Of a stretch of 64,000 bases of DNA, positions 1-64,000 are shown in pieces. Made by a program: the position numbers and the translations under genes. The DNA is from Micromonospora sp. NBC_01796 (GTDB lineage Bacteria; Actinomycetota; Actinomycetes; Mycobacteriales; Micromonosporaceae): the NCBI RefSeq assembly GCF_035917455.1, contig NZ_CP109078.1, positions 3,782,001 to 3,846,000 on the forward strand, given 5' to 3'. The notes below the pieces were generated by a model. It was not told the origin of the DNA. It worked only from the letters and a program-made list of their open reading frames with translations, and made no database searches. Numbering within the stretch: position 1 is the stretch's first letter; the number at the start of each line of letters is the position of its first letter.

Positions 1-90
1 ACTGCGCGCGGTCCAGGTGGAGCGGAGCAGCACCGTGGCGGTGAGGTAGCACGCCACGGCCGTACCGGCGAGATGGGCGGCGTACGTCAT
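1..90 (-). CDS. M56 family metallopeptidase (BlaR1/MecR1-like), N-terminal fragment
   Basis: Only the first 30 codons lie in the window; the gene runs off the left edge. The fragment begins MTYAAHLAGTAVACYLTATV, a hydrophobic first membrane segment as expected for M56 membrane peptidases. The ATG lies 4 bases after the stop of the BlaI-type repressor gene, and this repressor-peptidase order is the usual actinobacterial pairing. Family knowledge says the peptidase senses an envelope signal and leads to inactivation of the repressor. The zinc motif is outside the window, so the call rests on position and the membrane segment. Confidence 0.6.
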   Translation of the reverse strand, partial: MTYAAHLAGTAVACYLTATVLLRSTWTARS

Positions 91-94
91 GGTC

Positions 95-478
95 TCAACC
101 CTGCCGGTCCGCTGCCTCGTCGGTCAGTGCGGCCCGCAGCACCTCGGCCTCGGTGCCGGTGACCGACCGGGCGAACCGCACCAGGGCGGCGTCCCGGCTG
201 CCGGCGAGGTCGAGCGCGTCCAGCATCAGCCGGGCGATGTGCGCCTCACGGGTGGCCGCCGGACGGTAACTCCACGCCCGGCCTTCCCGTTCCCGCTCCA
301 CCATGCCTTTGCCGGCCAGCCGGTCGAGCACGGTCATCACCGTCGTGTACGCCAACTCGCGCTCGCTCAGGGCGTCGGCGACCTCCCGTACGGTGACCCC
401 CGCGCCGCTGGTCGAACCGGCGGTCCGGTCCCAGAGCACGTCCATCACCGCACGTTCGAGGTCACCCAGTCGTGTCAC
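95..478 (-). CDS. BlaI/MecI/CopY family transcriptional repressor
   Basis: This 127-aa protein has the length and layout of the BlaI/MecI/CopY family. An N-terminal winged helix begins with LGDLERAVMDVLW, a recognition region reads LAYTTVMTVLDRLAGKGMV, and a beta wing contains GRAWSYRPA. The C-terminal third is the helical dimerisation region. It is the first gene of a probable two-gene operon with the M56 peptidase. Family members bind dyad operators upstream of their own operon; a regulon such as beta-lactam or copper response cannot be told from the sequence. Confidence 0.9.
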   Translation of the reverse strand: MTRLGDLERAVMDVLWDRTAGSTSGAGVTVREVADALSERELAYTTVMTVLDRLAGKGMVEREREGRAWSYRPAATREAHIARLMLDALDLAGSRDAALVRFARSVTGTEAEVLRAALTDEAADRQG

Positions 479-531
479 GCGTCCAGCCTACTACTCGCCG
501 TCGTAACAGCCCAGGTCGCGGGCGGTGACCC

Positions 532-729
532 TCAGGCCCGAGCCGTCTTCGTGGTGTTGAGGAACGTGGCCCACGCGGTGCGGTCGAAGGCGAGTGCCGG
601 GCCAGAGGGGTCCTTGGAGTCGCGTACGGCGACCGCTTCGGGCAGTTCGGCGATCTCGACGCAGTTCGCGTTGGTGCCGCTGCGGCTGGACTTGCGCCAG
701 GTGGCGGTCGACAGGTCGGGGGCGGTCAT
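532..729 (-). CDS. DUF397 domain-containing protein
   Basis: This small 65-aa protein starts MTAPDLSTATWRKSSRSG and contains NCVEIAEL, AVRDSKDPSGPAL and a final W-FL segment, the hallmark of DUF397. An in-frame upstream start at 771 exists but would overlap the preceding gene, whereas the ATG at 729 lies 7 bases after that gene's stop. It follows an XRE/DUF5753 regulator on the same strand, the standard pairing in Streptomyces and relatives, where the small partner is thought to antagonise the regulator. That role is family knowledge, not visible here. Confidence 0.9.
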   Translation of the reverse strand: MTAPDLSTATWRKSSRSGTNANCVEIAELPEAVAVRDSKDPSGPALAFDRTAWATFLNTTKTARA

Positions 730-736
730 CCGGGGC

Positions 737-1585
737 TCACTCTCGTTCGTGCTCCGTTGCCACCCGCGCAACGAAGTCGACCGACTCGGTGGGGCTCAAG
801 GCTACCGCCCCGAGCCGCTCCGCTTCCCGCCGGAAGAACGCCACCTGCGGCGCCTCCTCCAAGAACAGTCCGGAGATCTTGTGGTCGAGGTAGACCACCG
901 ACTTGTTGCGGGGGAAGTCGAAGAGTGCGAATCCGCCGTCGAGCCCGGAGTGCCCGCCGACCGCGAGCGGCACCACCCGCAGGGTGATGTTCGGCCGGTC
1001 CGCCGCCTCGATCAGGTGCCGCAGTTGGCGGGCCATCAGCCGATGGCTGCCGAGTACCCGGCGCAACACCATCTCGTCCATGATCGCCAGAAGTTCCGGC
1101 GGTTGTGGCCGGGTGAGGATCGCCTGCCGGCCGAGGCGGGCCGCGACCCGGGACTGGGCGTCGGACTCCTCGACGCCGCCGTCGCGCATCAGCGCCTGGG
1201 TGTAGTCCGCCGTCTGGAGCAGTCCGGGAATCAGCAGCGGTTCCCAGTTGACGACGGTGGTGGCCTCGGTCTCGAGGCGGATCAACGTACGGGACTCGTC
1301 GGAGAGCCCGCCGATCACCTCCCACCAACCCGACTCGGCGGAACGTTCGGCCAAACCGAGCAGGCGCTTGCGTTCGTCGCCGGTCACGCCGTAGATCACC
1401 AGCAGGGAGGCGACGTCCTCGGCCCGGATGCCCTGGATGCCGTTCTCCATCCGGGACAGCTTCGACGCCTGCCAGTCGAGCCGTGCCGCAACCCGGCGCA
1501 GGGCCAGCTTCTTCGCCTCCCGCAGACCGCGTAACTCGCCGCCGAGCCCACGTCCCACCACGGTTGGCTGATTCGACTTCGCCAT
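737..1585 (-). CDS. XRE family regulator with C-terminal DUF5753-type domain
   Basis: This 282-aa protein has an N-terminal helix-turn-helix (residues about 15-70, with LRRVAARLDWQASKLSRMEN) followed by the DUF5753 ligand/partner domain, seen as WEPLLIPGLLQTADYTQALM and GGFALFDFP. It is a typical length for the family. It is probably co-transcribed with the DUF397 gene. Such pairs commonly influence development or antibiotic production in actinomycetes, but no target can be read from the sequence. Confidence 0.92.
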   Translation of the reverse strand: MAKSNQPTVVGRGLGGELRGLREAKKLALRRVAARLDWQASKLSRMENGIQGIRAEDVASLLVIYGVTGDERKRLLGLAERSAESGWWEVIGGLSDESRTLIRLETEATTVVNWEPLLIPGLLQTADYTQALMRDGGVEESDAQSRVAARLGRQAILTRPQPPELLAIMDEMVLRRVLGSHRLMARQLRHLIEAADRPNITLRVVPLAVGGHSGLDGGFALFDFPRNKSVVYLDHKISGLFLEEAPQVAFFRREAERLGAVALSPTESVDFVARVATEHERE

Positions 1586-1735
1586 CTCGCGCTCCCGGTT
1601 CCGATCGGCTGGCCGTCACGGTGATCGACTGTTGTCGTCGCGTTGAGTATTGACACTGGTGCCCGGTCAGCGCAAGCATGAGTTCGCAACGTTGCTCGAT
1701 AGTCAGCTCAATCAGCAATACGCCGGGAGGTCGTT
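1586..1735. promoter_or_regulatory. Divergent intergenic region with TTGACA-like box and palindrome
   Basis: The 150 bases between the divergent XRE gene and the gene at 1736 must carry promoters for both. A TTGACA hexamer occurs near 1649 and a perfect 10-base palindrome GCAACGTTGC at 1686-1695. The palindrome is a plausible operator for the adjacent XRE protein, but this is inference from position alone. Confidence 0.35.
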
Positions 1736-2116
1736 GTGAACGGGACAGCTTCAGCGAAATACACCCCGCCGTGGGCGCAGCCGTACGACCCGGCGGACTC
1801 GCCGGGGCCGATCGGCTCGGTGCTGGAACGGTTCCGGCGTGGCCGACCCGAGGAGCCGGAACCGAGCGAGGCCGAGGCGGAGGCCGCCCGGTACACGATC
1901 GTGCTGGTGCCACCGGAGGCGGCCGAGGTGGTCGGCTACGACCGCTCCGACGTGGGCCTGCGGATGTACCGGGGCGGGGACTGGGACCACAACCCGGGCG
2001 ATCTGGACGAGGCGGCGGGCATCATCCAGGAAGCCTGCGGCGAGCCGATCAGCCTGGTCGAGCACCACTCCGACCTGACCTACTGGACCGCCCGGCTCCG
2101 CGAACTCCCCGGCTGA
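1736..2116 (+). CDS. Hypothetical acidic protein
   Basis: This 126-aa protein starts at a GTG preceded by a GGGAGG ribosome site. I do not recognise a named family. It has a proline-rich N terminus, an Arg/Glu-rich middle, and a compact C-terminal half with YTIVLVPPEAAEVVGYDRSD and a final YWTARLRELPG. No signal peptide or membrane segment is visible. It stands alone, divergent from the XRE/DUF397 pair, and ends just before a strong hairpin. Confidence 0.7.
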   Translation: MNGTASAKYTPPWAQPYDPADSPGPIGSVLERFRRGRPEEPEPSEAEAEAARYTIVLVPPEAAEVVGYDRSDVGLRMYRGGDWDHNPGDLDEAAGIIQEACGEPISLVEHHSDLTYWTARLRELPG

Positions 2117-2163
2117 TCCGTCGCTGCCGGTGGCGTCCGTCTCTGCAAGAAGCGGACACACAG

Positions 2164-2217
2164 TTTTTTCGTACATCTTCTTTGATGTATTTACGCCAAA
2201 GAAGATGTACGAAAAAA
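2164..2217. terminator. Bidirectional terminator: perfect 20-bp AT-rich hairpin
   Basis: The left arm at 2164-2183 is T6-CGTACATCTTCTTT and the right arm at 2198-2217 is its exact reverse complement, ending in A6, around a 14-base loop. It lies between two converging genes (stops at 2116 and 2281). Each strand shows a U-rich tail, so it can act as an intrinsic terminator in both directions. Its base composition is sharply unlike the surrounding GC-rich DNA. Confidence 0.9.
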
Positions 2218-2280
2218 TTCGCGTTAGTGCCTCCGGCGGCGCTGGGGAGCCGGAGCCGACCAGGCAGGGCCGGGTAGGGG

Positions 2281-3123
2281 TCAGATGCCCTTGGGGTGCC
2301 AGACGGTCTTGGTTTCCAGGAAGGCGGTCATCCGGCGCAGGCCGGGGTCGGCGGTCCAGTCGGTGGGCTGCGCCGGGGGGCGGAGCACCCGCTTCAGGTT
2401 GCCGGCCGCCGCCTCCTCCAGGCTGCGGGCCAGCTCCGGGTCGTCCACCCCGGTCAGGTCGATCGCGTTGACGTCGGCGTGCGAGGCCAGCCAGGGCGCG
2501 GTCTCGGCGGCCCGGCCGGTGAGCAGGTTGACCACCCCGCCGGGCAGGTCCGAGGTGGCCAGCACCTCGGCCAGGGTGATCGCCGCCAGCGGTGCCTGCT
2601 CGGCAGCCAGCACCACCACCGTGTTGCCGGTCACGATCGCCGGAGCGACGACGCTGACCAGCCCGAGCAGCGCCGAGTCGGCCGGCGCGACCACACCGAC
2701 CACGCCGGTCTGTTCCGGGCTGGAGAGATTGAAGTACGGGCCGGCGACCGGGTTGGCGCTGCCGTACACCTGGGTGATCTTGTCGGCCCAGCCGGCGTAC
2801 CAGACCCAGCGGTCGATCGCCTCGTCCACCTCGGCGGCGTCGAGGCCGAGGCCGACGAACTGGTCCCGCCGGCCCTCCAGCATCTCGGCCACCCGGTAGA
2901 GGATCTGACCCCTGTTGTACGCGGTCGCCCCCGCCCAGCCCTTCACGGCAGCGCGGGCCGCCACCACCGCGTCGCGTACGTCCTTGCGGGAGGCGAGCGC
3001 CACGTTCGAGTCCTGCACGAGATACGACCGTCCCGACTCACTGCGCGGGAACTTCCCGCCCACGAACAGCTTGTACGTCTTGCGTACCGCCAGCCGCTGC
3101 GACTGCTCCACCACGTCAGACAT
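2281..3123 (-). CDS. Short aldehyde dehydrogenase-like protein lacking the catalytic domain
   Basis: This 280-aa protein begins MSDVVEQSQRLAVRKTYKLF and resembles the N-terminal NAD-binding part of aldehyde dehydrogenases (LFVGGKFPRSESG, VVGVVAPADSALLGL, IVTGNTVVVLAAEQAPLAA, LPGGVVNLLTG). It then jumps to a short C-terminal tail, so the stretch carrying the catalytic cysteine and the LELGGK glutamate loop is missing. Full-length members are about 480 aa. The ATG overlaps the stop of the full-length ALDH gene by 8 bases, indicating translational coupling. It is probably a non-catalytic partner of that enzyme; this is inference. Confidence 0.85.
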   Translation of the reverse strand: MSDVVEQSQRLAVRKTYKLFVGGKFPRSESGRSYLVQDSNVALASRKDVRDAVVAARAAVKGWAGATAYNRGQILYRVAEMLEGRRDQFVGLGLDAAEVDEAIDRWVWYAGWADKITQVYGSANPVAGPYFNLSSPEQTGVVGVVAPADSALLGLVSVVAPAIVTGNTVVVLAAEQAPLAAITLAEVLATSDLPGGVVNLLTGRAAETAPWLASHADVNAIDLTGVDDPELARSLEEAAAGNLKRVLRPPAQPTDWTADPGLRRMTAFLETKTVWHPKGI

Positions 3124-4552
3124 CGAGGTACGCCTCCAGCCCGTGCCGGCCGCCCTCGCGACCGTAGCCCGACTCCTTGAACCCGCCGAACGGCGAGGTC
3201 GGGTCGAACTTGTTGAACGTGTTCGCCCAGACCACACCGGCGCGCAGCCGGTCGGCCATCCACAGGATCCGGGAACCCTTGTCGGTCCAGATCCCGGCCG
3301 ACAGCCCGTACGGCGTGTTGTTGGCCTTCTCGACGGCCTCGGCCGGCGTGCGGAAGGTGAGTATCGACAGCACCGGCCCGAAGATCTCCTCGCGGGCGAT
3401 CCGGTGCGCCTGGGTGACCCCGGTGAAGATGGTCGGGGCGAACCAGAAACCCCGGTCCGGCAGCTCGCACGGCGGCGACCAGCGTTCCGCACCCTCGGCG
3501 CTGCCGACCTCGGAGAGTTCCCGGATCCGGTCGAGCTGTGCGGCCGAGTTGATCGCGCCGATGTCGGTGTTCTTGTCCAGCGGGTCGCCGACCCGCAGTT
3601 GCGCCATCCGCCGCTTCAACGACTCCAGTACCGGCTCGTAGACCGATTCCTGGACCAGCAGCCGCGACCCGGCGCAGCAGACGTGCCCCTGGTTGAAGAA
3701 GATGCCGTTCACGATCCCCTCGACCGCCTGGTCGATCGGGGCGTCGTCGAAGACGATGTTGGCGGCCTTGCCGCCGAGTTCCAGGGTGAGCTTCTTGCGG
3801 GTGCCGGCCACCGAGCGGGCGATGGCCCGCCCGACCTCGGTCGAGCCGGTGAACGCGACCTTGTCCACACCCGCGTGCTCGACCAGCGCCCGGCCGGTCT
3901 CACCGGCGCCGGTGACGATGTTGACCACACCCGGCGGCAGGTCCGCCTGCTGGCAGATCTCGGCGAAGAGCAGCGCGGTCAGCGGGGTGGTCTCGGCCGG
4001 CTTGAGCACGACCGTGTTGCCGGCGGCCAACGCCGGGGCGATCTTCCAGGCCAGCATCAGCAGCGGGAAGTTCCACGGGATGACCTGGCCGGCGACGCCG
4101 ACCGGGCGCGGGTCCGGCCCGAAACCGGCGTGGGTCAGCTTGTCGGCCCAACCGGCGTAGTAGAAGAAGTGCGCTGCGACCAGCGGAATGTCGGTGTCCC
4201 GGGACTCGCGGATCGGCTTGCCGTTGTCCAGCGACTCCAGCACCGCCAGCTCCCGGCCCCGCTCCTGGATGATCCGGGCGATCCGGTACAGGTACTTGGC
4301 CCTGTCCCGGCCCGACATCGGACCCCAGACCTTCTTGTACGCCTTGCGTGCCGCGCGTACCGCCCGGTCCACGTCACCGGGGCCGGCCTCGGCGACCTCG
4401 GCCAGCACCTCCTCGGTGGCGGGGTTGACCGACTTGAAGCTGCTGCCGTCGGTCGGGTCGACGAACTTCCCGTCGATGAAGAGGCCGTACGACGGCCGCA
4501 GGTCCACCACGGACCGCGACTCCGGCGCCGGCGCGTACTCGAAGACAGCCAT
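3116..4552 (-). CDS. Aldehyde dehydrogenase family protein
   Basis: This 478-aa enzyme is full length. It has the Rossmann region PWNFPLLMLAWKIAPALAAG, the general-base loop LTLELGGKAANIVF and the nucleophile region NQGHVCCAGSR with adjacent cysteines. The gene starts 2 bases after deoC stops. DeoC releases acetaldehyde from deoxyribose 5-phosphate, so oxidation of acetaldehyde (or a related short aldehyde) to the acid with NAD(P)+ is the most economical role. The substrate is inferred from context. Confidence 0.93.
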   Translation of the reverse strand: MAVFEYAPAPESRSVVDLRPSYGLFIDGKFVDPTDGSSFKSVNPATEEVLAEVAEAGPGDVDRAVRAARKAYKKVWGPMSGRDRAKYLYRIARIIQERGRELAVLESLDNGKPIRESRDTDIPLVAAHFFYYAGWADKLTHAGFGPDPRPVGVAGQVIPWNFPLLMLAWKIAPALAAGNTVVLKPAETTPLTALLFAEICQQADLPPGVVNIVTGAGETGRALVEHAGVDKVAFTGSTEVGRAIARSVAGTRKKLTLELGGKAANIVFDDAPIDQAVEGIVNGIFFNQGHVCCAGSRLLVQESVYEPVLESLKRRMAQLRVGDPLDKNTDIGAINSAAQLDRIRELSEVGSAEGAERWSPPCELPDRGFWFAPTIFTGVTQAHRIAREEIFGPVLSILTFRTPAEAVEKANNTPYGLSAGIWTDKGSRILWMADRLRAGVVWANTFNKFDPTSPFGGFKESGYGREGGRHGLEAYLDV

Positions 4553-4554
4553 GA

Positions 4555-5514
4555 TCAGTCCAGGGTGAAGTAGTCGGGACCGGAGTAGGTGCCGGTCGTC
4601 AGTTTGGTCCGCTGCATCAGCAGGTCGTTGAGGAGCGTCGAGGCACCGAACCGGAACCAGTCCGGTGACAACCAGTCCTCGCCGGCCGTCTCGTTGACCG
4701 TGACCAGGTACTTGATCGCGTCCTTGGTGGTACGGATACCGCCGGCCGGCTTGACCCCGACCTGGCGCCCGGTGGTCTCGCGGAAGTCGCGTACCGCCTC
4801 CAGCATCACCAGGGTCACGGGCAGGGTGGCGGCGACCGGGACCTTGCCGGTGGAGGTCTTGATGAAGTCCCCGCCGGCCAGCATGGCCAGCCAGGAGGCC
4901 CGCCGCACGTTGTCGTACGTGGCCAGCTCGCCGGTCTCCAGGATGACCTTCAGATGGGCGTCGCCGCAGGCCGCCTTCACGGCCACGATCTCGTCGTAGA
5001 CCTCGCGGTACCGCCCGGAGAGGAACGCGCCCCGGTTGATCACCATGTCGATCTCGTCGGCACCGGCCGCGACCGCCGCCGCCGTGTCGGCGAGCTTCAC
5101 CTCCAGCGGCGCCTGCCCGGACGGGAAGGCGGTCGCCACGCTCGCCAGGTGCACACCCGAGCCGGCCAGGGCCTCCGCCGCGACCGGAACCATCGCCGGG
5201 TAGACGCAGACGGCGGCAACCGCCGGGCAGGACGGATCGGCCGGATCGGGCCGCTGCGCCTTGGCGCTCAACGCGCGTACCTTGCCGGGGGTGTCGGCGC
5301 CCTCCAGCGTGGTCAGGTCGACCATGCGGATCGCCAGGTCGATCGCCCAGGCCTTGGCCGTGGTCTTGATCGAACGGGTGCCGAGCATGGCCGCCCGCTG
5401 CTCCGCGCCGACCTGGTCCACTCCGGGCAGGCCATGCAGAAAGGTGCGCAGCGTGGCCTCGGACCGCCCCAGATCGGAGAGGTCGGACCGCGCCGACGTC
5501 GTTGTCGCCGTCAT
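4555..5514 (-). CDS. deoC: Deoxyribose-phosphate aldolase
   Basis: This 319-aa protein belongs to the longer DERA type (short bacterial forms are about 220-260 aa). It shows the Schiff-base lysine in FIKTSTGKVPVAA and the second lysine region GVKPAGGIRTTKDAIKYL. It cleaves 2-deoxy-D-ribose 5-phosphate to glyceraldehyde 3-phosphate and acetaldehyde in the cytoplasm. The ATG at 5514 was chosen because the in-frame sequence upstream has no DERA similarity and reads into the divergent promoter region. It leads a three-gene operon with two ALDH genes. Confidence 0.95.
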   Translation of the reverse strand: MTATTTSARSDLSDLGRSEATLRTFLHGLPGVDQVGAEQRAAMLGTRSIKTTAKAWAIDLAIRMVDLTTLEGADTPGKVRALSAKAQRPDPADPSCPAVAAVCVYPAMVPVAAEALAGSGVHLASVATAFPSGQAPLEVKLADTAAAVAAGADEIDMVINRGAFLSGRYREVYDEIVAVKAACGDAHLKVILETGELATYDNVRRASWLAMLAGGDFIKTSTGKVPVAATLPVTLVMLEAVRDFRETTGRQVGVKPAGGIRTTKDAIKYLVTVNETAGEDWLSPDWFRFGASTLLNDLLMQRTKLTTGTYSGPDYFTLD

Positions 5515-5641
5515 GGCGGCAAGTCTACGCACCCGCGCGTCTATGTGATCTTGGTCACCGGTCGGACCGGACCGCCAGACTTCACCGCCCGGTCCAACCA
5601 ACGACATCCGCCGTTGGCACCGAAGCCTCACCGTCCTCGGC

Positions 5642-6994
5642 GTGCGAGCAGTGCACTTCACCGATACGTACCTGCCCCGTCGAGACGGGGTGGTCAGCTC
5701 GATCCGCACCCTGGTGCGCGCGCTGGCCGACCGGGGACACCCCGGCCTCACCGTCGTGCCCCGGCACCCCGGCCAGGCCGGCGAACCCGACCTGATGCGG
5801 CTGCGGGCACTGCCCTGCGGCGTCGCCGACCTGCGGCTCTCGCCCTGGCTACTGCACGGCGCCACCGCCACCGGCACCATCGCCGAGATCGCCGCCACCG
5901 CACCCGAGGTCGTGCACGTGCACACCCCCGGCCCGGTCGGGCTGCTCGGCGTACTCACCGCGCGGCGGCTCGGGCTGCCGCTGGTCCAGACGTACCACAC
6001 CGACCTGCACGCGTACGTCGACGCGTACCGGGTGCCGACCGGGGCGCTGCGCGGGGCCGTCCGCCTGTACGCCCACCGGCTCGGCGTACCCCGGCCGGCG
6101 GTCGGGACGGAGGCGGACTCCGGGAGCGCCGAACAGGCCCGACACGACCCGGCCGCACTGCGCCGACGGGCCGCCCTCGACGCCACCAACCTGCTCCTGC
6201 TCGGCGGCGCCGACGCGGTCGTGGTGCCGACCAGGGCCGTGCTCGACCGGATCAGCCTGCCGGTCCCCGCCGACCGGGTCTTCCTGGTGCCGACCGGCGT
6301 CGCCGCCCGCCGCACCACGGCCGGCGAGGTCGCCGCGTTCCGGACCGGGCACGGCATCGCCGACGCCGACAAGGTGATCCTCTTCGTCGGCAGGGTCAAC
6401 CGGGAAAAGGGCGTCGACCTGCTCGTCAACGCCTTCGCGGCACTGCTCGGACGCTGCCCCCGCGCCCGGCTGGTGCTGGTCGGGGCGATCTACGAACCCC
6501 GCTGGCTGGCCGAACTGCTCCGCAGCGTCGGCGCCGAGGTCGCCGGCCGGATCAGCGTGATCGGGCAGCAACCGCCCTCGACCGTCGCCGCCGCGTACGG
6601 GGCCGCCGAGGTGCTCGCCTTCCCCTCCGGCACCGACACCCAGGCACTCGTCCTCCAGGAAGCGGCGCTGGCCGGTGTCCCCGCCGTACTCGTCGACCCG
6701 GTCCTGCACCGTCACGGACCGCTCGCCGGTGCCGCCGACTGCGCCGACCCGACCGCCACCGGTTTTGCCGCCGCCCTGCTTCGGCTCCTCGCCGACCCGG
6801 CCGCCGCCCGGCGACTCGGTGAACTCGCCGCCGACCGGGCCGCCGAACACACCCCCGAGCGGTACGCCGCCGCCATCTGCGACGTCTACCAGCACGCCGC
6901 CAGGAGGCAGGCGGAATGGGCCGGTCGACCCGGTCGGCCCCAACCGGTCGGGGCATTCGGTAGGTTGAGCGATCGTGGACGTACTCGTCGTTGA
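5642..6994 (+). CDS. GT4-type glycosyltransferase
   Basis: This 450-aa protein has a GT-B fold layout. The N-terminal part reads [20 protein letters not shown] and [14 protein letters not shown], as in GT4 enzymes using nucleotide-sugar donors on lipid acceptors. The C-terminal donor-binding part reads [20 protein letters not shown], and the [15 protein letters not shown] segment stands where the E-x7-E motif lies. It starts at a GTG and its last 20 bases overlap the start of upp. Closest functional analogues would be PimB-like mannosyltransferases or MgtA-like enzymes, but the acceptor is unknown. Confidence 0.87.
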
Positions 6995-7607
6995 TCATCC
7001 TGTCGCCCAGACGCGGCTCACCGCGATGCGCGATGCCCGTACCGACGCGGCGTCGTTCCGCGCCGCCCTACACGAACTGACCACCACCCTGGTGTACGAG
7101 GCCGCGCGCTCATTCCCGATCGTGCGGTACCCGATCCAGACCCCGGTCGCACAGACCGACGGCATCCGGCTGGCCAACCCGCCGCTGCTGGTACCCGTAC
7201 TCCGGGCCGGCCTCGGGATGGCCGACGCGGCCCTCGCGCTGCTCCCCGAATCGTCCATGGGCTTCGTCGGGCTCGCCCGCGACGAGCACACGTTCGAGCC
7301 GCGCGCCTACATGGAGTCGTTGCCCCGCGACCTGGCCGGCCGCCCGGTCCTGGTGCTCGACCCGATGCTCGCCACCGGCGGGTCGCTCGAACACTGTTGC
7401 CGGCTGCTCGCCGAACGCGGCTGCACCGACATCACCGTCGTCTGCGTCCTCGCCGCCCCCGACGGCATCGCCCGCCTGGAACGCTCCGGTCTGCCCCTGC
7501 GCCTGGTCACCGCCGCCATCGACGAACAACTGGACGACCGCAAGTTCATCGTCCCCGGCCTCGGCGACGCCGGCGACCGCCAATTCGGCGGCATGCCCCG
7601 CTTCTAA
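6975..7607 (+). CDS. upp: Uracil phosphoribosyltransferase
   Basis: This 210-aa protein is a complete UPRTase. It has ILRAG-like [13 protein letters not shown], the PRPP-binding loop [11 protein letters not shown], and the C-terminal uracil-binding segment [14 protein letters not shown]. It makes UMP from uracil and PRPP in pyrimidine salvage. The start is a GTG inside the end of the preceding glycosyltransferase gene. Its place near deoC and the phosphosugar mutase fits an actinobacterial nucleoside-salvage neighbourhood. Confidence 0.97.
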
Positions 7608-7666
7608 CCCCCGCCCCCGCCCCCGCCCCCGCCCGCCCCCGCCCCCCGCCCGCCCGCCCCCGCCCC
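7608..7666. repeat. C-rich low-complexity tract
   Basis: Directly after the upp stop is about 60 bases of nearly pure CCCCCG/CCCGCC repeats on the plus strand. It contains no ORF of its own and probably arose by slippage. It precedes an imperfect inverted repeat that looks like the terminator. Confidence 0.8.
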
Positions 7667-7674
7667 GTCGATCT

Positions 7675-7732
7675 TGCAGTTATGGTGCCTCAGAAGTCGG
7701 ATTCACGGCCTTTGTGAGGGACCACAACTGCA
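7675..7732. terminator. Imperfect 21-bp inverted repeat between convergent genes
   Basis: The arms 7675-7695 and 7712-7732 pair at 18 of 21 positions (TGCAGTTATGGTGCCTCAGAA against its partner), with GATC sequences just outside. It lies between upp and the convergent Nudix pseudogene. The position supports a bidirectional terminator, although it lacks a clean U tract. Confidence 0.7.
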
Positions 7733-7735
7733 TGA

Positions 7736-8242
7736 TCAACAGGAGGGAGGGGTGGGGAGGAGGGTGGCGGTCCAGGGGGCGGGGGTGGTTTGGTGGAAGG
7801 GTTGGGAGGCGTGGAAGGTTTGCGGGGGTTTGCCGAGGACCAGGGGTAGGAAGTTCTGGTCGGAGGGCCGCACGGGGACGGTGCCGGCGAGTACGTCGGC
7901 GACCTCGTTCCAGATCAGAGTGCCCTCGGGACATGTCTCTTACGGCGTGCCGGACCAGCGGGTAATGCGGAACAGGAAGCCGAACCAGTTCTCGCCGTTG
8001 CGGCCGAAACCGGGCCAGGAGATGGTGCCGGCGAGTTCCAGCGCCTCGCACTCGATGCCGGCTTCCTCGCGGATCTCCCGCCGCATGCCGGCGACAACGT
8101 CCTCGCCGGGTTCGAGCTTGCCGCCCAGCCCGTTGTGATAGCCGAAGTGCAGGTCGTCGGGGCGGGTATCGCGCCGGATCATCAGCACTCGGCTGCCGTC
8201 GGGGGAGAGTACGTAGCCGAGGGTGGCGAGGATGGCCTGCAC
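7736..8242 (-). pseudogene. Nudix hydrolase (8-oxo-dGTP diphosphatase-like), interrupted by an in-frame TAA
   Basis: The gene starts at a GTG at 8242. Residues 41-63 form a complete Nudix box (GGKLEPGEDVVAGMRREIREE then AGI), with Arg55-Glu56 and Glu59-Glu60 in place. After residue 100 (RWSGTP) there is a TAA at 7940-7942. The same frame then continues as ETCPEGTLIWNEVADVLAGT and PSDQNFLPLV up to a TGA at 7736-7738, which is exactly the expected C-terminal part of the family. The full protein would be about 168 aa. A single base change to CAA, GAA or AAA would restore it, so this is a recent nonsense mutation or a sequencing error. The 100-aa product alone might keep some fold but lacks the last strands. 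Confidence 0.85.
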
Positions 8243-8324
8243 CGGGACACCCTACGGCGGGTTGGGGCTGGTGGCGGAGAGGCGACCTTCGCGTTGGTGC
8301 GTGGACCGACTACCGTCTCGGGCC

Positions 8325-9002
8325 ATGACTGGTGTTGCGCTGGCCGAAGAACTGCTGTTGCTCGCGTACGACGACGAGTCGGGCAAAGCGACCGGATCGC
8401 GGATCGGGCTCGACCTCGCGATGGCCGCCGGGGTCCTGGTGGACCTGGCGCTCGCCGGCCGGGTCGCGTACGCCGACGGTTCGATCGTGGTGAGCGACCC
8501 GTCGCCGACCGGGTACCCGATCACCGACGAGGTGTTGGGGCGGATGGCGGCGGACACCCCGCACACGCCGGCCTCGTGGGTGCAGCGGCTCCGGCACGGC
8601 CTGCGGGACCGGATCCTGGCCGACCTCGTCGCCCGGGGAGTTGTCCGGGACGTCGACGAGACCGCGCTCGGGCACATCCACGTGCACCGGTACCCGGTGG
8701 TGGACCCGACGCTGGAGGCGGAGATCCGGGGCCGGTTGGCGGTCGCGCTCACCGGCGACCAGGTGCCGGACGAGCGTACGGCCGCGCTGGCCGCCCTGGT
8801 CGGGGCGAGCCGGATGGAGCCGAGCCTGGGACTGTCCGGCCCGGCCCTGACGGACGCGCACCGAAGGTTGGCGGAGATCGCCGGTGGTGCCGGGTTCACC
8901 GGTGAGGTGAGCCTGGAGGATTCCACCATCCGCCCCTCGGTGGCGCTGGTGATCGCCGCCCTGGCGAAGGCGATCACGGCCGCGCTCGGCGCGCCCCGCT
9001 GA
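8325..9002 (+). CDS. GPP34 family phosphoprotein
   Basis: This 225-aa protein begins MTGVALAEELLLLAYDDESG, the characteristic start of the Golgi phosphoprotein 3 (GPP34) family, and carries IGLDLAMAAGVLVDLALAGRV and the late SLEDSTIRPSVALVIAALAKA segment. The ATG at 8325 fits the family start; upstream in-frame codons look non-coding. Actinobacteria carry many GPP34 paralogues of unknown role; in eukaryotes the fold binds PI4P. Nothing here indicates the bacterial ligand. Confidence 0.92.
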   Translation: MTGVALAEELLLLAYDDESGKATGSRIGLDLAMAAGVLVDLALAGRVAYADGSIVVSDPSPTGYPITDEVLGRMAADTPHTPASWVQRLRHGLRDRILADLVARGVVRDVDETALGHIHVHRYPVVDPTLEAEIRGRLAVALTGDQVPDERTAALAALVGASRMEPSLGLSGPALTDAHRRLAEIAGGAGFTGEVSLEDSTIRPSVALVIAALAKAITAALGAPR

Positions 9003-9025
9003 GAGCCGACGGCTGACCCGAGCGC

Positions 9026-10861
9026 TCAGCGGGGTTGGAGCAGGCCGTTGCCGGTGGGACGGTTGGTCGTGCCGGGCTGGCCGGGGCGGGCGGTCGGCAC
9101 CGGGCCGGCGACACCCACGCCCGGTTGAAGCAGGTGGGCGAGTTCGGTGGCCGTCTGCTGGGTGCGTTCCGCCTCGACCTCGGCGGTCACCTCCCACGGG
9201 GACCGGACCGGGAGGTAACCGGCCAGGAAACTCCGGGCCAGGACGTCCGCCCGGTCCCGGTCGACACCGGCGCCCGCGGTGCCGTCCAGGCTGATGGTGT
9301 CGTGGTCCCGCCGTGCCAGCAGGTCGTTGAGGCGTACCGGGGTCTGCGGGTCGGTGGGGTCGGCGTGGAAGTGCCGGAGCTGGCCGGGCACCGCCGTGGC
9401 GCGCAGGTACGACCAGTGGTGGTGCAACGCCGAAGCCAGGCTGACATCTCCGGGGTGCCCGAACTGGTGGCGCCTCGTCTCGGCGAGTTCCTCCGAGACG
9501 GCGGCGCAGATCTCGGCGAGCATCGATCGGCGCAGGGCGTACGGGGCCTGTTTGAGCTGCTGGCTGATCACCCGCCCGAACCGGCGGTTGATGATCCGGC
9601 GGTTGTTCTTGGCGGCTGCGGTGGCCGGGGCGTCCGTGTACGCGGGTTCGCCGAGGTCGATCTGTGCCGACCGGGACGGGAAGAACCTGGTCAGGCCGTT
9701 GGGGTGGAAGAACGTGCCGGGTAGCACCGGCCGCCCGAGCAGGACGTTTCCGCCCAGGTAGAGGAAGTGTTCGGCGAGGCCGGGGATCAGGTGCAGGACC
9801 GACTCGATCGCGTACGGGTTGAAGGTGGGCAGGACGGCGTCGGCGGTGAACAGTTCCCGGTGGCCGACCACGGTCAGGCCGGGTTGACGTACGTCCAACC
9901 AGCGGGGCACCTGCCCGTCGGTGACCAGGTAGATGTGTCGTAGCCAGGGCGCGTACAGGTGCAGCGAGCGCAGCGAGTGGCGCAGGTCGTCCCGGTCGGG
10001 TCGGTGGGGTTCGTCGGCGGTCTGCGTACCGGTCGGTGCCTGCCGGTGCCGGGCCGCCTGGTAGCGCGAACGCCAGTGCGGGTCGGTGCCGTCGAACCAG
10101 GTGTAGACGGCGTCGATCGGGAAGGTGACCGCGTCCGCGCCGACCCCGGCGAAGTCGGCCCTGACCGGGTAGCGGGCGTGGTACCCGGCCGGCACGAACG
10201 GGTTCAGTGAGGCGCCCGGCACCCGTACGTTCGGTCGGTAGCTGGGCAGGCTCCGGGACAGCGCGTTCGGTCGGGGCGCGGTGAGGCGGCCGTCGTCGGC
10301 GTGCCAGAACTCCAGCTCACAGGCGTACGCGGCGCCGTAGGCGAGGTGCTCCCCGGTCCACAGCGGTCGGTAGACGAGGACGACGTCGGCCCGCCGGAGG
10401 CGGTGTGGGCGGCGGCCGGGGCGTGGGCGTACGACCCGGCGGTTGGGGCGTCCGACCAGGACACCGGGCAGGCCGGCGACCGCCCGGAGCGCTTCGGTGC
10501 GCTGGCTGGCCGGCACGCCGACCCTGCTGCGCAGCCCCCGGTGGTGCGGGATGGCGAAGTGTTCGACCGAGGCGTCGGCGAGCGCGCCGAGGACCCGGTC
10601 GAGATTGCCCTGGTGCACGGTGAGCGGGGTGGCGTCGGGGTCGACGTCGGCGGCCACCCTGCGCCCGTCGAGGTGGACCCAGCGCCGCCCGGTGGCCCGT
10701 TCGGACCGGTCGTCGTACCACTGGCGCACGGTGACCGCGAGGGTTCCGCCCGGCCGACCCACCCAGCGGGCGAGTTGCACCTGGCGGTCGAAGGGCAGGC
10801 GCCGGTGCAGACGTCGTCGGAGGGCGGTCGGGATCAGTGCGTAACAGCGGCGTGCGAGCAC
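9026..10861 (-). CDS. Stealth family protein (capsule-type sugar-phosphate transferase)
   Basis: This protein of about 611 aa shows all four conserved Stealth regions in order: CR1 as IDAVYTWFDGTDPHW, CR2 as LRHSLRSLHLYAPWLRHIYL, CR3 as HLIPGLAEHFLYLGGNVLLG, and CR4 near the C terminus as RLNDLLARRDHDTISL. Stealth enzymes transfer hexose-1-phosphate in capsule or teichoic-type polymers and resemble the GlcNAc-1-phosphotransferase core. The usual NDD of CR3 is replaced by GGN, which may affect catalysis. The N-terminal 250 residues are basic and variable. The GTG at 10861 is the likeliest start, though the ribosome site is weak. Confidence 0.88.
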   Translation of the reverse strand: MLARRCYALIPTALRRRLHRRLPFDRQVQLARWVGRPGGTLAVTVRQWYDDRSERATGRRWVHLDGRRVAADVDPDATPLTVHQGNLDRVLGALADASVEHFAIPHHRGLRSRVGVPASQRTEALRAVAGLPGVLVGRPNRRVVRPRPGRRPHRLRRADVVLVYRPLWTGEHLAYGAAYACELEFWHADDGRLTAPRPNALSRSLPSYRPNVRVPGASLNPFVPAGYHARYPVRADFAGVGADAVTFPIDAVYTWFDGTDPHWRSRYQAARHRQAPTGTQTADEPHRPDRDDLRHSLRSLHLYAPWLRHIYLVTDGQVPRWLDVRQPGLTVVGHRELFTADAVLPTFNPYAIESVLHLIPGLAEHFLYLGGNVLLGRPVLPGTFFHPNGLTRFFPSRSAQIDLGEPAYTDAPATAAAKNNRRIINRRFGRVISQQLKQAPYALRRSMLAEICAAVSEELAETRRHQFGHPGDVSLASALHHHWSYLRATAVPGQLRHFHADPTDPQTPVRLNDLLARRDHDTISLDGTAGAGVDRDRADVLARSFLAGYLPVRSPWEVTAEVEAERTQQTATELAHLLQPGVGVAGPVPTARPGQPGTTNRPTGNGLLQPR

Positions 10862-10893
10862 ACCTGCTGTAACGACTGGTCGCGAGCAAAGGT

Positions 10894-10910
10894 GGTGGGC
10901 CGGGCCCACC
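10894..10910. terminator. GC hairpin downstream of the phosphosugar mutase gene
   Basis: The sequence GGTGGG-CCGGG-CCCACC forms a 6-bp stem directly after the mutase stop on the minus strand, before the Stealth gene. It has no U tract, so termination is only plausible. Confidence 0.45.
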
Positions 10911-10914
10911 CCGG

Positions 10915-12609
10915 TCAGCCGATGCCGAGCGCCGTGGCGATCTCGGCCCGCAGCGTGACCAGGGCTTCGGTGGCGGACTGCCGGGCCAGCGTGACCGCTC
11001 GGGCGGGGTCCGCGTGCCCGTCCGGGCCGTCGGTCGGCGCCACCACCTCCAGGTACGCCTTCAGCTTCGGCTCGGTGCCGGAGGGCCGGATCACCACCCG
11101 CGCGGCGGCGGTCCGCAGGATCACCACGTCCGCCTCGGGCAGCAGGTCCTGCACCGAGGTCACCGGGGCGTCGAGCAGGGTGGTCGGGGTGTCGGTCCGG
11201 ATCCGGTCCATCGCGTCCCGGATCTCCCGCAGGTCGTCGACCCGGAGCGAGAGCTGGTCGGTCAGGTGTACGCCGAACTCGGCGGCGAGTTCGTCCAGCC
11301 GGTCGAGCAGCGTACGACCCTCGGCCTTGAGGCCGGCGGCTAGTTCGGCGACGGTCAGGGCGGCGGTGATGCCGTCCTTGTCGCGGACCAGGTCGGGGGC
11401 GACGCAGTAGCCGAGCGCCTCCTCGTAGCCGTAGACCAGCGGGGTGTTGCCGGACTCGGCCCGGACGATCCACTTGAACCCGGTCAGCGTCTCGTCGTAC
11501 GGCAGGCCCCGGGCGGCGCAGACGGCCCGCAGCAGCGAGGAGGAGACGATCGTGGTGGCGTACAGCCCGGTGACGCCGCGTCGGATGAGCCGGTCGGCGA
11601 GGAGTATCCCGAGTTCGTCACCGCGCAGCATGCGCCACTGCCCGTCGGGTCCGCGTACCGCGACCGCGCACCGGTCGGCGTCCGGGTCGTTGGCGATGGC
11701 CAGGTCCGCGTCGATCTTCTCGGCGAGGGCGAGCAGGAGGTCGGTGGCGCCCGGCTCCTCCGGGTTCGGGAACGCGACGGTGGGGAAGTCGGGGTCCGGT
11801 TCGGCCTGCTCGGCGACAACACCGGGTACGCCGAACCCGGCGCGGGCGAAGGCCGCGGTGAACACGGCGGCACCGACACCGTGCAACGGGGTGTACGCCA
11901 CCTTCAGTTCCCGTGGGCCGTCCGGTTCGAGGACCGCCGCCGCGGCACCCACGTACGCGGCGACGAGGTCGTCACCGAGCACCTCACCGGCCGGGCCGAG
12001 CGGCACCTCGTGCAGCGGGCCGACCGCGCGGATGGCGGCCTCGATCTCCGCGTCGGCCGGCGGCACGATCTGCGCCCCCGCGCCCCGGGGACCGCCCAGT
12101 TCGGCGCCGAGGTAGACCTTGTAGCCGTTGTCCTGCGGCGGGTTGTGGCTGGCGGTGACCATCACCCCGGCCGCCGCACCGAGCGCCCGTACGGCGTACG
12201 CGAGCACCGGGGTGGGCAGCGGTCGGGGGAGCAGGAACGCCGGCCGTCCGGCGCCGGTGGCGATCTGGGCGGTCCGTTCGGCGAACGTACGGGAGCCGTG
12301 GCGTGCGTCGTACCCGATCACCAGCGGTCCGGTGGCGGCGCGGGCGGCGAGCCAGCCGACCAGCCCGGCGGCGGCCTGGCTGACCACGGCGAGGTTCATC
12401 CCGTTCGGGCCGGCGCGCAGGGGGCCGCGCAGCCCGGCGGTGCCGAAGGTGAGCGGGCCGGCGAACCGGTCGGCCAGCTCGGCGGCGCTGCCCGGCAGTT
12501 GGTCGACCAGCGCCCGCAGCTCGTCCCGGGTGGCCGGGTCGGGGTCGTCGGCCAGCCAGGACTCGGCACGGGTACGCAGGTCGTCGGGGTCGTTCGGGTT
12601 CGCCGTCAC
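10915..12609 (-). CDS. Phospho-sugar mutase (phosphoglucomutase/phosphomannomutase family)
   Basis: This 564-aa alpha-D-phosphohexomutase has the phosphoserine loop MVTASHNPPQDNGYKVY, the metal loop ANDPDADRCAVAV and a sugar-binding loop with EEALGY. The C-terminal phosphate-binding domain contains VVIRPSGTEPKLKAY. The length of about 560 aa matches the subgroup that acts on hexose or (deoxy)ribose phosphates. Given deoC and upp nearby, it could convert deoxyribose 1-phosphate to the 5-phosphate; that substrate is inferred from context. Confidence 0.93.
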   Translation of the reverse strand: MTANPNDPDDLRTRAESWLADDPDPATRDELRALVDQLPGSAAELADRFAGPLTFGTAGLRGPLRAGPNGMNLAVVSQAAAGLVGWLAARAATGPLVIGYDARHGSRTFAERTAQIATGAGRPAFLLPRPLPTPVLAYAVRALGAAAGVMVTASHNPPQDNGYKVYLGAELGGPRGAGAQIVPPADAEIEAAIRAVGPLHEVPLGPAGEVLGDDLVAAYVGAAAAVLEPDGPRELKVAYTPLHGVGAAVFTAAFARAGFGVPGVVAEQAEPDPDFPTVAFPNPEEPGATDLLLALAEKIDADLAIANDPDADRCAVAVRGPDGQWRMLRGDELGILLADRLIRRGVTGLYATTIVSSSLLRAVCAARGLPYDETLTGFKWIVRAESGNTPLVYGYEEALGYCVAPDLVRDKDGITAALTVAELAAGLKAEGRTLLDRLDELAAEFGVHLTDQLSLRVDDLREIRDAMDRIRTDTPTTLLDAPVTSVQDLLPEADVVILRTAAARVVIRPSGTEPKLKAYLEVVAPTDGPDGHADPARAVTLARQSATEALVTLRAEIATALGIG

Positions 12610-12627
12610 CCCGACTTGATAGCACGG

Positions 12628-12656
12628 CGGGGGACCCGGTCGGTGAGGGTCCCCCG
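12628..12656. terminator. Perfect 10-bp hairpin after the kinase gene
   Basis: The arms CGGGGGACCC (12628-12637) and GGGTCCCCCG (12647-12656) are exact complements around a 9-base loop. The hairpin lies just downstream of the minus-strand kinase stop and upstream of the mutase start, so it probably ends kinase transcription. Confidence 0.65.
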
Positions 12657-12665
12657 GTCGGTGGG

Positions 12666-14606
12666 TCAGCCGATCCCGGTGATGGTGAAGCTGCGGACCA
12701 TCTCGTCGAAGATCGGCTTGCTCTCCTGGAAGCGCGCGTCCGGGGTGGTGAGGTAGAACTCGTACGCCTTGCCGTCCTGGATGATCGCCCGCCAGATGCC
12801 GTGCCGCTTGGTGTCGCCCTCGCCGCAGGTGTATTCCAGCTCGCCGGCCGGCTTGCCGCCGATCTCGACGTCCTGGAGTGCGACCTGGGCGTACGGCTTG
12901 GTGCAGGACTTCGAGTCCGGCTTGGCGAGCTGGCCCCCGGCGGCCTCGAGGAACTTGGTCGGGGTCGGGTTGCTGCTGGCCTTCTCGATCAGCACCCGGA
13001 CCCGGCGACCGGCGTCGGCGGGGTCGGTGAAGTCGATGTAGACCGCGTTCTTGGGGGCGTTCTTCTTCCAGCCCTCCGGCACGTTGACCGACACGCCGCG
13101 TTCGGCGTGGGTCTGGACCGGGAACGTCGGCCCGGCCGGTGCGGTGGGGGTCGCCCCGGCCTGGGGTACCGGGGCGGCCGGATCCGAGTCGCCGCCGGAC
13201 AGGGCGATGATGCCGATCACCAGGACCAGGACCACGCCGCCGGCCGCGGCGAGCTGCATCTTGCGGGGCCAGCCCTTGACCGTGGTGAGGGCGGTGTCGC
13301 CGAACCGGCGGGCGCCGGCCACGGCGTTGCCGAGGGCACCGTTACCGCCGGACCGGGAGCCGCCATAGGTGCCGGTGCTGCCGCCCGGGGTGCCGTAGAT
13401 CGCCGGCCCGGTCTCCTCCCAGCGCCCTCCGGCCGGCATGGCGCCGGTCGGGGTGCTGAGCGCTCCGCCGGCCTTGGTCTGGTCCCCGCCGCCGGAGTGG
13501 GCCCCCTGGCCGCCGGACTTGCGTAGCTGGGCCAGCCGGTCGGTCAGCGACTCGCCGGGTGCGAGCATCGCCGAGCCGCCGATCTGGCCGCTGGGCTGCG
13601 GGGTCGCGGGCGGGGTCGGCGGCTGCCACGGGGCTCGCTGGGCCGGCACCACCGAGTACGGGTCGGTCACGAAGTGCCCGGCGGCGGTGCTGGCCAGTGG
13701 GCCGGCGAGCAGTTCGCGCAGCATGTTGCGCGAGGTGTCCACGTCGAAGCGGCGGGACGGGTCCTTCTCCAGCAGACCCATCAGCACGTCGGTCAGCGGC
13801 CCGGACCGGCTCGGCGGTGCGGGCGGGTCCTCGACCACCGCGTGCATGGTCTCGATCGGGTCGCCCCGGTCGAACGGCGGGCGCCCCTCCACCGCGGTGT
13901 AGAGCGTGACGCCGAGCGAGAACAGGTCGCTGGGCGGCCCGAAGTCGCTGCCCATGGCGCGTTCCGGGGAGATGAAGTGCGGTGAGCCGAGCACCATGCC
14001 GGGGGTGGTGAGCTGGACGTCGGTGGGCATCCGGGCCACCCCGAAGTCGGTCAGTACGCACCGGCCGTCGGAGGCGATCAGCACGTTCGCCGGTTTCACG
14101 TCCCGGTGCAGTACGCCGATCGCGTGGGCCACCTCCAGCGCGCCGAGCAGGGCGATGCCGATCTTGGCTACCGCGCGGGGGGCGAGCGGCCCGTCCTCGA
14201 TCACCATGTCGGCGAGGCTGCGCGCGTCGAGCAGCTCCATCACGATCCAGGGCCGGCCGCCCTCGGTGACCACGTCGTAGACCTGCACCACGGCCGGGTG
14301 CTGCAGGGCGGCGGCCGCGCGGGCCTCCCGCAGGGTGCGTTCGTACATCGCGTCGCGGTCACTGGGGGCGAGCCCCGGTGGCAGCACGACCTCTTTGACG
14401 GCCACGTCGCGGCGGAGCAGGGTGTCGGCCGCGCGCCACACCGTGCCCATGCCGCCATGGCCGACCGCTGCCCGCAGCGAGTAACGACCGCCGATGGTGG
14501 CGCCGGGAGCTGCACGTCCGCTGGTGGGGCTGACTGGTCCGCCACTCCACGTCGGAATCTGAGTCACAGGAAAGGCCGCCGGGAAAAATCGAGGGGCATG
14601 GGACAC
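12666..14606 (-). CDS. Transmembrane serine/threonine protein kinase (PknB-like)
   Basis: This protein of about 646 aa has an N-terminal Hanks-type kinase domain (about residues 38-300) with VGHGGMGTVWRAAD (Gly loop), VAVKEVVLP (lysine), HRDVKPANVLI (catalytic loop) and LTDFGVARM (DFG). A Pro/Gly-rich linker follows, a single membrane segment lies near residues 449-471, and an extracellular domain of about 170 aa carries two cysteines (SCTK, YTCGEG). There are no PASTA repeats. The start chosen is the GTG at 14606, preceded by AGGGGGGA; another GTG 17 codons later is possible. The extracellular domain probably senses an envelope signal. Confidence 0.9.
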   Translation of the reverse strand: MSHAPRFFPAAFPVTQIPTWSGGPVSPTSGRAAPGATIGGRYSLRAAVGHGGMGTVWRAADTLLRRDVAVKEVVLPPGLAPSDRDAMYERTLREARAAAALQHPAVVQVYDVVTEGGRPWIVMELLDARSLADMVIEDGPLAPRAVAKIGIALLGALEVAHAIGVLHRDVKPANVLIASDGRCVLTDFGVARMPTDVQLTTPGMVLGSPHFISPERAMGSDFGPPSDLFSLGVTLYTAVEGRPPFDRGDPIETMHAVVEDPPAPPSRSGPLTDVLMGLLEKDPSRRFDVDTSRNMLRELLAGPLASTAAGHFVTDPYSVVPAQRAPWQPPTPPATPQPSGQIGGSAMLAPGESLTDRLAQLRKSGGQGAHSGGGDQTKAGGALSTPTGAMPAGGRWEETGPAIYGTPGGSTGTYGGSRSGGNGALGNAVAGARRFGDTALTTVKGWPRKMQLAAAGGVVLVLVIGIIALSGGDSDPAAPVPQAGATPTAPAGPTFPVQTHAERGVSVNVPEGWKKNAPKNAVYIDFTDPADAGRRVRVLIEKASSNPTPTKFLEAAGGQLAKPDSKSCTKPYAQVALQDVEIGGKPAGELEYTCGEGDTKRHGIWRAIIQDGKAYEFYLTTPDARFQESKPIFDEMVRSFTITGIG

Positions 14607-15125
14607 ATCCCCCCTATCTTGCGGGTTGTGGCACCGGTAGGGAAAGCCAACCCGGCGTGCCTTCTTCGGAACTCGTACATCCACATCAACTCACTCACTC
14701 AACGTACTCAATTCCGGACGCAGTGTATCTAATGACGCGACGAACTGTGGTTTGACGGACACGGTGTGCGTAAGGGGGTGAACGGGGTATGTCAGGGTCA
14801 CGGTCGCGCTGCTCGCCATCGGGCGCGCCGGCCGTTCGAGGGTCGGGTGCCGGCGGCGAAAATTCCGGCAATTCGGGCGTGGTTGGTGCCGTCCGGATGG
14901 GGGTACGTGTCCGGCGCAACCGTCACGCGTTGTAGGAGGTGAGGGGGCCACATGCTGGCGTTTGAGGGTGACCCTCGGACCGGACCGAAGCTTTCCGAAC
15001 GCTCCTACCAGGACTTACGTGACGCTACGCGGTCCGATCACTACCAAATTGATGTTGCGCAGCGTCACCGTCGGAGGTCTAGGCTGTCCGAGTCCCATCC
15101 CATCCACAGTGATCGAGAATTCGAC
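14607..15125. promoter_or_regulatory. Divergent intergenic region between kinase and amidohydrolase genes
   Basis: This 519-base stretch has lower GC and no convincing coding content. It holds a TTGACG hexamer near 14752 and a strong AGGAGGTG ribosome site at 14935-14942, ten bases before an ATG at 14952 that is in frame with the amidohydrolase. Either the amidohydrolase has a long atypical N-terminal extension from 14952, or this site belongs to a short leader. Confidence 0.4.
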
Positions 15126-16403
15126 GTGACGAGTGCGTTGACGCTGCCGCCCGGCAGTCCGCTGGCGTCGCCCCCACCCGAGCTGCCGCCCGGCGCCATG
15201 CCCCTTCCGTACGAGCTCGACCGGATGCTGGCACTCCGGATGCCGGACCTGGTGGCCACCCGGCGCTTCATCCACGCACACCCCGAGCTGTCCGGGCAGG
15301 AGTTCGGCACCGCCGCGCTGATCGTCCGCGAGCTCTCCGCCGCCGGTCTGGAGCCGCGACTGCTGCCGAAGGGGAACGGGGTCCTCTGCGACATCAACGG
15401 CCGGTCGAACGGTCCGGTGCTCGCCCTGCGGGCCGACATCGACGCGCTGCCGCTCACCGACATCAAGGACGTGGCCTACCGGTCCACCGTCGACGGTGTC
15501 TGCCACGCCTGCGGGCACGACGTACACGCCACGATCCTGCTGGGTACCGGCCTGCTGCTGGCCCGGCTCGCCGCCGAGGGCGGGCTCGACGGCCGGATCC
15601 GGCTGATCTTCCAGCCGGCGGAGGAGGCGTTCCCGTCCGGAGCGCCCGAGGTGATCGACGCGGGCGGGCTCGACGAGGTGTCGGCGATCTACGCCCTGCA
15701 CTGCGCGCCACAGTTGCCCACCGGCGTGGTCGGCGTACGGACCGGGGCGATGACCGCGGCCTGCGACATGGTCGAGGTCACGGTCACCGGTACGGGTGGA
15801 CACACCGCCCGCCCGCACCTGACCACCGACCTGGTCTACGCGCTCGGCCGGCTCATCGTCGACGTGCCCGGCCTGCTCAGCCGCCGGATGGACCCGCGTA
15901 CGCCGTTGTCGATCGTCTGGGCCGCGGCCCACGCCGGTACCGCGTACAACACGATCCCGGCCGAGGGCGTGGTCCGGGGAACCATCCGCACGCTGAGCAA
16001 GGACGCCTGGCGGGAGGCCCCCGACCTGGTTCCCGAGCTGATCCGCGACGCGCTCACCGGCACCGGGGCGAAGGCCGACATCCGCTACAACCGCGGCTTT
16101 CCGCCGGTGATCAACGAACAGCGGGCCACCGAGACGATCGCCACCGCCGCCGGTCGCGCACTCGGCCCGGAACAGGTGCTGGAAGCCGCGGTCAGCATGG
16201 GCGGTGAGGATTTCTCGTTCTACCTGGAGCACGTACCCGGGGCGATGTTCCGCCTCGGCACCGGCGGTCCCGGATCGGACCTGCACCACCCCGGTTTCGA
16301 CGTGGACGAGCGGGCCATCGGGTACGGCATCCGGGTCATGACGCACGCCGCCCTGGTGGCCTTCCCCGGCGTACGGCGACCGGCCCGGACCGACCAGGAA
16401 TAG
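15126..16403 (+). CDS. M20 family amidohydrolase (N-acyl amino acid hydrolase/hippurate hydrolase type)
   Basis: This 425-aa enzyme (from the GTG at 15126) carries the M20 metal-binding region CHACGHDVHATILLG and the catalytic glutamate pair in FQPAEEAFPSGA. A dimerisation-domain histidine lies in GTGGHTARPH, and SMGGEDFSFYLEHVPG sits near the end. Such enzymes release an amino acid from an N-acyl or aromatic acyl derivative with two metal ions. An alternative start at 14952 has a better ribosome site but would add 58 residues of unusual composition. The next gene also looks like an amidohydrolase. Confidence 0.9.
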   Translation: MTSALTLPPGSPLASPPPELPPGAMPLPYELDRMLALRMPDLVATRRFIHAHPELSGQEFGTAALIVRELSAAGLEPRLLPKGNGVLCDINGRSNGPVLALRADIDALPLTDIKDVAYRSTVDGVCHACGHDVHATILLGTGLLLARLAAEGGLDGRIRLIFQPAEEAFPSGAPEVIDAGGLDEVSAIYALHCAPQLPTGVVGVRTGAMTAACDMVEVTVTGTGGHTARPHLTTDLVYALGRLIVDVPGLLSRRMDPRTPLSIVWAAAHAGTAYNTIPAEGVVRGTIRTLSKDAWREAPDLVPELIRDALTGTGAKADIRYNRGFPPVINEQRATETIATAAGRALGPEQVLEAAVSMGGEDFSFYLEHVPGAMFRLGTGGPGSDLHHPGFDVDERAIGYGIRVMTHAALVAFPGVRRPARTDQE

Positions 16404-16414
16404 CGCGTGGGGCA

Positions 16415-16469
16415 AGCGGTCGGATCGCCGGTGGCACCGGGCGGCACGAGGCCTCCCGAGCCGACCGCT
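16415..16469. terminator. Inverted repeat after the amidohydrolase gene
   Basis: The arms AGCGGTCGG (16415-16423) and CCGACCGCT (16461-16469) are perfect complements and enclose a GC-rich loop that can fold further. It lies 11 bases past the stop. Termination is plausible but not certain. Confidence 0.45.
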
Positions 16470-16560
16470 GACGGGTTGTGGGGCCCGTTCCGGTGAACCA
16501 CATCCATCGTGTGCAACTCGCGCAGCTTCGCAGTGCGCCCTCAGAACAGGAGGAACGGTC

Positions 16561-17607
16561 GTGCGCCAAAGCGTGATGACGGCCGAGCTCGACAGTACGG
16601 GCGGAGCTTCGCCATTCCTGCGGCACCAACGGGAACATCTCTGCGTCGACTGCGGACACGCCCATCTCGGTGGCCCCGCGTCCACGGCCGGCCCGCACCA
16701 CCGCAAGCAGCGGTTCGGGGCCGGCACGATCGTCCGTAGTGCCCGCGGGCCGATCACCGAACTGCACATCGTCCCGCACGGCGGCACCGAACTCCCGGCC
16801 GACCTGATCGAGGAGACCGACCCGGGGAACTTCCAGCCGCTCGCCGAGCTGGTGCACCAGAACGTCGACCTGGGCACCGGGGCGATCTACCGGCGGTTGG
16901 TCGACGACGTCCGGTCAGGGGCGGCCGAGGGTGTCGCCGTGGCCGGCTTTCACCTGTCCCGCCTGCTGATCGACGCGAACCGGGCCAGTCTGGAGGGCCA
17001 ACTCCCCAACGACCCGTACGTGGGCAGCGCCGAGCTGTACCGGACGTACCTGCGTCGGCGGGGCCGGGACCTGCGGCACGAGGCGCTGCTGCCGTGGCTG
17101 GCCGCGGTGGACGAGGTGCTGGAGTCCATGGACAGCCGGGGCATCGTGTACCACCACCACACGTACGACGTGCTCTCGATGAGCCCCCGCCCGTGGGACC
17201 GGGGTGTCGCCGCGAAGCGACCCGCCTTCCAGCTCATCTGGAAGCGGCCCTCGTTGGACGGGGTGATCGACGACCGGGTACCCGATCCGGGGCTGGCCCC
17301 GCTGGCCGACGTCGAGGACGTACGGCGCCGGATCCGCGCCTTCCTGGAGCGGGAGATCGGGCTGAGCAACGGCAACGGTGACATCGACTACCCGCTGCTG
17401 CTGCCGGTGATGCCGTTCAAGGGGTCCCGGCGGGGTGATCCACCGAGCCTGCCGCAACACCTCGTGTACGACCTGCGCAAGGACATCCTGGCCACCGACG
17501 AGCAGATCCGGGCGTGGGTGCTCGACGGCCCGTGGCGGCTGGGCGGCGGCCGGCGCAACGGGGCGAGGTCGGGCGGCGACGGGGCCGTCTCCGCGTACTT
17601 CGGCTGA
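16561..17607 (+). CDS. N-formylglutamate amidohydrolase family protein
   Basis: This 348-aa protein matches the layout of the N-formylglutamate amidohydrolase fold: an early HIVPHGGTELPADL where the PHSG motif lies, then FHLSRLLIDANR, equivalent to the SRxxxDxNR motif, and the HHHTYD cluster in the second half. The GTG start has a good AGGAGGAA site upstream. A Cys/His cluster (HLCVDCGHAH) in the N terminus is unusual. No other histidine-utilisation genes are nearby, so the substrate may not be formylglutamate. Confidence 0.75.
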   Translation: MRQSVMTAELDSTGGASPFLRHQREHLCVDCGHAHLGGPASTAGPHHRKQRFGAGTIVRSARGPITELHIVPHGGTELPADLIEETDPGNFQPLAELVHQNVDLGTGAIYRRLVDDVRSGAAEGVAVAGFHLSRLLIDANRASLEGQLPNDPYVGSAELYRTYLRRRGRDLRHEALLPWLAAVDEVLESMDSRGIVYHHHTYDVLSMSPRPWDRGVAAKRPAFQLIWKRPSLDGVIDDRVPDPGLAPLADVEDVRRRIRAFLEREIGLSNGNGDIDYPLLLPVMPFKGSRRGDPPSLPQHLVYDLRKDILATDEQIRAWVLDGPWRLGGGRRNGARSGGDGAVSAYFG

Positions 17608-17612
17608 CCCGT

Positions 17613-17650
17613 CCGCCGTCGGGTGACCGTGGTGGGTCACCCGACGGCGG
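17613..17650. terminator. Perfect 16-bp hairpin between convergent genes
   Basis: The left arm CCGCCGTCGGGTGACC (17613-17628) and right arm (17635-17650) are exact reverse complements around a 6-base loop. It begins 5 bases after one stop and ends 12 bases before the opposing stop, so it serves both convergent genes. Confidence 0.85.
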
Positions 17651-17662
17651 CACCGCCCCGGC

Positions 17663-18652
17663 TCAGTCGGTGCGGTCGGACGGAATTCCGGCCGGGGGCT
17701 CGTTGCGTGGCGCGGGCACCGGGGCTGCCGGATGGCCCGCCGGTGCCGCCACCGGTGGACCCGCCCGCCCCCGACGGTCGCGCCGGACCAGCCAGATCAC
17801 CACCCACGCCGGTACGCCGACCGCGATCAGCCACGGCAGCAACGCGCCGAACACGACCAGCACCACCCGCACCGTGCCGAGCAGCGCCTCCCAGCCGCCG
17901 CGCAGCCCGTCGAGGAAGCCGTCCGCCTCCTCTTCCTCCTCCACCACCACGGCCTCCGGCCCGACCAGCCGTACGGTGATGGTGGAGAGTGCGGTCAGGT
18001 CGCCCAGCCGGCGCTGCCGGGCCTGGAGCGCGACCAGGTCGGCCTCCCGCTTGGCCAGCTCGCTCTCCAGCATCACCAGGTCGGTCAGGGACTTGGCCTG
18101 TGCCAGCAGCCGCCGCCCGCTCTCCACCCGGGCCTGCTGGGTGCTGATCCGCGCGGCCAGGTCGAGGGTCTCCTCGGTCACGTCCTCGGTCTTGATCTCA
18201 CGCCGTTCCTGGCGGCCGAGCTCGGCCAGGGCGTCGACCACCGAGCCGAACCGGTCCGCCGGCACCCGCAGGGTCAGCGACGCCTCGGCGTCACCGGTGA
18301 CGCTGGTCCGCTGGTCGCCACCGACAAAACCGCCGGCACCGGTCGCGATCGTGACCGCGTCCGCGGCGGCCCGCTCGACCTCCTTGACCCGGACCGTCAT
18401 CGAGCCGGTGTAGACGATCGACCGCTGGTCCACCCGCAGGTTCGTCGGCACCTCCGCGCCCGGCTTCGTCTCCGCGGCGCCGTCCTGCTGCAAGCCCGGT
18501 TCCCGGGCGGCGTCCGCCCCGGCCGGCTGGGCGGCGCCCGAGGTGCTCGCACTGTCATCCGACCCGGCGGTGCATCCCGTCAGGACCAGTACGGCGATCA
18601 GCCCCACCGTGCCCAGGAGCCCGCCCCATCGTCCTCGCGTCCTATCGCGCAT
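17663..18652 (-). CDS. DUF4349 domain-containing lipoprotein
   Basis: This 329-aa protein starts MRDRTRGRWGGLLGTVG and has a lipobox VLTGC near residue 28, so it is an exported lipoprotein. The body is the DUF4349 domain: RSIVYTGSMTVRVKEVE, a coiled-coil stretch (residues about 165-220) and TALSTITVRL. A membrane segment with VVLVVFGALLPWLIAVGVP follows and the tail is Pro/Ala-rich and cytoplasmic. GGAGG six bases upstream supports the ATG at 18652. The function of the family is unknown; it resembles envelope anchor proteins. Confidence 0.9.
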   Translation of the reverse strand: MRDRTRGRWGGLLGTVGLIAVLVLTGCTAGSDDSASTSGAAQPAGADAAREPGLQQDGAAETKPGAEVPTNLRVDQRSIVYTGSMTVRVKEVERAAADAVTIATGAGGFVGGDQRTSVTGDAEASLTLRVPADRFGSVVDALAELGRQERREIKTEDVTEETLDLAARISTQQARVESGRRLLAQAKSLTDLVMLESELAKREADLVALQARQRRLGDLTALSTITVRLVGPEAVVVEEEEEADGFLDGLRGGWEALLGTVRVVLVVFGALLPWLIAVGVPAWVVIWLVRRDRRGRAGPPVAAPAGHPAAPVPAPRNEPPAGIPSDRTD

Positions 18653-18870
18653 GAGTCCTCCGAATGTCATTTCCCCGTTGCGGGTGTTGCTCAGACGCGA
18701 GGCGGTCGCGCCCCGGTTCCGGCAGACTGCGCTGGGGGACATCACGATTCGGTTGTCGAGGAGTCACGATGCGGTGCACCGGTTACGAGCATCCGGTTAT
18801 ATCGTCCGAACTGGACGCAGCCGGATGGTCCAGCCCCAGGTGAACCCGCTCGGAGCGCGGGGCGGGGTCC

Positions 18871-19860
18871 ATGTCCGTTGATCTCGTGGAGCGGCTCTAC
18901 ACCGCTCCACCGGACGGGTTTGTCGTCGCCCGTACCGAGGCGATCGCCGCGGCGCGGGCAGCCGGCGACGAGGCCACCGCCCGGCAGATCGCCAAGCTGC
19001 GCAAGCCGACCGTCGCGGCCTGGATGGTGAACCTGCTCGCCATCCGCCGCCCCGACCTCGTCGCCGACCTCGTCGAACTGGCCGGCGAGCTGCGTACCGC
19101 CCAGCGGGAACTGCGCGGGCCGCAACTGCGCGAACTCTCCGCCCAGCGGCGCACCACGGTCTCCGCCCTGGTGGCGCAGGCGCGGGCGCTGGCGACCGAG
19201 GCCGACAGCCGGCTGGCGGCGGGCAAGCTGCCGCTGGCCGAGGTGGAGGCGACCCTCCAGGCCGCGCTCGCCGACCTCGACGTCGCCGAACAGGTACGGT
19301 CCGGCCGGCTGGTCCGGGCCGCCAGCTACGCCGGATTCGGCGAGGTCCCCCGACCACAGCTACGCCTGGTGGCCGGAGGACCGGAACTGTCCCTACCGGT
19401 GCCGGGAACCCGCGCCGGCAAACCGTCGGCCGGTACTGGTGCCGGTGGCGGTCGCGGTGACGGGAGCGGCGGCGGGGGAGAGGGGCAGGGCGGGGAACGG
19501 TCGGGTGCCGGGCGGGACGCAACCGAGTTGTCAGCGGCCGAGCGGGCCGCCGAGAAGCGGGCGGCGGCAGAGCGGGCCAACCTGCGCCGGACGCTGGCCC
19601 GGGAGCTGGCGAACGCCCGTACCGAACAGCGGCGGGCGGAGACGGACCTGGACCGGGCCACGGCGGCGGAACGGGACGGCGCCGCCGCCCTGGCCGACGC
19701 GGAACGGGCCCTGGCCGAGGCGGAACGTCGGCGGGCCGGGGCTGAGCAGGAGGTCAGCCGACGCAAGCTGGCCCGGAAGACGGCCGAGCGGGCCGCAGCC
19801 GCCGCCCGGCGCCGCACCGGGGACGTCGAGGCGGCGGTCGAGGCGCTCGATGCCGAGTAG
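18871..19860 (+). CDS. Conserved actinobacterial coiled-coil protein of unknown function
   Basis: This 329-aa protein has two parts. The N-terminal 170 residues are helical (LVERLYTAPPDGFVVARTEA, LRKPTVAAWMVNLLA, PRPQLRLVAGG). The C-terminal half is a Gly/Ser-rich linker followed by about 120 residues of Ala/Glu/Arg heptad-like coiled coil. There is no membrane segment. I recognise the N-terminal pattern as common in actinobacterial genomes but know no function. Confidence 0.8.
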   Translation: MSVDLVERLYTAPPDGFVVARTEAIAAARAAGDEATARQIAKLRKPTVAAWMVNLLAIRRPDLVADLVELAGELRTAQRELRGPQLRELSAQRRTTVSALVAQARALATEADSRLAAGKLPLAEVEATLQAALADLDVAEQVRSGRLVRAASYAGFGEVPRPQLRLVAGGPELSLPVPGTRAGKPSAGTGAGGGRGDGSGGGGEGQGGERSGAGRDATELSAAERAAEKRAAAERANLRRTLARELANARTEQRRAETDLDRATAAERDGAAALADAERALAEAERRRAGAEQEVSRRKLARKTAERAAAAARRRTGDVEAAVEALDAE

Positions 19861-19941
19861 GGTGCCCGCAGACCGGGGGAACGAACAAGCTCGATCAACG
19901 GCCGACCGACCGGTACGCCGGATCGCGGGAAGGGTGACCAG

Positions 19942-20676
19942 TTGACCCCTGAACAGGCCGCCGCGGCGGCCGGACCGAGCATCACGGCACTGGTCGGCGC
20001 GTTCGGCGAAAGCCCGCAGACGCAACACCGTGCCCGCGTGTTCGGCCTGTCCGGCTGGGCGTTCCAGGTCGCCGGGCGCGGCGGGGTGCTCGGCGACGTG
20101 GCCGCCGAGACGGTGGCCGCCACACTCGGCTTCCTCGCCCCGGACGCGGTCGCCGAGGGCTGGGAGGCCGCCCGCCGGGTGGCCCGGCCGACCGAGGTCG
20201 CGGCGAGCAACCTCGCCGAATGCTGCCGCTGGGGTACGGAACGCCTGCACGGGTTCCCCAAGCTGGACCGGCTGGTCGAGTTGACCTCCCGGGTGGTCGA
20301 GGACGCCGACGCGACCGGGATGCCGCTGTTCGCGGCGTGGCGGGCGGTGCCGCCCCCGGTCCACGACCCGGCCGGCCGGATGGCGGTGCTGCTGTACCTG
20401 CTGCGGGAGCACTACAGCGCCGCCCACCTGATCGCCGTACGGGTCGCCGGGCTGACCCCGCTGGAGGCGATCCTGGCCGGGCCGGACGGCGAGGCGGGTG
20501 CGCTGGCCAACGGCTGGCAGCCGCCGTACCCGCAGGTCGCCTCGCTGATCCGGCGCCGGCTCTGGGCGGACGCGGTCACCGACAAGCTCGCCGCGACCGG
20601 GTTCCGCAACCTGCGCGGCACCGAACGGATCGAACTGGTCGACCTGCTCGGCAGCCTGCGTACCGGCCTGACCTGA
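19942..20676 (+). CDS. SCO6745 family protein
   Basis: This 244-aa helical protein starts at a TTG (MTPEQAAAAAG) with a purine-rich GGGAAGGG site upstream; no ATG or GTG in frame fits. Features typical of the SCO6745 family include HRARVFGLSGWAFQVAGRGG, RMAVLLYLLREHYSAAHLIA and a late SLIRRRLWADAVTDKLA. The family is widespread in actinomycetes and has a winged-helix-like fold, but its function is not established. Confidence 0.85.
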   Translation: MTPEQAAAAAGPSITALVGAFGESPQTQHRARVFGLSGWAFQVAGRGGVLGDVAAETVAATLGFLAPDAVAEGWEAARRVARPTEVAASNLAECCRWGTERLHGFPKLDRLVELTSRVVEDADATGMPLFAAWRAVPPPVHDPAGRMAVLLYLLREHYSAAHLIAVRVAGLTPLEAILAGPDGEAGALANGWQPPYPQVASLIRRRLWADAVTDKLAATGFRNLRGTERIELVDLLGSLRTGLT

Positions 20677-20702
20677 CCCGTCGGTCTTCGTGTGGCCGGG
20701 GG

Positions 20703-21158
20703 TCAGGTGGTGGCGGTGCCGGTCGGGCGGGCGCGCAGTTCGGCGACGTAGTCGTCCGGGGCGCCGGCCTTCTCGGCCGCGTTGGCGATCTCGGAGAGGT
20801 ACCAGGCGGTGGGCAGGCCGCCCTCGTACCCGGCGAAGACGTAGACCCAGGCGGTGACCTCGCCGTCCAGGGTCACCACCCGTACGTGCAGCTTGCGGTA
20901 GGTCTCCGCGATCACCCCCTCGACCTCGTCGAGTTGGGCAGCATCCCAGGGATGCACGTCGTAGATCGCGACGAAGACGCGATCGCCGGGAGATTCGACG
21001 ATGGTGGTGACCGCACCCTCCCAACCGATCACCCCCTCACCGGCGAAGGTGAGGCGCCAGCCTTCCAGCCAGCCGGTGCCGATCATGGGCGAATGCGGAC
21101 AGTAGGCACGCATCCGGGCAGGATCGAGGTTTGAGCCGTACGCGGCGTAGTGACGCAC
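20703..21158 (-). CDS. Gamma-glutamylcyclotransferase-like protein
   Basis: This 151-aa protein has the GGCT fold signature YAAYGSNLDPARM at residues 4-16, where the YGSN loop binds the glutamyl group. The catalytic glutamate lies in LDEVEGV near residue 80. Enzymes of this type act on gamma-glutamyl peptides or amines and release 5-oxoproline. The exact substrate is unknown. It stands divergent from the flavoprotein gene, with about 106 bases between their starts. Confidence 0.88.
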   Translation of the reverse strand: MRHYAAYGSNLDPARMRAYCPHSPMIGTGWLEGWRLTFAGEGVIGWEGAVTTIVESPGDRVFVAIYDVHPWDAAQLDEVEGVIAETYRKLHVRVVTLDGEVTAWVYVFAGYEGGLPTAWYLSEIANAAEKAGAPDDYVAELRARPTGTATT

Positions 21159-21264
21159 GGCGATGACGATAGCCCGGCGGACGGGTGGTGGAGAATACGA
21201 CCGTGCGTGTCGGACGGGTTGGGGAGAAGAAAGTCACTGTGAGCGTCAACGAAGGGCAAGTTCT

Positions 21265-22668
21265 GTGAGCCGTATCGTGATCATCGGCGGGGGGCCGGCC
21301 GGTTACGAGGCCGCGCTGGTAGCGGCCCAGTTGGACGCGGACGTCACCGTCATCGAGGCCGAGGGGGCCGGCGGGGCCTGCGTGCTCTCCGACTGCGTCC
21401 CGTCCAAGACCTTCATCGCCAGCTCGGACGTGGTCACCGGGTACCGGGACACGGAGGAGTTCGGGGTGCACTCGGACGGTCTGGAGGCGGTCACGGTCGA
21501 CGCCGAGGCCGTGTACGGGCGGGTCAAGCGCCTCGCGCTGGCCCAGTCGGCGGACATCCACGCCAAACTCATCAAAGCGGGCGTCACCTTCATCGCCGGT
21601 CGGGCCCGGCTCGGTGAGGACACGCTCGGTCACACCCACCGGGTGCTCGTCACCCCGACCGGTGGTGACTCCGAGTACCCGGTTGACGCCTCCACGGTAC
21701 TGATCGCCACCGGGGCCACGCCCCGGGTGCTGCCGACCGCCGTACCGGACGGGGAACGGATCCTGACCTGGCGGCAGGTGTACGACCTGGACGAACTCCC
21801 CGAGGACCTGATCGTGATCGGGTCCGGGGTGACCGGGGCCGAGTTCGCCAGCGCCTACCTGGCGATGGGGGTCCGGGTGACCCTCGTCTCCAGCCGGGAC
21901 CGGGTGATGCCGCACGAGGACGCCGACGCCGCCGCCGCGATCGAGCAGGTGTTCCGGGCCCGGGGCATGACCATCCTGAACAACTCCCGCGCCAACGGCG
22001 TACGGCGTACCGCCGACGGGGTCGTGGTGGAACTCTCCGACGGTCGTACGATCACCGGCTCGCACGCCCTGATGGCGGTCGGCTCGATCCCCGACACCGC
22101 CACCCTCGGCCTGCCCGAGTACGGCGTCGCGGTCTCCCCGGGCGGGTACGTCACCACCGACCGGGTGTCCCGGACGAACGTCCCGGGCATCTACGCCGCC
22201 GGGGACTGCACCGGGGTCCTGCCGCTGGCGAGCGTCGCCGCGATGCAGGGCCGGATCGCGATGTGGCACGCGCTCGGCGAGGCGGTCCAGCCGCTGCGGC
22301 TGCGTACGGTCGCGGCGAACGTCTTCACCGATCCGGAGTTGGCCACCGTCGGGGTGTCGCAGGACGAGGTGGACTCCGGGCGTACCCCGGCCCGGCAGGT
22401 GATGCTGCCGCTGGCCGGCAACGCGCGGGCCAAGATGGCCGACCTCTCCGACGGCTTCGTGAAGCTGTTCTGCCGGCCGGCCAGTGGTCAGGTGATCGGC
22501 GGTGTGGTGGTCTCACCGAAGGCCAGCGAGCTGATCCTGCCGATCACGCTCGCGGTGGAGAACAACCTGACCGTGGACCAGTTGGCCCACACGATCACGA
22601 TCTACCCGTCGCTGTCCGGCTCGGTCACCGAGGCGGCGCGTCAGCTGATGCTGCACGGGTCGGAGTGA
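21265..22668 (+). CDS. NAD(P)H-quinone dehydrogenase / LpdA-type flavoprotein disulfide reductase
   Basis: This 467-aa FAD protein starts at GTG 21265 (MSRIVIIGGGPAGYEAA), the FAD-binding GxGxxG. The active-site region GGACVLSDCVPSKTF gives Cys39 and Cys44 in a CxxxxC arrangement. The NAD(P) domain reads LIVIGSGVTGAEFASAYLAM, a second FAD contact reads GIYAAGDCTG, and the C-terminal dimerisation domain reads NLTVDQLAHTITIYPS. The mycobacterial LpdA quinone reductase lacks the first cysteine, so this protein keeps a potential disulfide site. Upstream in-frame codons back to 21163 do not resemble the family. Confidence 0.88.
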   Translation: MSRIVIIGGGPAGYEAALVAAQLDADVTVIEAEGAGGACVLSDCVPSKTFIASSDVVTGYRDTEEFGVHSDGLEAVTVDAEAVYGRVKRLALAQSADIHAKLIKAGVTFIAGRARLGEDTLGHTHRVLVTPTGGDSEYPVDASTVLIATGATPRVLPTAVPDGERILTWRQVYDLDELPEDLIVIGSGVTGAEFASAYLAMGVRVTLVSSRDRVMPHEDADAAAAIEQVFRARGMTILNNSRANGVRRTADGVVVELSDGRTITGSHALMAVGSIPDTATLGLPEYGVAVSPGGYVTTDRVSRTNVPGIYAAGDCTGVLPLASVAAMQGRIAMWHALGEAVQPLRLRTVAANVFTDPELATVGVSQDEVDSGRTPARQVMLPLAGNARAKMADLSDGFVKLFCRPASGQVIGGVVVSPKASELILPITLAVENNLTVDQLAHTITIYPSLSGSVTEAARQLMLHGSE

Positions 22669-23374
22669 TCCCGGAGGCTGCCAGCGCCGGCTCCGGCGTT
22701 GGCAGCTCCGTCGGGGTCCGCCCGGTGGTCAGGGTCAGCGCCCAGCCGGCGGCGGCGAAGCCGGCCGCGGCCACCAGGGCCACCGTGGCCAGCCGCCACA
22801 CCGAGTCCGTGAGCGCGGCGCCGCCGAGGTGGCCGACCAGGGCGCCGTAGGCGGCCCAGCCGAGCGCGGCCAGCGCGTCGTAGACGAGGAAGCGCTTGTA
22901 CGGGTAACGGACCCGACCGGCGTTGAAGCAGGCGATCATGCGTCCGCCCGGTACGAAGCGGCAGAGCAGGATGACCAGCGGTCCGGGTTGCCGCAGTGCG
23001 CGGGTGAAGCGTCCGGCGGCCTGCCTGGACCGGGAGCTGTTCGCCCGCTCGCCCTGCTCGTCGGCGTTCCCGGCCCGGCTCCGTGCGCTGCGCCAGCCGC
23101 TGAGCAGCCGTCCCGCCCCGGTTCGGCCGAGCAGGTAACAGGCGGTGTCGCCGCAGAACACACCGAGCGTGCCGACGCCGATGGTGAGCGCCAGGTTCAG
23201 GTTGCCGTAGATGGTCAGGGCACCGCCGGTGATCATCACTACCTGGGTCGGTACCACCGGCACGAAGGCGTCCACGACGAGGAGGCCGAACAGCGCCAGG
23301 TACGCCGACGTGGGGGACGCGACGTTGGTGAGAAGTTCGAGCACTCGGGTCACCTCGACGCGATCGGCCGCCAT
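22625..23374 (-). CDS. DedA/VTT domain membrane protein
   Basis: This 249-aa protein has four to five membrane segments. It has VVDAFVPVVPTQVVMITGGA, GDTACYLLGRTGAGRL and the family motif region VILLCRFVPGGRMIACFNAG, which carries the conserved arginines. DedA family proteins are lipid scramblase/transporter-like proteins linked to undecaprenyl phosphate recycling and proton balance. Its last 44 bases overlap the end of the convergent flavoprotein gene. Confidence 0.92.
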   Translation of the reverse strand: MAADRVEVTRVLELLTNVASPTSAYLALFGLLVVDAFVPVVPTQVVMITGGALTIYGNLNLALTIGVGTLGVFCGDTACYLLGRTGAGRLLSGWRSARSRAGNADEQGERANSSRSRQAAGRFTRALRQPGPLVILLCRFVPGGRMIACFNAGRVRYPYKRFLVYDALAALGWAAYGALVGHLGGAALTDSVWRLATVALVAAAGFAAAGWALTLTTGRTPTELPTPEPALAASGITPTRAASADAPPR

Positions 23375-23623
23375 GGTCTCCGTCGAGCCTGAACCGGCGC
23401 TCTCCGCCGCTGTACACAGGCCCGACCAGTGGTGATACCGGCCACGCTACGGCCACCGGCCGCGGAACGGGGTGTGATATTGCCGGTGTCGCGCCCGTGG
23501 CGTTCGTGTTGCGCCTGGGTGCGGTTCGCGGGACCCCGGCAAACCGGGCTGTCGGCGTACCGTGGGTAGGGCGCGACCCGCCACCTCAGGTCCCCCCGTT
23601 CCTGACGGTTACGGCTAGCCATC

Positions 23624-23654
23624 GGGCCGCCGGCGGGTCCCGCGCCGGCGGCCC
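23624..23654. terminator. Perfect 12-bp hairpin in the 321-base gap before the DedA gene
   Basis: The arms GGGCCGCCGGCG (23624-23635) and CGCCGGCGGCCC (23643-23654) are exact complements around a 7-base loop. It sits 42 bases downstream of the small minus-strand membrane gene and probably ends its transcript. Apart from it, the gap 23375-23695 shows no ORF or clear promoter that I can support. Confidence 0.65.
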
Positions 23655-23695
23655 ACCACTGTGCTTCGGGCGCGGGTCGGACCGCCGGGCACCGG

Positions 23696-23971
23696 TCAGG
23701 TCACGGGTTGGGTCACCGGTTGGGCGTCGTTGCCCGGTGCCGAGGCCAGCCAGGGCAGGAACCGACGCAGCCACTGGTCCACGCCCGGAACGGCCAGGAT
23801 CCGGGTGATCACGCCAGCCACGACGATGAGCTGGGCAACCGCGGGTACGGTGTCCAGCCCGGCGGTCGCGGCCACGGTGGGAACCAGGGACAGGGCGCCG
23901 ACGAGGGCGGCGAGGATGGTCCGGGCGGTAGCCCGCCAGGGGTGCCGGGTCTGGGTGGTGGTGGGGGTCAT
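23696..23971 (-). CDS. Small two-helix membrane protein (holin-like in layout)
   Basis: This 91-aa protein starts at an ATG with a GGAGG site 6 bases upstream. It has a basic N terminus (TRHPWRATARTILAAL), two hydrophobic segments (about residues 18-38 and 43-60), a helix with WLRRFLPWLA and a tail ending in two TQPVT-like repeats. The layout resembles small holin-like proteins of actinophages, but no lysis or phage genes adjoin it and the family is not certain. Confidence 0.65.
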   Translation of the reverse strand: MTPTTTQTRHPWRATARTILAALVGALSLVPTVAATAGLDTVPAVAQLIVVAGVITRILAVPGVDQWLRRFLPWLASAPGNDAQPVTQPVT

Positions 23972-24516
23972 GAGGTGCCTCCAGGGGTCTGCGGGGTTCG
24001 GTGGAGCTGCCATTGATCGCGAAGCAGCGGGCTGTGGGGTCCGACTACTCCGGATGCCACTGCATTGCGGTGGTCCGGCCCAGCTGATCAGGGTGGATAT
24101 CCTGCTCAACCAATTTGAGGTGGGGTAGGTGCGCATATGTCGGGAACCTGATTGATCGGTACCTATTGGGTCAAGGTTGCGGTGTTTGTGTCGATGGGAG
24201 GGGCAGCTCAGGCAAGGTCGTGATGCCGACAGAAGGTTGGACTTCGTTCCATCGCGCGTCCCTTGCTTCAACTCCTGTTGGGAGAGTTCGAACGTCTTGG
24301 CTGCGGGCTGGCGACCTCGGTCGATGTTGACGAACGTGAATAATCATCGATTCTTCTTCGCGTTGTGCGAGGAAGTGAATTCGTCGCATTCGGCGATGGT
24401 CTTGTAGCTCCCCGCATATCGTCAGCCTCGTGGCTATTGGATTCGGGAGTGACCCTTCCTACGATGGAGGCGACCAACCAGGTACCACCCCTCGCCAACC
24501 TGGAAGGCGCCAGATC
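23972..24516. other. Lower-GC intergenic region upstream of the two-gene module
   Basis: This 545-base stretch is clearly less GC-rich than its surroundings and contains no ORF with convincing codon use. It holds a TTGACG hexamer near 24325, and a short hairpin CCAGGT...ACCTGG at 24478-24503 just before the ribosome site of the next gene. The changed composition suggests acquired DNA. No repeats or integrase were seen. Confidence 0.4.
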
Positions 24517-24717
24517 ATGACTAATCCCGCCGTTATAGAAAGTCCCGACGTCGAAGTGGTTCCGCTGACGAACTCCGAGTGGCGTGAGGCCACCGAACGG
24601 GGTCTGCGTCGCCTCGGTCTGACCTACGACCAACTGGCCGCTGAGGCTGAGAGCCGGGACTTCTCGTCGAACGAGGCAAGGAAGCTGTGGATGGCAATCG
24701 GTGGCCGGCGCCCCTGA
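24517..24717 (+). CDS. Small protein of unknown function, first gene of a two-gene module
   Basis: This 66-aa protein begins MTNPAVIESPDVEVVPLTNS after a GGAAGG ribosome site. Its second half (LRRLGLTYDQLAAEAESRDF, then ARKLWMAIGG) is helical. I do not recognise the family. Its last 17 bases overlap the start of the next gene, so the two are translationally coupled. The small-upstream, larger-downstream arrangement resembles toxin-antitoxin pairs, but neither partner shows a known toxin or DNA-binding motif. Confidence 0.65.
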   Translation: MTNPAVIESPDVEVVPLTNSEWREATERGLRRLGLTYDQLAAEAESRDFSSNEARKLWMAIGGRRP

Positions 24718-25417
24718 CCTAGGGAAGCAGGCGCGCAAGTTCGCCGAGACGCTGTCGGAGTTGCTCAACCGCACCGTCTGCGACAACGCAAAGGTCGTGG
24801 CGGTGCTGCATGCGAACGAGGAAGTGGTCGTGGGTACCCTCCTCAATCGTCAAGAGCTTCTTAGCGAACCCGTGCGCATGCGTTCCCGTGCCCGTTTCTC
24901 AAGGATCTGGCTCGATCTGAGCTGCAGGTTGTTTCTGAACGAAGAGGGCTACCTCACCGTCCGGACCTCCTACTGCGGTATCTACCTGGGCCCGGAGCAT
25001 GAACACACGCTTCTGCACTACGACTACGAGCGAGACAAGGAGATCTACACGGAGGCTCATGTGCAGGTCGATGCCCGCCATGAGTCGCTGGAACAGCTTC
25101 TGCGTGAGTTGGGCCTGCGAGACAGACTCCGCAAGCTCCATCTACCGGTCGGTGGCCGGCGGTTTTGACCGGCGCTCGAGGATCTGCTGGAGTGTCTGAT
25201 CGTCGAGGGCCTGGTCGAGCCGAAGGGCGGCTGGCAGAAGGTGTTGAACGAGGAGCGCGAGGTCTTCCGCCGTAAGCAGGTGGCGGCAGTGGTTCGCTCG
25301 CACCCGGATACCGCGATCGAGACGCTCGAACGCCTCGGCTACGAGGTCACCGAACCTGGACATGTATCCGCAGTAAGGGCAAAGCTCAACAAGCTGAAGC
25401 CTCGGCGGTCGCGGTAG
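24701..25417 (+). pseudogene. Unrecognised protein interrupted by an in-frame TGA
   Basis: The first ORF (GTG 24701 to TGA 25166-25168) encodes 155 aa including LGKQARKFAETLSELLNRTV and GYLTVRTSYCGIYLGPEHEH, ending GGRRF. After the TGA the same frame continues uninterrupted as PALEDLLECLIVEGLVEPKG, then QKVLNEEREVFRRKQVAAVV, to a TAG at 25415-25417. This continuation has coding-like codon use and no start codon near its beginning. CGA (Arg) to TGA is a single transition, so the ancestral protein was probably about 238 aa. The family is unknown to me. A sequencing error or read-through cannot be excluded. Confidence 0.65.
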
Positions 25418-25524
25418 GGATCTCCGCCCGCATCGTGGCGCTGACCTGCTTCCCCGGCAGGTAAGGGCGAACTGTCGAGTTCCGTCGTTACGTGGGCGCA
25501 ACGAGATCGGCGTAGCGTCAGGAC

Positions 25525-27165
25525 ATGGCGGACTTGTTCGAGGACTACCGCCTCGGCCCTGGATGGGACGAGATGTTCGGCGAGCCGGGCATGCCGCGGG
25601 AAACGTACGAGGCGTTGCACGCCACCCTGCAACCGCTGTCCAGCGTCGAGTTGGGCATCCGGGCCGAGGTGCTGGCCAGGGCGTTCCTCGACCAGGGCAT
25701 CACGTTCGCGCTCAAGGGCATCGAGCGGCCGTTCCCGCTCGACATCGTGCCGAGGATCATCGCCGCCGACCAGTGGCGGGTGGTCGAGGCCGGGGTGGCG
25801 CAGCGGGTCCGCACCCTGGAGGCGTTCCTGGCCGACATCTACGGTGCCGGCCAGGTGCTCGCCGACGGGGTGGTGCCGCGCCGGATCGTGGTGACCAGCG
25901 CGCATTTCCACCGCGAGGTCGCCGGGGTCAACCCACACAACGGCGTACGCATCCACGTCGCCGGGGTCGACCTGGTCCGCGATGAGCAGGGCACGTTCCG
26001 GGTGCTGGAGGACAACGTACGGGTTCCCTCCGGGGTCAGTTACGTGATGGAGAACCGGCGGGCGATGGCTCACGTACTGCCCGAGGTCTTCGCCGCCACC
26101 CGGATCCAGCCGGTCGAGTCGTACCCCGGGCAGTTGTTGCGGGCCCTGCGCGCCGCGGCCCCGGTCGGTGTCAGCGAGCCCACGGTGGTGGTCCTCACCC
26201 CAGGCGTGCACAACTCCGCCTACTTCGAGCACGCCCTGCTCGCCCGCGAGATGGGCGTCGAGCTGGTCGAGGGTCGGGACCTGGTCTGTGTGGGTAACGA
26301 GGTAGCCATGCGGACCACCGCGGGTGAACAACGCGTCGACGTCATCTACCGGCGGATCGACGACGACTTCCTCGACCCGGTGCACTTCCGGGCCGACTCG
26401 GTGATCGGCGTGGCCGGGCTGCTCAACGCCGCCCGTGCCGGTCGGGTCACCATCGCCAACGCGGTCGGCAACGGCGTCGCCGACGACAAGCTGCTCTACA
26501 CGTACGTGCCCGAGCTGATCCGCTACTACCTGGACGAGGAGCCGATCCTGCCCAACGTGGAGACCTACCGGCTGGAGGAACCGGACGTGCTCGACCACGT
26601 CCTCGACCGGCTCGACCAGTTGGTGCTCAAGCCGGTCGACGGCTCCGGGGGCGCCGGCATCGTGATCGGCTCCCAGGCGAGCGACGAGGAACTGTCCCTG
26701 CTCGCCGAGAAGGTACGGCACGACCCGCGCGGCTGGATCGCCCAGCGCGAGGTCGCCCTGTCCATGGTGCCGACCCTGGTCGGCAACCGGCTGCGGGCCC
26801 GGCACGTGGACCTGCGACCGTTCGCGGTCAACGACGGCGAACGGGTCACCGTCCTGCCCGGCGGGCTGACCCGGGTGGCGCTGCCGGAGGGCGCGCTGGT
26901 GGTCAACTCCAGCCAGGGCGGGGGGTCGAAGGACACCTGGGTGCTCGCCGAGGCGCCGGTCGCCGCGATCACGGTCGGCGGCCCGGTCGAAACACCGCCG
27001 GCCGTCTACCTCGCCCCCGACGAACCCGCCGGAGCGGGTGCGTCCACCGGCACCAGCGTGCCGGCGCCGCGCAGCCCCGACCCCGGCCCGGACTCCGGTC
27101 CGGTCGCCGTGCAGCAGCAACAGCAGCAGCAGTCCGCCCGGATCGACGGGGCAGTGTCATGCTGA
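25525..27165 (+). CDS. Circularly permuted type 2 ATP-grasp protein
   Basis: This 546-aa protein has the circularly permuted ATP-grasp layout: FALKGIERPFPLDIVPRIIA near residues 57-76, VLEDNVRVPSGVSYVMENR near 160, then LVLKPVDGSGGAGIVIGSQA (nucleotide loop) near 370-390. RARHVDLRPFAV lies at about 425. The C terminus is a Pro/Gly-rich tail ending in a seven-Gln run. The gene overlaps the alpha-E gene by 7 bases. The family is predicted to form an amide bond in a peptide-like product with ATP; the product is unknown. Confidence 0.93.
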   Translation: MADLFEDYRLGPGWDEMFGEPGMPRETYEALHATLQPLSSVELGIRAEVLARAFLDQGITFALKGIERPFPLDIVPRIIAADQWRVVEAGVAQRVRTLEAFLADIYGAGQVLADGVVPRRIVVTSAHFHREVAGVNPHNGVRIHVAGVDLVRDEQGTFRVLEDNVRVPSGVSYVMENRRAMAHVLPEVFAATRIQPVESYPGQLLRALRAAAPVGVSEPTVVVLTPGVHNSAYFEHALLAREMGVELVEGRDLVCVGNEVAMRTTAGEQRVDVIYRRIDDDFLDPVHFRADSVIGVAGLLNAARAGRVTIANAVGNGVADDKLLYTYVPELIRYYLDEEPILPNVETYRLEEPDVLDHVLDRLDQLVLKPVDGSGGAGIVIGSQASDEELSLLAEKVRHDPRGWIAQREVALSMVPTLVGNRLRARHVDLRPFAVNDGERVTVLPGGLTRVALPEGALVVNSSQGGGSKDTWVLAEAPVAAITVGGPVETPPAVYLAPDEPAGAGASTGTSVPAPRSPDPGPDSGPVAVQQQQQQQSARIDGAVSC

Positions 27166-28115
27166 GCCGGATCGCGGAGTCGCTCTACTGGATCGGCCGG
27201 TACGTCGAGCGGGCCGAGGACACCGCCCGCATCCTCGACGTACACCTGCACCGGATGCTCGCCGACCCGTGGGCCGACGAGGAGACCGCCTGCCGTTCAC
27301 TGCTCGCCGTGATGGGCGTACCGCCACCGGAGCAGCCGGTCTCCGCCGCCCGGGTGGTCGGCCTGCTCGGCCTGGACGAGAGCAGCCACAGCTCGGTGGT
27401 GGGTGCGCTCGCCGCTGCCCGGGAGAACGCCCGTGGGGCCAGGGAGACCATCTCCGCCGACATGTGGGAAGGGCTCAACGCCACCTGGCACGGCCTGCCC
27501 GACGCCCGTCGCCGGGTCGAGCAGCAGGGCGTACACGCCTTCTTCCGCTGGGTACGCGAACGCTGCGCCCTGCTCGCCGGGCTCGCCGACGCCACCATGA
27601 GCCGGGACGAGGGCTGGCTGTTCCTGGTCCTCGGCCGCAGCGTGGAAAGGGTCGACATGACCGCCCGGCTGCTCTCCACCCACGTACGCGCCGGCGGCAG
27701 CATCCCGTCCTGGCTGACCCTGCTGCGTTCGTGCGGCGCCTGGGAGACGTTCCTGCGCACCTACCGTGGCTCGCTCGACGACCGGTACGCCGCCGAGTTC
27801 CTCCTGCTCGACCGCCTCTTCCCGCGCTCGGTCTTCGCCGCCCTGTCGGCCGCCGAGGCGTGCCTGACCGACCTCGAACCGACCGGTGGGCCCGGCGGCC
27901 AGCCGGGTCGGGTCGGTGTCGCCACCGAGGCGCAGCGGATCGTGGGTCGGGCCAGGACCAACCTGGAATTCCGGGGCGCGGAGGAACTCCTGGCCGACTT
28001 CCCGAGCGTGCTGGCCAGCCTCGAACGCACCTGTTCACAGGTGAACGAGGCGGTCTCGCGCCGCTACTTCCGCCAGACCTCGGCGGTCCTGTGGGTCCCG
28101 GAGGCAGTGGCATGA
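27159..28115 (+). CDS. Alpha-E domain-containing protein
   Basis: This 318-aa all-helical protein begins MLSRIAESLYWIGRYVERAE, the signature start of the alpha-E domain, followed by ARENARGARETISADMWEGL and a second repeat unit with LRTYRGSLDDRYAAEFLLLD. It is the middle gene of the ATP-grasp/alpha-E/transglutaminase operon and overlaps the first gene. Family knowledge links alpha-E proteins to a peptide-modification system, but no biochemical activity is assigned. Confidence 0.93.
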   Translation: MLSRIAESLYWIGRYVERAEDTARILDVHLHRMLADPWADEETACRSLLAVMGVPPPEQPVSAARVVGLLGLDESSHSSVVGALAAARENARGARETISADMWEGLNATWHGLPDARRRVEQQGVHAFFRWVRERCALLAGLADATMSRDEGWLFLVLGRSVERVDMTARLLSTHVRAGGSIPSWLTLLRSCGAWETFLRTYRGSLDDRYAAEFLLLDRLFPRSVFAALSAAEACLTDLEPTGGPGGQPGRVGVATEAQRIVGRARTNLEFRGAEELLADFPSVLASLERTCSQVNEAVSRRYFRQTSAVLWVPEAVA

Positions 28116-28137
28116 GGGCAGCACCGGAGGAAGCCGC

Positions 28138-29001
28138 GTGAGCGTCAACAGTTGGCGATTGAAGATCATCCACCGGACCGGGTTCAGTTACGCCGGCAAG
28201 GTCGCGTCCTCGTACAACGAGGCCCGGATGTCGCCCCGCAACGAGACCCGCCAGGCGGTGCTCGACGCCCGGGTGGAGGTGTGGCCGTCCGCCAGGACCT
28301 ACCGGTACGAGGACTACTGGGGCACCTCGGTCACCGCGTTCGACGTACACAGCGCGCACGAGGCGCTGCGGGTCACCGCCGCCTCGACGGTGGAGACCCT
28401 GCCCGCGGGTGACCTGCTCCCGCCCACCGGCGGCGCGACCTGGGCCGATCTGGCCCGGCCCGAACACGTCGACCGGTGGCACGAACTGCTGCTGCCGACC
28501 CCGCGTACCGCCCTGGATGAGGAACTGACCGCGCTGGCCGAGATCGCCCGCGCCGGTCACCCCACCCCGCACGCCACCGCGCTGGCGCTCTGCGAGCAGA
28601 TCCGCGACGAGGTGGCGTACACGGCCGGGGCGACCGGCGTACAGACCGACGCGGTGCAGGCGTGGCGCCAGCGCAAGGGCGTCTGCCAGGACATCAGCCA
28701 CCTGCTGGTGGGACTGCTCCGGTCGGCCGGCATCCCCTCCCGCTACGTCTCCGGTTACCTGCACCCGTCGCCGTCGGCGAGCATCGGGGAGAGCGTCGTC
28801 GGTCAGAGCCACGCCTGGGTGGAGTGGTGGGTCGGCCGGTGGACCGGCTTCGACCCCACCAACGGCATCCCGATCGGCGAGCGGCACGTCGTGGTCGGGC
28901 GGGGCCGGGAGTACGGCGACGTACCGCCGCTCAAGGGCGTCTACTCCGGTCCGAAGAACACCGGCCAGGGCGTGGAGGTCACCATCACCCGGCTGCGGTG
29001 A
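28138..29001 (+). CDS. Transglutaminase-like family protein
   Basis: This 287-aa protein starts at GTG 28138 (MSVNSWRLKIIHRTGFSYAG), an N-terminal beta region typical of bacterial transglutaminase-like proteins. It carries the Cys-His-Asp triad in GVCQDISHLLVGLLRSAGIP, SHAWVEWWVG and FDPTNG. It is the third gene of the operon, 22 bases after the alpha-E stop. It may act as a peptidase or amide-exchanging enzyme on the product of the ATP-grasp enzyme. Both ideas are inference. Confidence 0.93.
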   Translation: MSVNSWRLKIIHRTGFSYAGKVASSYNEARMSPRNETRQAVLDARVEVWPSARTYRYEDYWGTSVTAFDVHSAHEALRVTAASTVETLPAGDLLPPTGGATWADLARPEHVDRWHELLLPTPRTALDEELTALAEIARAGHPTPHATALALCEQIRDEVAYTAGATGVQTDAVQAWRQRKGVCQDISHLLVGLLRSAGIPSRYVSGYLHPSPSASIGESVVGQSHAWVEWWVGRWTGFDPTNGIPIGERHVVVGRGREYGDVPPLKGVYSGPKNTGQGVEVTITRLR

Positions 29002-29050
29002 GGGCAAATGTGGGTGCGGTGGGTGCCGAGGGCGGCGTAACCTCCCCGGC

Positions 29051-29107
29051 ATGCAGCATTTCGTGGCAGTGACGACGACGCCGGGACACCCCGGCGTGCC
29101 GCGCTGA
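29051..29107 (+). CDS. Putative threonine leader peptide of a transcription attenuator
   Basis: This 18-codon ORF encodes MQHFVAVTTTPGHPGVPR, with three consecutive Thr codons (ACG at 29072-29080). A 7-bp hairpin (29079-29085 with 29090-29096) overlaps the last Thr codon, and a terminator-like hairpin follows at 29134-29158. The next gene is a threonyl-tRNA synthetase. Low charged Thr-tRNA would stall the ribosome on the triplet and change the fold. This is inferred from sequence logic; it is too short for statistical ORF detection. Confidence 0.6.
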   Translation: MQHFVAVTTTPGHPGVPR

Positions 29108-29158
29108 CGCGAATTTCTCACCGTCAACCAACGGCCCCGGGGCGAACCGCTCCGGGGC
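29079..29158 (+). promoter_or_regulatory. Threonine attenuator: mutually exclusive hairpins
   Basis: Segment 1 (CGCCGGG, 29079-29085) pairs with segment 2 (CCCGGCG, 29090-29096). Segment 3 (GCCCCGG, 29134-29140) pairs with segment 4 (CCGGGGC, 29152-29158) as a terminator-like stem. The CCCCGG within segment 2 can also pair with CCGGGG in segment 4, so the two states exclude each other. A stalled ribosome on the Thr codons would cover segment 1. The tail after the stem is not a strong U tract, as is common in high-GC actinobacteria. Confidence 0.55.
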
Positions 29159-29251
29159 TGCTTCGTACTCCGGACCGGTCCGCTCCGACCGGTCCACTCG
29201 ATTGACACGGGTGGCCGGGCTCAGGGTCGTACCCGAGTCAGGAGCATGGAC

Positions 29252-30454
29252 ATGGTCGACCACCGCAGGTTGGGCCGCGAACTGGAGCTGTTCCACGCCG
29301 ACCCCCTCTCCGGCGCGGGCCTGCCGATCTGGCTACCGGCCGGCGCCGCCGCCCGGCACGCCGTCGAGGAGTACGTCCGCGAGCTGGAGCGGCGGGCCGG
29401 CTACCAGCACGTCTACTCGCCCCCGATGGGCAAACGGGAGCTGTTCGAACGGTCGGGACACCTCGGCTACTTCGCCGACGACATGTTCCCGCCGATGCGC
29501 CTCTCCGACGACGACGAGTTCGTCCTCCGGCCGGCGCTCTGCCCGCACCACTGCCTCGTCTTCGCCGCCCGCGGCCGGTCGTACCGCGAGTTGCCGCTGC
29601 GCATCGGTGAGCTGGGCGGGATGTACCGGCCGGAGCGGTCCGGGGTGCTCGGCGGCCTGAGCCGGGTACGCGCGATCTGGCTCAACGACGCGCACAACTT
29701 CTGCGCCCTGGAGCAGGTCGGCGACGAGGTCGCCGAGATCCTCGGACTGATCCGGACCGCGCACGCCGCGCTCGGCGTACGCCCGGCCGGGTTCCGGCTG
29801 TCGCTGCGCGGACCGGGCGAGAAGTACGTCGGCGACGACGACGTGTGGGAGCGGGCGGAGAACCTGCTCCGGGAGGCGCTCGACGCGGCCGGGCAGCCGT
29901 ACGTCGAGGCGGCCGGGGAGGCGGCGTTCTACGGGCCGAAGATCGACATCCAGATCCAGGATCCGGCCGGGCGGGAGTCAACCCTCTCCACCATCCAGCT
30001 CGACTTCGACAAGGCGGAGAAGTTCGATCTGTCCTACATGGACTCCGATGGTCGGCCCCGTCGACCGGTGATCGTGCACCGGAGCCTGGTCGGCAGCATG
30101 GAGCGGCTGTTCGCGTACCTGATCGAGGTGCACGAGGGGGCGTTTCCCGCCTGGTACGCCCCGGTGCAGTTGGAGGTGCTCCCGATCGGCCCGGAGCAGT
30201 ACGAGGTCGCGGCGGCCTTCACCCGTACCGCCGTGGAGGCGGGCCTTCGGGCGGAACTCGCCCCCGACGGGTCGCTGGGCGCCCGCGTACGCGCCTCGGC
30301 CCGCCGCCGGGTCCCGTACGCCGCCGTGATCGGCCCCCGCGAGGCAGCCGAGAACCTGGTCTCGCTGCGCCTCCGCGACGGCCAAGCCCTCGACCCCATC
30401 CCGGCGCCCGAAGCCCTCACCCTCATCACCACCGCCGTCTCCCCCCTCCCCTGA
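29252..30454 (+). CDS. Threonyl-tRNA synthetase lacking the TGS and editing domains
   Basis: This 400-aa protein is a class II synthetase core with anticodon-binding domain. Motif 2 reads GGMYRPERSGVLGGLSRVR, and the zinc ligands are kept (Cys in CPHH, His in NDAHNFC, His in VHRSLVGSMERLF). The ATP site FYGPKIDIQIQDPAGRESTL is present. It lacks the roughly 240-residue N-terminal TGS/editing region of normal ThrRS (about 640 aa), so it is probably a second copy. The ATG at 29252 has AGGAG 7 bases upstream; the ATG at 29246 is too close to it. Duplicate ThrRS genes sometimes protect producers of ThrRS inhibitors. Confidence 0.92.
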   Translation: MVDHRRLGRELELFHADPLSGAGLPIWLPAGAAARHAVEEYVRELERRAGYQHVYSPPMGKRELFERSGHLGYFADDMFPPMRLSDDDEFVLRPALCPHHCLVFAARGRSYRELPLRIGELGGMYRPERSGVLGGLSRVRAIWLNDAHNFCALEQVGDEVAEILGLIRTAHAALGVRPAGFRLSLRGPGEKYVGDDDVWERAENLLREALDAAGQPYVEAAGEAAFYGPKIDIQIQDPAGRESTLSTIQLDFDKAEKFDLSYMDSDGRPRRPVIVHRSLVGSMERLFAYLIEVHEGAFPAWYAPVQLEVLPIGPEQYEVAAAFTRTAVEAGLRAELAPDGSLGARVRASARRRVPYAAVIGPREAAENLVSLRLRDGQALDPIPAPEALTLITTAVSPLP

Positions 30455-30483
30455 CCCCCGCCCCACCCCGCCCAAGATCAGCG

Positions 30484-30541
30484 CTCTTGTAGAGAAAGAG
30501 GTGGAATCCAAGGCGGAATTCCCACACTTTCTCTACAAGAG
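30484..30541. terminator. 15-bp hairpin with CTCTTGTAGAGAAAG arms
   Basis: The arm CTCTTGTAGAGAAAG at 30484-30498 and its exact complement at 30527-30541 enclose a 28-base loop. AAGATC and GATCTT outside them (30474-30479 and 30545-30550) extend the stem after a small bulge. It follows the ThrRS gene and precedes the TetR gene. A related hairpin is found at 60674-60728. Confidence 0.75.
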
Positions 30542-30597
30542 GGCGATCTTGAGGGTGGGGTGGGGGGATCTTGGCGGCGGCAAGATAGGGTTGGGGG

Positions 30598-31188
30598 GTG
30601 AGTGGGGAAACAGCGGCGGGGCGGCCTTATCACCATGGTGACCTGCAGCGGGTGTTGTTGGAGGCGGCGGTTTCGGCGATCGAGGAGTCGGGGCCGACGG
30701 CGCTGAGTCTGCGGGACCTGGCTCGGCGGGCCGGGGTCTCGCATGCGGCGCCCACCCACCACTTCGGCGACAAGGCCGGCCTGCTGACAGTGCTCGCCAC
30801 CCAGGGCTTCCACCTGCTCGCCGACGACCTCGGCCGGGTACGCAAGGAAACCGGGAGCCTGCTCGAGATCGGTGTTGGTTACGTCCGGTTCGCCGTCGAG
30901 CACCGGGCGCACTTCGAGGTCATGTTCCGCCCCGAGCTCTACCGCCCGGACGATCCGTTGCTGGTCGCAGCCAAGCAGCGGTCCACCGATGAGCTGCAGG
31001 CCGGGGTGGCGACGCTGGACGAGTCACCGGGCGACGAACGTGATCCCCGGCTCGCCGGGCTGGCCGCCTGGTCGATGGTGCACGGCTTCGCCACGCTCTG
31101 GCTCAGCGGCGCACTCCCGCCGGAGGTCGGCGACGACCCGACGTCGGTGAGCCGAGCCGTGATCCAGGGCCTGTTCCGCGTCGGCTGA
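30598..31188 (+). CDS. TetR/AcrR family transcriptional regulator
   Basis: This 196-aa protein has the TetR N-terminal DNA-binding domain: YHHGDLQRVLLEAAVSAIEE, then LSLRDLARRAGVSHAAPTHH, then FGDKAGLLTVLATQG. The C-terminal ligand domain contains a tryptophan-bearing stretch, LAAWSMVHGFATLWLSGALP, typical of one TetR subgroup. It starts at GTG 30598. It stands alone, so the target may be its own promoter or a distant gene. Confidence 0.9.
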   Translation: MSGETAAGRPYHHGDLQRVLLEAAVSAIEESGPTALSLRDLARRAGVSHAAPTHHFGDKAGLLTVLATQGFHLLADDLGRVRKETGSLLEIGVGYVRFAVEHRAHFEVMFRPELYRPDDPLLVAAKQRSTDELQAGVATLDESPGDERDPRLAGLAAWSMVHGFATLWLSGALPPEVGDDPTSVSRAVIQGLFRVG

Positions 31189-31224
31189 CCCTGCGCGTCG
31201 GTTGACACGGAGCGACGGCCCTCG

Positions 31225-32703
<1,479 letters not shown>

Positions 32704-32728
32704 TCAGCGGGACCCGCTCCGGCCGGGG

Positions 32729-34495
32729 TCAGCGGATGGTGCAGATGGTGGCGCCGGCGGTGATGACGGCACCGGGCTCGGCGCCGAGGTCGCCGATCAC
32801 ACCGGCCTTGTGGGCGTGCAGGGGCTGTTCCATCTTCATCGCCTCCAGGACCACCACCAGGTCACCCTCGTCGACGGTGTCACCGTCGGCGACCGCGATC
32901 TTCACGATGGTTCCCTGCATCGGCGAGGTCAGCGCGTCGCCACCGGCACCCGCGCTTGCGCCACCACGGGCGGCCGAACCGCGGGCGGCGCCACGGCGGG
33001 CGACCGGGCCGGGGGCCGGGCTGGTGCCCGTACCGGTGCCGAAGCCGGCGGGGAGGCTGACCTCGAGCCGCTTGCCGCCGACCTCGACCACGACGGTCTC
33101 GCGTGGTCCGGCCGCCTCGGCGGTCGGGGCGGCGGCGGTGAACGCCGGTACGGTGTTGTCGAACTCGGTCTCGATCCACCGCGTGTGTACGGCGAACGGC
33201 TCGGCGGTGAAGGCCGGGTCGCGGACCACCAGCCGGTGGAACGGCAGCGCGGTGGCCATCCCGTCGAGGGTCATCTCGTCCAGTGCCCGCCGGGCCCGCT
33301 CCAGCGCCTCGGTCCGGGTCTCCCCGGTGATGATCACCTTGGCCAGGAGCGAGTCGAAGTTGCCGCCGATGACGTCGCCGGCCGAGATGCCGGTGTCGAC
33401 CCGTACGCCGGGGCCGGAGGGGAGCCGGAGCGCGGTGACCGTGCCGGGTGCGGGGAGGAAGCCCCGGCCGGGGTCCTCGCCGTTGATCCGGAACTCGATC
33501 GAGTGCCCGCGCGGCGTCGGGTCGTGGGCCAGCCGCAGCTTCTCGCCGTCCGCGATCCGGAACTGCTCGCGGACCAGGTCGATGCCGGCGGTCTCCTCGG
33601 TGACCGGGTGCTCCACCTGGAGCCGGGTGTTGACCTCCAGGAACGAGATGGTGCCGTCCACGCCGACGAGGTATTCGACCGTGCCGGCGCCGTGGTAGCC
33701 GGCCTCCCGGCAGATCGCCTTGGCGCTGGCGTGGATCTCGGCGCGCTGGGCGTCGGTCAGGAACGGCGCGGGCGCCTCCTCGACCAGCTTCTGGTGCCGG
33801 CGCTGTAACGAACAGTCGCGGGTGCCGACCACCACCACGTTGCCGTGCTGGTCGGCGAGGATCTGCGCCTCCACGTGCCGGGGGCGGTCGAGGTAACGCT
33901 CGACAAAACACTCGCCGCGTCCGAAGGCGGCGACCGCCTCCCGGGTGGCCGACTCGAACAGCGCCGGGATCTCCTCCAGGGTCCGGGCCACCTTGAGCCC
34001 GCGACCGCCGCCGCCGAACGCCGCCTTGATCGCCACCGGCAGGCCGTACTCGGTGGCGAACGCGATCACCTCGTCCGGGCCCTCGACCGGGTCCGGGGTG
34101 CCGGGCACCAGGGGAGCGCCGGCCCGCTGCGCGATGTGCCGGGCGGTGACCTTGTCACCGAGGTCGCGGATCGCCTGCGGGGTCGGCCCGATCCAGGTCA
34201 GACCGGCGTCGATCACGGCGGTCGCGAAGTCCGCGTTCTCGGAGAGGAACCCGTAACCCGGATGTACGGCGTCCGCGCCGGAACGCGCGGCCACGTCCAG
34301 CAGCTTGTCGATCCGCAGGTACGTCTCGGCGGCGGTGTCACCGGCGAGGGCGTACGCCTCGTCGGCGAGGGTGGCGTGCAAGGCGTCCCGGTCGGAGTCG
34401 GCGTAGACCGCCACGCTGCCCAGCCCGGCGTCCCGGCAGGCGCGGACGACCCGGACGGCGATCTCGCCCCGGTTGGCGATGAGTACCTTGCGCAC
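32729..34495 (-). CDS. Acyl-CoA carboxylase alpha subunit: biotin carboxylase plus biotin carrier domain
   Basis: This 588-aa protein starts at GTG 34495 ([20 protein letters not shown]), with AGGAGAGGA upstream. The biotin carboxylase part shows [14 protein letters not shown] (ATP loop), [11 protein letters not shown] and [18 protein letters not shown] (active-site region). The C-terminal BCCP domain carries the biotinylated lysine in [12 protein letters not shown]. It carboxylates biotin with ATP and bicarbonate and hands the carboxyl group to a beta subunit such as the AccD at 50.9-52.5 kb. The Gly/Ala-rich linker before the BCCP domain is normal. Confidence 0.95.
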
Positions 34496-34762
34496 GCTCG
34501 TCCTCTCCTGGCCGTGGGCGGCCCCGCTCGTCCGGCAGGTGCCGGTCACCGCGTTTCTCGGTGCGACCGACCCGCCGCCCGCGTACGGGCCCGGCGTTTC
34601 CTCGTCGTCCCTGGTTCGTTGTTCCCGCATCCACCCCTGGTGGTGGGTACTGCGGGGAGTTTATCGGCGCTTTTGATCAACTTCACCGGCCCGGCGTGTG
34701 TCCTGTGGCACTGGCCGCCCGGCTGGTCGGCCCCGCCCGGGCCGGTCGACCGCAGTGGCCTC

Positions 34763-34798
34763 CGGGGCTTAGTCAAATTTGTTTATTACGCTTGTGCT
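34763..34798. promoter_or_regulatory. Promoter/operator of the PadR gene with a TTAGTCAA box
   Basis: The region between AccA (minus) and PadR (plus) is 303 bases long. Its last part is AT-rich (TTAGTCAAATTTGTTTATTA) just before the GTG. The box TTAGTCAA is the reverse complement of TTGACTA found in front of the DrrA gene, so both may bind the PadR protein. The closeness of the AT-rich box to the start suggests a leaderless transcript. The rest of the gap shows no gene. Confidence 0.45.
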
Positions 34799-35476
34799 GT
34801 GTCGAGTACCCGCATGATGATTCTCGGTCTGGTCCGCTGGATGCAGCCGGTGCACGGTTACGACGTGCGCCGCGAGCTGCTGAGCTGGAGCGCCGACGAC
34901 TGGGCCAACGTACAGCCAGGTTCGATCTACCACGCGTTACGCAAGCTGACCGAGGAGGGACTGTTGCGCGAGGTGGCGACCGAGCAGGTCGGTGCCCGTC
35001 CCGCCCGGACCACGTACGAGGTGACGGAGAAGGGGGAGGACGAGTTCGAGACGCTGCTGCGGGACATGTGGTGGCGGTTGCAGACCCCGCCCGACCCGTT
35101 CGCGGCGGCCTTCTCGTTCCTGCCGGCCCTGCCTCGGGAGGAGGCGGCGGCGGCGCTGCGCAACCGGGCGCAGCTCCTGCGCGCCGCGCACGAGTCCATG
35201 CGCGCCTCCCTCGATTCCGACTGGGTACGCAAGTCGAAGCCGGTGCACGTGGGCTGGATGTTCGAGCTGTGGATGGCCCGCGCGGAGGCCGAGAGCGGCT
35301 GGTGCGAACGGATCGCGGAGCGGATCGACTCCGGAGTGTCGTACCTGCCTGATCAGCTGGCCGATGCCGAGGGTTGGGGCGCGATGCGGGCGCAGACGCA
35401 GGCACTGGCCGAGTCCCGGGGCGGGGAGCGTGCCGCACCCGACGGTACGGACCGTGAGACACCCGGCGACGAGTAG
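34799..35476 (+). CDS. PadR family transcriptional regulator
   Basis: This protein of about 225 aa carries the PadR winged helix at its N terminus: MILGLVRWMQPVHGYDVRRE, then VQPGSIYHALRKLTEEGLLR and RTTYEVTEKGEDEFETLL. The C-terminal domain is helical (NRAQLLRAAHESMRAS) and presumably dimerises. The GTG at 34799 is used here; an ATG 5 codons later is also possible. It precedes the DrrA/DrrB exporter genes, the common pairing in which the regulator represses the exporter until a drug is bound. Confidence 0.92.
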   Translation: MSSTRMMILGLVRWMQPVHGYDVRRELLSWSADDWANVQPGSIYHALRKLTEEGLLREVATEQVGARPARTTYEVTEKGEDEFETLLRDMWWRLQTPPDPFAAAFSFLPALPREEAAAALRNRAQLLRAAHESMRASLDSDWVRKSKPVHVGWMFELWMARAEAESGWCERIAERIDSGVSYLPDQLADAEGWGAMRAQTQALAESRGGERAAPDGTDRETPGDE

Positions 35477-35483
35477 CACTCAC

Positions 35484-35530
35484 GACATAACTCAAGTAAT
35501 AATCAACCTTGACTAGATAAGTTATATCGC
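35484..35530 (+). promoter_or_regulatory. AT-rich promoter/operator of the DrrAB genes
   Basis: An imperfect palindrome runs from ATAACTCAAG to CTTGACTAGATAAGTTAT around AT-rich sequence. It contains TTGACT, a good -35 hexamer, with a TTATAT or TATATC -10-like box about 10-15 bases after it. The TTGACTA box recurs, inverted, in front of the PadR gene. A PadR operator overlapping the promoter is the simplest reading. Confidence 0.5.
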
Positions 35531-35628
35531 GTTAGCCTCGGGCCGAGTGTTGGGGTGCGCGCCAGCGGCGTTGGTCCCCGGGGGACGGTGGTCGGCGGTC
35601 TGCCGGCCCGACCAACCAGGAGCTGAAA

Positions 35629-36588
35629 ATGATCGAGACCAAGGGACTGCGGAAATCGTTCCGCTCCCGCCAGGGCCGACAAACCAAGACAGTGGAGGCG
35701 GTGCGCGGCGTCGACCTCCTGGTGCGCGAGGGGGAGATCTACGGCTTCCTCGGCCCTAACGGCGCGGGCAAGACCACCACCCTGCGCATGCTCGCCACCC
35801 TGATCGAGCCGGACGGGGGAGAGGCCGTGATCGCCGGCGCCGACCTGCGCGCCGACCCCGCCGAGGTGCGCCGCCGGATCGGCTACGTCGCCCAGGGCGG
35901 CAGCACCTGGGACGAGTCCACCGCCCGTGAGGAACTCGTCCTACAGGCCAGGATGTACGGCATCGGCAAGGCCGAGGCCCAGCGGCGCGCGGTCGACGCC
36001 CTGGCCGCCTTCGAACTCACCGAGTACGCCGACCGCAAGTGCAAGACCTACTCCGGCGGGCAGCGCCGCCGCGTCGACATCGCGCTCGGCATCATCCACG
36101 AGCCGAAGATCGTCTTCCTGGACGAGCCCACCACCGGCCTCGACCCGCAGAGCCGGGCCCACATGTGGGACGAGATCCGGCGGCTGCGCGCCGACGGCAT
36201 GACCGTCTTCATCACCACCCACTACCTCGACGAGGCCGACGCGCTCTGCGACCGGATCGCGATCATGGACCACGGCGAGATCGTCGCCGAGGGCACGCCG
36301 GCCGAACTCAAGCGGGAGATCTCCGGCGAGATGGTGCAGGTCGGCATCGACGCGGCCGCCACCCCGAAGGCCGCCGAGGCCCTCGACACCCAGCCCTTCG
36401 TACTCAAGCTGGAAACCCTCGACGAGGGCGGGCTGCGCCTCTACGTCGACGACGGCGCCACGGCCATCCCGCAGATCCTGCGCGCACTCGACACCAGCGG
36501 CGTCCCGCTGCGCGCGATCGAACTGCACCGGCCCAGCCTCGACGACGTGTTCCTCACCAAGACCGGCCGCTCGCTGCGCGAGTCCTGA
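35629..36588 (+). CDS. ABC transporter ATP-binding protein, DrrA family
   Basis: This 319-aa ATPase has Walker A GPNGAGKTTTLRML, the Q-loop region GYVAQGGSTWDES, the signature YSGGQRRRVDIALG and Walker B KIVFLDEPTTGLDP. H-loop residues follow in FITTHYLDEADALCD. The C-terminal 90 residues are the DrrA-type extension. It is followed 26 bases later by its permease. This type exports drugs or lipids; the substrate is unknown. Confidence 0.95.
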   Translation: MIETKGLRKSFRSRQGRQTKTVEAVRGVDLLVREGEIYGFLGPNGAGKTTTLRMLATLIEPDGGEAVIAGADLRADPAEVRRRIGYVAQGGSTWDESTAREELVLQARMYGIGKAEAQRRAVDALAAFELTEYADRKCKTYSGGQRRRVDIALGIIHEPKIVFLDEPTTGLDPQSRAHMWDEIRRLRADGMTVFITTHYLDEADALCDRIAIMDHGEIVAEGTPAELKREISGEMVQVGIDAAATPKAAEALDTQPFVLKLETLDEGGLRLYVDDGATAIPQILRALDTSGVPLRAIELHRPSLDDVFLTKTGRSLRES

Positions 36589-36614
36589 GCCCGCCCCCGC
36601 TACAGGAGACTGTG

Positions 36615-37370
36615 ATGAAATTCGCCCGGGACACCTGGCTGATCTTCGAGCGGCAGATGCTGCTCCTCCTCCGTCAACCCATCTGGGTCTTCGTCGGCGT
36701 CTTCCAACCGGTGATGTACCTGCTCCTCTTCGCGCCGCTGCTCAAGCCCGCACTGAACGCACCGACCCAGGCGGACGCGTACCGCATCTTCGTACCCGGC
36801 CTGCTGGTGCTGCTGGCCATCTTCGGCGGGCTGTTCCAGGGCTTCGGCCTGATCGCCGAACTGCGCGCCGGGGTGATCGAGCGGTCCCGGGTCACCCCGA
36901 TCAGCCGGCTCGCCCTGCTGCTCGGCCGATCACTGCGCGACGTCGTGTCGCTGATCGTCCAGGCGATCATCATCACCCTGCTGGCGCTCCTGTTCGGACT
37001 CACCGTCTTCATCGGTGACCTGCTGCTGGCGTACCTGATGCTCGCCCTGATCGCGCTGATGACCTCGGCCGTCTCGTACGGGATCGCGCTGCTGGTCAAG
37101 AGCGAGGACGCCCTCGCACCACTGATGAACACCATCGCCCAGCCGGTGCTGCTGCTCTCCGGCATCCTGCTCCCGCTCACCTTCGCCCCCGGCTGGCTCC
37201 AGGGCGTCGCCGACTGGAACCCGTTCTCCTGGGCGGTCGAGGGGACCCGGGCACTCTTCGCCGGTGACCTCGGCGACGACCGGGTGTGGCAGGGCCTGAG
37301 CATCGTGGCCGTCCTGACTGCCGCGGCGGTCGCCTGGGCAGCCCGGGAGTTCGCGCGCAGCGTACGTTAA
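36615..37370 (+). CDS. ABC-2 type transporter permease, DrrB-like
   Basis: This 251-aa permease has six membrane segments. It begins MKFARDTWLIFERQMLLLLR and has the conserved GVFQPVMYLLLF and the ABC-2 region GVIERSRVTPISRLALLLGR, followed by VLLLSGILLPLTFAPGWLQG. The ATG has AGGAGA 9 bases upstream. It forms the exporter with the upstream ATPase. Confidence 0.94.
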   Translation: MKFARDTWLIFERQMLLLLRQPIWVFVGVFQPVMYLLLFAPLLKPALNAPTQADAYRIFVPGLLVLLAIFGGLFQGFGLIAELRAGVIERSRVTPISRLALLLGRSLRDVVSLIVQAIIITLLALLFGLTVFIGDLLLAYLMLALIALMTSAVSYGIALLVKSEDALAPLMNTIAQPVLLLSGILLPLTFAPGWLQGVADWNPFSWAVEGTRALFAGDLGDDRVWQGLSIVAVLTAAAVAWAAREFARSVR

Positions 37371-37436
37371 TCCTTTTTCCGAAGGTGTTTCACCTGGTCA
37401 AAGGGGCACGCTCCGAACGCTTGTAGCGTAAGGGGC

Positions 37437-38666
37437 GTGCCCCGCCTCCTCCATGACCGGATCACCTGGCTGACCTACGCCCAACTCGGCGTCTGGGGGT
37501 TCTTCCTCTACGGCTTCGGGCCGGTCGTCCCGCTGCTCCGCGACGAACAGGGCACCACCGCGGCCGTCGCCGGACTGCACAGCACCGCACTCGCCGTCGG
37601 AGCCCTGCTCGGCGGCTTCGTCTTTCCCTCGCTGTCGGCGAAGATCGGTCGGGGGCGGACAAACTGGCTCGGGCTCGCCGGGATCGTCGTCGCGGTTGTC
37701 GCGCTCTGCCTGTTCCACACCCTGCCGGCCACCCTCGCCGCCGCGACCATCGCCGCCACCTTCGGATTCATGCTGGTCAACGGCGTCAACACCATCCTCG
37801 CCGACCACCACGGACCCAACTCCCCGGCCGCGATCAGCGAGGCCAACGCCGTCTGCGCCGGCATGGGCATCATCGCCCCGATCGTCATCGGACTCACCGT
37901 CGGCGCCGGGCACGGTTGGCGACCCGCGATCGCCATCGAGGTCGGGCTGATCGCGCTGGTCGCCGCGTCCGCGTTCGTCTTCCGGGTACGCCTACCGCGA
38001 GGCATCCCCGCTACCGCGGCTGCCGGCACCCGACCCGGCCGGCTGCCCCGCACCTACTGGATCGCCTGGCTGCTGCTCGGCGTCACCGGCTCGATCGAGG
38101 TCTGCCTCTCCCTCTGGGCCGCCGACGTGCTGCGCGGCCACGCCGGGATGTCGGCCGGAGCCGCCTCGGCGGCGCTCGCCGCGATCGTCGCCGGCATGTG
38201 CCTGGGCAGGCTGGCCGGTGGCCGGATCGCGCTCCGGGTCGCCCCGGTGCCGTTCCTGCTCGCCGCCCTGGCCGTCTCGATGGTCGGGTTCGGCATCTTC
38301 TGGGCCGCGCCGATCGGCTGGCTGGCGGTCACCGGCCTGGTCGTGGTCGGGCTGGGCAACGCGATGCACTACCCGTTGGGCATCTCGATGGCGCTGGCCG
38401 CCGCCCCGGGACAGCGGGACCGGGCGGCGGCCTACTCGTCGTACTCGGTGGCGATCGGGTTCGGGGTCGCTCCGGTCGTACTCGGCCGGGTCGCCGACTC
38501 GGTCGGCCCGCACCCGGCCTTCCTGCTGCTGCCCCTGTTCATCGTGATCGCCGCGCTGCTCGCCCTGCGCCTGGCCCGCGCGCTGCGCCTACCTCCGGCC
38601 CCCACCCCGCCCCTCGACGCCCGGATCGACGGCCCCACCGCCCCGGCTGTCGAAGCCGGGACCTGA
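37437..38666 (+). CDS. MFS transporter
   Basis: This 409-aa protein has 12 predicted membrane segments and the major facilitator layout. It begins MPRLLHDRITWLTYAQLGVW and includes FVFPSLSAKIGRGRTNWLG (loop 2-3), a central loop near residues 185-205 and a second half mirroring the first (GRLAGGRIALRV). The GTG start lies 67 bases past the DrrB stop, so it may be read from its own promoter. The substrate is unknown. Confidence 0.9.
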   Translation: MPRLLHDRITWLTYAQLGVWGFFLYGFGPVVPLLRDEQGTTAAVAGLHSTALAVGALLGGFVFPSLSAKIGRGRTNWLGLAGIVVAVVALCLFHTLPATLAAATIAATFGFMLVNGVNTILADHHGPNSPAAISEANAVCAGMGIIAPIVIGLTVGAGHGWRPAIAIEVGLIALVAASAFVFRVRLPRGIPATAAAGTRPGRLPRTYWIAWLLLGVTGSIEVCLSLWAADVLRGHAGMSAGAASAALAAIVAGMCLGRLAGGRIALRVAPVPFLLAALAVSMVGFGIFWAAPIGWLAVTGLVVVGLGNAMHYPLGISMALAAAPGQRDRAAAYSSYSVAIGFGVAPVVLGRVADSVGPHPAFLLLPLFIVIAALLALRLARALRLPPAPTPPLDARIDGPTAPAVEAGT

Positions 38667-38717
38667 GGGTCTGCGGACGGGACCTGTTGTCGCCGTGAGC
38701 CGGTGGCGGGGGTGTGT

Positions 38718-39371
38718 TCAGCGGCGGCGGGCCAGGGTGAGGCCGTCGGCGATCGGCAGCATCACCACGTCGACCCGGACATCGGCCCGTACGTCGGCGT
38801 TGAACGCCACGATGGCCCGGTCGCCCGCATCCTGCGGAGCGAGCACCCGGCCCCCGCGTAGGACGTTGTCCACCACGATCAGCCCACCCGGCCGCATCCG
38901 GGGAACCAACTCGTCCCAGTAGATCGGGTAGCTCGTCTTGTCCGCGTCGATGAAGGCCAGGTCCAGGTGCGGCTCGGTCGGCAGCGACCGCAGCCCCTCG
39001 GCCGCCGGCCCGATACGCAGGTCGATCCGGTCCTCCACCCCCGCCCGGGACCAGTACCGGCGGGCCACCGAGGTGAACTCGGCGGAGATGTCGAAGCAGG
39101 TCAGCCGACCGTCGGCGGGCAGCCCGCGGGCGATCGCCAGGGACGACATGCCCGTGAAGGTGCCGACCTCCACCGCCTGCCGCGCGTTCACCAACCGGGT
39201 GAGGAAGGTGAGCAGCGCCGCCTGTTCCGGGGCAACCTGCATCTGAGCATCGTCCGGCAGCGCGTCGATCGTCTCGTCGATCAACTCGCGGGCGATGTCG
39301 TCGGGCGGAGAACCGTGCGCGATGAGGTACGAGTGCAGTTCCTCGGTCAACGGCAGCGACTTCGTGGTCAT
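38718..39371 (-). CDS. Class I SAM-dependent O-methyltransferase (CCoAOMT-like)
   Basis: This 217-aa enzyme has the SAM-binding motif VEVGTFTGMSSLAIARGLPA near residues 62-81, LTCFDISAEF, then LAFIDADKTSYPIYWDELVP (metal-binding acidic motif), and GLIVVDNVLRGGRV. These are the marks of the caffeoyl-CoA O-methyltransferase-like family, which uses a divalent cation and methylates a hydroxyl of catechol-like substrates. The real substrate is unknown. It is separated from Maf by 59 bases. Confidence 0.92.
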   Translation of the reverse strand: MTTKSLPLTEELHSYLIAHGSPPDDIARELIDETIDALPDDAQMQVAPEQAALLTFLTRLVNARQAVEVGTFTGMSSLAIARGLPADGRLTCFDISAEFTSVARRYWSRAGVEDRIDLRIGPAAEGLRSLPTEPHLDLAFIDADKTSYPIYWDELVPRMRPGGLIVVDNVLRGGRVLAPQDAGDRAIVAFNADVRADVRVDVVMLPIADGLTLARRR

Positions 39372-39430
39372 GCCCAGACGCTAGACCAGTACCGGCGGGG
39401 TGCGGTAGAACCGCGCTCGGCCCGCTGGCG

Positions 39431-40051
39431 TCACCGCTGCCACAGGTCGGTGATCCGGACGTCGAGCTCGGCGAGCAGGTTACGCAGCAGGGGCAGGGAA
39501 AGCCCGACCACGGTGCCCGGATCACCCTCGACCCGCTCGACGAACGGGCCACCCAGTCCGTCGATCGTGAACGCGCCCGCCACCTGCAGCGGCTCACCGG
39601 TAGCCACGTACGCGGTGATCTCGTCGTCGGCGATGTCGGCGAAGTGCACCGTCGTGGAGGCGACCGCCTCGGCCCGGCGACCACCGGTCACGTCGATCAG
39701 ACAGTGACCGCTGTGCAGGACACCGGAACGCCCCCGCATCTGCTTCCACCGCCGGATGGCCTCGTCGGCGTCGACGGGCTTGCCCAGGATCTCACCGTCG
39801 AAGGCCAGTACGGAGTCGCAACCGAGCACCAGTGTCATCGGCTCGCTGGTCGGCCGGACCCGCTCGGTGATCGCCTCCGCCTTGAGCCGCGCCAGGTCGA
39901 GACAGAGCGTCTCCGCCAGGTCGGCGTTCGCCTTCGACTCGTCAACGCCGCTGACCAGCACCTCCGGCTCGATGCCGGCGGCCTGCAGGCTCTTGCGCCG
40001 GGCCGGACTGGCCGAGGCGAGCACGAAGCGGAGCTGATTCGTCGGGCGCAT
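39431..40051 (-). CDS. Maf family nucleoside triphosphate pyrophosphatase
   Basis: This 206-aa protein has the Maf signature LASASPARRKSLQAAGI at residues 10-26, the metal-binding VLGCDSVLAFDGEILGKPVD and VEGDPGTVVGLSLPLLRNLL near the end. Maf proteins hydrolyse non-canonical or pyrimidine NTPs. In actinobacteria the gene commonly sits between the AccD/AccE and AccA genes; here the same genes are present but dispersed. Confidence 0.92.
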   Translation of the reverse strand: MRPTNQLRFVLASASPARRKSLQAAGIEPEVLVSGVDESKANADLAETLCLDLARLKAEAITERVRPTSEPMTLVLGCDSVLAFDGEILGKPVDADEAIRRWKQMRGRSGVLHSGHCLIDVTGGRRAEAVASTTVHFADIADDEITAYVATGEPLQVAGAFTIDGLGGPFVERVEGDPGTVVGLSLPLLRNLLAELDVRITDLWQR

Positions 40052-40075
40052 GAAGCCGTACGCTACCGTGCCGGC

Positions 40076-41233
40076 TCAGACCGGGTCGCCGGGCGAGGCA
40101 CTCCGCGCAGCGGTGCGCCGATGCGACCGTACGACCAGCAGCGCGATCAGGATGGCCAGCACCAGGAAAACGGCGAAGACGGTCAGCAGTGTTCCGGTGC
40201 TCATGCCCCTGGGAGCGTCGTCGGGCAGGGGCTCCGCGGCCGCCGTCGTGCTCGGGCTGGTCGTCGCGGTCGCGCTCGGCGTCGCACTGGCCGCCAACGG
40301 GGGTACGTCCGCCGTCAGCGCCGCCATCAGATCGAGTACGCCGTCCCCGTACTCGTCGTCGTGTCCCGGCGGCCCCTTGTCCACGGCAGTCGCCGTCAAC
40401 CGGTGTACCACCTCCTCGGCCGAAAGATCCGGATACCTGCTCCGGATCAGAGCCGCCGCCCCGGCCACGATCGCAGTGGAGTCCGAGGTCCCCGTACCCT
40501 TTCGGTATTTCCCATCCAGGCTGGTGCTATAAATATCGACGCCGGGGGCAAGGATTCCCATCTTGTTGCCCGTAACCGAGACTTCGGCTCGGTTTCCATC
40601 ACGATCGCTCGCGCCAACCGCTAGAACGCCTTCGTAAGAGGCAGGGAAGCCAATTCCGTAGCTTTGGGGTATGTTGCCGGCGCCAGCAATAACGACTATG
40701 TCGGAGGCAATCGCTGCACGGATGGCGGCGGCTTCGCGGGGAGAGGTCCCTCCTCCAATAGAGATGCTTATTATCTGGACTTTCTTGGCCGTCGCCCATT
40801 CGATTCCCTTGGCGACGTTGTCGCTGTCGGGTTCGCCGGGATGGCGGACGTAACGGATCGGAATCACCTTTGCTTGCGGGGCGACCCCCAGAGCTCCGTT
40901 ACCACCCGGCTTCCCATGCCCAGCGATCAAACCAGCCATTCCTGTTCCGTGGCTGTCGACGTCCTCCCGGCCATCGTCGGTGCCGCCTGGAAAGGTCTCC
41001 GTGCCGGGCAACAAGTTGTCGCGCAGGTCCGGGTGGGGGTCCGCGCCGGTGTCGATGACCGCGACCGTGACTCCGGCACCCTGGCTCAGCTTGTGGGCCT
41101 CGGCCACCTTCAGGTACCGGAGGTGCCACTGGTCGTCGCGGATTCGGTCGGCGTGCGCCGGGGCCGCAGGTAGGACCGCGATGGCCGTGGCGCAGAGTGC
41201 TGCCACGGCCCTGCGAACCGTACGCAAGGTCAC
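40076..41233 (-). CDS. S8 family serine peptidase, mycosin type (type VII secretion-associated)
   Basis: This 385-aa subtilase starts at a GTG overlapping the previous stop by 4 bases. A signal peptide (cleavage after AHA near residue 28) is followed by the catalytic domain with Asp61 (VIDTGAD), His95 (DSHGTGMAGLI) and Ser250 (GTGTSDSTAIVAG). A Ser/Thr/Pro linker and a C-terminal membrane segment (about residues 340-365) then end in a basic tail. This architecture is that of mycosins, which act outside the membrane with type VII secretion. The central part of the gene has lower GC than its ends. Confidence 0.92.
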   Translation of the reverse strand: MTLRTVRRAVAALCATAIAVLPAAPAHADRIRDDQWHLRYLKVAEAHKLSQGAGVTVAVIDTGADPHPDLRDNLLPGTETFPGGTDDGREDVDSHGTGMAGLIAGHGKPGGNGALGVAPQAKVIPIRYVRHPGEPDSDNVAKGIEWATAKKVQIISISIGGGTSPREAAAIRAAIASDIVVIAGAGNIPQSYGIGFPASYEGVLAVGASDRDGNRAEVSVTGNKMGILAPGVDIYSTSLDGKYRKGTGTSDSTAIVAGAAALIRSRYPDLSAEEVVHRLTATAVDKGPPGHDDEYGDGVLDLMAALTADVPPLAASATPSATATTSPSTTAAAEPLPDDAPRGMSTGTLLTVFAVFLVLAILIALLVVRSHRRTAARSASPGDPV

Positions 41234-42633
41234 CGATCAAATCCGATAGCTGGTCCGGGATCGATGCGGCCGACTTCCCGAGGAGCATGCATGACGGGTG
41301 CGACGCCCTCGTCGGTCTCCCACGGATTGTCGGGATCCCATTGCTGACCGCTCTCGTCGTCGCCGCGCCTGCCGGAGCGACTACCCGGCGGGACGATTGA
41401 GCGCTGGCCGCCATTGGCACCGATCGGCGCCGCGCCGCCCGGTCGCTGGCCCGCACCCCCCACGGGAGCCGTGCTGCCCATGCCTCCGGCGCCGCCGATC
41501 ATTCCGCCAACGGGATTGATCTGCCGGGCCGGCGACATGCCGGCTCCGGGCTGTCCCATTCCCGGCATGGTGCCGATCATCCCGCCGGGAGGCATCGCGC
41601 GGGGAACGGTCGGCACCCCGCCCATGCCCGGCTTGGTGAGTCCACCCGCGGCAGGACTGGTGCCGCGAGGCCCGGGGTAGGTGTTGCCGATACCGCCGGG
41701 TGTTGGCGCCAACGGGGCTGGAAATCCCGGCCCGATACCGGGAGGGGACGGCGGAGTGGGCGTGATGACGGGCGGGGACACCGGGGGAGTCGGAGCGGTG
41801 GGAATGGTCGGAGTGACGCCCCCGAGTGTTGGCCCGTTGCCGCCGAGAATCGGTCCGACGGAGGGTGCCGTCGGCGCCGGCACCACGTGGTGAACCGGGG
41901 GACTCGCGCTCGGCATCCCCGAACCCGCCCCACCGGTTGGCACCGGTACCACCGGCGGAATGACAGGTGGTGAACCCCCGCCATACACATCAGGGTTCTG
42001 ATCGGTATCGATTGCAGGTCGGCCCCGGTACGGAGGGGGCTGCTTCAGTTGGGCTTGGGCCTGGACGAGTTCGCCGCTGAGGCCGTACATGATGGAGCGG
42101 GCGCGAGCGTTCAGGCGCTCGAGGTCGGCCTGGGTCACCTTCGGGGTGGGCGCCGGTCCGGGGGATGGCGACGGAGTCGGCGTCGGGGACGGGGAGGACG
42201 AGGCCGACGGAGGGCTCTGGGTGCGCTCGTACTCGAGTTTCGCCGCGAACTTGCGCTCGTACTCTTCGTGGATGGTCTTGAGTTCCCGGCGTGCGTCGCC
42301 GATCGCGCTGGTGGCGCCGGACAGGGCGGTACGGTTGGCGATCGCCGCCTCGTACGACTGCTCGACGCTCTGGATCAGGAAGTCCAGCCGTTCGACGTAC
42401 GCCCGCGACGCCGCGCTCTTCCCCGGCGGCCACGCCTGGATCAGTCCCTCGCGGTACGAGCGCAGCCGCGACAGGTGGGTGCCCGCGAGCTCATGGGTAC
42501 GGCGCCAGCCCGCGACGCGTTGCCAGTGACCGTCGGTCTCCTGGTTCTCGAGCGTCGCCCACATGCCCCGTACGTCGAAGTTGAACCAGTTGGTGGCACC
42601 GGAGTAACCGCCACCCACGTCGGCGATGAGCAT
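41230..42633 (-). CDS. WXG/PPE-like helical protein with a long Pro/Gly-rich tail
   Basis: This 467-aa protein has a helical N-terminal region of about 150 residues with a WXG-type stretch (LIQAWPPGKSAASRAYVERL). A Pro/Ser/Thr segment and a long Gly/Pro/Met-rich low-complexity tail follow, ending in basic and acidic patches. The order resembles PPE or EspB-like substrates of type VII secretion. It is translationally coupled to the mycosin and to the helical gene upstream. The exact family is not certain. Confidence 0.7.
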   Translation of the reverse strand: MLIADVGGGYSGATNWFNFDVRGMWATLENQETDGHWQRVAGWRRTHELAGTHLSRLRSYREGLIQAWPPGKSAASRAYVERLDFLIQSVEQSYEAAIANRTALSGATSAIGDARRELKTIHEEYERKFAAKLEYERTQSPPSASSSPSPTPTPSPSPGPAPTPKVTQADLERLNARARSIMYGLSGELVQAQAQLKQPPPYRGRPAIDTDQNPDVYGGGSPPVIPPVVPVPTGGAGSGMPSASPPVHHVVPAPTAPSVGPILGGNGPTLGGVTPTIPTAPTPPVSPPVITPTPPSPPGIGPGFPAPLAPTPGGIGNTYPGPRGTSPAAGGLTKPGMGGVPTVPRAMPPGGMIGTMPGMGQPGAGMSPARQINPVGGMIGGAGGMGSTAPVGGAGQRPGGAAPIGANGGQRSIVPPGSRSGRRGDDESGQQWDPDNPWETDEGVAPVMHAPREVGRIDPGPAIGFDR

Positions 42634-43079
42634 CAGGACACTCCCGAGTTGTCCGTGACCGGGGGCGGGTTGGTGCCCGGCTCCGGGAGGCGCGCGGCCG
42701 ACGTCTTGTCCAGCGCGGACTCGACCTCCTTGACCCGGGCCAGCGCGAACGCATCGGACTTGCCGTAGTTCTCGCTGACCTCCTTCGCCGCCTGGGCGAA
42801 GCCACCGGTCGCGTCCCGGTAGTGGAAGACGACGTTGGTGCTGTCCTGCTGGATCGCCCGGTGGGTTTCGAGGAAGTCGAACAGTTCGGTGAACTCCAGC
42901 GCCGGATCAGGAATCTTCGCGGTCACGTCCTCGCGGAGATAGTCCAGGTGCGGGGCGTAGTTCTGCCGGACCTCGGCGTCGAGGTTGGCGGCGAACTCTT
43001 CCATCTTGCTGATGTCGGCTTCGATGTCGCCGTAGTCCCGCAGCCAGGCCGGCGGGAGATCCTCCTCGGGAATCGCCAT
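42633..43079 (-). CDS. Helical partner protein of the type VII-like cluster
   Basis: This 148-aa protein is acidic and helical (YGDIEADISKMEEFAANLDA, LEFTELFDFLETHRAIQQ) without signal peptide or membrane segment. The stop and the start of the next gene share one base (TGATG), showing coupling. I do not recognise the family; the context suggests a chaperone or co-secreted partner of the WXG/PPE-like protein. Confidence 0.75.
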   Translation of the reverse strand: MAIPEEDLPPAWLRDYGDIEADISKMEEFAANLDAEVRQNYAPHLDYLREDVTAKIPDPALEFTELFDFLETHRAIQQDSTNVVFHYRDATGGFAQAAKEVSENYGKSDAFALARVKEVESALDKTSAARLPEPGTNPPPVTDNSGVS

Positions 43080-43162
43080 GTGTCCCCTCCCCAGGTGTCA
43101 CGACGTGGTGCCCACCCGAGGCTAGTCGGCGAGGGCCGGTGTCAGCAGCCCCGTTCGGACGT

Positions 43163-43408
43163 TCAGCGGGGCAGTCCGGACAACCGCCAGGCATCGACAC
43201 CCGGACGTGCGGGTAGGCCGGACGGGGACACCGTACCGGGTTGCGAAGCGCGTACCCAGGGTGATCTGGCGGTGCGGCGGGCCGGCGCGGTCGGTCGCGG
43301 CCGGAGCAGGAGGGCGCCGACCAGCGCGGCGAGTTCCTCCGCGGTGGGGGTGCCCCGCACCACGCGGAACGCCGGCTCCCGGTCGGGCGCGGCACGAGGA
43401 TCAGACAC
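43163..43408 (-). CDS. accE: Acyl-CoA carboxylase epsilon subunit
   Basis: This 81-aa protein has the small AccE layout: AFRVVRGTPTAEELAALVGA at residues 13-32, a basic linker, and the C-terminal motif DAWRLSGLPR. AccE binds and stabilises the AccA-AccD complex in actinobacteria. It is transcribed away from the second kinase gene and lies downstream of neither AccA nor AccD, 7 kb from AccD, which is unusual. Confidence 0.88.
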   Translation of the reverse strand: MSDPRAAPDREPAFRVVRGTPTAEELAALVGALLLRPRPTAPARRTARSPWVRASQPGTVSPSGLPARPGVDAWRLSGLPR

Positions 43409-43486
43409 GGGACGAGTTTACGACGCCGGGCAGCGTGGTCGTAGTCAAGGCAACGACCTCGGCCGTAGGTTGCACCGGGCGACCGA

Positions 43487-43521
43487 GGTACGTCTCACAT
43501 GCTCGGGTACGTCTCACATGC
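43487..43521. promoter_or_regulatory. Two direct 16-bp repeats upstream of the second kinase gene
   Basis: GGTACGTCTCACATGC occurs at 43487-43502 and again, identical, at 43506-43521. The copies start 19 bases apart and end 47 bases before the kinase ATG. They lie between the divergent AccE and kinase genes and are a candidate tandem operator or activator site for either gene. Confidence 0.55.
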
Positions 43522-43568
43522 GCGTGCCGCTGGTGTGAGGAAGCTCCGCTCCGGGTACCGTCCACGGG

Positions 43569-45677
43569 ATGTCCGAGGCGCCCCCCCAATTGATCGCTGA
43601 CCGGTACCGGCTCGTGGAGCCGCTCGGTCAGGGCGGCATGGGCCGTGTCTGGCGTGCCCGCGACGAGGTGCTGCACCGCGATGTGGCCATCAAGGAGTTG
43701 GTTCCGCCGCCGGGACTGACCACCGATGAGCGGCGCGAGATGCGCGAGCGGTCGTTGCGTGAGGCTCGCGCGATCGCCCGGCTGAACAACATCAACGTGG
43801 TCCGCGTCTTCGACGTGCTGCGTACGGACGCCGATCCGTGGATCGTGATGGAGTACGTCCGGTCCCGTTCCCTGCAGGACGCGCTCGCCGCCGACGGGCC
43901 GGTGTCGCCGGGGCGGGCGGCCGAGATCGGCCTCGGTGTGCTGGGTGCGTTGAAGGCGGCGCACAAGGCCGGGGTCATGCACCGGGACATCAAGCCGGGC
44001 AACGTGCTGCTCGGCGAGGACGGCCGGGTGGTTCTGACCGACTTCGGGCTGGCCACGGTGCCGGGTGACCCGAACGTGACCCGTACCGGGTTGGTGCTGG
44101 GGTCGCCCGCGTACATCGCGCCGGAGCGGGCCAGGGACGGCACCGCCGGTCCGGAGGCGGATCTCTGGTCGCTGGGCGCGACGCTGTACGCGGCGGTCGA
44201 GGGACAGTCGCCGTACGCCCGCTCGTCGGCGATCGCGACGCTGGCCGCGCTGGCGACCGAGCCGCCGCCACCGGCGAAGCGGGCCGGGCCCCTGAAGGCG
44301 GTACTCAACGGGCTGCTGCGCAAGGATCCGGCACAGCGGATCACCGCCGACGTGGCGGAGCGGTTGTTGCGGCGCGCGGCGGACAAACGGCCGCGCGGGG
44401 CGATCTCACTGCTCGACGGGGTACGCCGGCCGAGCCCGTACGGTCCGCGCGAGGCGCGTACCCGGGTGGTTCCGCTGCCGGCGCAGCGTCAGCCGGCCAG
44501 ACCGGCCGAGCCGGCGGAGTCGTCGTCGTCCTCCATCGCCGACTTCATCGGTACGGCCGGATCCGGTCCTGCCGTTCCGGTCGTGCCCGCCGCCGCGGCA
44601 GCGGCGGAAACCGCCGTTCCCGAAAGGTCCGCCGAGGACCAGCCGGACGTCGACGGTACGCCGACCGCCGCCGAACCAACCGTCGTCGCGTCGAGCCCGG
44701 CCGACCCGGACGAGCACGCCGATTCGCCCGCGTCCCCCGTCGACAAGCCCGGATCCACCGCAGACAAGACGGCGAAGGTGGATGCTCCCGCCACGTCCCC
44801 GTCAGCGGCCGATTCATCGACGGCCGTTGCCGCCGTACCGGTTCCCGACCGGGACGAACCGGCACTGGTCGCCGCCGCGCCCACCGAGGTTGTCGGCGGT
44901 GCGTCGCGGGGTAGCACGTTCGGCCCGTTCAAGCCGCGTCCCGAGTCCGGCGACAAGGGTCCGTTCCTCAACAAGCAGCGGATGTGGCTGGTCGGCGGGC
45001 TGGTCGCGGTGCTGCTGATCGCGCTCGTGGTGGTCATTCCGCTGGCCACCCGCGACTCGGACGACGGCCGGAACACGGCCCAGACGGGTGGGGAGCCGAG
45101 TCCGTCGGCGTCCGCCTCGGCCCCCGCTGCCACGACCGCGCCGGCCGTCCCGCCACCCGCCGCCGCTCCGACAACCGAGCCGGCCGCCCCGCCCTCGTCG
45201 CCGGCGGCGATGGTCCGGGGCGAGGGTCCGCTGCCGACGGGCTGGATCTGGCACAAGGACCCGACCGGGTTCACCGTGCCGGTGCCGGCGGGTTGGCGGG
45301 TGCAACGCAACCGGACCTCGGTCGAGTTCCTCGAGCCCAACGGTGCACGGATGCTCATGATCGACCAGACGAGCACCCCGCAGCCGGACGCGGTGGCGGA
45401 CTGGAAACGGCAGGAGGAGGCCAGGGTCCGCGCCGGCCGGTACCGCAATTACAAGCAGGTAGTCATCAAGAAGATCGACTACTTCCTCGAAGCGGCGGAC
45501 TGGGAGTGGACCTACACCTCCAGCAACGGCAACCCGCTGCACGTGGTCAACCGGGGTTTTGTCACCGGTCCCAAGCACGGGTACGCGATCTACTGGTCGA
45601 CGCCGGCCGCAGCCTGGCAGGACAACCTGGACGAACTGCAGCTCATCTCGGACGGATTCCTACCCGCGCCGAACTGA
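43569..45677 (+). CDS. Transmembrane serine/threonine protein kinase
   Basis: This 702-aa protein has a kinase domain (about residues 14-275) with LGQGGMGRVWRARDEVLHRD, VAIKELVPP, HRDIKPGNVLLGE and LTDFGLATV. A long Ala/Pro-rich cytoplasmic linker follows, then one membrane segment near residues 472-495. The extracellular domain (SGDGRNTA-like linker, then PTGFTVPVPAGWRV and VEFLEPNGARMLMI) resembles the sensor part of the first kinase in this window. There are no PASTA repeats. It probably senses an envelope signal. Confidence 0.92.
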   Translation: MSEAPPQLIADRYRLVEPLGQGGMGRVWRARDEVLHRDVAIKELVPPPGLTTDERREMRERSLREARAIARLNNINVVRVFDVLRTDADPWIVMEYVRSRSLQDALAADGPVSPGRAAEIGLGVLGALKAAHKAGVMHRDIKPGNVLLGEDGRVVLTDFGLATVPGDPNVTRTGLVLGSPAYIAPERARDGTAGPEADLWSLGATLYAAVEGQSPYARSSAIATLAALATEPPPPAKRAGPLKAVLNGLLRKDPAQRITADVAERLLRRAADKRPRGAISLLDGVRRPSPYGPREARTRVVPLPAQRQPARPAEPAESSSSSIADFIGTAGSGPAVPVVPAAAAAAETAVPERSAEDQPDVDGTPTAAEPTVVASSPADPDEHADSPASPVDKPGSTADKTAKVDAPATSPSAADSSTAVAAVPVPDRDEPALVAAAPTEVVGGASRGSTFGPFKPRPESGDKGPFLNKQRMWLVGGLVAVLLIALVVVIPLATRDSDDGRNTAQTGGEPSPSASASAPAATTAPAVPPPAAAPTTEPAAPPSSPAAMVRGEGPLPTGWIWHKDPTGFTVPVPAGWRVQRNRTSVEFLEPNGARMLMIDQTSTPQPDAVADWKRQEEARVRAGRYRNYKQVVIKKIDYFLEAADWEWTYTSSNGNPLHVVNRGFVTGPKHGYAIYWSTPAAAWQDNLDELQLISDGFLPAPN

Positions 45678-45682
45678 TCCGC

Positions 45683-45730
45683 ATGACCTTCCCTCCGTCG
45701 GGGTACTGATGCCCCAACGACGGAAGGAGG
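45683..45730 (+). promoter_or_regulatory. Hairpin that can cover the ribosome site of the next gene
   Basis: CTTCCCTCCGTCG (left) pairs with CGACGGAAGGAGG (right) at 11 of 13 positions and GGGG pairs with CCCC inside it. The right arm contains the GGAAGGAGG ribosome site of the small membrane protein gene. The fold could hold this site closed, or it could simply be a terminator of the kinase gene with which the site overlaps. Confidence 0.45.
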
Positions 45731-45736
45731 TACGAC

Positions 45737-45964
45737 ATGAGTTTCCGACAACGTACGACGAAGCCGAGTGTGGCGCTCTGGATGCTGGTCGCCGTCGGCG
45801 ATCTCGCGCTGATCCTGGCGAGCTTCGGAATGGTCGCGCTGATCGCACTCGCGAGCGTCGTGACCATGGCCGTCGGGGTGGTTGGCGCTTGGCGGCTGCT
45901 GCGGCCGACGGTGCCGGCCAGGGAAGTTGCGCGGGCCCCGATGACTGCCCGACGGAGGGCTTGA
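45737..45964 (+). CDS. Small two-helix membrane protein
   Basis: This 75-aa protein starts MSFRQRTTKPSVALWMLVAV and has two hydrophobic segments (about residues 12-32 and 34-53) with a basic tail (TARRRA). It follows the kinase gene by 59 bases, with GGAAGGAGG before the ATG. I do not recognise a family. It could work with the kinase, but nothing more than position supports that. Confidence 0.65.
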   Translation: MSFRQRTTKPSVALWMLVAVGDLALILASFGMVALIALASVVTMAVGVVGAWRLLRPTVPAREVARAPMTARRRA

Positions 45965-46100
45965 GAACTCCGCCGGGTGCGACCGCCCCGGACCAGCGTC
46001 GACGCGGTGTTCGGAGCGTCAACGACAGCCGGACCGGTGATCCCGCCCAGACGGGATGACCGATCCGGCTGTTGCTGTTTGCCGGTCCGTACGACTCCGG

Positions 46101-46748
46101 TCAGCCGACCCGCTCGATGACCGCCCGCCGGATCAGGAACTTGCCCGGCTCCCGGACCTGCTCGAACGCCGCGTTGTTGAGCAGTACGCAACTGCCCGAC
46201 GGGCTGGTCACCCGTACCGTGGTGCTCTTGTTGTTGTCCAGGTTCGTGACCTTGAGCTGGGTGCCGATCGGGAACGTCCCACTGGACGCGCCGGGTGCCG
46301 CGTCCTCGTTGAAGAGGGTCACCGTCGAGCCCTTGCAGACGACCTCACCGGCGCCGGTACCACCGCCACCGGCAGCGGCGTCACCGCCGACCGGAGCGGC
46401 CGGCGGGTTCACGGGGTTCGCGGCGGCGGGAGGGTTCGCCGGAGCCGGCGGTGCCGGGCGATCCGCGTTCACCTGACGGGTGCACCCCGCGGTGACGCGG
46501 CGCTGCTGGATGAGGTCGACGACCGCCTGCCGGTTGGCGATCCGGGCCTCCGACAGGGCGTCCGGGTTGGCCCGCTGGTCGGCCATGAAGTTCAGGTTGT
46601 TCCGCAGCGCGGTGTCCAGACCGTTGCAGTTCTCGCCCGCGTTGCTCATCCCCGTACCGACCGCCAGGGCGGTGCCGAGCAGGGCCGTCGCGGCCACACC
46701 GATGAGCAGCTTCCGCGCCCGGCCGGTCGTCCTGCTTGTCCTGTACAT
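46101..46748 (-). CDS. Secreted protein with C-terminal double-psi beta-barrel-like domain
   Basis: This 215-aa protein has a signal peptide (RARKLLIGVAATALLGTALA). A helical N-terminal domain of about 65 residues carries two cysteines, and a Pro/Ala/Gly linker follows. The C-terminal domain has TFPIGTQLKVTNLDNNKSTT, then CVLLNNAAFEQVREPG. The last pattern is that of RlpA/expansin-like barrels, which act on peptidoglycan or bind polysaccharide; the catalytic Asp usual for RlpA is replaced. Function inferred. Confidence 0.7.
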   Translation of the reverse strand: MYRTSRTTGRARKLLIGVAATALLGTALAVGTGMSNAGENCNGLDTALRNNLNFMADQRANPDALSEARIANRQAVVDLIQQRRVTAGCTRQVNADRPAPPAPANPPAAANPVNPPAAPVGGDAAAGGGGTGAGEVVCKGSTVTLFNEDAAPGASSGTFPIGTQLKVTNLDNNKSTTVRVTSPSGSCVLLNNAAFEQVREPGKFLIRRAVIERVG

Positions 46749-46983
46749 GCACCGCTCCCTTGATCACCTGCTGCCCGGTTGCAGCATCTTTGGGTACGGG
46801 CACGGAGGGCGAGCGGATCAGATCGTTTGCCTTAAATGTTCATCAAGTGCTGCGTCTCCGGTGGGCGCGCGTCGGCGCGATCGTCGCTGCCCGTCACCGG
46901 GTATTCGACGCAGAGCTTGCCCTGGGAGGAGGAGTTCATCGCCAGGTCGTCGGGCTCGCACAGGTGGGTTAGGCTCCCCGGCT

Positions 46984-47724
46984 GTGTCGATCGACGGCTT
47001 TACCGACGTCTGGAACCGGCTGTTCGACGCCCAACCGGATCCACCGCCACTACTCGTACTGCTCACCGGGCTGGCCGCGCTCGCCGTGGTGCTGACCCGG
47101 CTGCCGTGGCGAATCGGCCGCAACGCCATCACCATCGCCCACGAGGGCGGGCACGCCCTGGCCGCGCTGCTCACGGGGCGACGCCTGCACGGCATCAGGC
47201 TGCACTCGGACACCTCCGGCCTGACCCTGTCGGCCGGGCGGCCGTCCGGACCGGGCATGGCGTTCACGCTGCTCGCCGGCTACGTTGCCCCGTCGCTGAT
47301 CGGGCTGGCCGGGGCCTGGCTGCTCGGTGGCAACCGGATCACCCTGCTGCTCTGGATAGCGGTGGTGTTGCTGCTCGCCATGCTCGTGATGATCCGCAAC
47401 GCGTTCGGTGTCGTGTCGATCGTGGTCACCACCGCGGTGGTCTTCGGCGTCTCCTGGTTCGCCGGCCCCCAGGTGCAGGCGGTGTTCGCGTACACCGGGG
47501 TGTGGTTCCTGCTGATCGGCGGGATCAGGCCGGTCGGCGAGTTGCAGACCCTGCGGCGGCGCGGCCGGATGCCGGCCTCCGACGCCGACCAGCTCGCCGG
47601 GGTCACCTTCCTCCCGGCCATCTTCTGGGTCGGCCTGTTCGGCCTGGTCAACCTGCTGGCGCTCGGCATCGGTACGAGCCTGCTGGCCGGCGCCCACCTG
47701 GCCAACCTCGACCTGCCCTTCTGA
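46984..47724 (+). CDS. M50 family metallopeptidase-like membrane protein
   Basis: This 246-aa protein starts at GTG 46984 (MSIDGFTDVWNRLFDAQPDP) and has about seven membrane segments. The zinc motif HEGGHALAALL follows the first membrane segment, and a GLTLSAGRPSGPGMAFTLLA loop is typical of the M50 group. The start was chosen by the family length; upstream in-frame sequence is in the divergent intergenic region. Such peptidases cleave within the membrane; the substrate is unknown. Confidence 0.85.
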   Translation: MSIDGFTDVWNRLFDAQPDPPPLLVLLTGLAALAVVLTRLPWRIGRNAITIAHEGGHALAALLTGRRLHGIRLHSDTSGLTLSAGRPSGPGMAFTLLAGYVAPSLIGLAGAWLLGGNRITLLLWIAVVLLLAMLVMIRNAFGVVSIVVTTAVVFGVSWFAGPQVQAVFAYTGVWFLLIGGIRPVGELQTLRRRGRMPASDADQLAGVTFLPAIFWVGLFGLVNLLALGIGTSLLAGAHLANLDLPF

Positions 47725-47786
47725 CCCGGCGCCGCCCACCCGGCAACGGGCCGCCGAGCCGGTCGGCAGATCCCGCCCGACCGCTG

Positions 47787-47816
47787 CCGCCGGGCCAACC
47801 GAGCCTGGCCCGGCGG
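47787..47816. terminator. Perfect 10-bp hairpin after the M50 gene
   Basis: CCGCCGGGCC (47787-47796) and GGCCCGGCGG (47807-47816) are exact complements around a 10-base loop. The hairpin is 63 bases past the M50 stop and 20 bases before the panE-like start. It probably ends M50 transcription. Confidence 0.6.
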
Positions 47817-47835
47817 GCAGGAGCAGAATGAATCC

Positions 47836-48810
47836 GTGCGGTATGTGATCATCGGCGCCGGTGCGGTCGGCGGGACCATCGGCGTACGGCTGGCCCAGGC
47901 CGGCCACGACGTGACCCTGGTGGCCCGCGGCGCCCAACTGGACGCGCTCCGCTCCCGGGGGCTGACCCTGGCCACCCCGGAGGGCGAGCAGACCGTCACC
48001 CTGCCCGCGGTCGCCGGCCCGGCCGAACTGGTGCTGACGCCGGAGACCGCGCTGGTGCTCACGGTCAAGTCCCAGGACACCCAGACCGCGCTCGGCGAGT
48101 GGGCCGGGGCCCCGGTCACCGGTGGCGGTACGGCCGCCGACCGGTTGCCGCTGCTGACCGCACAGAACGGGGTGGCCAACGAGCGGGCGGCGCTGCGCCG
48201 GTTCGAGCGGGTCTACCCGGTCTGCCTCTGGCTACCCGCCACCTTCCTGGAGCCGGGCGTGATCGCCGCCGAGGGGCATCCGCACCCGGGCATGCTCCAG
48301 CTCGGCGGCTACCCGACCGGCGCGGACGACACCGTCCGGCAGATCGCCGACGACCTGTCCAAGAGCGGGTTCGTCACCCGGGTACGGGACGACGTGATGC
48401 GCTGGAAGTACGGCAAACTACTGGCAAACCTGGGCAACGGGCTGGACGCCCTCTTCGGCCGTGACCCCGACCCCGAACTGGTCGACCGGCTGCGTGCCGA
48501 GGGGGTCGACGCCCTGGCCGCCGCCGGAATCGCGCACACGTCCAGGGCGGAGGAGGCGGCCGACCGGGCCGACAACGTGAAGGCCCACCCGGTGGCCGGA
48601 CGGGAGCGGGCCGGCAGCTCGACCTGGCAGAGCCTGGCCCGGGGCACCGGCTCGACCGAGACCGACTACCTCAACGGCGAGATCGTGCTGCTGGGCCGAC
48701 TGCACGGGGTGCCGACCCCGGTGAACGCGGCCGTCCAGCGAGCCGTCCGAAGGGCGGTACGGGAACGGATCCCGGCCGGCGGCTTCCCCCGCGCCGAACT
48801 GTTGCCGTAG
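47836..48810 (+). CDS. 2-dehydropantoate 2-reductase (ketopantoate reductase) family protein
   Basis: This 324-aa protein has the NADPH-binding start MRYVIIGAGAVGGTIGVRLA and LVLTVKSQDTQTAL. The catalytic lysine is near MRWKYGKLLANLGNGLDALF, and the late NVKAHPVAGRERAGSSTWQS and TETDYLNGEIVLLGRLHGVP bind substrate. PanE reduces ketopantoate to pantoate in pantothenate synthesis; related proteins act on other 2-oxo acids, and no other pan gene is near. It starts at GTG 47836. Confidence 0.88.
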   Translation: MRYVIIGAGAVGGTIGVRLAQAGHDVTLVARGAQLDALRSRGLTLATPEGEQTVTLPAVAGPAELVLTPETALVLTVKSQDTQTALGEWAGAPVTGGGTAADRLPLLTAQNGVANERAALRRFERVYPVCLWLPATFLEPGVIAAEGHPHPGMLQLGGYPTGADDTVRQIADDLSKSGFVTRVRDDVMRWKYGKLLANLGNGLDALFGRDPDPELVDRLRAEGVDALAAAGIAHTSRAEEAADRADNVKAHPVAGRERAGSSTWQSLARGTGSTETDYLNGEIVLLGRLHGVPTPVNAAVQRAVRRAVRERIPAGGFPRAELLP

Positions 48811-48838
48811 GCCGGGTACGGGAGCACTCCGACCCGGC
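48811..48838. terminator. Hairpin directly after the ketopantoate reductase gene
   Basis: The arms GCCGGGT (48811-48817) and ACCCGGC (48832-48838) are exact complements, enclosing a second short CGGAG/CTCCG-type pairing. It begins at the first base after the stop. Termination is likely, though there is no U tract. Confidence 0.55.
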
Positions 48839-48941
48839 AACCGGCACCGACGGCGCCGGACCGGCGGGAAAGTACGTGCCGGGCGGCAACCGACCACCCG
48901 CCCGTACGCGTATGACCTCCGACGCCCAGGGGAGGTAGCTG

Positions 48942-49445
48942 GTGCCCGACGTCGGCGGATTCGACGAGTTCTACCGGGGGAGCCGGCAACGGTTGCTCGG
49001 CTACGTGTACCTGCTGACCGGTGACCTGTCGGAGGCACAGGACGCGGTCCAGGAGGCGTACATCCGGGCCTGGCAGCGCTGGTCGACGGTGAGCGGGTAC
49101 GAGGACCCGGAATCCTGGGTACGGGTGGTCGCCGCCCGGGTCGCGGTCAGCAGGTGGCGGACCATCCGCAGCCGGGCACGGGCGTACCTGCGTCACGGTG
49201 CGGTGGAGTCCGTGACGCCGGGACCCGGCACGGACACCGTCGACGTGGTGGCGGCGCTGCGTCGCCTGCCCGAGGAGCAGCGGACCGCGCTGGCCCTCTA
49301 CTACCTGCTCGGCCTTCCGGTGGCCGAGGTGGCACGGGAGACCGGCGCGCCGGTCGGCACCGTCAAGGCCCGCCTGTCCCGGGGACGGGTGGCGCTGGCC
49401 GGACTGCTGGCCGTTGTCGAACTGGAGGAGGCCGCTGATGCCTGA
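48942..49445 (+). CDS. ECF RNA polymerase sigma factor (SigE-like)
   Basis: This 167-aa protein has sigma region 2 (FDEFYRGSRQRLLGYVYLLT, then LSEAQDAVQEAYIRAWQRW) and region 4 (LRRLPEEQRTALALYYLLGL, AEVARETGAPVGTVKARLSR). It starts at GTG 48942 after GGGGAGG. It overlaps the next gene by 8 bases, so the next product is probably its regulator. No anti-sigma zinc motif is seen there, however. Confidence 0.93.
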   Translation: MPDVGGFDEFYRGSRQRLLGYVYLLTGDLSEAQDAVQEAYIRAWQRWSTVSGYEDPESWVRVVAARVAVSRWRTIRSRARAYLRHGAVESVTPGPGTDTVDVVAALRRLPEEQRTALALYYLLGLPVAEVARETGAPVGTVKARLSRGRVALAGLLAVVELEEAADA

Positions 49446-50772
49446 GCCGTGGGTCGAGCGGGTGCCGGAACCGGACCCGGCAGCGGACGCGACGACGGAG
49501 CCGGGGTCGGACCGGAAGTCGGGAGTGGATCCGGCGGAACCGATGGTGGACCTGTCGGCGGAGCCGAGGCGTGACGTGCTGCCGGAGTCGTTGGCGGCGC
49601 TGATGTCGGAGCCGCCACCGGACCCGTACCCGGATCCGGTCCTGCCCGATCTGCTGGACGACCGGGCCCGGGTGCTCGCCGAGCGACTCGCCGCCGATTT
49701 GGCCGGGGTGAGCTGGCCCGCGCCGGAACAGATCCGGGCCGTCGGTCGCAGGCGGTCCCGGCGTACGGCGGTCGCGGTGCCGGCCGCCGTGGTGCTGGTC
49801 TTCGCCGCGATCTGGGGACTGGCCGGCGGACTGCCCGTCGCCAGTATCGGACCGCAGTCCATCGCGGGGCAGCCCGGTGCGGACGACGTGGGGCCGGCGA
49901 GGGCACCCTCGCCACCGGACGGGCCGGCACCGTTGCGCTCGGCGGGCGGGGTGACGAGCCACGACCCGGCCTGGATCCCGTCCGTCGCCCTGCTCCAGCC
50001 GGCCGACGTCGGACTCAACTTCCGGATCAGCGACGACCGCGGCGGCGCGCCCGGTACGTCACCGGACTGGCCGTTCCGCCTCGCCCAGAGCTGCCCGGCC
50101 TACTCCGGCCTGCACCTGACCGGCTACCAGAACTACCGGTACAGCCGTGGGCACAGTGTCGGCGGGGACACCGAGGACGGCCGTTGGCAGTCACTCAACC
50201 AACAGGTCACCCGGTACGCCGACGGCGGCGCCGCCCGGATCGTGGTGGACGACGTCCGACGGGTGGTCGAGGCGTGCCGGACCTACGACGCCCCGCCGAC
50301 CGTCTCGACGGGTTACGTCACCCCGACTCCGCCGGCCACCCCGACCGGTTCGGCCTCCCCGGGTGAACCCGGCCCTCCGGTCGCGTCGGTCGCGCCGTCC
50401 GGTCCCCCCGGTTCGACGGGTCCCGGTGGCCCGAGAGATCCAGGTGGCACGCGCGACCCCGGTACGCGGGGCGCCGACGCCGGCGCGGGGCGGACCGATC
50501 CGGGTGCCACGGGTGGGACCAGGCATGCCTGGCGAGTGCTCGACGACGGGTTCGCCGGCAACCAGTCGCTGATGATCCGGCAGGAGGTGACCGCGCCGAC
50601 GAGTCCCGTGGGTACGGGACCCGGCAGCGGCACGGTCACCCTCTACGCGGTGGTACGGGTCGGCGACCTGGTTGCCGTGCTGGAGTCGTACGACTACGAC
50701 GACGCGCGGATGCGCCAACTCGCCGACCGGGCCGCCGCCTGGCTCTGCCCGTTCGCCAATCCGGGCTGCTGA
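49438..50772 (+). CDS. Membrane protein translationally coupled to the ECF sigma factor
   Basis: This 444-aa protein has an acidic, Pro-rich N-terminal cytoplasmic part (about 100 residues), one membrane segment (VAVPAAVVLVFAAIWGLAGG, about residues 105-125) and a large extracytoplasmic domain. The last part reads YRYSRGHSVGGDTEDGRW, then a Pro/Gly/Ser-rich insert of about 90 residues and LVAVLESYDYDDARMRQLAD before a C-terminal cysteine pair. The layout fits an anti-sigma or sensor partner. The family is not recognised. Confidence 0.72.
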   Translation: MPEPWVERVPEPDPAADATTEPGSDRKSGVDPAEPMVDLSAEPRRDVLPESLAALMSEPPPDPYPDPVLPDLLDDRARVLAERLAADLAGVSWPAPEQIRAVGRRRSRRTAVAVPAAVVLVFAAIWGLAGGLPVASIGPQSIAGQPGADDVGPARAPSPPDGPAPLRSAGGVTSHDPAWIPSVALLQPADVGLNFRISDDRGGAPGTSPDWPFRLAQSCPAYSGLHLTGYQNYRYSRGHSVGGDTEDGRWQSLNQQVTRYADGGAARIVVDDVRRVVEACRTYDAPPTVSTGYVTPTPPATPTGSASPGEPGPPVASVAPSGPPGSTGPGGPRDPGGTRDPGTRGADAGAGRTDPGATGGTRHAWRVLDDGFAGNQSLMIRQEVTAPTSPVGTGPGSGTVTLYAVVRVGDLVAVLESYDYDDARMRQLADRAAAWLCPFANPGC

Positions 50773-50827
50773 CCGGCCGACCCGCGCTGCTGACCGGCCG
50801 ATCCGGGCTGCTGACCGGCCGAGTGCC
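50765..50827. repeat. Three tandem 21-bp repeats spanning the stop codon of the preceding gene
   Basis: The unit GCTGCTGACCGGCCGANCCGS occurs at 50765, 50786 and 50807. The first copy holds the last cysteine codon and the TGA of the preceding gene, and every copy repeats that TGA in the same frame. It looks like slippage duplication of the 3' end, with no effect on the protein. Confidence 0.8.
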
Positions 50828-50860
50828 CGCGTCGGCACCCGGCCGCCGGTCGGCAGCGGG

Positions 50861-52450
50861 CTACAGCGGGATGTTGCCGTGCTTCTTCGGCGGCAGCGTC
50901 TCCCGCTTGGTACGCAGCACCCGCAGCGCCCGGACGATCTGGGTACGGGTCTCGGCCGGTGCGATCACCGAGTCGATGTACCCGCGTTCGGCGGCGACGT
51001 ACGGGTTGGCCAGGGTTTCCTCGTACTCGGCGATCTTTTCGGCGCGTACCGAGGCCGGATCCTCGGCGGCGCCCAGTTCGGCGCGGTAGAGGATGTTCAC
51101 CGCGCCCTGGGCGCCCATCACCGCGATCTGTGCCGTCGGCCAGGCGAAGTTGAGGTCGGCGCCGAGGTGCTTCGAGCCCATCACGTCGTACGCGCCGCCG
51201 TAGGCCTTGCGGGTGATGACGGTGACCTTCGGGACGGTCGCCTCGGCGTACGCGTAGATGAGTTTCGCGCCCCGGCGGATGATGCCGTCCCACTCCTGGC
51301 CGGTGCCGGGGAGGAATCCGGGTACGTCCACAAAGGTCAGTACGGGGATGTTGAACGCGTCGCAGGTGCGGACGAAGCGGGCGGCCTTCTCGGCGGCGGC
51401 GATGTCCAGGGTGCCGGCGAAGTGCATCGGCTGGTTCGCCACCACACCGACCGGGCGTCCCTCGACCCGGCCGAAGCCGACCACGATGTTCTGCGCGAAG
51501 AGCGGGTGCACCTCGAGGAACTCCCCGTCGTCGAGCACGTGCTCGATCACCCGGTGGATGTCGTACGGCTGGTTCGCCGAGTCCGGGATCAGGGTGTCCA
51601 GCTCGCGGTCGGCGTCGGTGATCTCCAGGTCGGCGTCGGTGTGGTACACCGGCGGCTCGTCGAGGTTGTTCGCCGGCAGGTAGGACAGCAGCGCCTTGAC
51701 GTAGTCGATCGCGTCTTCCTCGTCGGTGGCGAGGTAGTGCGAGTTCCCGCTGCGGGTGTTGTGCGTACGCGCCCCGCCGAGCTCCTCCATGCCGACGTCC
51801 TCGCCGGTCACCGTCTTGATCACGTCGGGGCCGGTGATGAACATGTGCGAGGTCTGGTCGACCATCACGGTGAAGTCGGTGACCGCGGGGGAGTAGACGG
51901 CGCCGCCCGCGCACGGTCCCATCACCAGCGAGATCTGCGGGATCACGCCGGAGGCGCGGACGTTGCGGAAGAAGATCTCCCCGTAGAGGCCGAGGCTGAC
52001 CACGCCCTCCTGGATCCGGGCACCGCCCGAGTCGTTGATCCCCACCACCGGGCAGCCGATCTTCATCGCCAGGTCCATCACCTTGACGATCTTCTGGCCG
52101 AAGACCTCGCCCAGGGAGCCGCCGAAGACGGTGAAGTCCTGGGCGAAGACGCAGACCTGCCGGCCGTCGACGGTGCCGTACCCGGTGACCACGCCGTCGC
52201 CGTACGGGCGGGTGCGCTCCAGTCCGAAGTTGGTGGACCGGTGCCGGGCCAGCTCGTCCAGTTCGACGAACGAACCGGGGTCGAGCAGCAGCTCGATCCG
52301 CTCACGGGCGGTCTTCTTGCCGCGCGCGTGCTGCTTCTCCACGGCACGGGCGGATCCGGCGTGTACCGCCTCGTCCACCCGCCGTTGCAGGTCCGCCAGC
52401 TTGCCGGCGGTGCTGTGGGTGTTGCTCTCGACCTCGCTGCTCGCGCTCAC
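50861..52450 (-). CDS. accD: Acyl-CoA carboxylase beta subunit (carboxyltransferase)
   Basis: This 529-aa protein starts at GTG 52450 ([20 protein letters not shown]). It has the PCCB/AccD layout with [20 protein letters not shown], the acyl-CoA oxyanion region [20 protein letters not shown] and [17 protein letters not shown]. The biotin-binding half reads [20 protein letters not shown] and [19 protein letters not shown]. It transfers the carboxyl group from biotin on AccA to acetyl- or propionyl-CoA. It is divergent from BirA. Confidence 0.95.
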
Positions 52451-52638
52451 GTTCGGGTCTGCCTTTCCTCGCGACTGCGGCGCCAGCCTCGCTCCTCGCG
52501 CGCACGGTGCCCGTGCCCGCCCGGCGCTGCTCTTCACGTACGCCCAGCTCTGGATCGTAACGATGCGCCTGCCGGCTCGCGCCGACCGCCGGGGTGGGCT
52601 TGGCCTCACTCACCTGGGGGCGGCCGTAGGCTGGGCTG

Positions 52639-53526
52639 ATGCCGGGCTCCCCGTACACCGATCTTGACCGCCCCCCGCTCGACGGCCGCGGGCTGCGGCG
52701 GGCGCTGATCACCCCGGACAGCTTCTGGACCCGGTTGGACCTGCGGGCCGAGACCGGTTCCACCAACGCCGACGCGGTCGCCGCCGCGACCTCGGGGGAG
52801 CCCGAGGGGCTGGCGGTGGTCGCGGAGGTGCAGACCGCAGGGCGGGGTCGCCGGGGACGGAGCTGGCAGTCGCCGCCCCGGGCCGGAATCGCGACCAGCG
52901 TCCTGCTCCGGCCGGGAGTGCCGGTCGCGGACCGTGGCTGGCCGGGTGTCACCCCGGCGGCGTACGGATGGCTCCCGCTGCTCGCCGGGGTGGCCCTGGT
53001 CGAGGCCGTGACCCGGATCGGGGAGCTGCCCGACGAGCTGGCGGTCGGCCTGAAGTGGCCGAACGACCTGCTGCTCGGGACGGCGAAGGGTGCCGGGATC
53101 CTGGCCGAGTCGGTGCCGGGGGCGACGGTGGGCGAGCCGCCGGCGGTAGTGGTCGGGATCGGGCTGAACGTGACCCTGCGCGCCGACGAGTTGCCGACCA
53201 ACCCGACGGGCCTGGTGGCCACCTCGTTGCGGCTGGCCGGGGCGGAGGTGGTCGACCGCGATCCGTTGCTCCGGGCGCTGCTGCGCGGCCTGGCCGACTG
53301 GTACGGGCGCTGGCGCTCGGCGGGTGGCGACGCCGAGGCGTCCGGCCTGCGGGACGCCTACCTGCGGCACAGCGCCACGGTCGGCCAGCGGGTACGGGTC
53401 CTGCTGCCGGCCGGGGACGAGTTGGTCGGCTCGGCGGGCACGGTCGATCCGGAGGGCCGGTTGGTGGTTCTGGCAGCCGACGGTGAGCATCGGGTGGCGG
53501 CCGGTGACGTGCTGCACCTGCGCTGA
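52639..53526 (+). CDS. birA: Biotin-[acetyl-CoA-carboxylase] ligase
   Basis: This 295-aa protein is a group I BirA without a DNA-binding domain. It has ETGSTNADAVAAATSGEPEG, the biotinoyl-AMP loop GRGRRGRSWQSPP, LKWPNDLLLGTAKGAGILAE and the C-terminal domain (VRVLLPAGDELVGSAGTVD). It attaches biotin to the lysine in the AMKM motif of AccA. Divergent placement next to accD fits that role. Confidence 0.95.
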   Translation: MPGSPYTDLDRPPLDGRGLRRALITPDSFWTRLDLRAETGSTNADAVAAATSGEPEGLAVVAEVQTAGRGRRGRSWQSPPRAGIATSVLLRPGVPVADRGWPGVTPAAYGWLPLLAGVALVEAVTRIGELPDELAVGLKWPNDLLLGTAKGAGILAESVPGATVGEPPAVVVGIGLNVTLRADELPTNPTGLVATSLRLAGAEVVDRDPLLRALLRGLADWYGRWRSAGGDAEASGLRDAYLRHSATVGQRVRVLLPAGDELVGSAGTVDPEGRLVVLAADGEHRVAAGDVLHLR

Positions 53527-53666
53527 TCACCGGCGGCCGAGTCGGACAACCGGGGCGGAACCGCCGACGGATCACATCGGGGGAGTGTCGACGATCAGGT
53601 GACGCGCCCGGTAACCCGGAGCCGTTACGGTCAGCGCGAACACCGACGTATCCCAGGAGGTTCTGC

Positions 53667-54236
53667 GTGGCTTTCCCCGAAGATGTGCTCACCGCGGACG
53701 AGCACGTCGTGCTGCACCTGCACCCGCACTGGAAGGCCCTGATCCGGCCGGTACTGGTGCTGGTGCTCGCCATCGCCGCGGTGATCGCCGGGGCCGTCCT
53801 GCTGCCCGACGGCAACGGCGGCACGATCGGCCTGTACGTGATCGCGGCGATCGGCCTGGTACTCGTGCTCTGGCTCAGCCTCTGGCCGTTCCTGGTCTGG
53901 CGCGCCACCCACTACCTGTTCACCAACGAGCGGGTCGTCCTGCAACAGGGTGTCTTCCACCTGGACCGGCGGGACATCCCGCTCGGCCGGGTGAACGACC
54001 ACACGATGAACCAGCACTTCATCGAGCGTCTGCTCGGCTGCGGCACGCTGACCATCGAGTCCGCCGGTGAGCGCGGGCAGACCGTACTCACCGACATTCC
54101 GCAGGTCAGCCACGTGCAGACCCGGCTCTACGAGCTGGTCGAGGCGGACCACGACAAGCACTCGCTCGGCGAGGGCGAACTGCGTGAGGTGCTCGCCGAC
54201 GTCAGCGAGGGCAAGCCGCTGCGCGAGAAGCCCTGA
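53667..54236 (+). CDS. PH domain-containing membrane protein
   Basis: This 189-aa protein has a short N-terminal part (MAFPEDVLTADEHVVLHLHP), two membrane segments (about residues 28-48 and 52-74), and a bacterial PH domain with FTNERVVLQQGVFHLDRRDI, then DHTMNQHFIERLLGCGTLTI. The family occurs widely in actinobacteria; its function is unknown. It stands alone. Confidence 0.9.
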   Translation: MAFPEDVLTADEHVVLHLHPHWKALIRPVLVLVLAIAAVIAGAVLLPDGNGGTIGLYVIAAIGLVLVLWLSLWPFLVWRATHYLFTNERVVLQQGVFHLDRRDIPLGRVNDHTMNQHFIERLLGCGTLTIESAGERGQTVLTDIPQVSHVQTRLYELVEADHDKHSLGEGELREVLADVSEGKPLREKP

Positions 54237-54277
54237 CCGGGCTCGCGCGGTTACGGACGGATCGTCGGCACCGGGTG

Positions 54278-54838
54278 TCACACCCCGGTGTCGTCACCGC
54301 CGCCGGACGGGATCACGGTTGGCTGGCGTAGGACGAACCAGCCGCGGAACCTGGTCCGGAGCACCTCCTGTTCCGGCTGGTCGTCAGCGTCCAGCCGGAC
54401 CATGGTGGCGTTCAGGGTGACCGTGCCGAGTCCGGGTCGGGCGGTGGAGTGCCTGCGGTCGACCACGTCGAGCCGGACGGCGAGCCGGTCACCGGCCCGG
54501 ACCGGGGCGAGCCAGCGCAGCTCCTCCAGCCCGGGGGAGGCGTCGGCGGCGGTACGGGACAGCACGTGGTCGACGTACGCGCGCATGAACAGGCTCACCG
54601 TGAAGAAGCCGCTGGCGATCCTCGTCCCGTAGTGACTCTCCCGGGCGAGTTCGGCGTCGACGTGGTACCACTGCGGGTCGAAGCGCTCCGCGAAGGCCAG
54701 CATCTCGGCCTCGTCGACGTCGGTCACCCCGAGGTCGAAGGTCCGGCCGGGGGTGAGGTCCTCGAAGAAGAGGTCGGCCGGGGCTCCCGTACCGGATCGC
54801 ACCGGCGGGCCGGTCCGGGCGGTGTTGCTGCCGGTCAC
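54278..54838 (-). CDS. MaoC/hotdog family dehydratase
   Basis: This 186-aa protein has the hotdog fold of MaoC-like hydratases. It has FFEDLTPGRTFDLGV near the start, the active-site segment FAERFDPQWYHVDAELA, then YGTRIASGFFTVSLFM and APVRAGDRLAVRLDVVDRR. The catalytic Asp-His pair of the R-hydratase motif is recognisable in the DPQWYHVD region. It probably hydrates an enoyl-CoA. It follows the GtrA gene by 14 bases and may be co-transcribed with it, although the roles look unrelated. Confidence 0.85.
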   Translation of the reverse strand: MTGSNTARTGPPVRSGTGAPADLFFEDLTPGRTFDLGVTDVDEAEMLAFAERFDPQWYHVDAELARESHYGTRIASGFFTVSLFMRAYVDHVLSRTAADASPGLEELRWLAPVRAGDRLAVRLDVVDRRHSTARPGLGTVTLNATMVRLDADDQPEQEVLRTRFRGWFVLRQPTVIPSGGGDDTGV

Positions 54839-54852
54839 CGTGGCCGGGTCGC

Positions 54853-55524
54853 TCAATGGGCGGCGGGACGGGGAGCGGCTGCGGCCCGCAGTTCGTCGGC
54901 GAACTCGGCCGCCAGGTCGTCCTTGACCGCGAGGAGGTCCTCCTCGACCACCGGAGGCCTGCCGTTGGTGTGGCCGTCCGACGCCCGGTGGGACGACTCC
55001 TCCAACTCGGTCACCGCCTCGGCCAGTTCGGCCACCGGGTCGAGTTCGAGCAGCCCGTCCGCGCTGTGGTCGTGTCCGCCGTCGGGGGTTGCCACCGGCT
55101 GGAAGACGAAGGTCCGGTACGACCAGAAGCGGAACACCGTTGCCACGGCCACCCCGACGACCTTGGCGATGTTCAGTGCGAGCAGCCCGTGGATGCCCAG
55201 GCCGTACTTTGCCGCCGCCACCGCACCGAGTTCGATGGCGAGCCCGGTGGTGTTGAACAGGAAGAACAGGAGGTATTCGCGGCGCATCGCCGACTTCGGG
55301 CGATCCCGGTACGTCCAGTACCGGTTCATCAGGTATGAGCTGGTAGCGGCGATAACGGTGGCGATGACCGTTGCCTTGAGCTGCCCGTTCACGAAGATCG
55401 TCAGCACCAGCGCGTTGAACACCGCGAAGTTGACGACGGTGTTCACCCCGCCCACGATGCCGAACTTCGCGGCCTCGCGGGCGAACTTCTGCCAACGGTC
55501 GGGGAGCAGCCGGACAAGACGCAT
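54853..55524 (-). CDS. GtrA family membrane protein
   Basis: This 223-aa protein has the four membrane segments of GtrA (FGIVGGVNTVVNFAVFNALV, NRYWTYRDRPKSAMRREYLL, FRFWSYRTFVF at the end of the core). A C-terminal acidic and basic tail of about 80 residues is longer than usual. GtrA-type proteins are thought to flip lipid-linked sugars. A second GtrA paralogue lies immediately upstream. Confidence 0.9.
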   Translation of the reverse strand: MRLVRLLPDRWQKFAREAAKFGIVGGVNTVVNFAVFNALVLTIFVNGQLKATVIATVIAATSSYLMNRYWTYRDRPKSAMRREYLLFFLFNTTGLAIELGAVAAAKYGLGIHGLLALNIAKVVGVAVATVFRFWSYRTFVFQPVATPDGGHDHSADGLLELDPVAELAEAVTELEESSHRASDGHTNGRPPVVEEDLLAVKDDLAAEFADELRAAAAPRPAAH

Positions 55525-55591
55525 TTGGTCACCTTAGGGCAGGACAACTCCGACCGGCAGCGGCCGGCGCGCAGGTGGGCGCCAGGTCACG

Positions 55592-56134
55592 CTACTTGTC
55601 ACTCTTGGTAATTACGTCCGGAGCATCCTGTGCTGCCGGACCAACAAAGACAAACCGCCGATAAGACCAGAACCGGAACAGAGTGCCCAGTGCGGCACCG
55701 ACCAGGTTCGCGGCGATGTTGTCGGCGAGCAGCGACTTGAAAACGCCGGGCCAGACGCTGCCCAGGGCGTAGTGGCTGATCCCCAGGCAGGCCAGGGCGA
55801 TGCCCAGACCCACCGTGTTGAAGAAGAAGTAGAGCCCGTATTCACGGGCCATGCCGGTGCGTTCGCGATGCCGCCAGGTCCAGAACCGGTTCCCGACGAA
55901 GGCGATCGACGCGGCGACGACGGTGGAGACCGTCTTCGCGCTCAGTGTCTCCATGTCCCAGGCCTGCCGGGCGACGTTGAACACCGCCAGGTCCACGGCA
56001 AACGCGACCCCACCCACCAGACCGAATTTGCCCAACTCGCGGACGAGATGGCCGAACCGGTTGAGGAGGGTGCGGAATAGGCCCTGCCGGGTGCCCGGGG
56101 AAGAGGGCTGGTCGCCGGTTACGGTCGCTGACAC
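55592..56134 (-). CDS. GtrA family membrane protein
   Basis: This 180-aa protein has the GtrA core of four membrane segments with FGLVGGVAFAVDLAVFNVAR, NRFWTWRHRERTGMAREYGL and FRFWSYRRFVFVG. It lies 67 bases upstream of the other paralogue, on the same strand, and lacks that protein's long tail. The two probably form one operon and arose by duplication. Confidence 0.9.
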   Translation of the reverse strand: MSATVTGDQPSSPGTRQGLFRTLLNRFGHLVRELGKFGLVGGVAFAVDLAVFNVARQAWDMETLSAKTVSTVVAASIAFVGNRFWTWRHRERTGMAREYGLYFFFNTVGLGIALACLGISHYALGSVWPGVFKSLLADNIAANLVGAALGTLFRFWSYRRFVFVGPAAQDAPDVITKSDK

Positions 56135-56340
56135 ATGTCGAGCCTACCGGCTCCGGGGTCGCCCTGACTCCCGGCTACCGCGAGTCGTCGCCGGGCGCGC
56201 CGGACGCGCCGAAACCGCTGCACCGCAACGAGTCCACTGTCACCGGACGGTGACAACGGGACAGGTGCGACGTGGTGGTACGGCTGGGAGGCCAACCGCC
56301 TCGGCCGGGTGCGGTTCTCGCGCCCTCCGCGAATCGTCGC

Positions 56341-56376
56341 GGTGGTACATCCGGTGGTACATCCGGCGGCACATCC
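56341..56376. repeat. Three 12-bp tandem repeats
   Basis: GGTGGTACATCC occurs at 56341-56352 and 56353-56364, followed by GGCGGCACATCC at 56365-56376. It lies in the region between GtrA and PEP carboxykinase. It has no coding content. Confidence 0.75.
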
Positions 56377-56623
56377 GGTCGCCGCGCGCCGGGAGCGCTC
56401 GCAAAGATTTGCGTGAAACTGCGCGTGGGAGCGGGAGATTGCTCGCCTTACCGCAAAACCACCGTATCTTGTGCAGTTCTTCACAACCGGTCCCGCTGCC
56501 CCGATCGGTTATTCGGTTTAGGCTGGTGGAAATCCCAGGCTTTTACACCGGCGAGCATCTCCAGCCCGTCGGGTGTTGCTTCACCCCTCATATCGGTCAG
56601 CGTCGACCACAAGGAGATTCGTC
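56377..56623 (+). promoter_or_regulatory. Upstream region of PEP carboxykinase with a CGCAAA-GA-TTTGCG palindrome
   Basis: A perfect 14-base palindrome CGCAAAGATTTGCG begins near 56400, with a related half-site TTTGCG/CTGCGC after it. AAGGAG lies a few bases upstream of the ATG at 56624. The 489 bases from 56135 to 56623 contain no gene. Carbon-source control of this gluconeogenic gene is expected, and the palindrome is the best candidate for an operator. Confidence 0.5.
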
Positions 56624-58465
56624 ATGTCTGCTCCGGCAACCATCCGGGGGCTCGATCAAGCTCCTACGTCCCACTCGAAGCTGCTCGCCTGGGTCAAGGA
56701 AGTCGCCGAGCTGACCCAACCCGAACGCGTGGTCTGGGTGGACGGCTCCGAGGCCGAGTGGCAACGGCTCACCGAAGAGTTGGTGCAGGCAGGCACGCTG
56801 GTCCGGCTCAATGCGGAGCGCAAACCAAACTCCTTCTGGGCGCGTACGGACCCCTCCGATGTGGCGCGGGTCGAAGACCGTACCTACATCTGTTCGGTCG
56901 ACGAGGACGATGCCGGTCCTACCAACAACTGGATGGCACCGGCCGAGATGAAACGGCTGATGACGGACCTCTACCGCGGTTCAATGCGGGGACGGACGAT
57001 GTACGTCATCCCGTTCTGCATGGGCCCGCTGGAGGCGGAAGACCCCATGTACGGCGTGGAAATCACCGACAGCGCGTACGTGGTCGCGTCGATGCGCATC
57101 ATGACCCGGATGGGTTCGACGGTGCTGGAGGCGATGGGCAAGAACGCCAACTTCGTGCCCGCCCTGCACTCGCTCGGTGCCCCGCTGGCCCCGGGTCAGC
57201 AGGACTCGATCTGGCCGTGCAACGAGACCAAGTACATCTCGCACTTCCCGGAGTCCCGCGAGATCTGGTCGTACGGGTCCGGGTACGGCGGTAACTCGTT
57301 GCTGGGCAAGAAGTGCTACTCGCTGCGGATCGCCAGTGTGATGGCCCGGGACGAGGGTTGGCTGGCCGAGCACATGCTGATCATGAAGGTCACCTCGCCG
57401 GAGGGGAAGGTGCACTACATCGCCGGCGCCTTCCCGTCCGCCTGCGGAAAGACCAACCTCGCCATGCTGGAGCCGACCATTCCGGGGTGGAAGGTCGAGA
57501 CCATCGGTGACGACATCGCCTGGATGCGGTTCGGCGAGGACGGCCGCCTGTACGCGGTCAACCCCGAGTTCGGTCTGTTCGGGGTGGCGCCGGGCACCGA
57601 CTGGAAGACCAACCCGAACGCCATGCGCACGCTCGACCGCGGCAACTCCATCTTCACCAACGTGGGACGTACCGACGACGGTGACGTCTGGTGGGAGGGG
57701 ATGGGTGAGCCGCCGGCGCACCTCATCGACTGGAAGGGCAAGGACTGGACGCCGGACAACGGCGAACTGAGCTCGCACCCGAACTCGCGGTTCTGCACCC
57801 CGCTGGCCCAGTGCCCGATCGTGGCGGACGAGTTCAACGACCCGAACGGGGTGCCGATCGACGCGATCCTCTTCGGCGGCCGGCGCAAGGACACGATTCC
57901 GCTGATCACCGAGGCGCGGGACTGGGTCCACGGGGTCTACATGGGAGCGACGCTCTCCTCGGAGACCACGGCCGCCGCCGCCGGTCAGGTGGGTGTGGTG
58001 CGCCGCGACCCGATGGCGATGCTGCCGTTCATCGGCTACAACGCGGGTGACTACTTCGGACACTGGATCGAGATGGGCAAGGGCACCGACGGCGACGCCG
58101 CCAAGCTGCCGAAGGTGTACTACGTCAACTGGTTCCGCAAGGACCAGGACGGCAACTTCCTCTGGCCCGGGTTCGGCGAGAACTCGCGGGTGATCAAGTG
58201 GATCGTCGAGCGGATCGAGGGCCGAGGTGCCGCCGTCGAGACGCCGATCGGGATGGTGCCGGCGCAGGACGCGCTCGACGTCGAGGGGCTGGGGCTCACC
58301 CCGGAGGATGTCCGGATTGCGCTGAAGGTCGACGTTGACGAATGGCGCGACGAGCTGCCCATGATCAACGAGTGGTTCGAGAAGTTCGGGGACAAGCTGC
58401 CGGGCGTGCTCTGGGCCGAACTGGACGCGCTCCGGGCCCGCCTGGACGCCGAGCAGCCCGCCTGA
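56624..58465 (+). CDS. pckG: Phosphoenolpyruvate carboxykinase (GTP)
   Basis: This 613-aa enzyme starts at ATG 56624 and is full length. It has the oxaloacetate region [15 protein letters not shown], the nucleotide-binding [17 protein letters not shown] (P loop with active-site Cys), the metal region [20 protein letters not shown] and [16 protein letters not shown]. It makes PEP from oxaloacetate with GTP in gluconeogenesis. The GTP-dependent form is normal for actinobacteria. Confidence 0.97.
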
Positions 58466-58538
58466 GCGGAGGAAAGGACACGCCGGCCGAGGCGGGACAA
58501 GCTATCCGTCTCGCCCGGAACCGGGCATCATCAGCAGC

Positions 58539-58703
58539 ATGACAACGGCCGCCGGGACCCACGCCCGGCGGCCGTCCCGCTTCCCGCCCGCCACCGCCAC
58601 GACCGGACGCCCGATCGGGTACGCACGGACCGCCGGCCCGCTCGACCACGCGCCGACGGCCGGCCCGACCTGCCCCGCGCCGACGGCCGGACCGACCCGG
58701 TGA
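58539..58703 (+). CDS. Possible 54-aa ORF coupled to the next gene
   Basis: An ATG at 58539 opens a 54-codon ORF (MTTAAGTHARRPSRFPPATA) rich in Pro/Ala/Thr whose TGA overlaps the GTG of the next gene in a GTGA overlap. The C-terminal half is an internal repeat of PTAGPT. There is no strong ribosome site. It could be a small coupled protein or chance, since its composition is that of GC-rich non-coding sequence. Confidence 0.25.
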   Translation: MTTAAGTHARRPSRFPPATATTGRPIGYARTAGPLDHAPTAGPTCPAPTAGPTR

Positions 58704-59830
58704 CCATGGACTGTTACGACGTTGCCGTTATCGGTGCCGGCCCGGCCGGTGCGAGCGCCGCGCTGGCCGCCTGCCGGGCCGGTGCGAGCGTCCTCCTGCT
58801 TGACCGCTCCGACTTCCCCCGGGACAAGGCGTGCGGGGACGGGATCGCCGCACACACCCTGGACGTACTGGCCGAACTGGGGGTCCGGGACGCGGTCGAC
58901 GGCTTCGCGGAGGTGCCGGCGCTGCGGTTGGTGGCACCGGGCGGGGGCCAGGTCGCCCGACCGCTGCCCCGGCCCGCGTACACGGTCCCCCGGCGGGTCT
59001 TCGACGCCCGCCTGGTCGCCGCCGCGGTAGCAGCCGGTGCGGAACTGCGGCGGCACACCGTACGCCGGATCGAAACCCGGCCCGACCGGGTGGTGCTGGA
59101 TCGGATGCTGGCCGCGCGGGCCGTGGTCGGCGCCGACGGCGCCGGCTCGGTGGTCCGCCGGGCGCTCGGACACGGCAACAACCCCGACGGCCATCTCGCC
59201 ATCGCCATCCGGGGCTACGCCCCGGCCGGTAACGGGCCGCTCGAACAGCAGATCATCACCTCGGGCCCCGGGTGGCCGGCCTATGCCTGGTCGTTCCCGA
59301 TCGGCGACGGCCGGGCCAATGTCGGGTACGGGGAGGTCCTGCGCGGCACCCCGGTCAGCCGATCCCGCCTGATCGACGGTCTGCACACCCTCCTGCCCGA
59401 CCTGGCCCCCGACTCCGTGACCGACCTGCGCGCCCACCACCTGCCGCTGTCCACCCGCCGACCGGCGCCCGGCCGGGGCCGGATCGTGCTCGCCGGTGAC
59501 GCGCTCTCCCTGATCAATCCGTTCACCGGGGAGGGGATCTTCTACGCCGTCCTCTCCGGCGCCCTCGCCGGTACGGCCGCGGCCCGTTCCCCGCGCCACG
59601 CCGCCGACCGGTACGCCCACGCGCTGCGTCGCCGGCTCGGCCGGCACCTGCGGCACAGCTCGGCGGTCGCGCGGCTGGCCCGGCACCGGGTGGTGGTCGA
59701 CGCGGCCATCCGGGCGGCAGAGCGTGACCGGCGGGTCTTCGGGGTCATGGTCGAGCTGGGGCTCGGTGACGGGCTGCTCGACCTGCGCACCATGCGGAAG
59801 ATCGGACGCGGACTCGCCGCCCTCGGATAG
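58700..59830 (+). CDS. Geranylgeranyl reductase family FAD-dependent oxidoreductase
   Basis: This 376-aa protein has the FAD-binding VAVIGAGPAGASAALAACRA, the DFPRDKACGDGIAA motif (Cys near the reaction centre) and GADGAGSVVRRAL. It ends its FAD site with GRIVLAGDALSLINPFTGEG. Enzymes of this type reduce double bonds of isoprenoid chains, for example in menaquinone. The GTG at 58700 or the ATG at 58706 is the start. The Z-prenyl transferase next to it supports an isoprenoid substrate. Confidence 0.88.
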   Translation: MTMDCYDVAVIGAGPAGASAALAACRAGASVLLLDRSDFPRDKACGDGIAAHTLDVLAELGVRDAVDGFAEVPALRLVAPGGGQVARPLPRPAYTVPRRVFDARLVAAAVAAGAELRRHTVRRIETRPDRVVLDRMLAARAVVGADGAGSVVRRALGHGNNPDGHLAIAIRGYAPAGNGPLEQQIITSGPGWPAYAWSFPIGDGRANVGYGEVLRGTPVSRSRLIDGLHTLLPDLAPDSVTDLRAHHLPLSTRRPAPGRGRIVLAGDALSLINPFTGEGIFYAVLSGALAGTAAARSPRHAADRYAHALRRRLGRHLRHSSAVARLARHRVVVDAAIRAAERDRRVFGVMVELGLGDGLLDLRTMRKIGRGLAALG

Positions 59831-59875
59831 GCGCCCCCGGCTCGCCCCAGGATTTAGGTCGTTAGTCTGCAGGGG

Positions 59876-60646
59876 ATGACTCTGCGGGACCTGGTCTACT
59901 CAGCGTACGAACGGCGGTTGGCGGCGAAGCTGGCCGGTAAGCCCGTGCCCCAGCACGTTGGCGTGATGTGCGACGGCAACCGAAGATGGGCCCGCGAGAT
60001 GGGCTACGTCGACCCGAACGACGGCCACCGGGTCGGTGCCGCCAAGATCAAACATGTCCTGGAATGGTGCGACCAGGCCGACATCGGGCACGTCACGCTC
60101 TACCTGCTCGCCACCGACAACCTGCGCCGGCCGGCGAGCGAACTGGACCCGCTGCTCCAGATCATCGAGGACCTGGTCGTCGAACTCGCCGAGGAGGGCA
60201 ACCCCTGGCGGCTCCGGATGGTCGGCGCACTGGACCTGTTACCGGCACAGACCGCCACCGCGCTGAAGGCCGCCGAGGAACGTACCCGGGAACGGGCCGG
60301 TGGCGCCCAGGTGAACATCGCCGTCGGGTACGGCGGCCGCCGCGAGATCGCCGACGCCGTACGGTCACTGCTCTACGAACACGCCGCCGCCGGCGGGACG
60401 ATCGAGGAACTCGCCGAGGTCCTCGACGTGGAACACATCGCCGAGCACCTCTACACCCGTGGTCAGCCCGATCCGGACCTGGTCATCCGTACCAGCGGGG
60501 AGCAGCGCCTGTCCGGCTTCCTGCTCTGGCAGTCGGCGCACTCCGAGTTCTACTTCTGCGACGCGAACTGGCCCGACTTCCGCCACGTCGACTTCCTCCG
60601 CGCCCTGCGCTCGTACGCCAGCCGCCAACGCCGCTACGGCGTCTAA
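59876..60646 (+). CDS. Isoprenyl transferase (Z-type polyprenyl diphosphate synthase)
   Basis: This 256-aa protein is a cis-prenyltransferase with MCDGNRRWAREMGYVDPNDG (usual MDGNxRWA; the first Asp is kept) and VTLYLLATDNLRRPASELDP. The isopentenyl-binding end reads LVIRTSGEQRLSGFLLWQSA and HSEFYFCDANWPDF. It makes a Z-polyprenyl diphosphate from isopentenyl diphosphate for lipid carriers. Actinobacteria have two or three such enzymes; chain length cannot be told from sequence. Confidence 0.93.
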   Translation: MTLRDLVYSAYERRLAAKLAGKPVPQHVGVMCDGNRRWAREMGYVDPNDGHRVGAAKIKHVLEWCDQADIGHVTLYLLATDNLRRPASELDPLLQIIEDLVVELAEEGNPWRLRMVGALDLLPAQTATALKAAEERTRERAGGAQVNIAVGYGGRREIADAVRSLLYEHAAAGGTIEELAEVLDVEHIAEHLYTRGQPDPDLVIRTSGEQRLSGFLLWQSAHSEFYFCDANWPDFRHVDFLRALRSYASRQRRYGV

Positions 60647-60673
60647 CCCACCCCGCACCCCACCCCCGGTCCG

Positions 60674-60728
60674 CTCTTGTAGTGGAAGAGTGCGAAACCG
60701 CGCCATAGCCCCTCTTTCTCTACGAGAG
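60674..60728. terminator. Hairpin with CTCTTGTAG core between convergent genes
   Basis: CTCTTGTAGTGGAAGAG (60674-60690) pairs with CTCTTTCTCTACGAGAG (60712-60728) with G-U pairs and one or two mismatches. It lies between the prenyltransferase and the convergent OtsB gene. Its arms share about 14 of 17 bases with the hairpin at 30484-30541, so both are probably copies of one element. Confidence 0.75.
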
Positions 60729-60759
60729 GGGCCACGGAGCCACGTGGGGAGGGAAGGGG

Positions 60760-61584
60760 TCAGTTGAAGCGGTTTACGGCTTCGGTGAGGAAGTCGCCGA
60801 GGGCTTCGGGGGAGTCGATGGTGAGGTCCGCGGCGGTGGCGACCTCTTCGCCGGTCTCCGGGTTGGCGACCGCGACACAGACGCCGAAGAAGTCGGGGTG
60901 GGTCTCCTCGCGGGCGCGCAGCGCGGCGAACGCCTTGATGTCCGAGACGTCGTCGCCGAAGTACCACGCACACCCGGCGCCCTGTACGGCTTCGCCGATG
61001 ACCATGCCCTTGTCCCGGTCGACCGGGGGCTTGATCTCGATGACCATCCGCCCGACCTGCACCCGCAGCCCACGGCGTTCGGCCTGCTCCCGGCCCCAGG
61101 ACTCGATGGCCGGGCCAAGTTGCGGCGCGGTGCGGTAGTGCAGGGCGACGGAGAGCCGCTTGTACTCGACCAGGGTGCCGCCGGGTAGCTCGTCGCGGGC
61201 CTGCTGGGCCAGTTCGGCCATGGTCGGCACCCAGGGCAGCGCGGTCGGCTCGGTCACCGTCTCGCCGGAGCCGTGGCTGTGTTCCAGCCCGTAGAGGCCG
61301 TAGAGGTCGACCTCGGTCAGCCCGTTGAAGTGGTCGCGGAGGAACTCGACCGGGCGGGCCGAGACGATCGCCACCCGCTGGACCGCACCGGCCAGGGCGT
61401 CGAGGGCCGCGAGGACCTTCGGCGCCGGCTGGACCGCGGTCGGGTCGTCCTGGACCGGGGCGAGCGTGCCGTCGAAGTCGAAAAAGAGCACGCACTGCTC
61501 GGCCCGGCCGGTGGTGGCCTGCCAGGCCTGTTCCGCAGTCAGGGGACGGGTCGGGCGCTGATTGCCCGTGTTGATCGGCCGCAC
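60760..61584 (-). CDS. otsB: Trehalose-6-phosphate phosphatase
   Basis: This 274-aa HAD hydrolase has motif I FFDFDGTLAPVQDDP, motif II VAIVSARP, and motif III/IV VDRDKGMVIGEAVQG with CAWYFGDDVSDIKAFAAL. It dephosphorylates trehalose 6-phosphate. The start is a GTG at 61584. OtsA is not in the window. It is convergent with the prenyltransferase. Confidence 0.93.
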   Translation of the reverse strand: MRPINTGNQRPTRPLTAEQAWQATTGRAEQCVLFFDFDGTLAPVQDDPTAVQPAPKVLAALDALAGAVQRVAIVSARPVEFLRDHFNGLTEVDLYGLYGLEHSHGSGETVTEPTALPWVPTMAELAQQARDELPGGTLVEYKRLSVALHYRTAPQLGPAIESWGREQAERRGLRVQVGRMVIEIKPPVDRDKGMVIGEAVQGAGCAWYFGDDVSDIKAFAALRAREETHPDFFGVCVAVANPETGEEVATAADLTIDSPEALGDFLTEAVNRFN

Positions 61585-61637
61585 GGGCGTCAGCGTACCC
61601 CGGTCGTTACGGTCTTAGATGGAGTCCAGCTGAACCT

Positions 61638-62003
61638 TCAGTCGTCGCCTCCGAGCATGGCCCGTCGGCTGTGCATCCGTGGCCCGATCGGCACTACCGA
61701 CGGGTCGGGGTGGCTGAGCAGGTAGCCCTCGACGAACCCGGTGTTGCGGTCGCCCGCGTGGCTGTCGAGTTCGTTCAGGCGGGCAATGAGGAATTCGGTG
61801 AGCGCGGTGACCCGCTCGTTGAGTCGTTCGTGCAGATCGGCGACGACGGCAAGAACGGTCGCGACCCCGGTGGCGGTGAGAGCGATCATGTTCACCACAA
61901 CCGGAAGTTCCGCGCCGTTGACCGTGCCGAGCACGACGTTGGCGGTCACGCACAGTGTCACTGACACCGCCGCGACCATGACTGCCATCCATTTCAGGGT
62001 CAT
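61638..62003 (-). CDS. Two-helix membrane protein of unknown function
   Basis: This 121-aa protein starts MTLKWMAVMVAAVSVTLCVT with GGAGGGG before the ATG at 62003. It has two hydrophobic segments (about residues 4-24 and 32-52), then a helix (LHERLNERVTALTEFLIARL) and a tail ending MHSRRAMLGGDD. I do not recognise the family. The track upstream to 62156 is an unlikely extension. Confidence 0.65.
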   Translation of the reverse strand: MTLKWMAVMVAAVSVTLCVTANVVLGTVNGAELPVVVNMIALTATGVATVLAVVADLHERLNERVTALTEFLIARLNELDSHAGDRNTGFVEGYLLSHPDPSVVPIGPRMHSRRAMLGGDD

Positions 62004-62164
62004 GGCTAGACCCCTCCTTCTGTCCCGCAGGGCTGGGTTCGGCTTTGTCCCGTCCCCCCGCCGACGACGAGCCCAAGCAGTACGAAAAGGCACGTTAGCG
62101 CGCGTGTTCAGGTGCTGGTGCGGTACGCGTGAGACGCATGTTGATTCTTGCGCCATTTGAGGAA

Positions 62165-62605
62165 CTAGCCTGCCCGCTTACCCCCTTTTCGGACATCTCC
62201 TGGCAAGGTGGGCCGGTAAGCCAGATATCTGATTGTCTCTCTGATGTGAAATTTCTCCGCCTCGGAGACATTTGGATCTACCAGTCGGCGGAGCAGCGCC
62301 TCGACGTCCGGATCCATCGGCGGAGCGCTCGGGGCGGGTCGTCCGGAGGTGGCCCGGTCCCAGCCGAGCACCCCGAAGGCGGTGGTAGGCGGGATGCCGA
62401 GTCCTTCACAGAACGCGACGACGCGTTCGGCCTCCGGGTCGCTGGCCCACTCGCCGCGTACCCATCGGTTGATGGTCTGGCGGGAGACGCCGGTACGGCG
62501 GGAGACCTCCGTGCCGGACCACGCCCGGGTGGCGCGGGCGTCGTCGAGGGCCTTGCGTACGAAGGCGGCGAAGGCGATCTTGCGCCCGTGGGCACTGTCC
62601 GGCAC
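62165..62605 (-). CDS. XRE family helix-turn-helix regulator
   Basis: This protein of about 146 aa carries a helix-turn-helix near residues 18-65 (FVRKALDDARATRAWSGTEV, then SRRTGVSRQTINRWVRGEW). A C-terminal part with DVEALLRRLVDPNVSEAEKF follows. The GTG at 62605 is proposed because a longer start at 62725 would run through two CACGTG boxes, so they would be inside the coding sequence. It is divergent from the gene at 62870 and probably binds the boxes between them. Confidence 0.75.
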   Translation of the reverse strand: MPDSAHGRKIAFAAFVRKALDDARATRAWSGTEVSRRTGVSRQTINRWVRGEWASDPEAERVVAFCEGLGIPPTTAFGVLGWDRATSGRPAPSAPPMDPDVEALLRRLVDPNVSEAEKFHIRETIRYLAYRPTLPGDVRKGGKRAG

Positions 62606-62664
62606 GCGGTGACGGTACGGCCAGTCGTCCGATTCTGCCGGGGGCGGTGTGCTTTCGTGCCGTG

Positions 62665-62857
62665 CACGTGACACTTGGGTGGGGATCCCGGTAAACGACT
62701 TGGTGCTCGTGTTGAGGGGTATCACGTGGTCAGACTAGTGGTACGCAGGTCTGGGGGTAATCAGACGAAAAGATGATACTGTCACGTACGTGGGACGATC
62801 TAACGTGTGTCACGTGCTTGAGACCATCTGTGCTCACGTGGGTCACTTCCTCGTGAC
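62665..62857. promoter_or_regulatory. Array of CACGTG operator boxes in the divergent promoter region
   Basis: CACGTG-type palindromes lie at 62665, 62723, 62783 (CACGTACGTG), 62811 and 62835, most with a T before the CACGT. An inverted GTCAC-TTCCT-CGTGAC pair is at 62842-62857, just before the AGGAGGG ribosome site of the gene at 62870. Five spaced copies between a divergent XRE gene and its neighbour make an operator array for the XRE protein likely. Confidence 0.6.
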
Positions 62858-62869
62858 AGGAGGGATTCG

Positions 62870-63214
62870 GTGACCGAACTCGCAACCCGTGCCCAGGCAT
62901 TCGGGTTGATCGCCGACGGGGTGGCCGCCGGGCTCAGTGCCCCGTGGCGCCTCTATCTGGCCCGTGGTTGTCGTTACCTGTCGCTGAACGTCGGCGACCG
63001 GGCCGAGTGGAACTCGTGGCGTACGCACCTGGGCTGCCCCGAGTTGAGCGTGCGGGTCTACGACGCGGGCGGGGAGATCCGTCGGGCCTCGGTGGCCGAG
63101 ATCGTGCTCGACGGCTGCCGGATCAGTGTCGAGCTGGTCGAAGAGGTGAGTACGGACGATCTCGATCGGCTGCTCATCGCCGATCCCACCCCGACCGAGT
63201 CGGAGGACTCATGA
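62870..63214 (+). CDS. Hypothetical protein, first gene of a coupled small-protein operon
   Basis: This 114-aa protein starts at GTG 62870 with AGGAGGG before it. The sequence has LATRAQAFGLIADGVAAGLS and LSVRVYDAGGEIRRASVAEI, with no membrane segment. I do not recognise a family. It ends with an ATGA overlap into a 12-codon ORF. Confidence 0.7.
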   Translation: MTELATRAQAFGLIADGVAAGLSAPWRLYLARGCRYLSLNVGDRAEWNSWRTHLGCPELSVRVYDAGGEIRRASVAEIVLDGCRISVELVEEVSTDDLDRLLIADPTPTESEDS

Positions 63215-63249
63215 ACGGGCGACACGTACCGGCCGGGGTGGCCCGATGA
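63211..63249 (+). CDS. Possible 12-codon ORF chained by ATGA overlaps
   Basis: ATG 63211 opens MNGRHVPAGVAR and stops at TGA 63247-63249. Its start overlaps the previous stop (ATGA) and its stop overlaps the next start (ATGA), with GGAGG six bases before its ATG. It could be a microprotein or a coupling element that carries ribosomes to the next gene. It is far too short to be certain. Confidence 0.4.
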   Translation: MNGRHVPAGVAR

Positions 63250-63581
63250 GCCCCTTCTTCGCGGTTTTCCTCGTACTCCTGCTTGGCTCGTCCAGTTACG
63301 CCGCAGGGCGACTGCACGGCCAGCTCAGTTACCGGATCGGCTACCGGTTCGGTTACCGCCAGGGCTACTTCGACGGCGACCGGGGGGCCTGGAACCGCCG
63401 TCGGCGGGAAGCCCAGGCCGCCATCGCCTCGGTACTTGCCGGCCCACCGGCCGGTACTCCATCCGCCCCGGACCCCGCCGCCGGGGACCAGGGCACGACG
63501 TACACGGGTTCTTCTTTCGCGGGGACCGCAACCAACGGCGGACGGCACTCCACCGACGCGTACGCCGGCCGGAACGCTTAG
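63246..63581 (+). CDS. Small membrane-anchored protein of unknown function
   Basis: This 111-aa protein starts MSPFFAVFLVLLLGSSSYAA, a signal anchor, followed by GRLHGQLSYRIGYRFGYRQG with repeated GY(R) pairs. The C terminus is Pro/Ala/Gly/Thr-rich and probably outside the cell. No family is recognised. It is the last gene of the divergent operon. Confidence 0.7.
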   Translation: MSPFFAVFLVLLLGSSSYAAGRLHGQLSYRIGYRFGYRQGYFDGDRGAWNRRRREAQAAIASVLAGPPAGTPSAPDPAAGDQGTTYTGSSFAGTATNGGRHSTDAYAGRNA

Positions 63582-63617
63582 CCGGTGGCGCGGTGGGGTG
63601 AGCGGTCACTCGCGATC

Positions 63618-63649
63618 ACGGTGCGTCGTCCGCGGCGGACGCGCACCGT
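63618..63649. terminator. Two-part hairpin after the last small-protein gene
   Basis: ACGGTGCG (63618-63625) pairs with CGCACCGT (63642-63649) and inside it GTCCGC pairs with GCGGAC. It lies 37 bases after the stop, so it is probably the operon terminator. Confidence 0.6.
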
Positions 63650-64000
63650 CGGGATCACGTCAGACCGGTGACGGTGATCCCACCGGCCGGGGTGCGCGCA
63701 GGGGGCATGCATCCCGGCCGGTCTCCGTACCGCCGGGTCGGGGGTCGAGCGGACTCCCGGCCCGGCGGGTTCCACCGGTGGGTCGGCCCGGTCCGCCGGA
63801 TCCGGCCCCGACCGTGCTCACCTGCTGTTACCGGTACGGACGCGCGGCTGTCACCGGCGCGGACGAGGGGCGGGCGGGCTATGGCGAGATGCATTCCGTA
63901 TGCCCTAGCCGCGTCGGCGTCCGGCAGCTAGCGTCTAGGCATGGCGAGGGGTCCTCCCACGCCAGCCGGCCGGCCCGGACTCTGAGTACTGATCCATGGG
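63650..64000. other. No supported gene in the last 351 bases
   Basis: The GC-rich sequence contains ORFs on both strands (for example 63668-63931 on the plus strand) with no family resemblance and Pro/Arg/Gly-rich shadow composition. An ATG at 63941 opens only 14 codons. The rest may be the promoter region of a gene beyond the right edge. Confidence 0.4.

Follow-up and report, generated by a model that had tools for sequence, protein, structure and literature searches.

Upstream of a short threonyl-tRNA synthetase gene (thrS2-like, product ThrRS2), we found a leader peptide with three adjacent Thr codons, followed by RNA segments that are predicted to pair in alternative ways, and this arrangement was conserved in actinobacterial relatives. 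The locus lies in a 64,000-nt stretch of an 8.56-Mb genome; this stretch is referred to as the window, and its numbering is used for all locus coordinates (Table 1). It is likely that the region acts as a ribosome-mediated attenuator, which switches on an editing-less back-up ThrRS2 when charged tRNA-Thr is short, and the sensed pool is probably the ACG-reading tRNA-Thr. Sequence comparison lends good support to this threonine-sensing reading. Comparison and folding also make a translational, or perhaps a dual, read-out more probable than a classical terminator. The initial annotation of this DNA had proposed a ribosome-mediated Thr attenuator on a duplicate ThrRS. Its Thr run, its alternative hairpins and its duplicate ThrRS, given a long-form ThrRS elsewhere in the genome, all held, while a classical terminator read-out was not supported. 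The arrangement also has a precedent in thrL of Streptomyces lividans.

Table 1. Features of the leader region and the ThrRS2 gene (window coordinates)
Feature	Position	Strand	Basis
WblC/WhiB7-like box CAAATG, 3 bp 5' of the -35	29005-29010	+	AAAW block at a fixed distance from the -10
-35 element GTGCGG, 18 bp from the -10	29014-29019	+	conserved T-G-C-G block
-10 element TAACCT (TANNNT), 7 nt 5' of the leader ATG	29038-29043	+	kept in relatives
Leader peptide ORF MQHFVAVTTTPGHPGVPR, 18 codons and stop (ATG at 29051, TGA at 29105-29107)	29051-29107	+	read directly; TTTP in relatives
Thr codon run ACG ACG ACG (proposed sensor)	29072-29080	+	ACG bias in 173 loci
Hairpin 1:2 (29078-29085 with 29090-29097), within the leader ORF	29078-29097	+	folding; segment 2 codons invariant
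Hairpin 3:4 (29132-29144 with 29148-29160), terminator-like, without U-tract	29132-29160	+	folding; covariation
Segment 3b (5' arm plus loop of hairpin 3:4), can pair with segment 5 instead	29138-29149	+	11 bp with 29176-29187
Segment 5, partner of either 3b or the ThrRS ribosome-binding site	29176-29187	+	predicted pairing
Shine-Dalgarno (SD) AGGAG of the short ThrRS	29240-29244	+	predicted pairing with segment 5, locus-specific in relatives
Short threonyl-tRNA synthetase (thrS2-like, ThrRS2), 400 aa	29252-30454	+	profile matches; alignment to solved ThrRS

The Short ThrRS

The product of the gene 3' of the leader matched TIGR00418 with 417.4 bits (cut-off 383.65). Its sole Pfam matches were tRNA-synt_2b (catalytic) and HGTP_anticodon (anticodon-binding); the TGS and editing domains of full-length bacterial ThrRS were not found by Pfam. 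A class II core, an anticodon domain and the Cys/His/His positions in an alignment to 1nyq identified the protein as a threonyl-tRNA synthetase, and the residues aligned with Cys/His/His of the solved enzyme are presumably zinc ligands. A long-form ThrRS, 43% identical to the short protein, is encoded in the same genome. The nearest named relatives by short-ThrRS protein belonged to Plantactinospora and Micromonospora. Translation likely starts at ATG 29252, behind the AGGAG. An alternative in-frame ATG at 29246 is only 1 base away from this AGGAG, and the near relatives L211 and L212 lack an ATG at its position.

Conservation of the Leader Peptide

Relatives were gathered with the synthetase protein as sole query. 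The 212 loci inspected comprised the 177 that were used, 16 duplicates, one locus lost at a contig end (L102) and 18 that were not of the short type, namely 16 long-form thrS loci and two from Pseudomonadales (L063, L064; 39-40% identical, without leader). A TTTP leader with a preceding TANNNT box was present in 173 of the 177 non-redundant actinobacterial short-ThrRS loci, a count in which loci share ancestry and are not independent, and in 0 of 3460 block-shuffled upstream sequences. The exceptions were L044 (NTTP), L136 (TTAP), L137 (TTTP without TANNNT) and L150 (without leader). Within the 8.56-Mb genome, the pattern ACNACNACNCCGGN5CCCGGC had a single occurrence, at this leader. The short ThrRS was detected in 48 of 296 class-wide genomes, from five families (E < 1e-138; next match 3e-109), and in 64 of 101 genomes of its own family (E <= 1.1e-114), with an additional fragment in G502; leaders were inspected for 30 of these 64 genes.

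The leader is thus a real feature and, judged by its conservation, very likely a functional one. The initial annotation had described three adjacent Thr codons in a leader before a ThrRS gene, and had regarded loss of the leader or of its Thr codons in homologous regions as evidence against regulation. The three codons are present in the sequence, and such a loss was not what the relatives displayed.

A covariance model of the leader plus hairpin 3:4 (R1), built partly from sequences that were later scored and applied with stricter filters, gave 58-92 bits for 45 of the 296 class genomes and at most 44 bits in all others. These 45 genomes were 44 of the 48 ThrRS2 genomes plus one contig-edge orphan (G234, L327). 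ThrRS2 genomes without a strong match were either cut at contig edges (G292, G152) or divergent (G200, G209); G209 had a weak match at ThrRS2, and leaders were nonetheless present in both divergent genomes (L164, L163). Known RNA families did not account for the region: at gathering score, no Rfam family, T-box included, was found in the window, and a relaxed threshold returned one weak sRNA match (13.1 bits; gathering score 45). Near the leader in five relatives no Rfam family was detected, the sole match being a cobalamin riboswitch in L059.

Long-form thrS genes carried such leaders only rarely. A whole-locus, two-strand scan identified a TTTP leader behind TANNNT in one of 39 (L208, genome G482), which superseded the count of 11/19 obtained in a scan of partial upstream regions. 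The covariance search added a second long-form thrS with its own TTTP leader (L322 in G241, MARVFWSTTTPGISRRLSLAR). As seen by eye, both have a 3:4-like hairpin, with a 5' arm GGGAGCGG complementary to downstream CCGCTCCC in L208 and GGGAGCG complementary to CGCTCCC in L322. Among the matches listed, no short ThrRS occurred in G482 or G241.

These distributions bear on the simplest explanation, that Thr regulation is absent and the region merely combines a leaderless upstream ORF with the stable hairpins usual in GC-rich DNA. Strong helices did form readily in GC-rich upstream DNA in a shuffle control. However, the occurrence of the leader at 173 of 177 loci from five families, its restriction at long-form thrS to L208 and G241, and the covariation in 3b:5 and 3:4 described below make this explanation hardly credible.

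Thr Codon Run and Invariant Neighboring Codons

Codon usage in the run was strongly biased. ACG accounted for 468 of the 519 Thr-run codons of the 173 leaders, as opposed to 33 of the 184 Thr codons in eight genes of the window, in which ACC was the dominant Thr codon. In Micromonosporaceae, the first codon of the run was often ACC. Anticodons CGU, UGU and GGU were found for tRNA-Thr among 30 tRNA loci looked at in the genome.

In 76 leaders of the type TTTP[ED]xVPAR, the segment 2 codons GTC CCG GCG CGC TGA were invariant, third positions included, which points to selection on the RNA. Segment 2 starts 17 nt past the first base of the first Thr codon, and the run overlaps segment 1 (29078-29085), as the initial annotation had stated. 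With the ribosome footprint size that we assumed, segment 2 would stay accessible while a ribosome occupies the Thr run and would be covered once the ribosome has reached the stop codon, so that the geometry suits a switch.

E. coli ThrRS acts on its own mRNA through an operator that mimics tRNA. By analogy, ThrRS2 might bind the hairpins as a tRNA mimic, with an incidental leader ORF; the predicted helix over the SD and the autogenous regulation of E. coli ThrRS named in PMC2965389 are compatible with such control. It is nevertheless very improbable here, as what relatives keep is a Thr run that is translated and flanked by invariant codons.

Candidate Promoter Elements Upstream of the Leader

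The boxes directly 5' of the leader ATG resemble WblC/WhiB7-dependent promoters. When 41 dereplicated loci were aligned on the -10 element, with positions counted from its first base, two blocks became apparent, A-A-A-W (-32 to -29) and T-G-C-G (-23 to -20). AAAW was present in 105 and exact GAAAWY in 57 of the 173 loci, against one of 173 for each control window. Spacing between TANNNT and the leader ATG was 6 nt in 85 loci, 7 nt in 87 and 8 nt in one; as the box helped to pick the leader start, its presence is partly built in. At G000:C1:3950998, the genome encodes a protein of the WhiB family that contains the AT-hook-like motif RPRGRPRK and that we take to be WhiB7. For WblC-activated promoters, the section of PMC7157823 on these promoters gives the consensus GAAAWY, 3 bp, -35, 16-19 bp, TANNNT. 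The candidate promoter in the window, with CAAATG and an 18-bp spacer, does not match exact GAAAWY. Its transcript is predicted to be leaderless and to begin at or beside the leader ATG. The initial annotation had named a transcription start downstream of 29158 as a possible objection, and the promoter-like boxes speak against such a start.

S. coelicolor thrS2 is named among the WblC-activated genes in the regulon data of PMC7157823, which, like the reportedly leaderless S. lividans thrL, is in favor of the attenuator proposed here. Together with the WblC-type promoter and a second block, M[KQ]RA, that recurs in many leaders, the listing of thrS2 would also fit a leader that mainly senses ribosome-targeting drugs (chloramphenicol- or oxazolidinone-like) which stall ribosomes at Thr/Ala contexts, ThrRS2 being one product of the WblC regulon. 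We regard this as improbable, because the run is purely Thr and mostly ACG, strong R1 matches precede Thr enzymes (the contig-edge orphan excepted) and a TTTP leader also precedes the long-form thrS genes of L208 and L322.

Alternative Hairpins and the Question of a Terminator

The fold of positions 29051-29163 had an energy of -63 kcal/mol, compared with -43.6 (sd 3.8) for shuffled sequences, none of which was as good (0/200). Pair changes were counted in alignment A2, which held 64 of the 81 TTTP[ED] leaders (17 with unusual spacing were omitted). In these 64 relatives, 91.2% of the cells of hairpin 3:4 were paired and two-sided changes occurred in 7 pairs and 22 cells. The other 92 leaders, mostly from Micromonosporaceae, were outside the pair-change counts and inside the analyses of SD accessibility, permutation and enforced pairing. 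RNAalifold returned just 11 pairs on the mixed alignment A1, probably because spacings differ between groups; alignments by group and alignment-free permutation tests were used thereafter.

Under classical transcription attenuation, hairpin 3:4 would be a terminator with little or no U-tract, perhaps aided by NusG or Rho, 2:3 would be the antiterminator and the pairing of segment 5 with the SD would be secondary. Several observations agree with this. The GC hairpin of the 3:4 type is long, its energy across 65 loci lying between -18 and -40 kcal/mol, folds with a stalled ribosome ahead of segment 4 contained 6 or more pairs of the 2:3 helix at 64 of 65 loci, and T-runs occur in a few relatives (CTTTTTC in L065; TTTTGTTCTT at the long-form thrS of G482). 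The nearest Streptomyces precedent is trpS1, whose attenuation Vecchione and Sello reportedly termed transcriptional in 2010. However, a T-run of at least 4 within 15 nt 3' of hairpin 3:4 was found at 6 of 165 loci only, leaving 159 without one, and none stands behind the window hairpin. The 2:3 pair count was discarded as specific evidence, since a shuffled segment 2 still reached at least 6 pairs in 85% of cases. The matching of segment 5 to both 3b and the SD is, moreover, left unexplained by a terminator. A classical terminator switch is therefore unlikely, though it retains appreciable weight.

Segment 5 and the Ribosome-Binding Site

In the window, the 3b:5 duplex has 11 bp and -19.9 kcal/mol, and the alternative helix of segment 5 with the SD (29173-29186 with 29241-29257) extends over GGAG and the larger part of the start codon. 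Among the 64 relatives, 96.0% of 3b:5 cells were paired, as compared to 43-59% in slid controls. Two-sided changes in 3b:5 were seen in 25 cells (shuffles 8.5; 0/500 as high) and in 4 pairs, a number of pairs that 54 of 500 shuffles equalled. For the 5:SD helix (5:6), whose register varies, 79.8% was paired in fixed columns, and the signal from two-sided changes was weak (5 pairs, shuffles 4.9; 16 cells, shuffles 9.7, with 8/500 as high).

In the alignment-free permutation test, the real 3b:5 and 5:SD pairs were each lower in energy than every one of 200 re-pairings, with 94, 58 and 30 loci alike, so that both helices are locus-specific. An earlier run had also favored the real pairs (-14.69 versus -12.64, sd 0.20, n = 116), with a hairpin finder that was partly off, having taken 3b:5 or another helix for 3:4 in some loci (L099, L206); a sequence-anchored definition replaced it. 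These comparisons agreed with the two exclusive hairpin states put forward in the initial annotation, in that 1:2, 3:4, 3b:5 and 5:SD were all supported. The upstream comparison that it had called for likewise found Thr codon runs kept and stems with compensatory changes (hairpin 3:4, 3b:5).

Predicted SD accessibility was calculated after omission, here and in the permutation test, of 8 of 174 loci without a recognizable core. With the sequence 3' of 3:4, its mean was 0.195, versus 0.340 when the upstream DNA was shuffled, and it was lower in 122 of 166 loci; in some relatives the SD was open (L001, 0.734; L211, 0.525). Pairing was then enforced in 165 of 173 loci, the SD being scored as GGAG (29241-29244 in the window). 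Enforcing 3b:5 raised mean accessibility from 0.202 to 0.428 (up in 109 loci, down in 27), with 45 up and 23 down among 87 loci of the TTTP[ED] group. For the window, accessibility was 0.00 in the free fold, 0.45 with 3b:5 and 0.27 with 2:3. Enforcing 2:3 alone changed the mean only from 0.202 to 0.215, so that a chain in which 2:3 alone opens the SD was not reproduced in the mean, and equilibrium folding does not predict the link from stalling to SD release.

The alternative pairings are locus-specific and centered on the ThrRS ribosome-binding site, which points to translation. Comparison and folding together thus suggest a translational read-out of the switch, and they support its two predicted end points, with the SD either paired or free. 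The 3b:5 helix could replace 3:4, or could form a pseudoknot with the lower stem of 3:4.

Proposed Mechanism

In the proposed attenuator, a WblC/WhiB7-type promoter would yield a transcript that starts at or next to the leader ATG. With plentiful Thr-tRNA, a ribosome would pass the three Thr codons, reach the stop codon and cover segment 2; hairpin 3:4 would then form, segment 5 would sequester the ribosome-binding site of ThrRS2 by pairing, and synthesis of the enzyme would be low. With scarce Thr-tRNA, the ribosome would stall on the Thr run, covering segment 1 and exposing segment 2. Exposed segment 2 would compete for segment 3, by which 3:4 would be disturbed, 3b:5 would become possible and the ribosome-binding site would be freed. 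Conservation of the leader and its Thr run, the candidate promoter elements, hairpin 3:4 and the predicted pairing of segment 5 with both partners are supported by comparison; ribosome stalling, the step from 2:3 to 3b:5, the direction of the switch and a possible cut-off of transcription are inferred.

A more far-reaching proposal is that the locus is a two-input resistance switch present in five families, in which drug stress would drive transcription through WblC/WhiB7, and the SD of the editing-less ThrRS2 would be released through a three-way switch of 3b, segment 5 and the SD only upon additional stalling at ACG-Thr codons, with an isoacceptor-specific sensor. We offer this tentatively, as a possibility that is less likely than not to hold.

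Relation to Known Attenuators

One leader of this kind has been annotated before. In S. lividans TK24, thrL (MKRVRPFLETTPGFVPAR) precedes thrS and is leaderless, with one hairpin and no U-rich tract (PMC8079986, Table 4, 2021). The entry is a single annotation with two Thr codons, in which termination is called 'not clear' (PMC8079986). The exact thrL peptide was found in 2 of 392 Streptomyces genomes, a short-ThrRS motif following in both; 127 bases separate its end from the short-ThrRS match in G423, and it also precedes a short ThrRS in L291. As the peptide precedes a short ThrRS in these two genomes, thrL is very probably a member of the present leader family, and SLIV_19410 itself would, judging from its leader, be a short-form ThrRS. 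The S. lividans thrL-thrS locus, as tabulated, resembles that of the window in its leader peptide, leaderless transcript and hairpin without U-rich tract. The passages of PMC8079986 that deal with thrL give it without comparison, SD switch or WblC promoter.

For E. coli pheST, the attenuator ends in a transcription terminator with a U-tract, and the enzyme is not known to be a duplicate. Mentioned in PMC1262725, it shares with the proposed reading of the window locus a ribosome-mediated mechanism in a synthetase operon. The Streptomyces part of the same survey reports synthetase attenuators for trpS and leuS and none for threonine, and its treatment of threonine operons found no conserved RNA structure (Seliverstov 2005, PMC1262725). 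The trpS and leuS attenuators are like the window locus in having a leader peptide with cognate codons before an actinobacterial aminoacyl-tRNA synthetase gene, whereas the leuS leader, as listed in PMC8079986, differs by a hairpin that is followed by a uridine stretch. The LEU element of actinobacterial leuA, described in PMC1262725 with a leader peptide, a pseudoknot or alternative hairpin and SD pairing, shares a cognate codon run and a pairing that involves the SD. In that element, the partner of the SD is the run of leucine codons, whereas in the window it is predicted to be the downstream segment 5. Anabaena T2, according to the corresponding portion of PMC9437257, is likewise an inducible second ThrRS; it is induced by low zinc, whereas in the window putative zinc-ligand positions align with those of solved ThrRS and the proposed signal is the codon run.

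Leader-peptide attenuation of synthetase genes is thus already known, as is one member of the family, S. lividans thrL (thrL entry of PMC8079986). New are the wide conservation, the proposed three-way RNA switch, the promoter of WblC type and the bias to ACG. Among the literature matches listed, with subscription papers and preprints outside the scope, no other description of this conserved family, of the SD switch or of the ACG bias was recognized.

These results extend a single annotated S. lividans leader to a regulatory family that is widely conserved and has a mechanism open to testing, and offer a reason for the absence of a recognizable terminator at S. lividans thrL. The leader may be a natural reporter of Thr-tRNA charging and of ThrRS inhibitors in actinobacteria, and the duplicate synthetase may be tied to the WblC antibiotic-stress response. 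If the two-input switch holds true, it would represent ribosome-mediated translational attenuation of a synthetase.

Sequence context of the short ThrRS gene and its leader

Segment 5 of the leader region is separated from the Shine-Dalgarno sequence of the short threonyl-tRNA synthetase (ThrRS) gene by a stretch of approximately 50 nt with two additional local hairpins (see table). This stretch is shared by two near relatives (L211 and L212) and is absent from the Micromonospora rows of alignment A3. Downstream of the ThrRS gene, an inverted repeat, CTCTTGTAGAGAAAG ... CTTTCTCTACAAGAG, was observed. The genome contains 28 copies of a 15-mer from this repeat, 14 on each strand, and 12 of these copies are arranged as six opposite pairs, spaced 28 nt apart. 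The repeat resembles a miniature palindromic repeat family.

Features in the window and at related loci
Feature	Location	Strand	Context
CP_ATPgrasp, Alpha-E and transglutaminase-like genes, consecutive	25525-29001		immediately upstream of Thr leader/ThrRS
Two-hairpin stretch	29188-29238		
Inverted repeat	30484-30541		
Cobalamin riboswitch	L059, 5616-5762	-	near Streptomyces thrS2 locus
Phe/Trp/Tyr-rich leader	L325 (G121:C79:2300-3600), about 310-500		

Leaders at other loci

TTTP leaders were also found on long-form thrS genes (L208 in genome G482 and L322 in G241); no short ThrRS from either genome was among the matches listed. At a contig edge (L327, G234:C18), a copy of the Thr leader and of hairpin 3:4 lies approximately 100 bases from the contig end, and the short sequence that follows does not look like the beginning of the ThrRS.

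Locus L325 encodes a leader of different composition, MQRKFWRFYGYRPTGTVARRALR. A TATAGT box precedes this leader, and a GC hairpin with a T-run lies behind it. Further downstream lies a frame containing MVIVMAPDATPDNIDGL, which resembles DAHP synthase. This leader, with its hairpin, is a possible aromatic amino acid attenuator.
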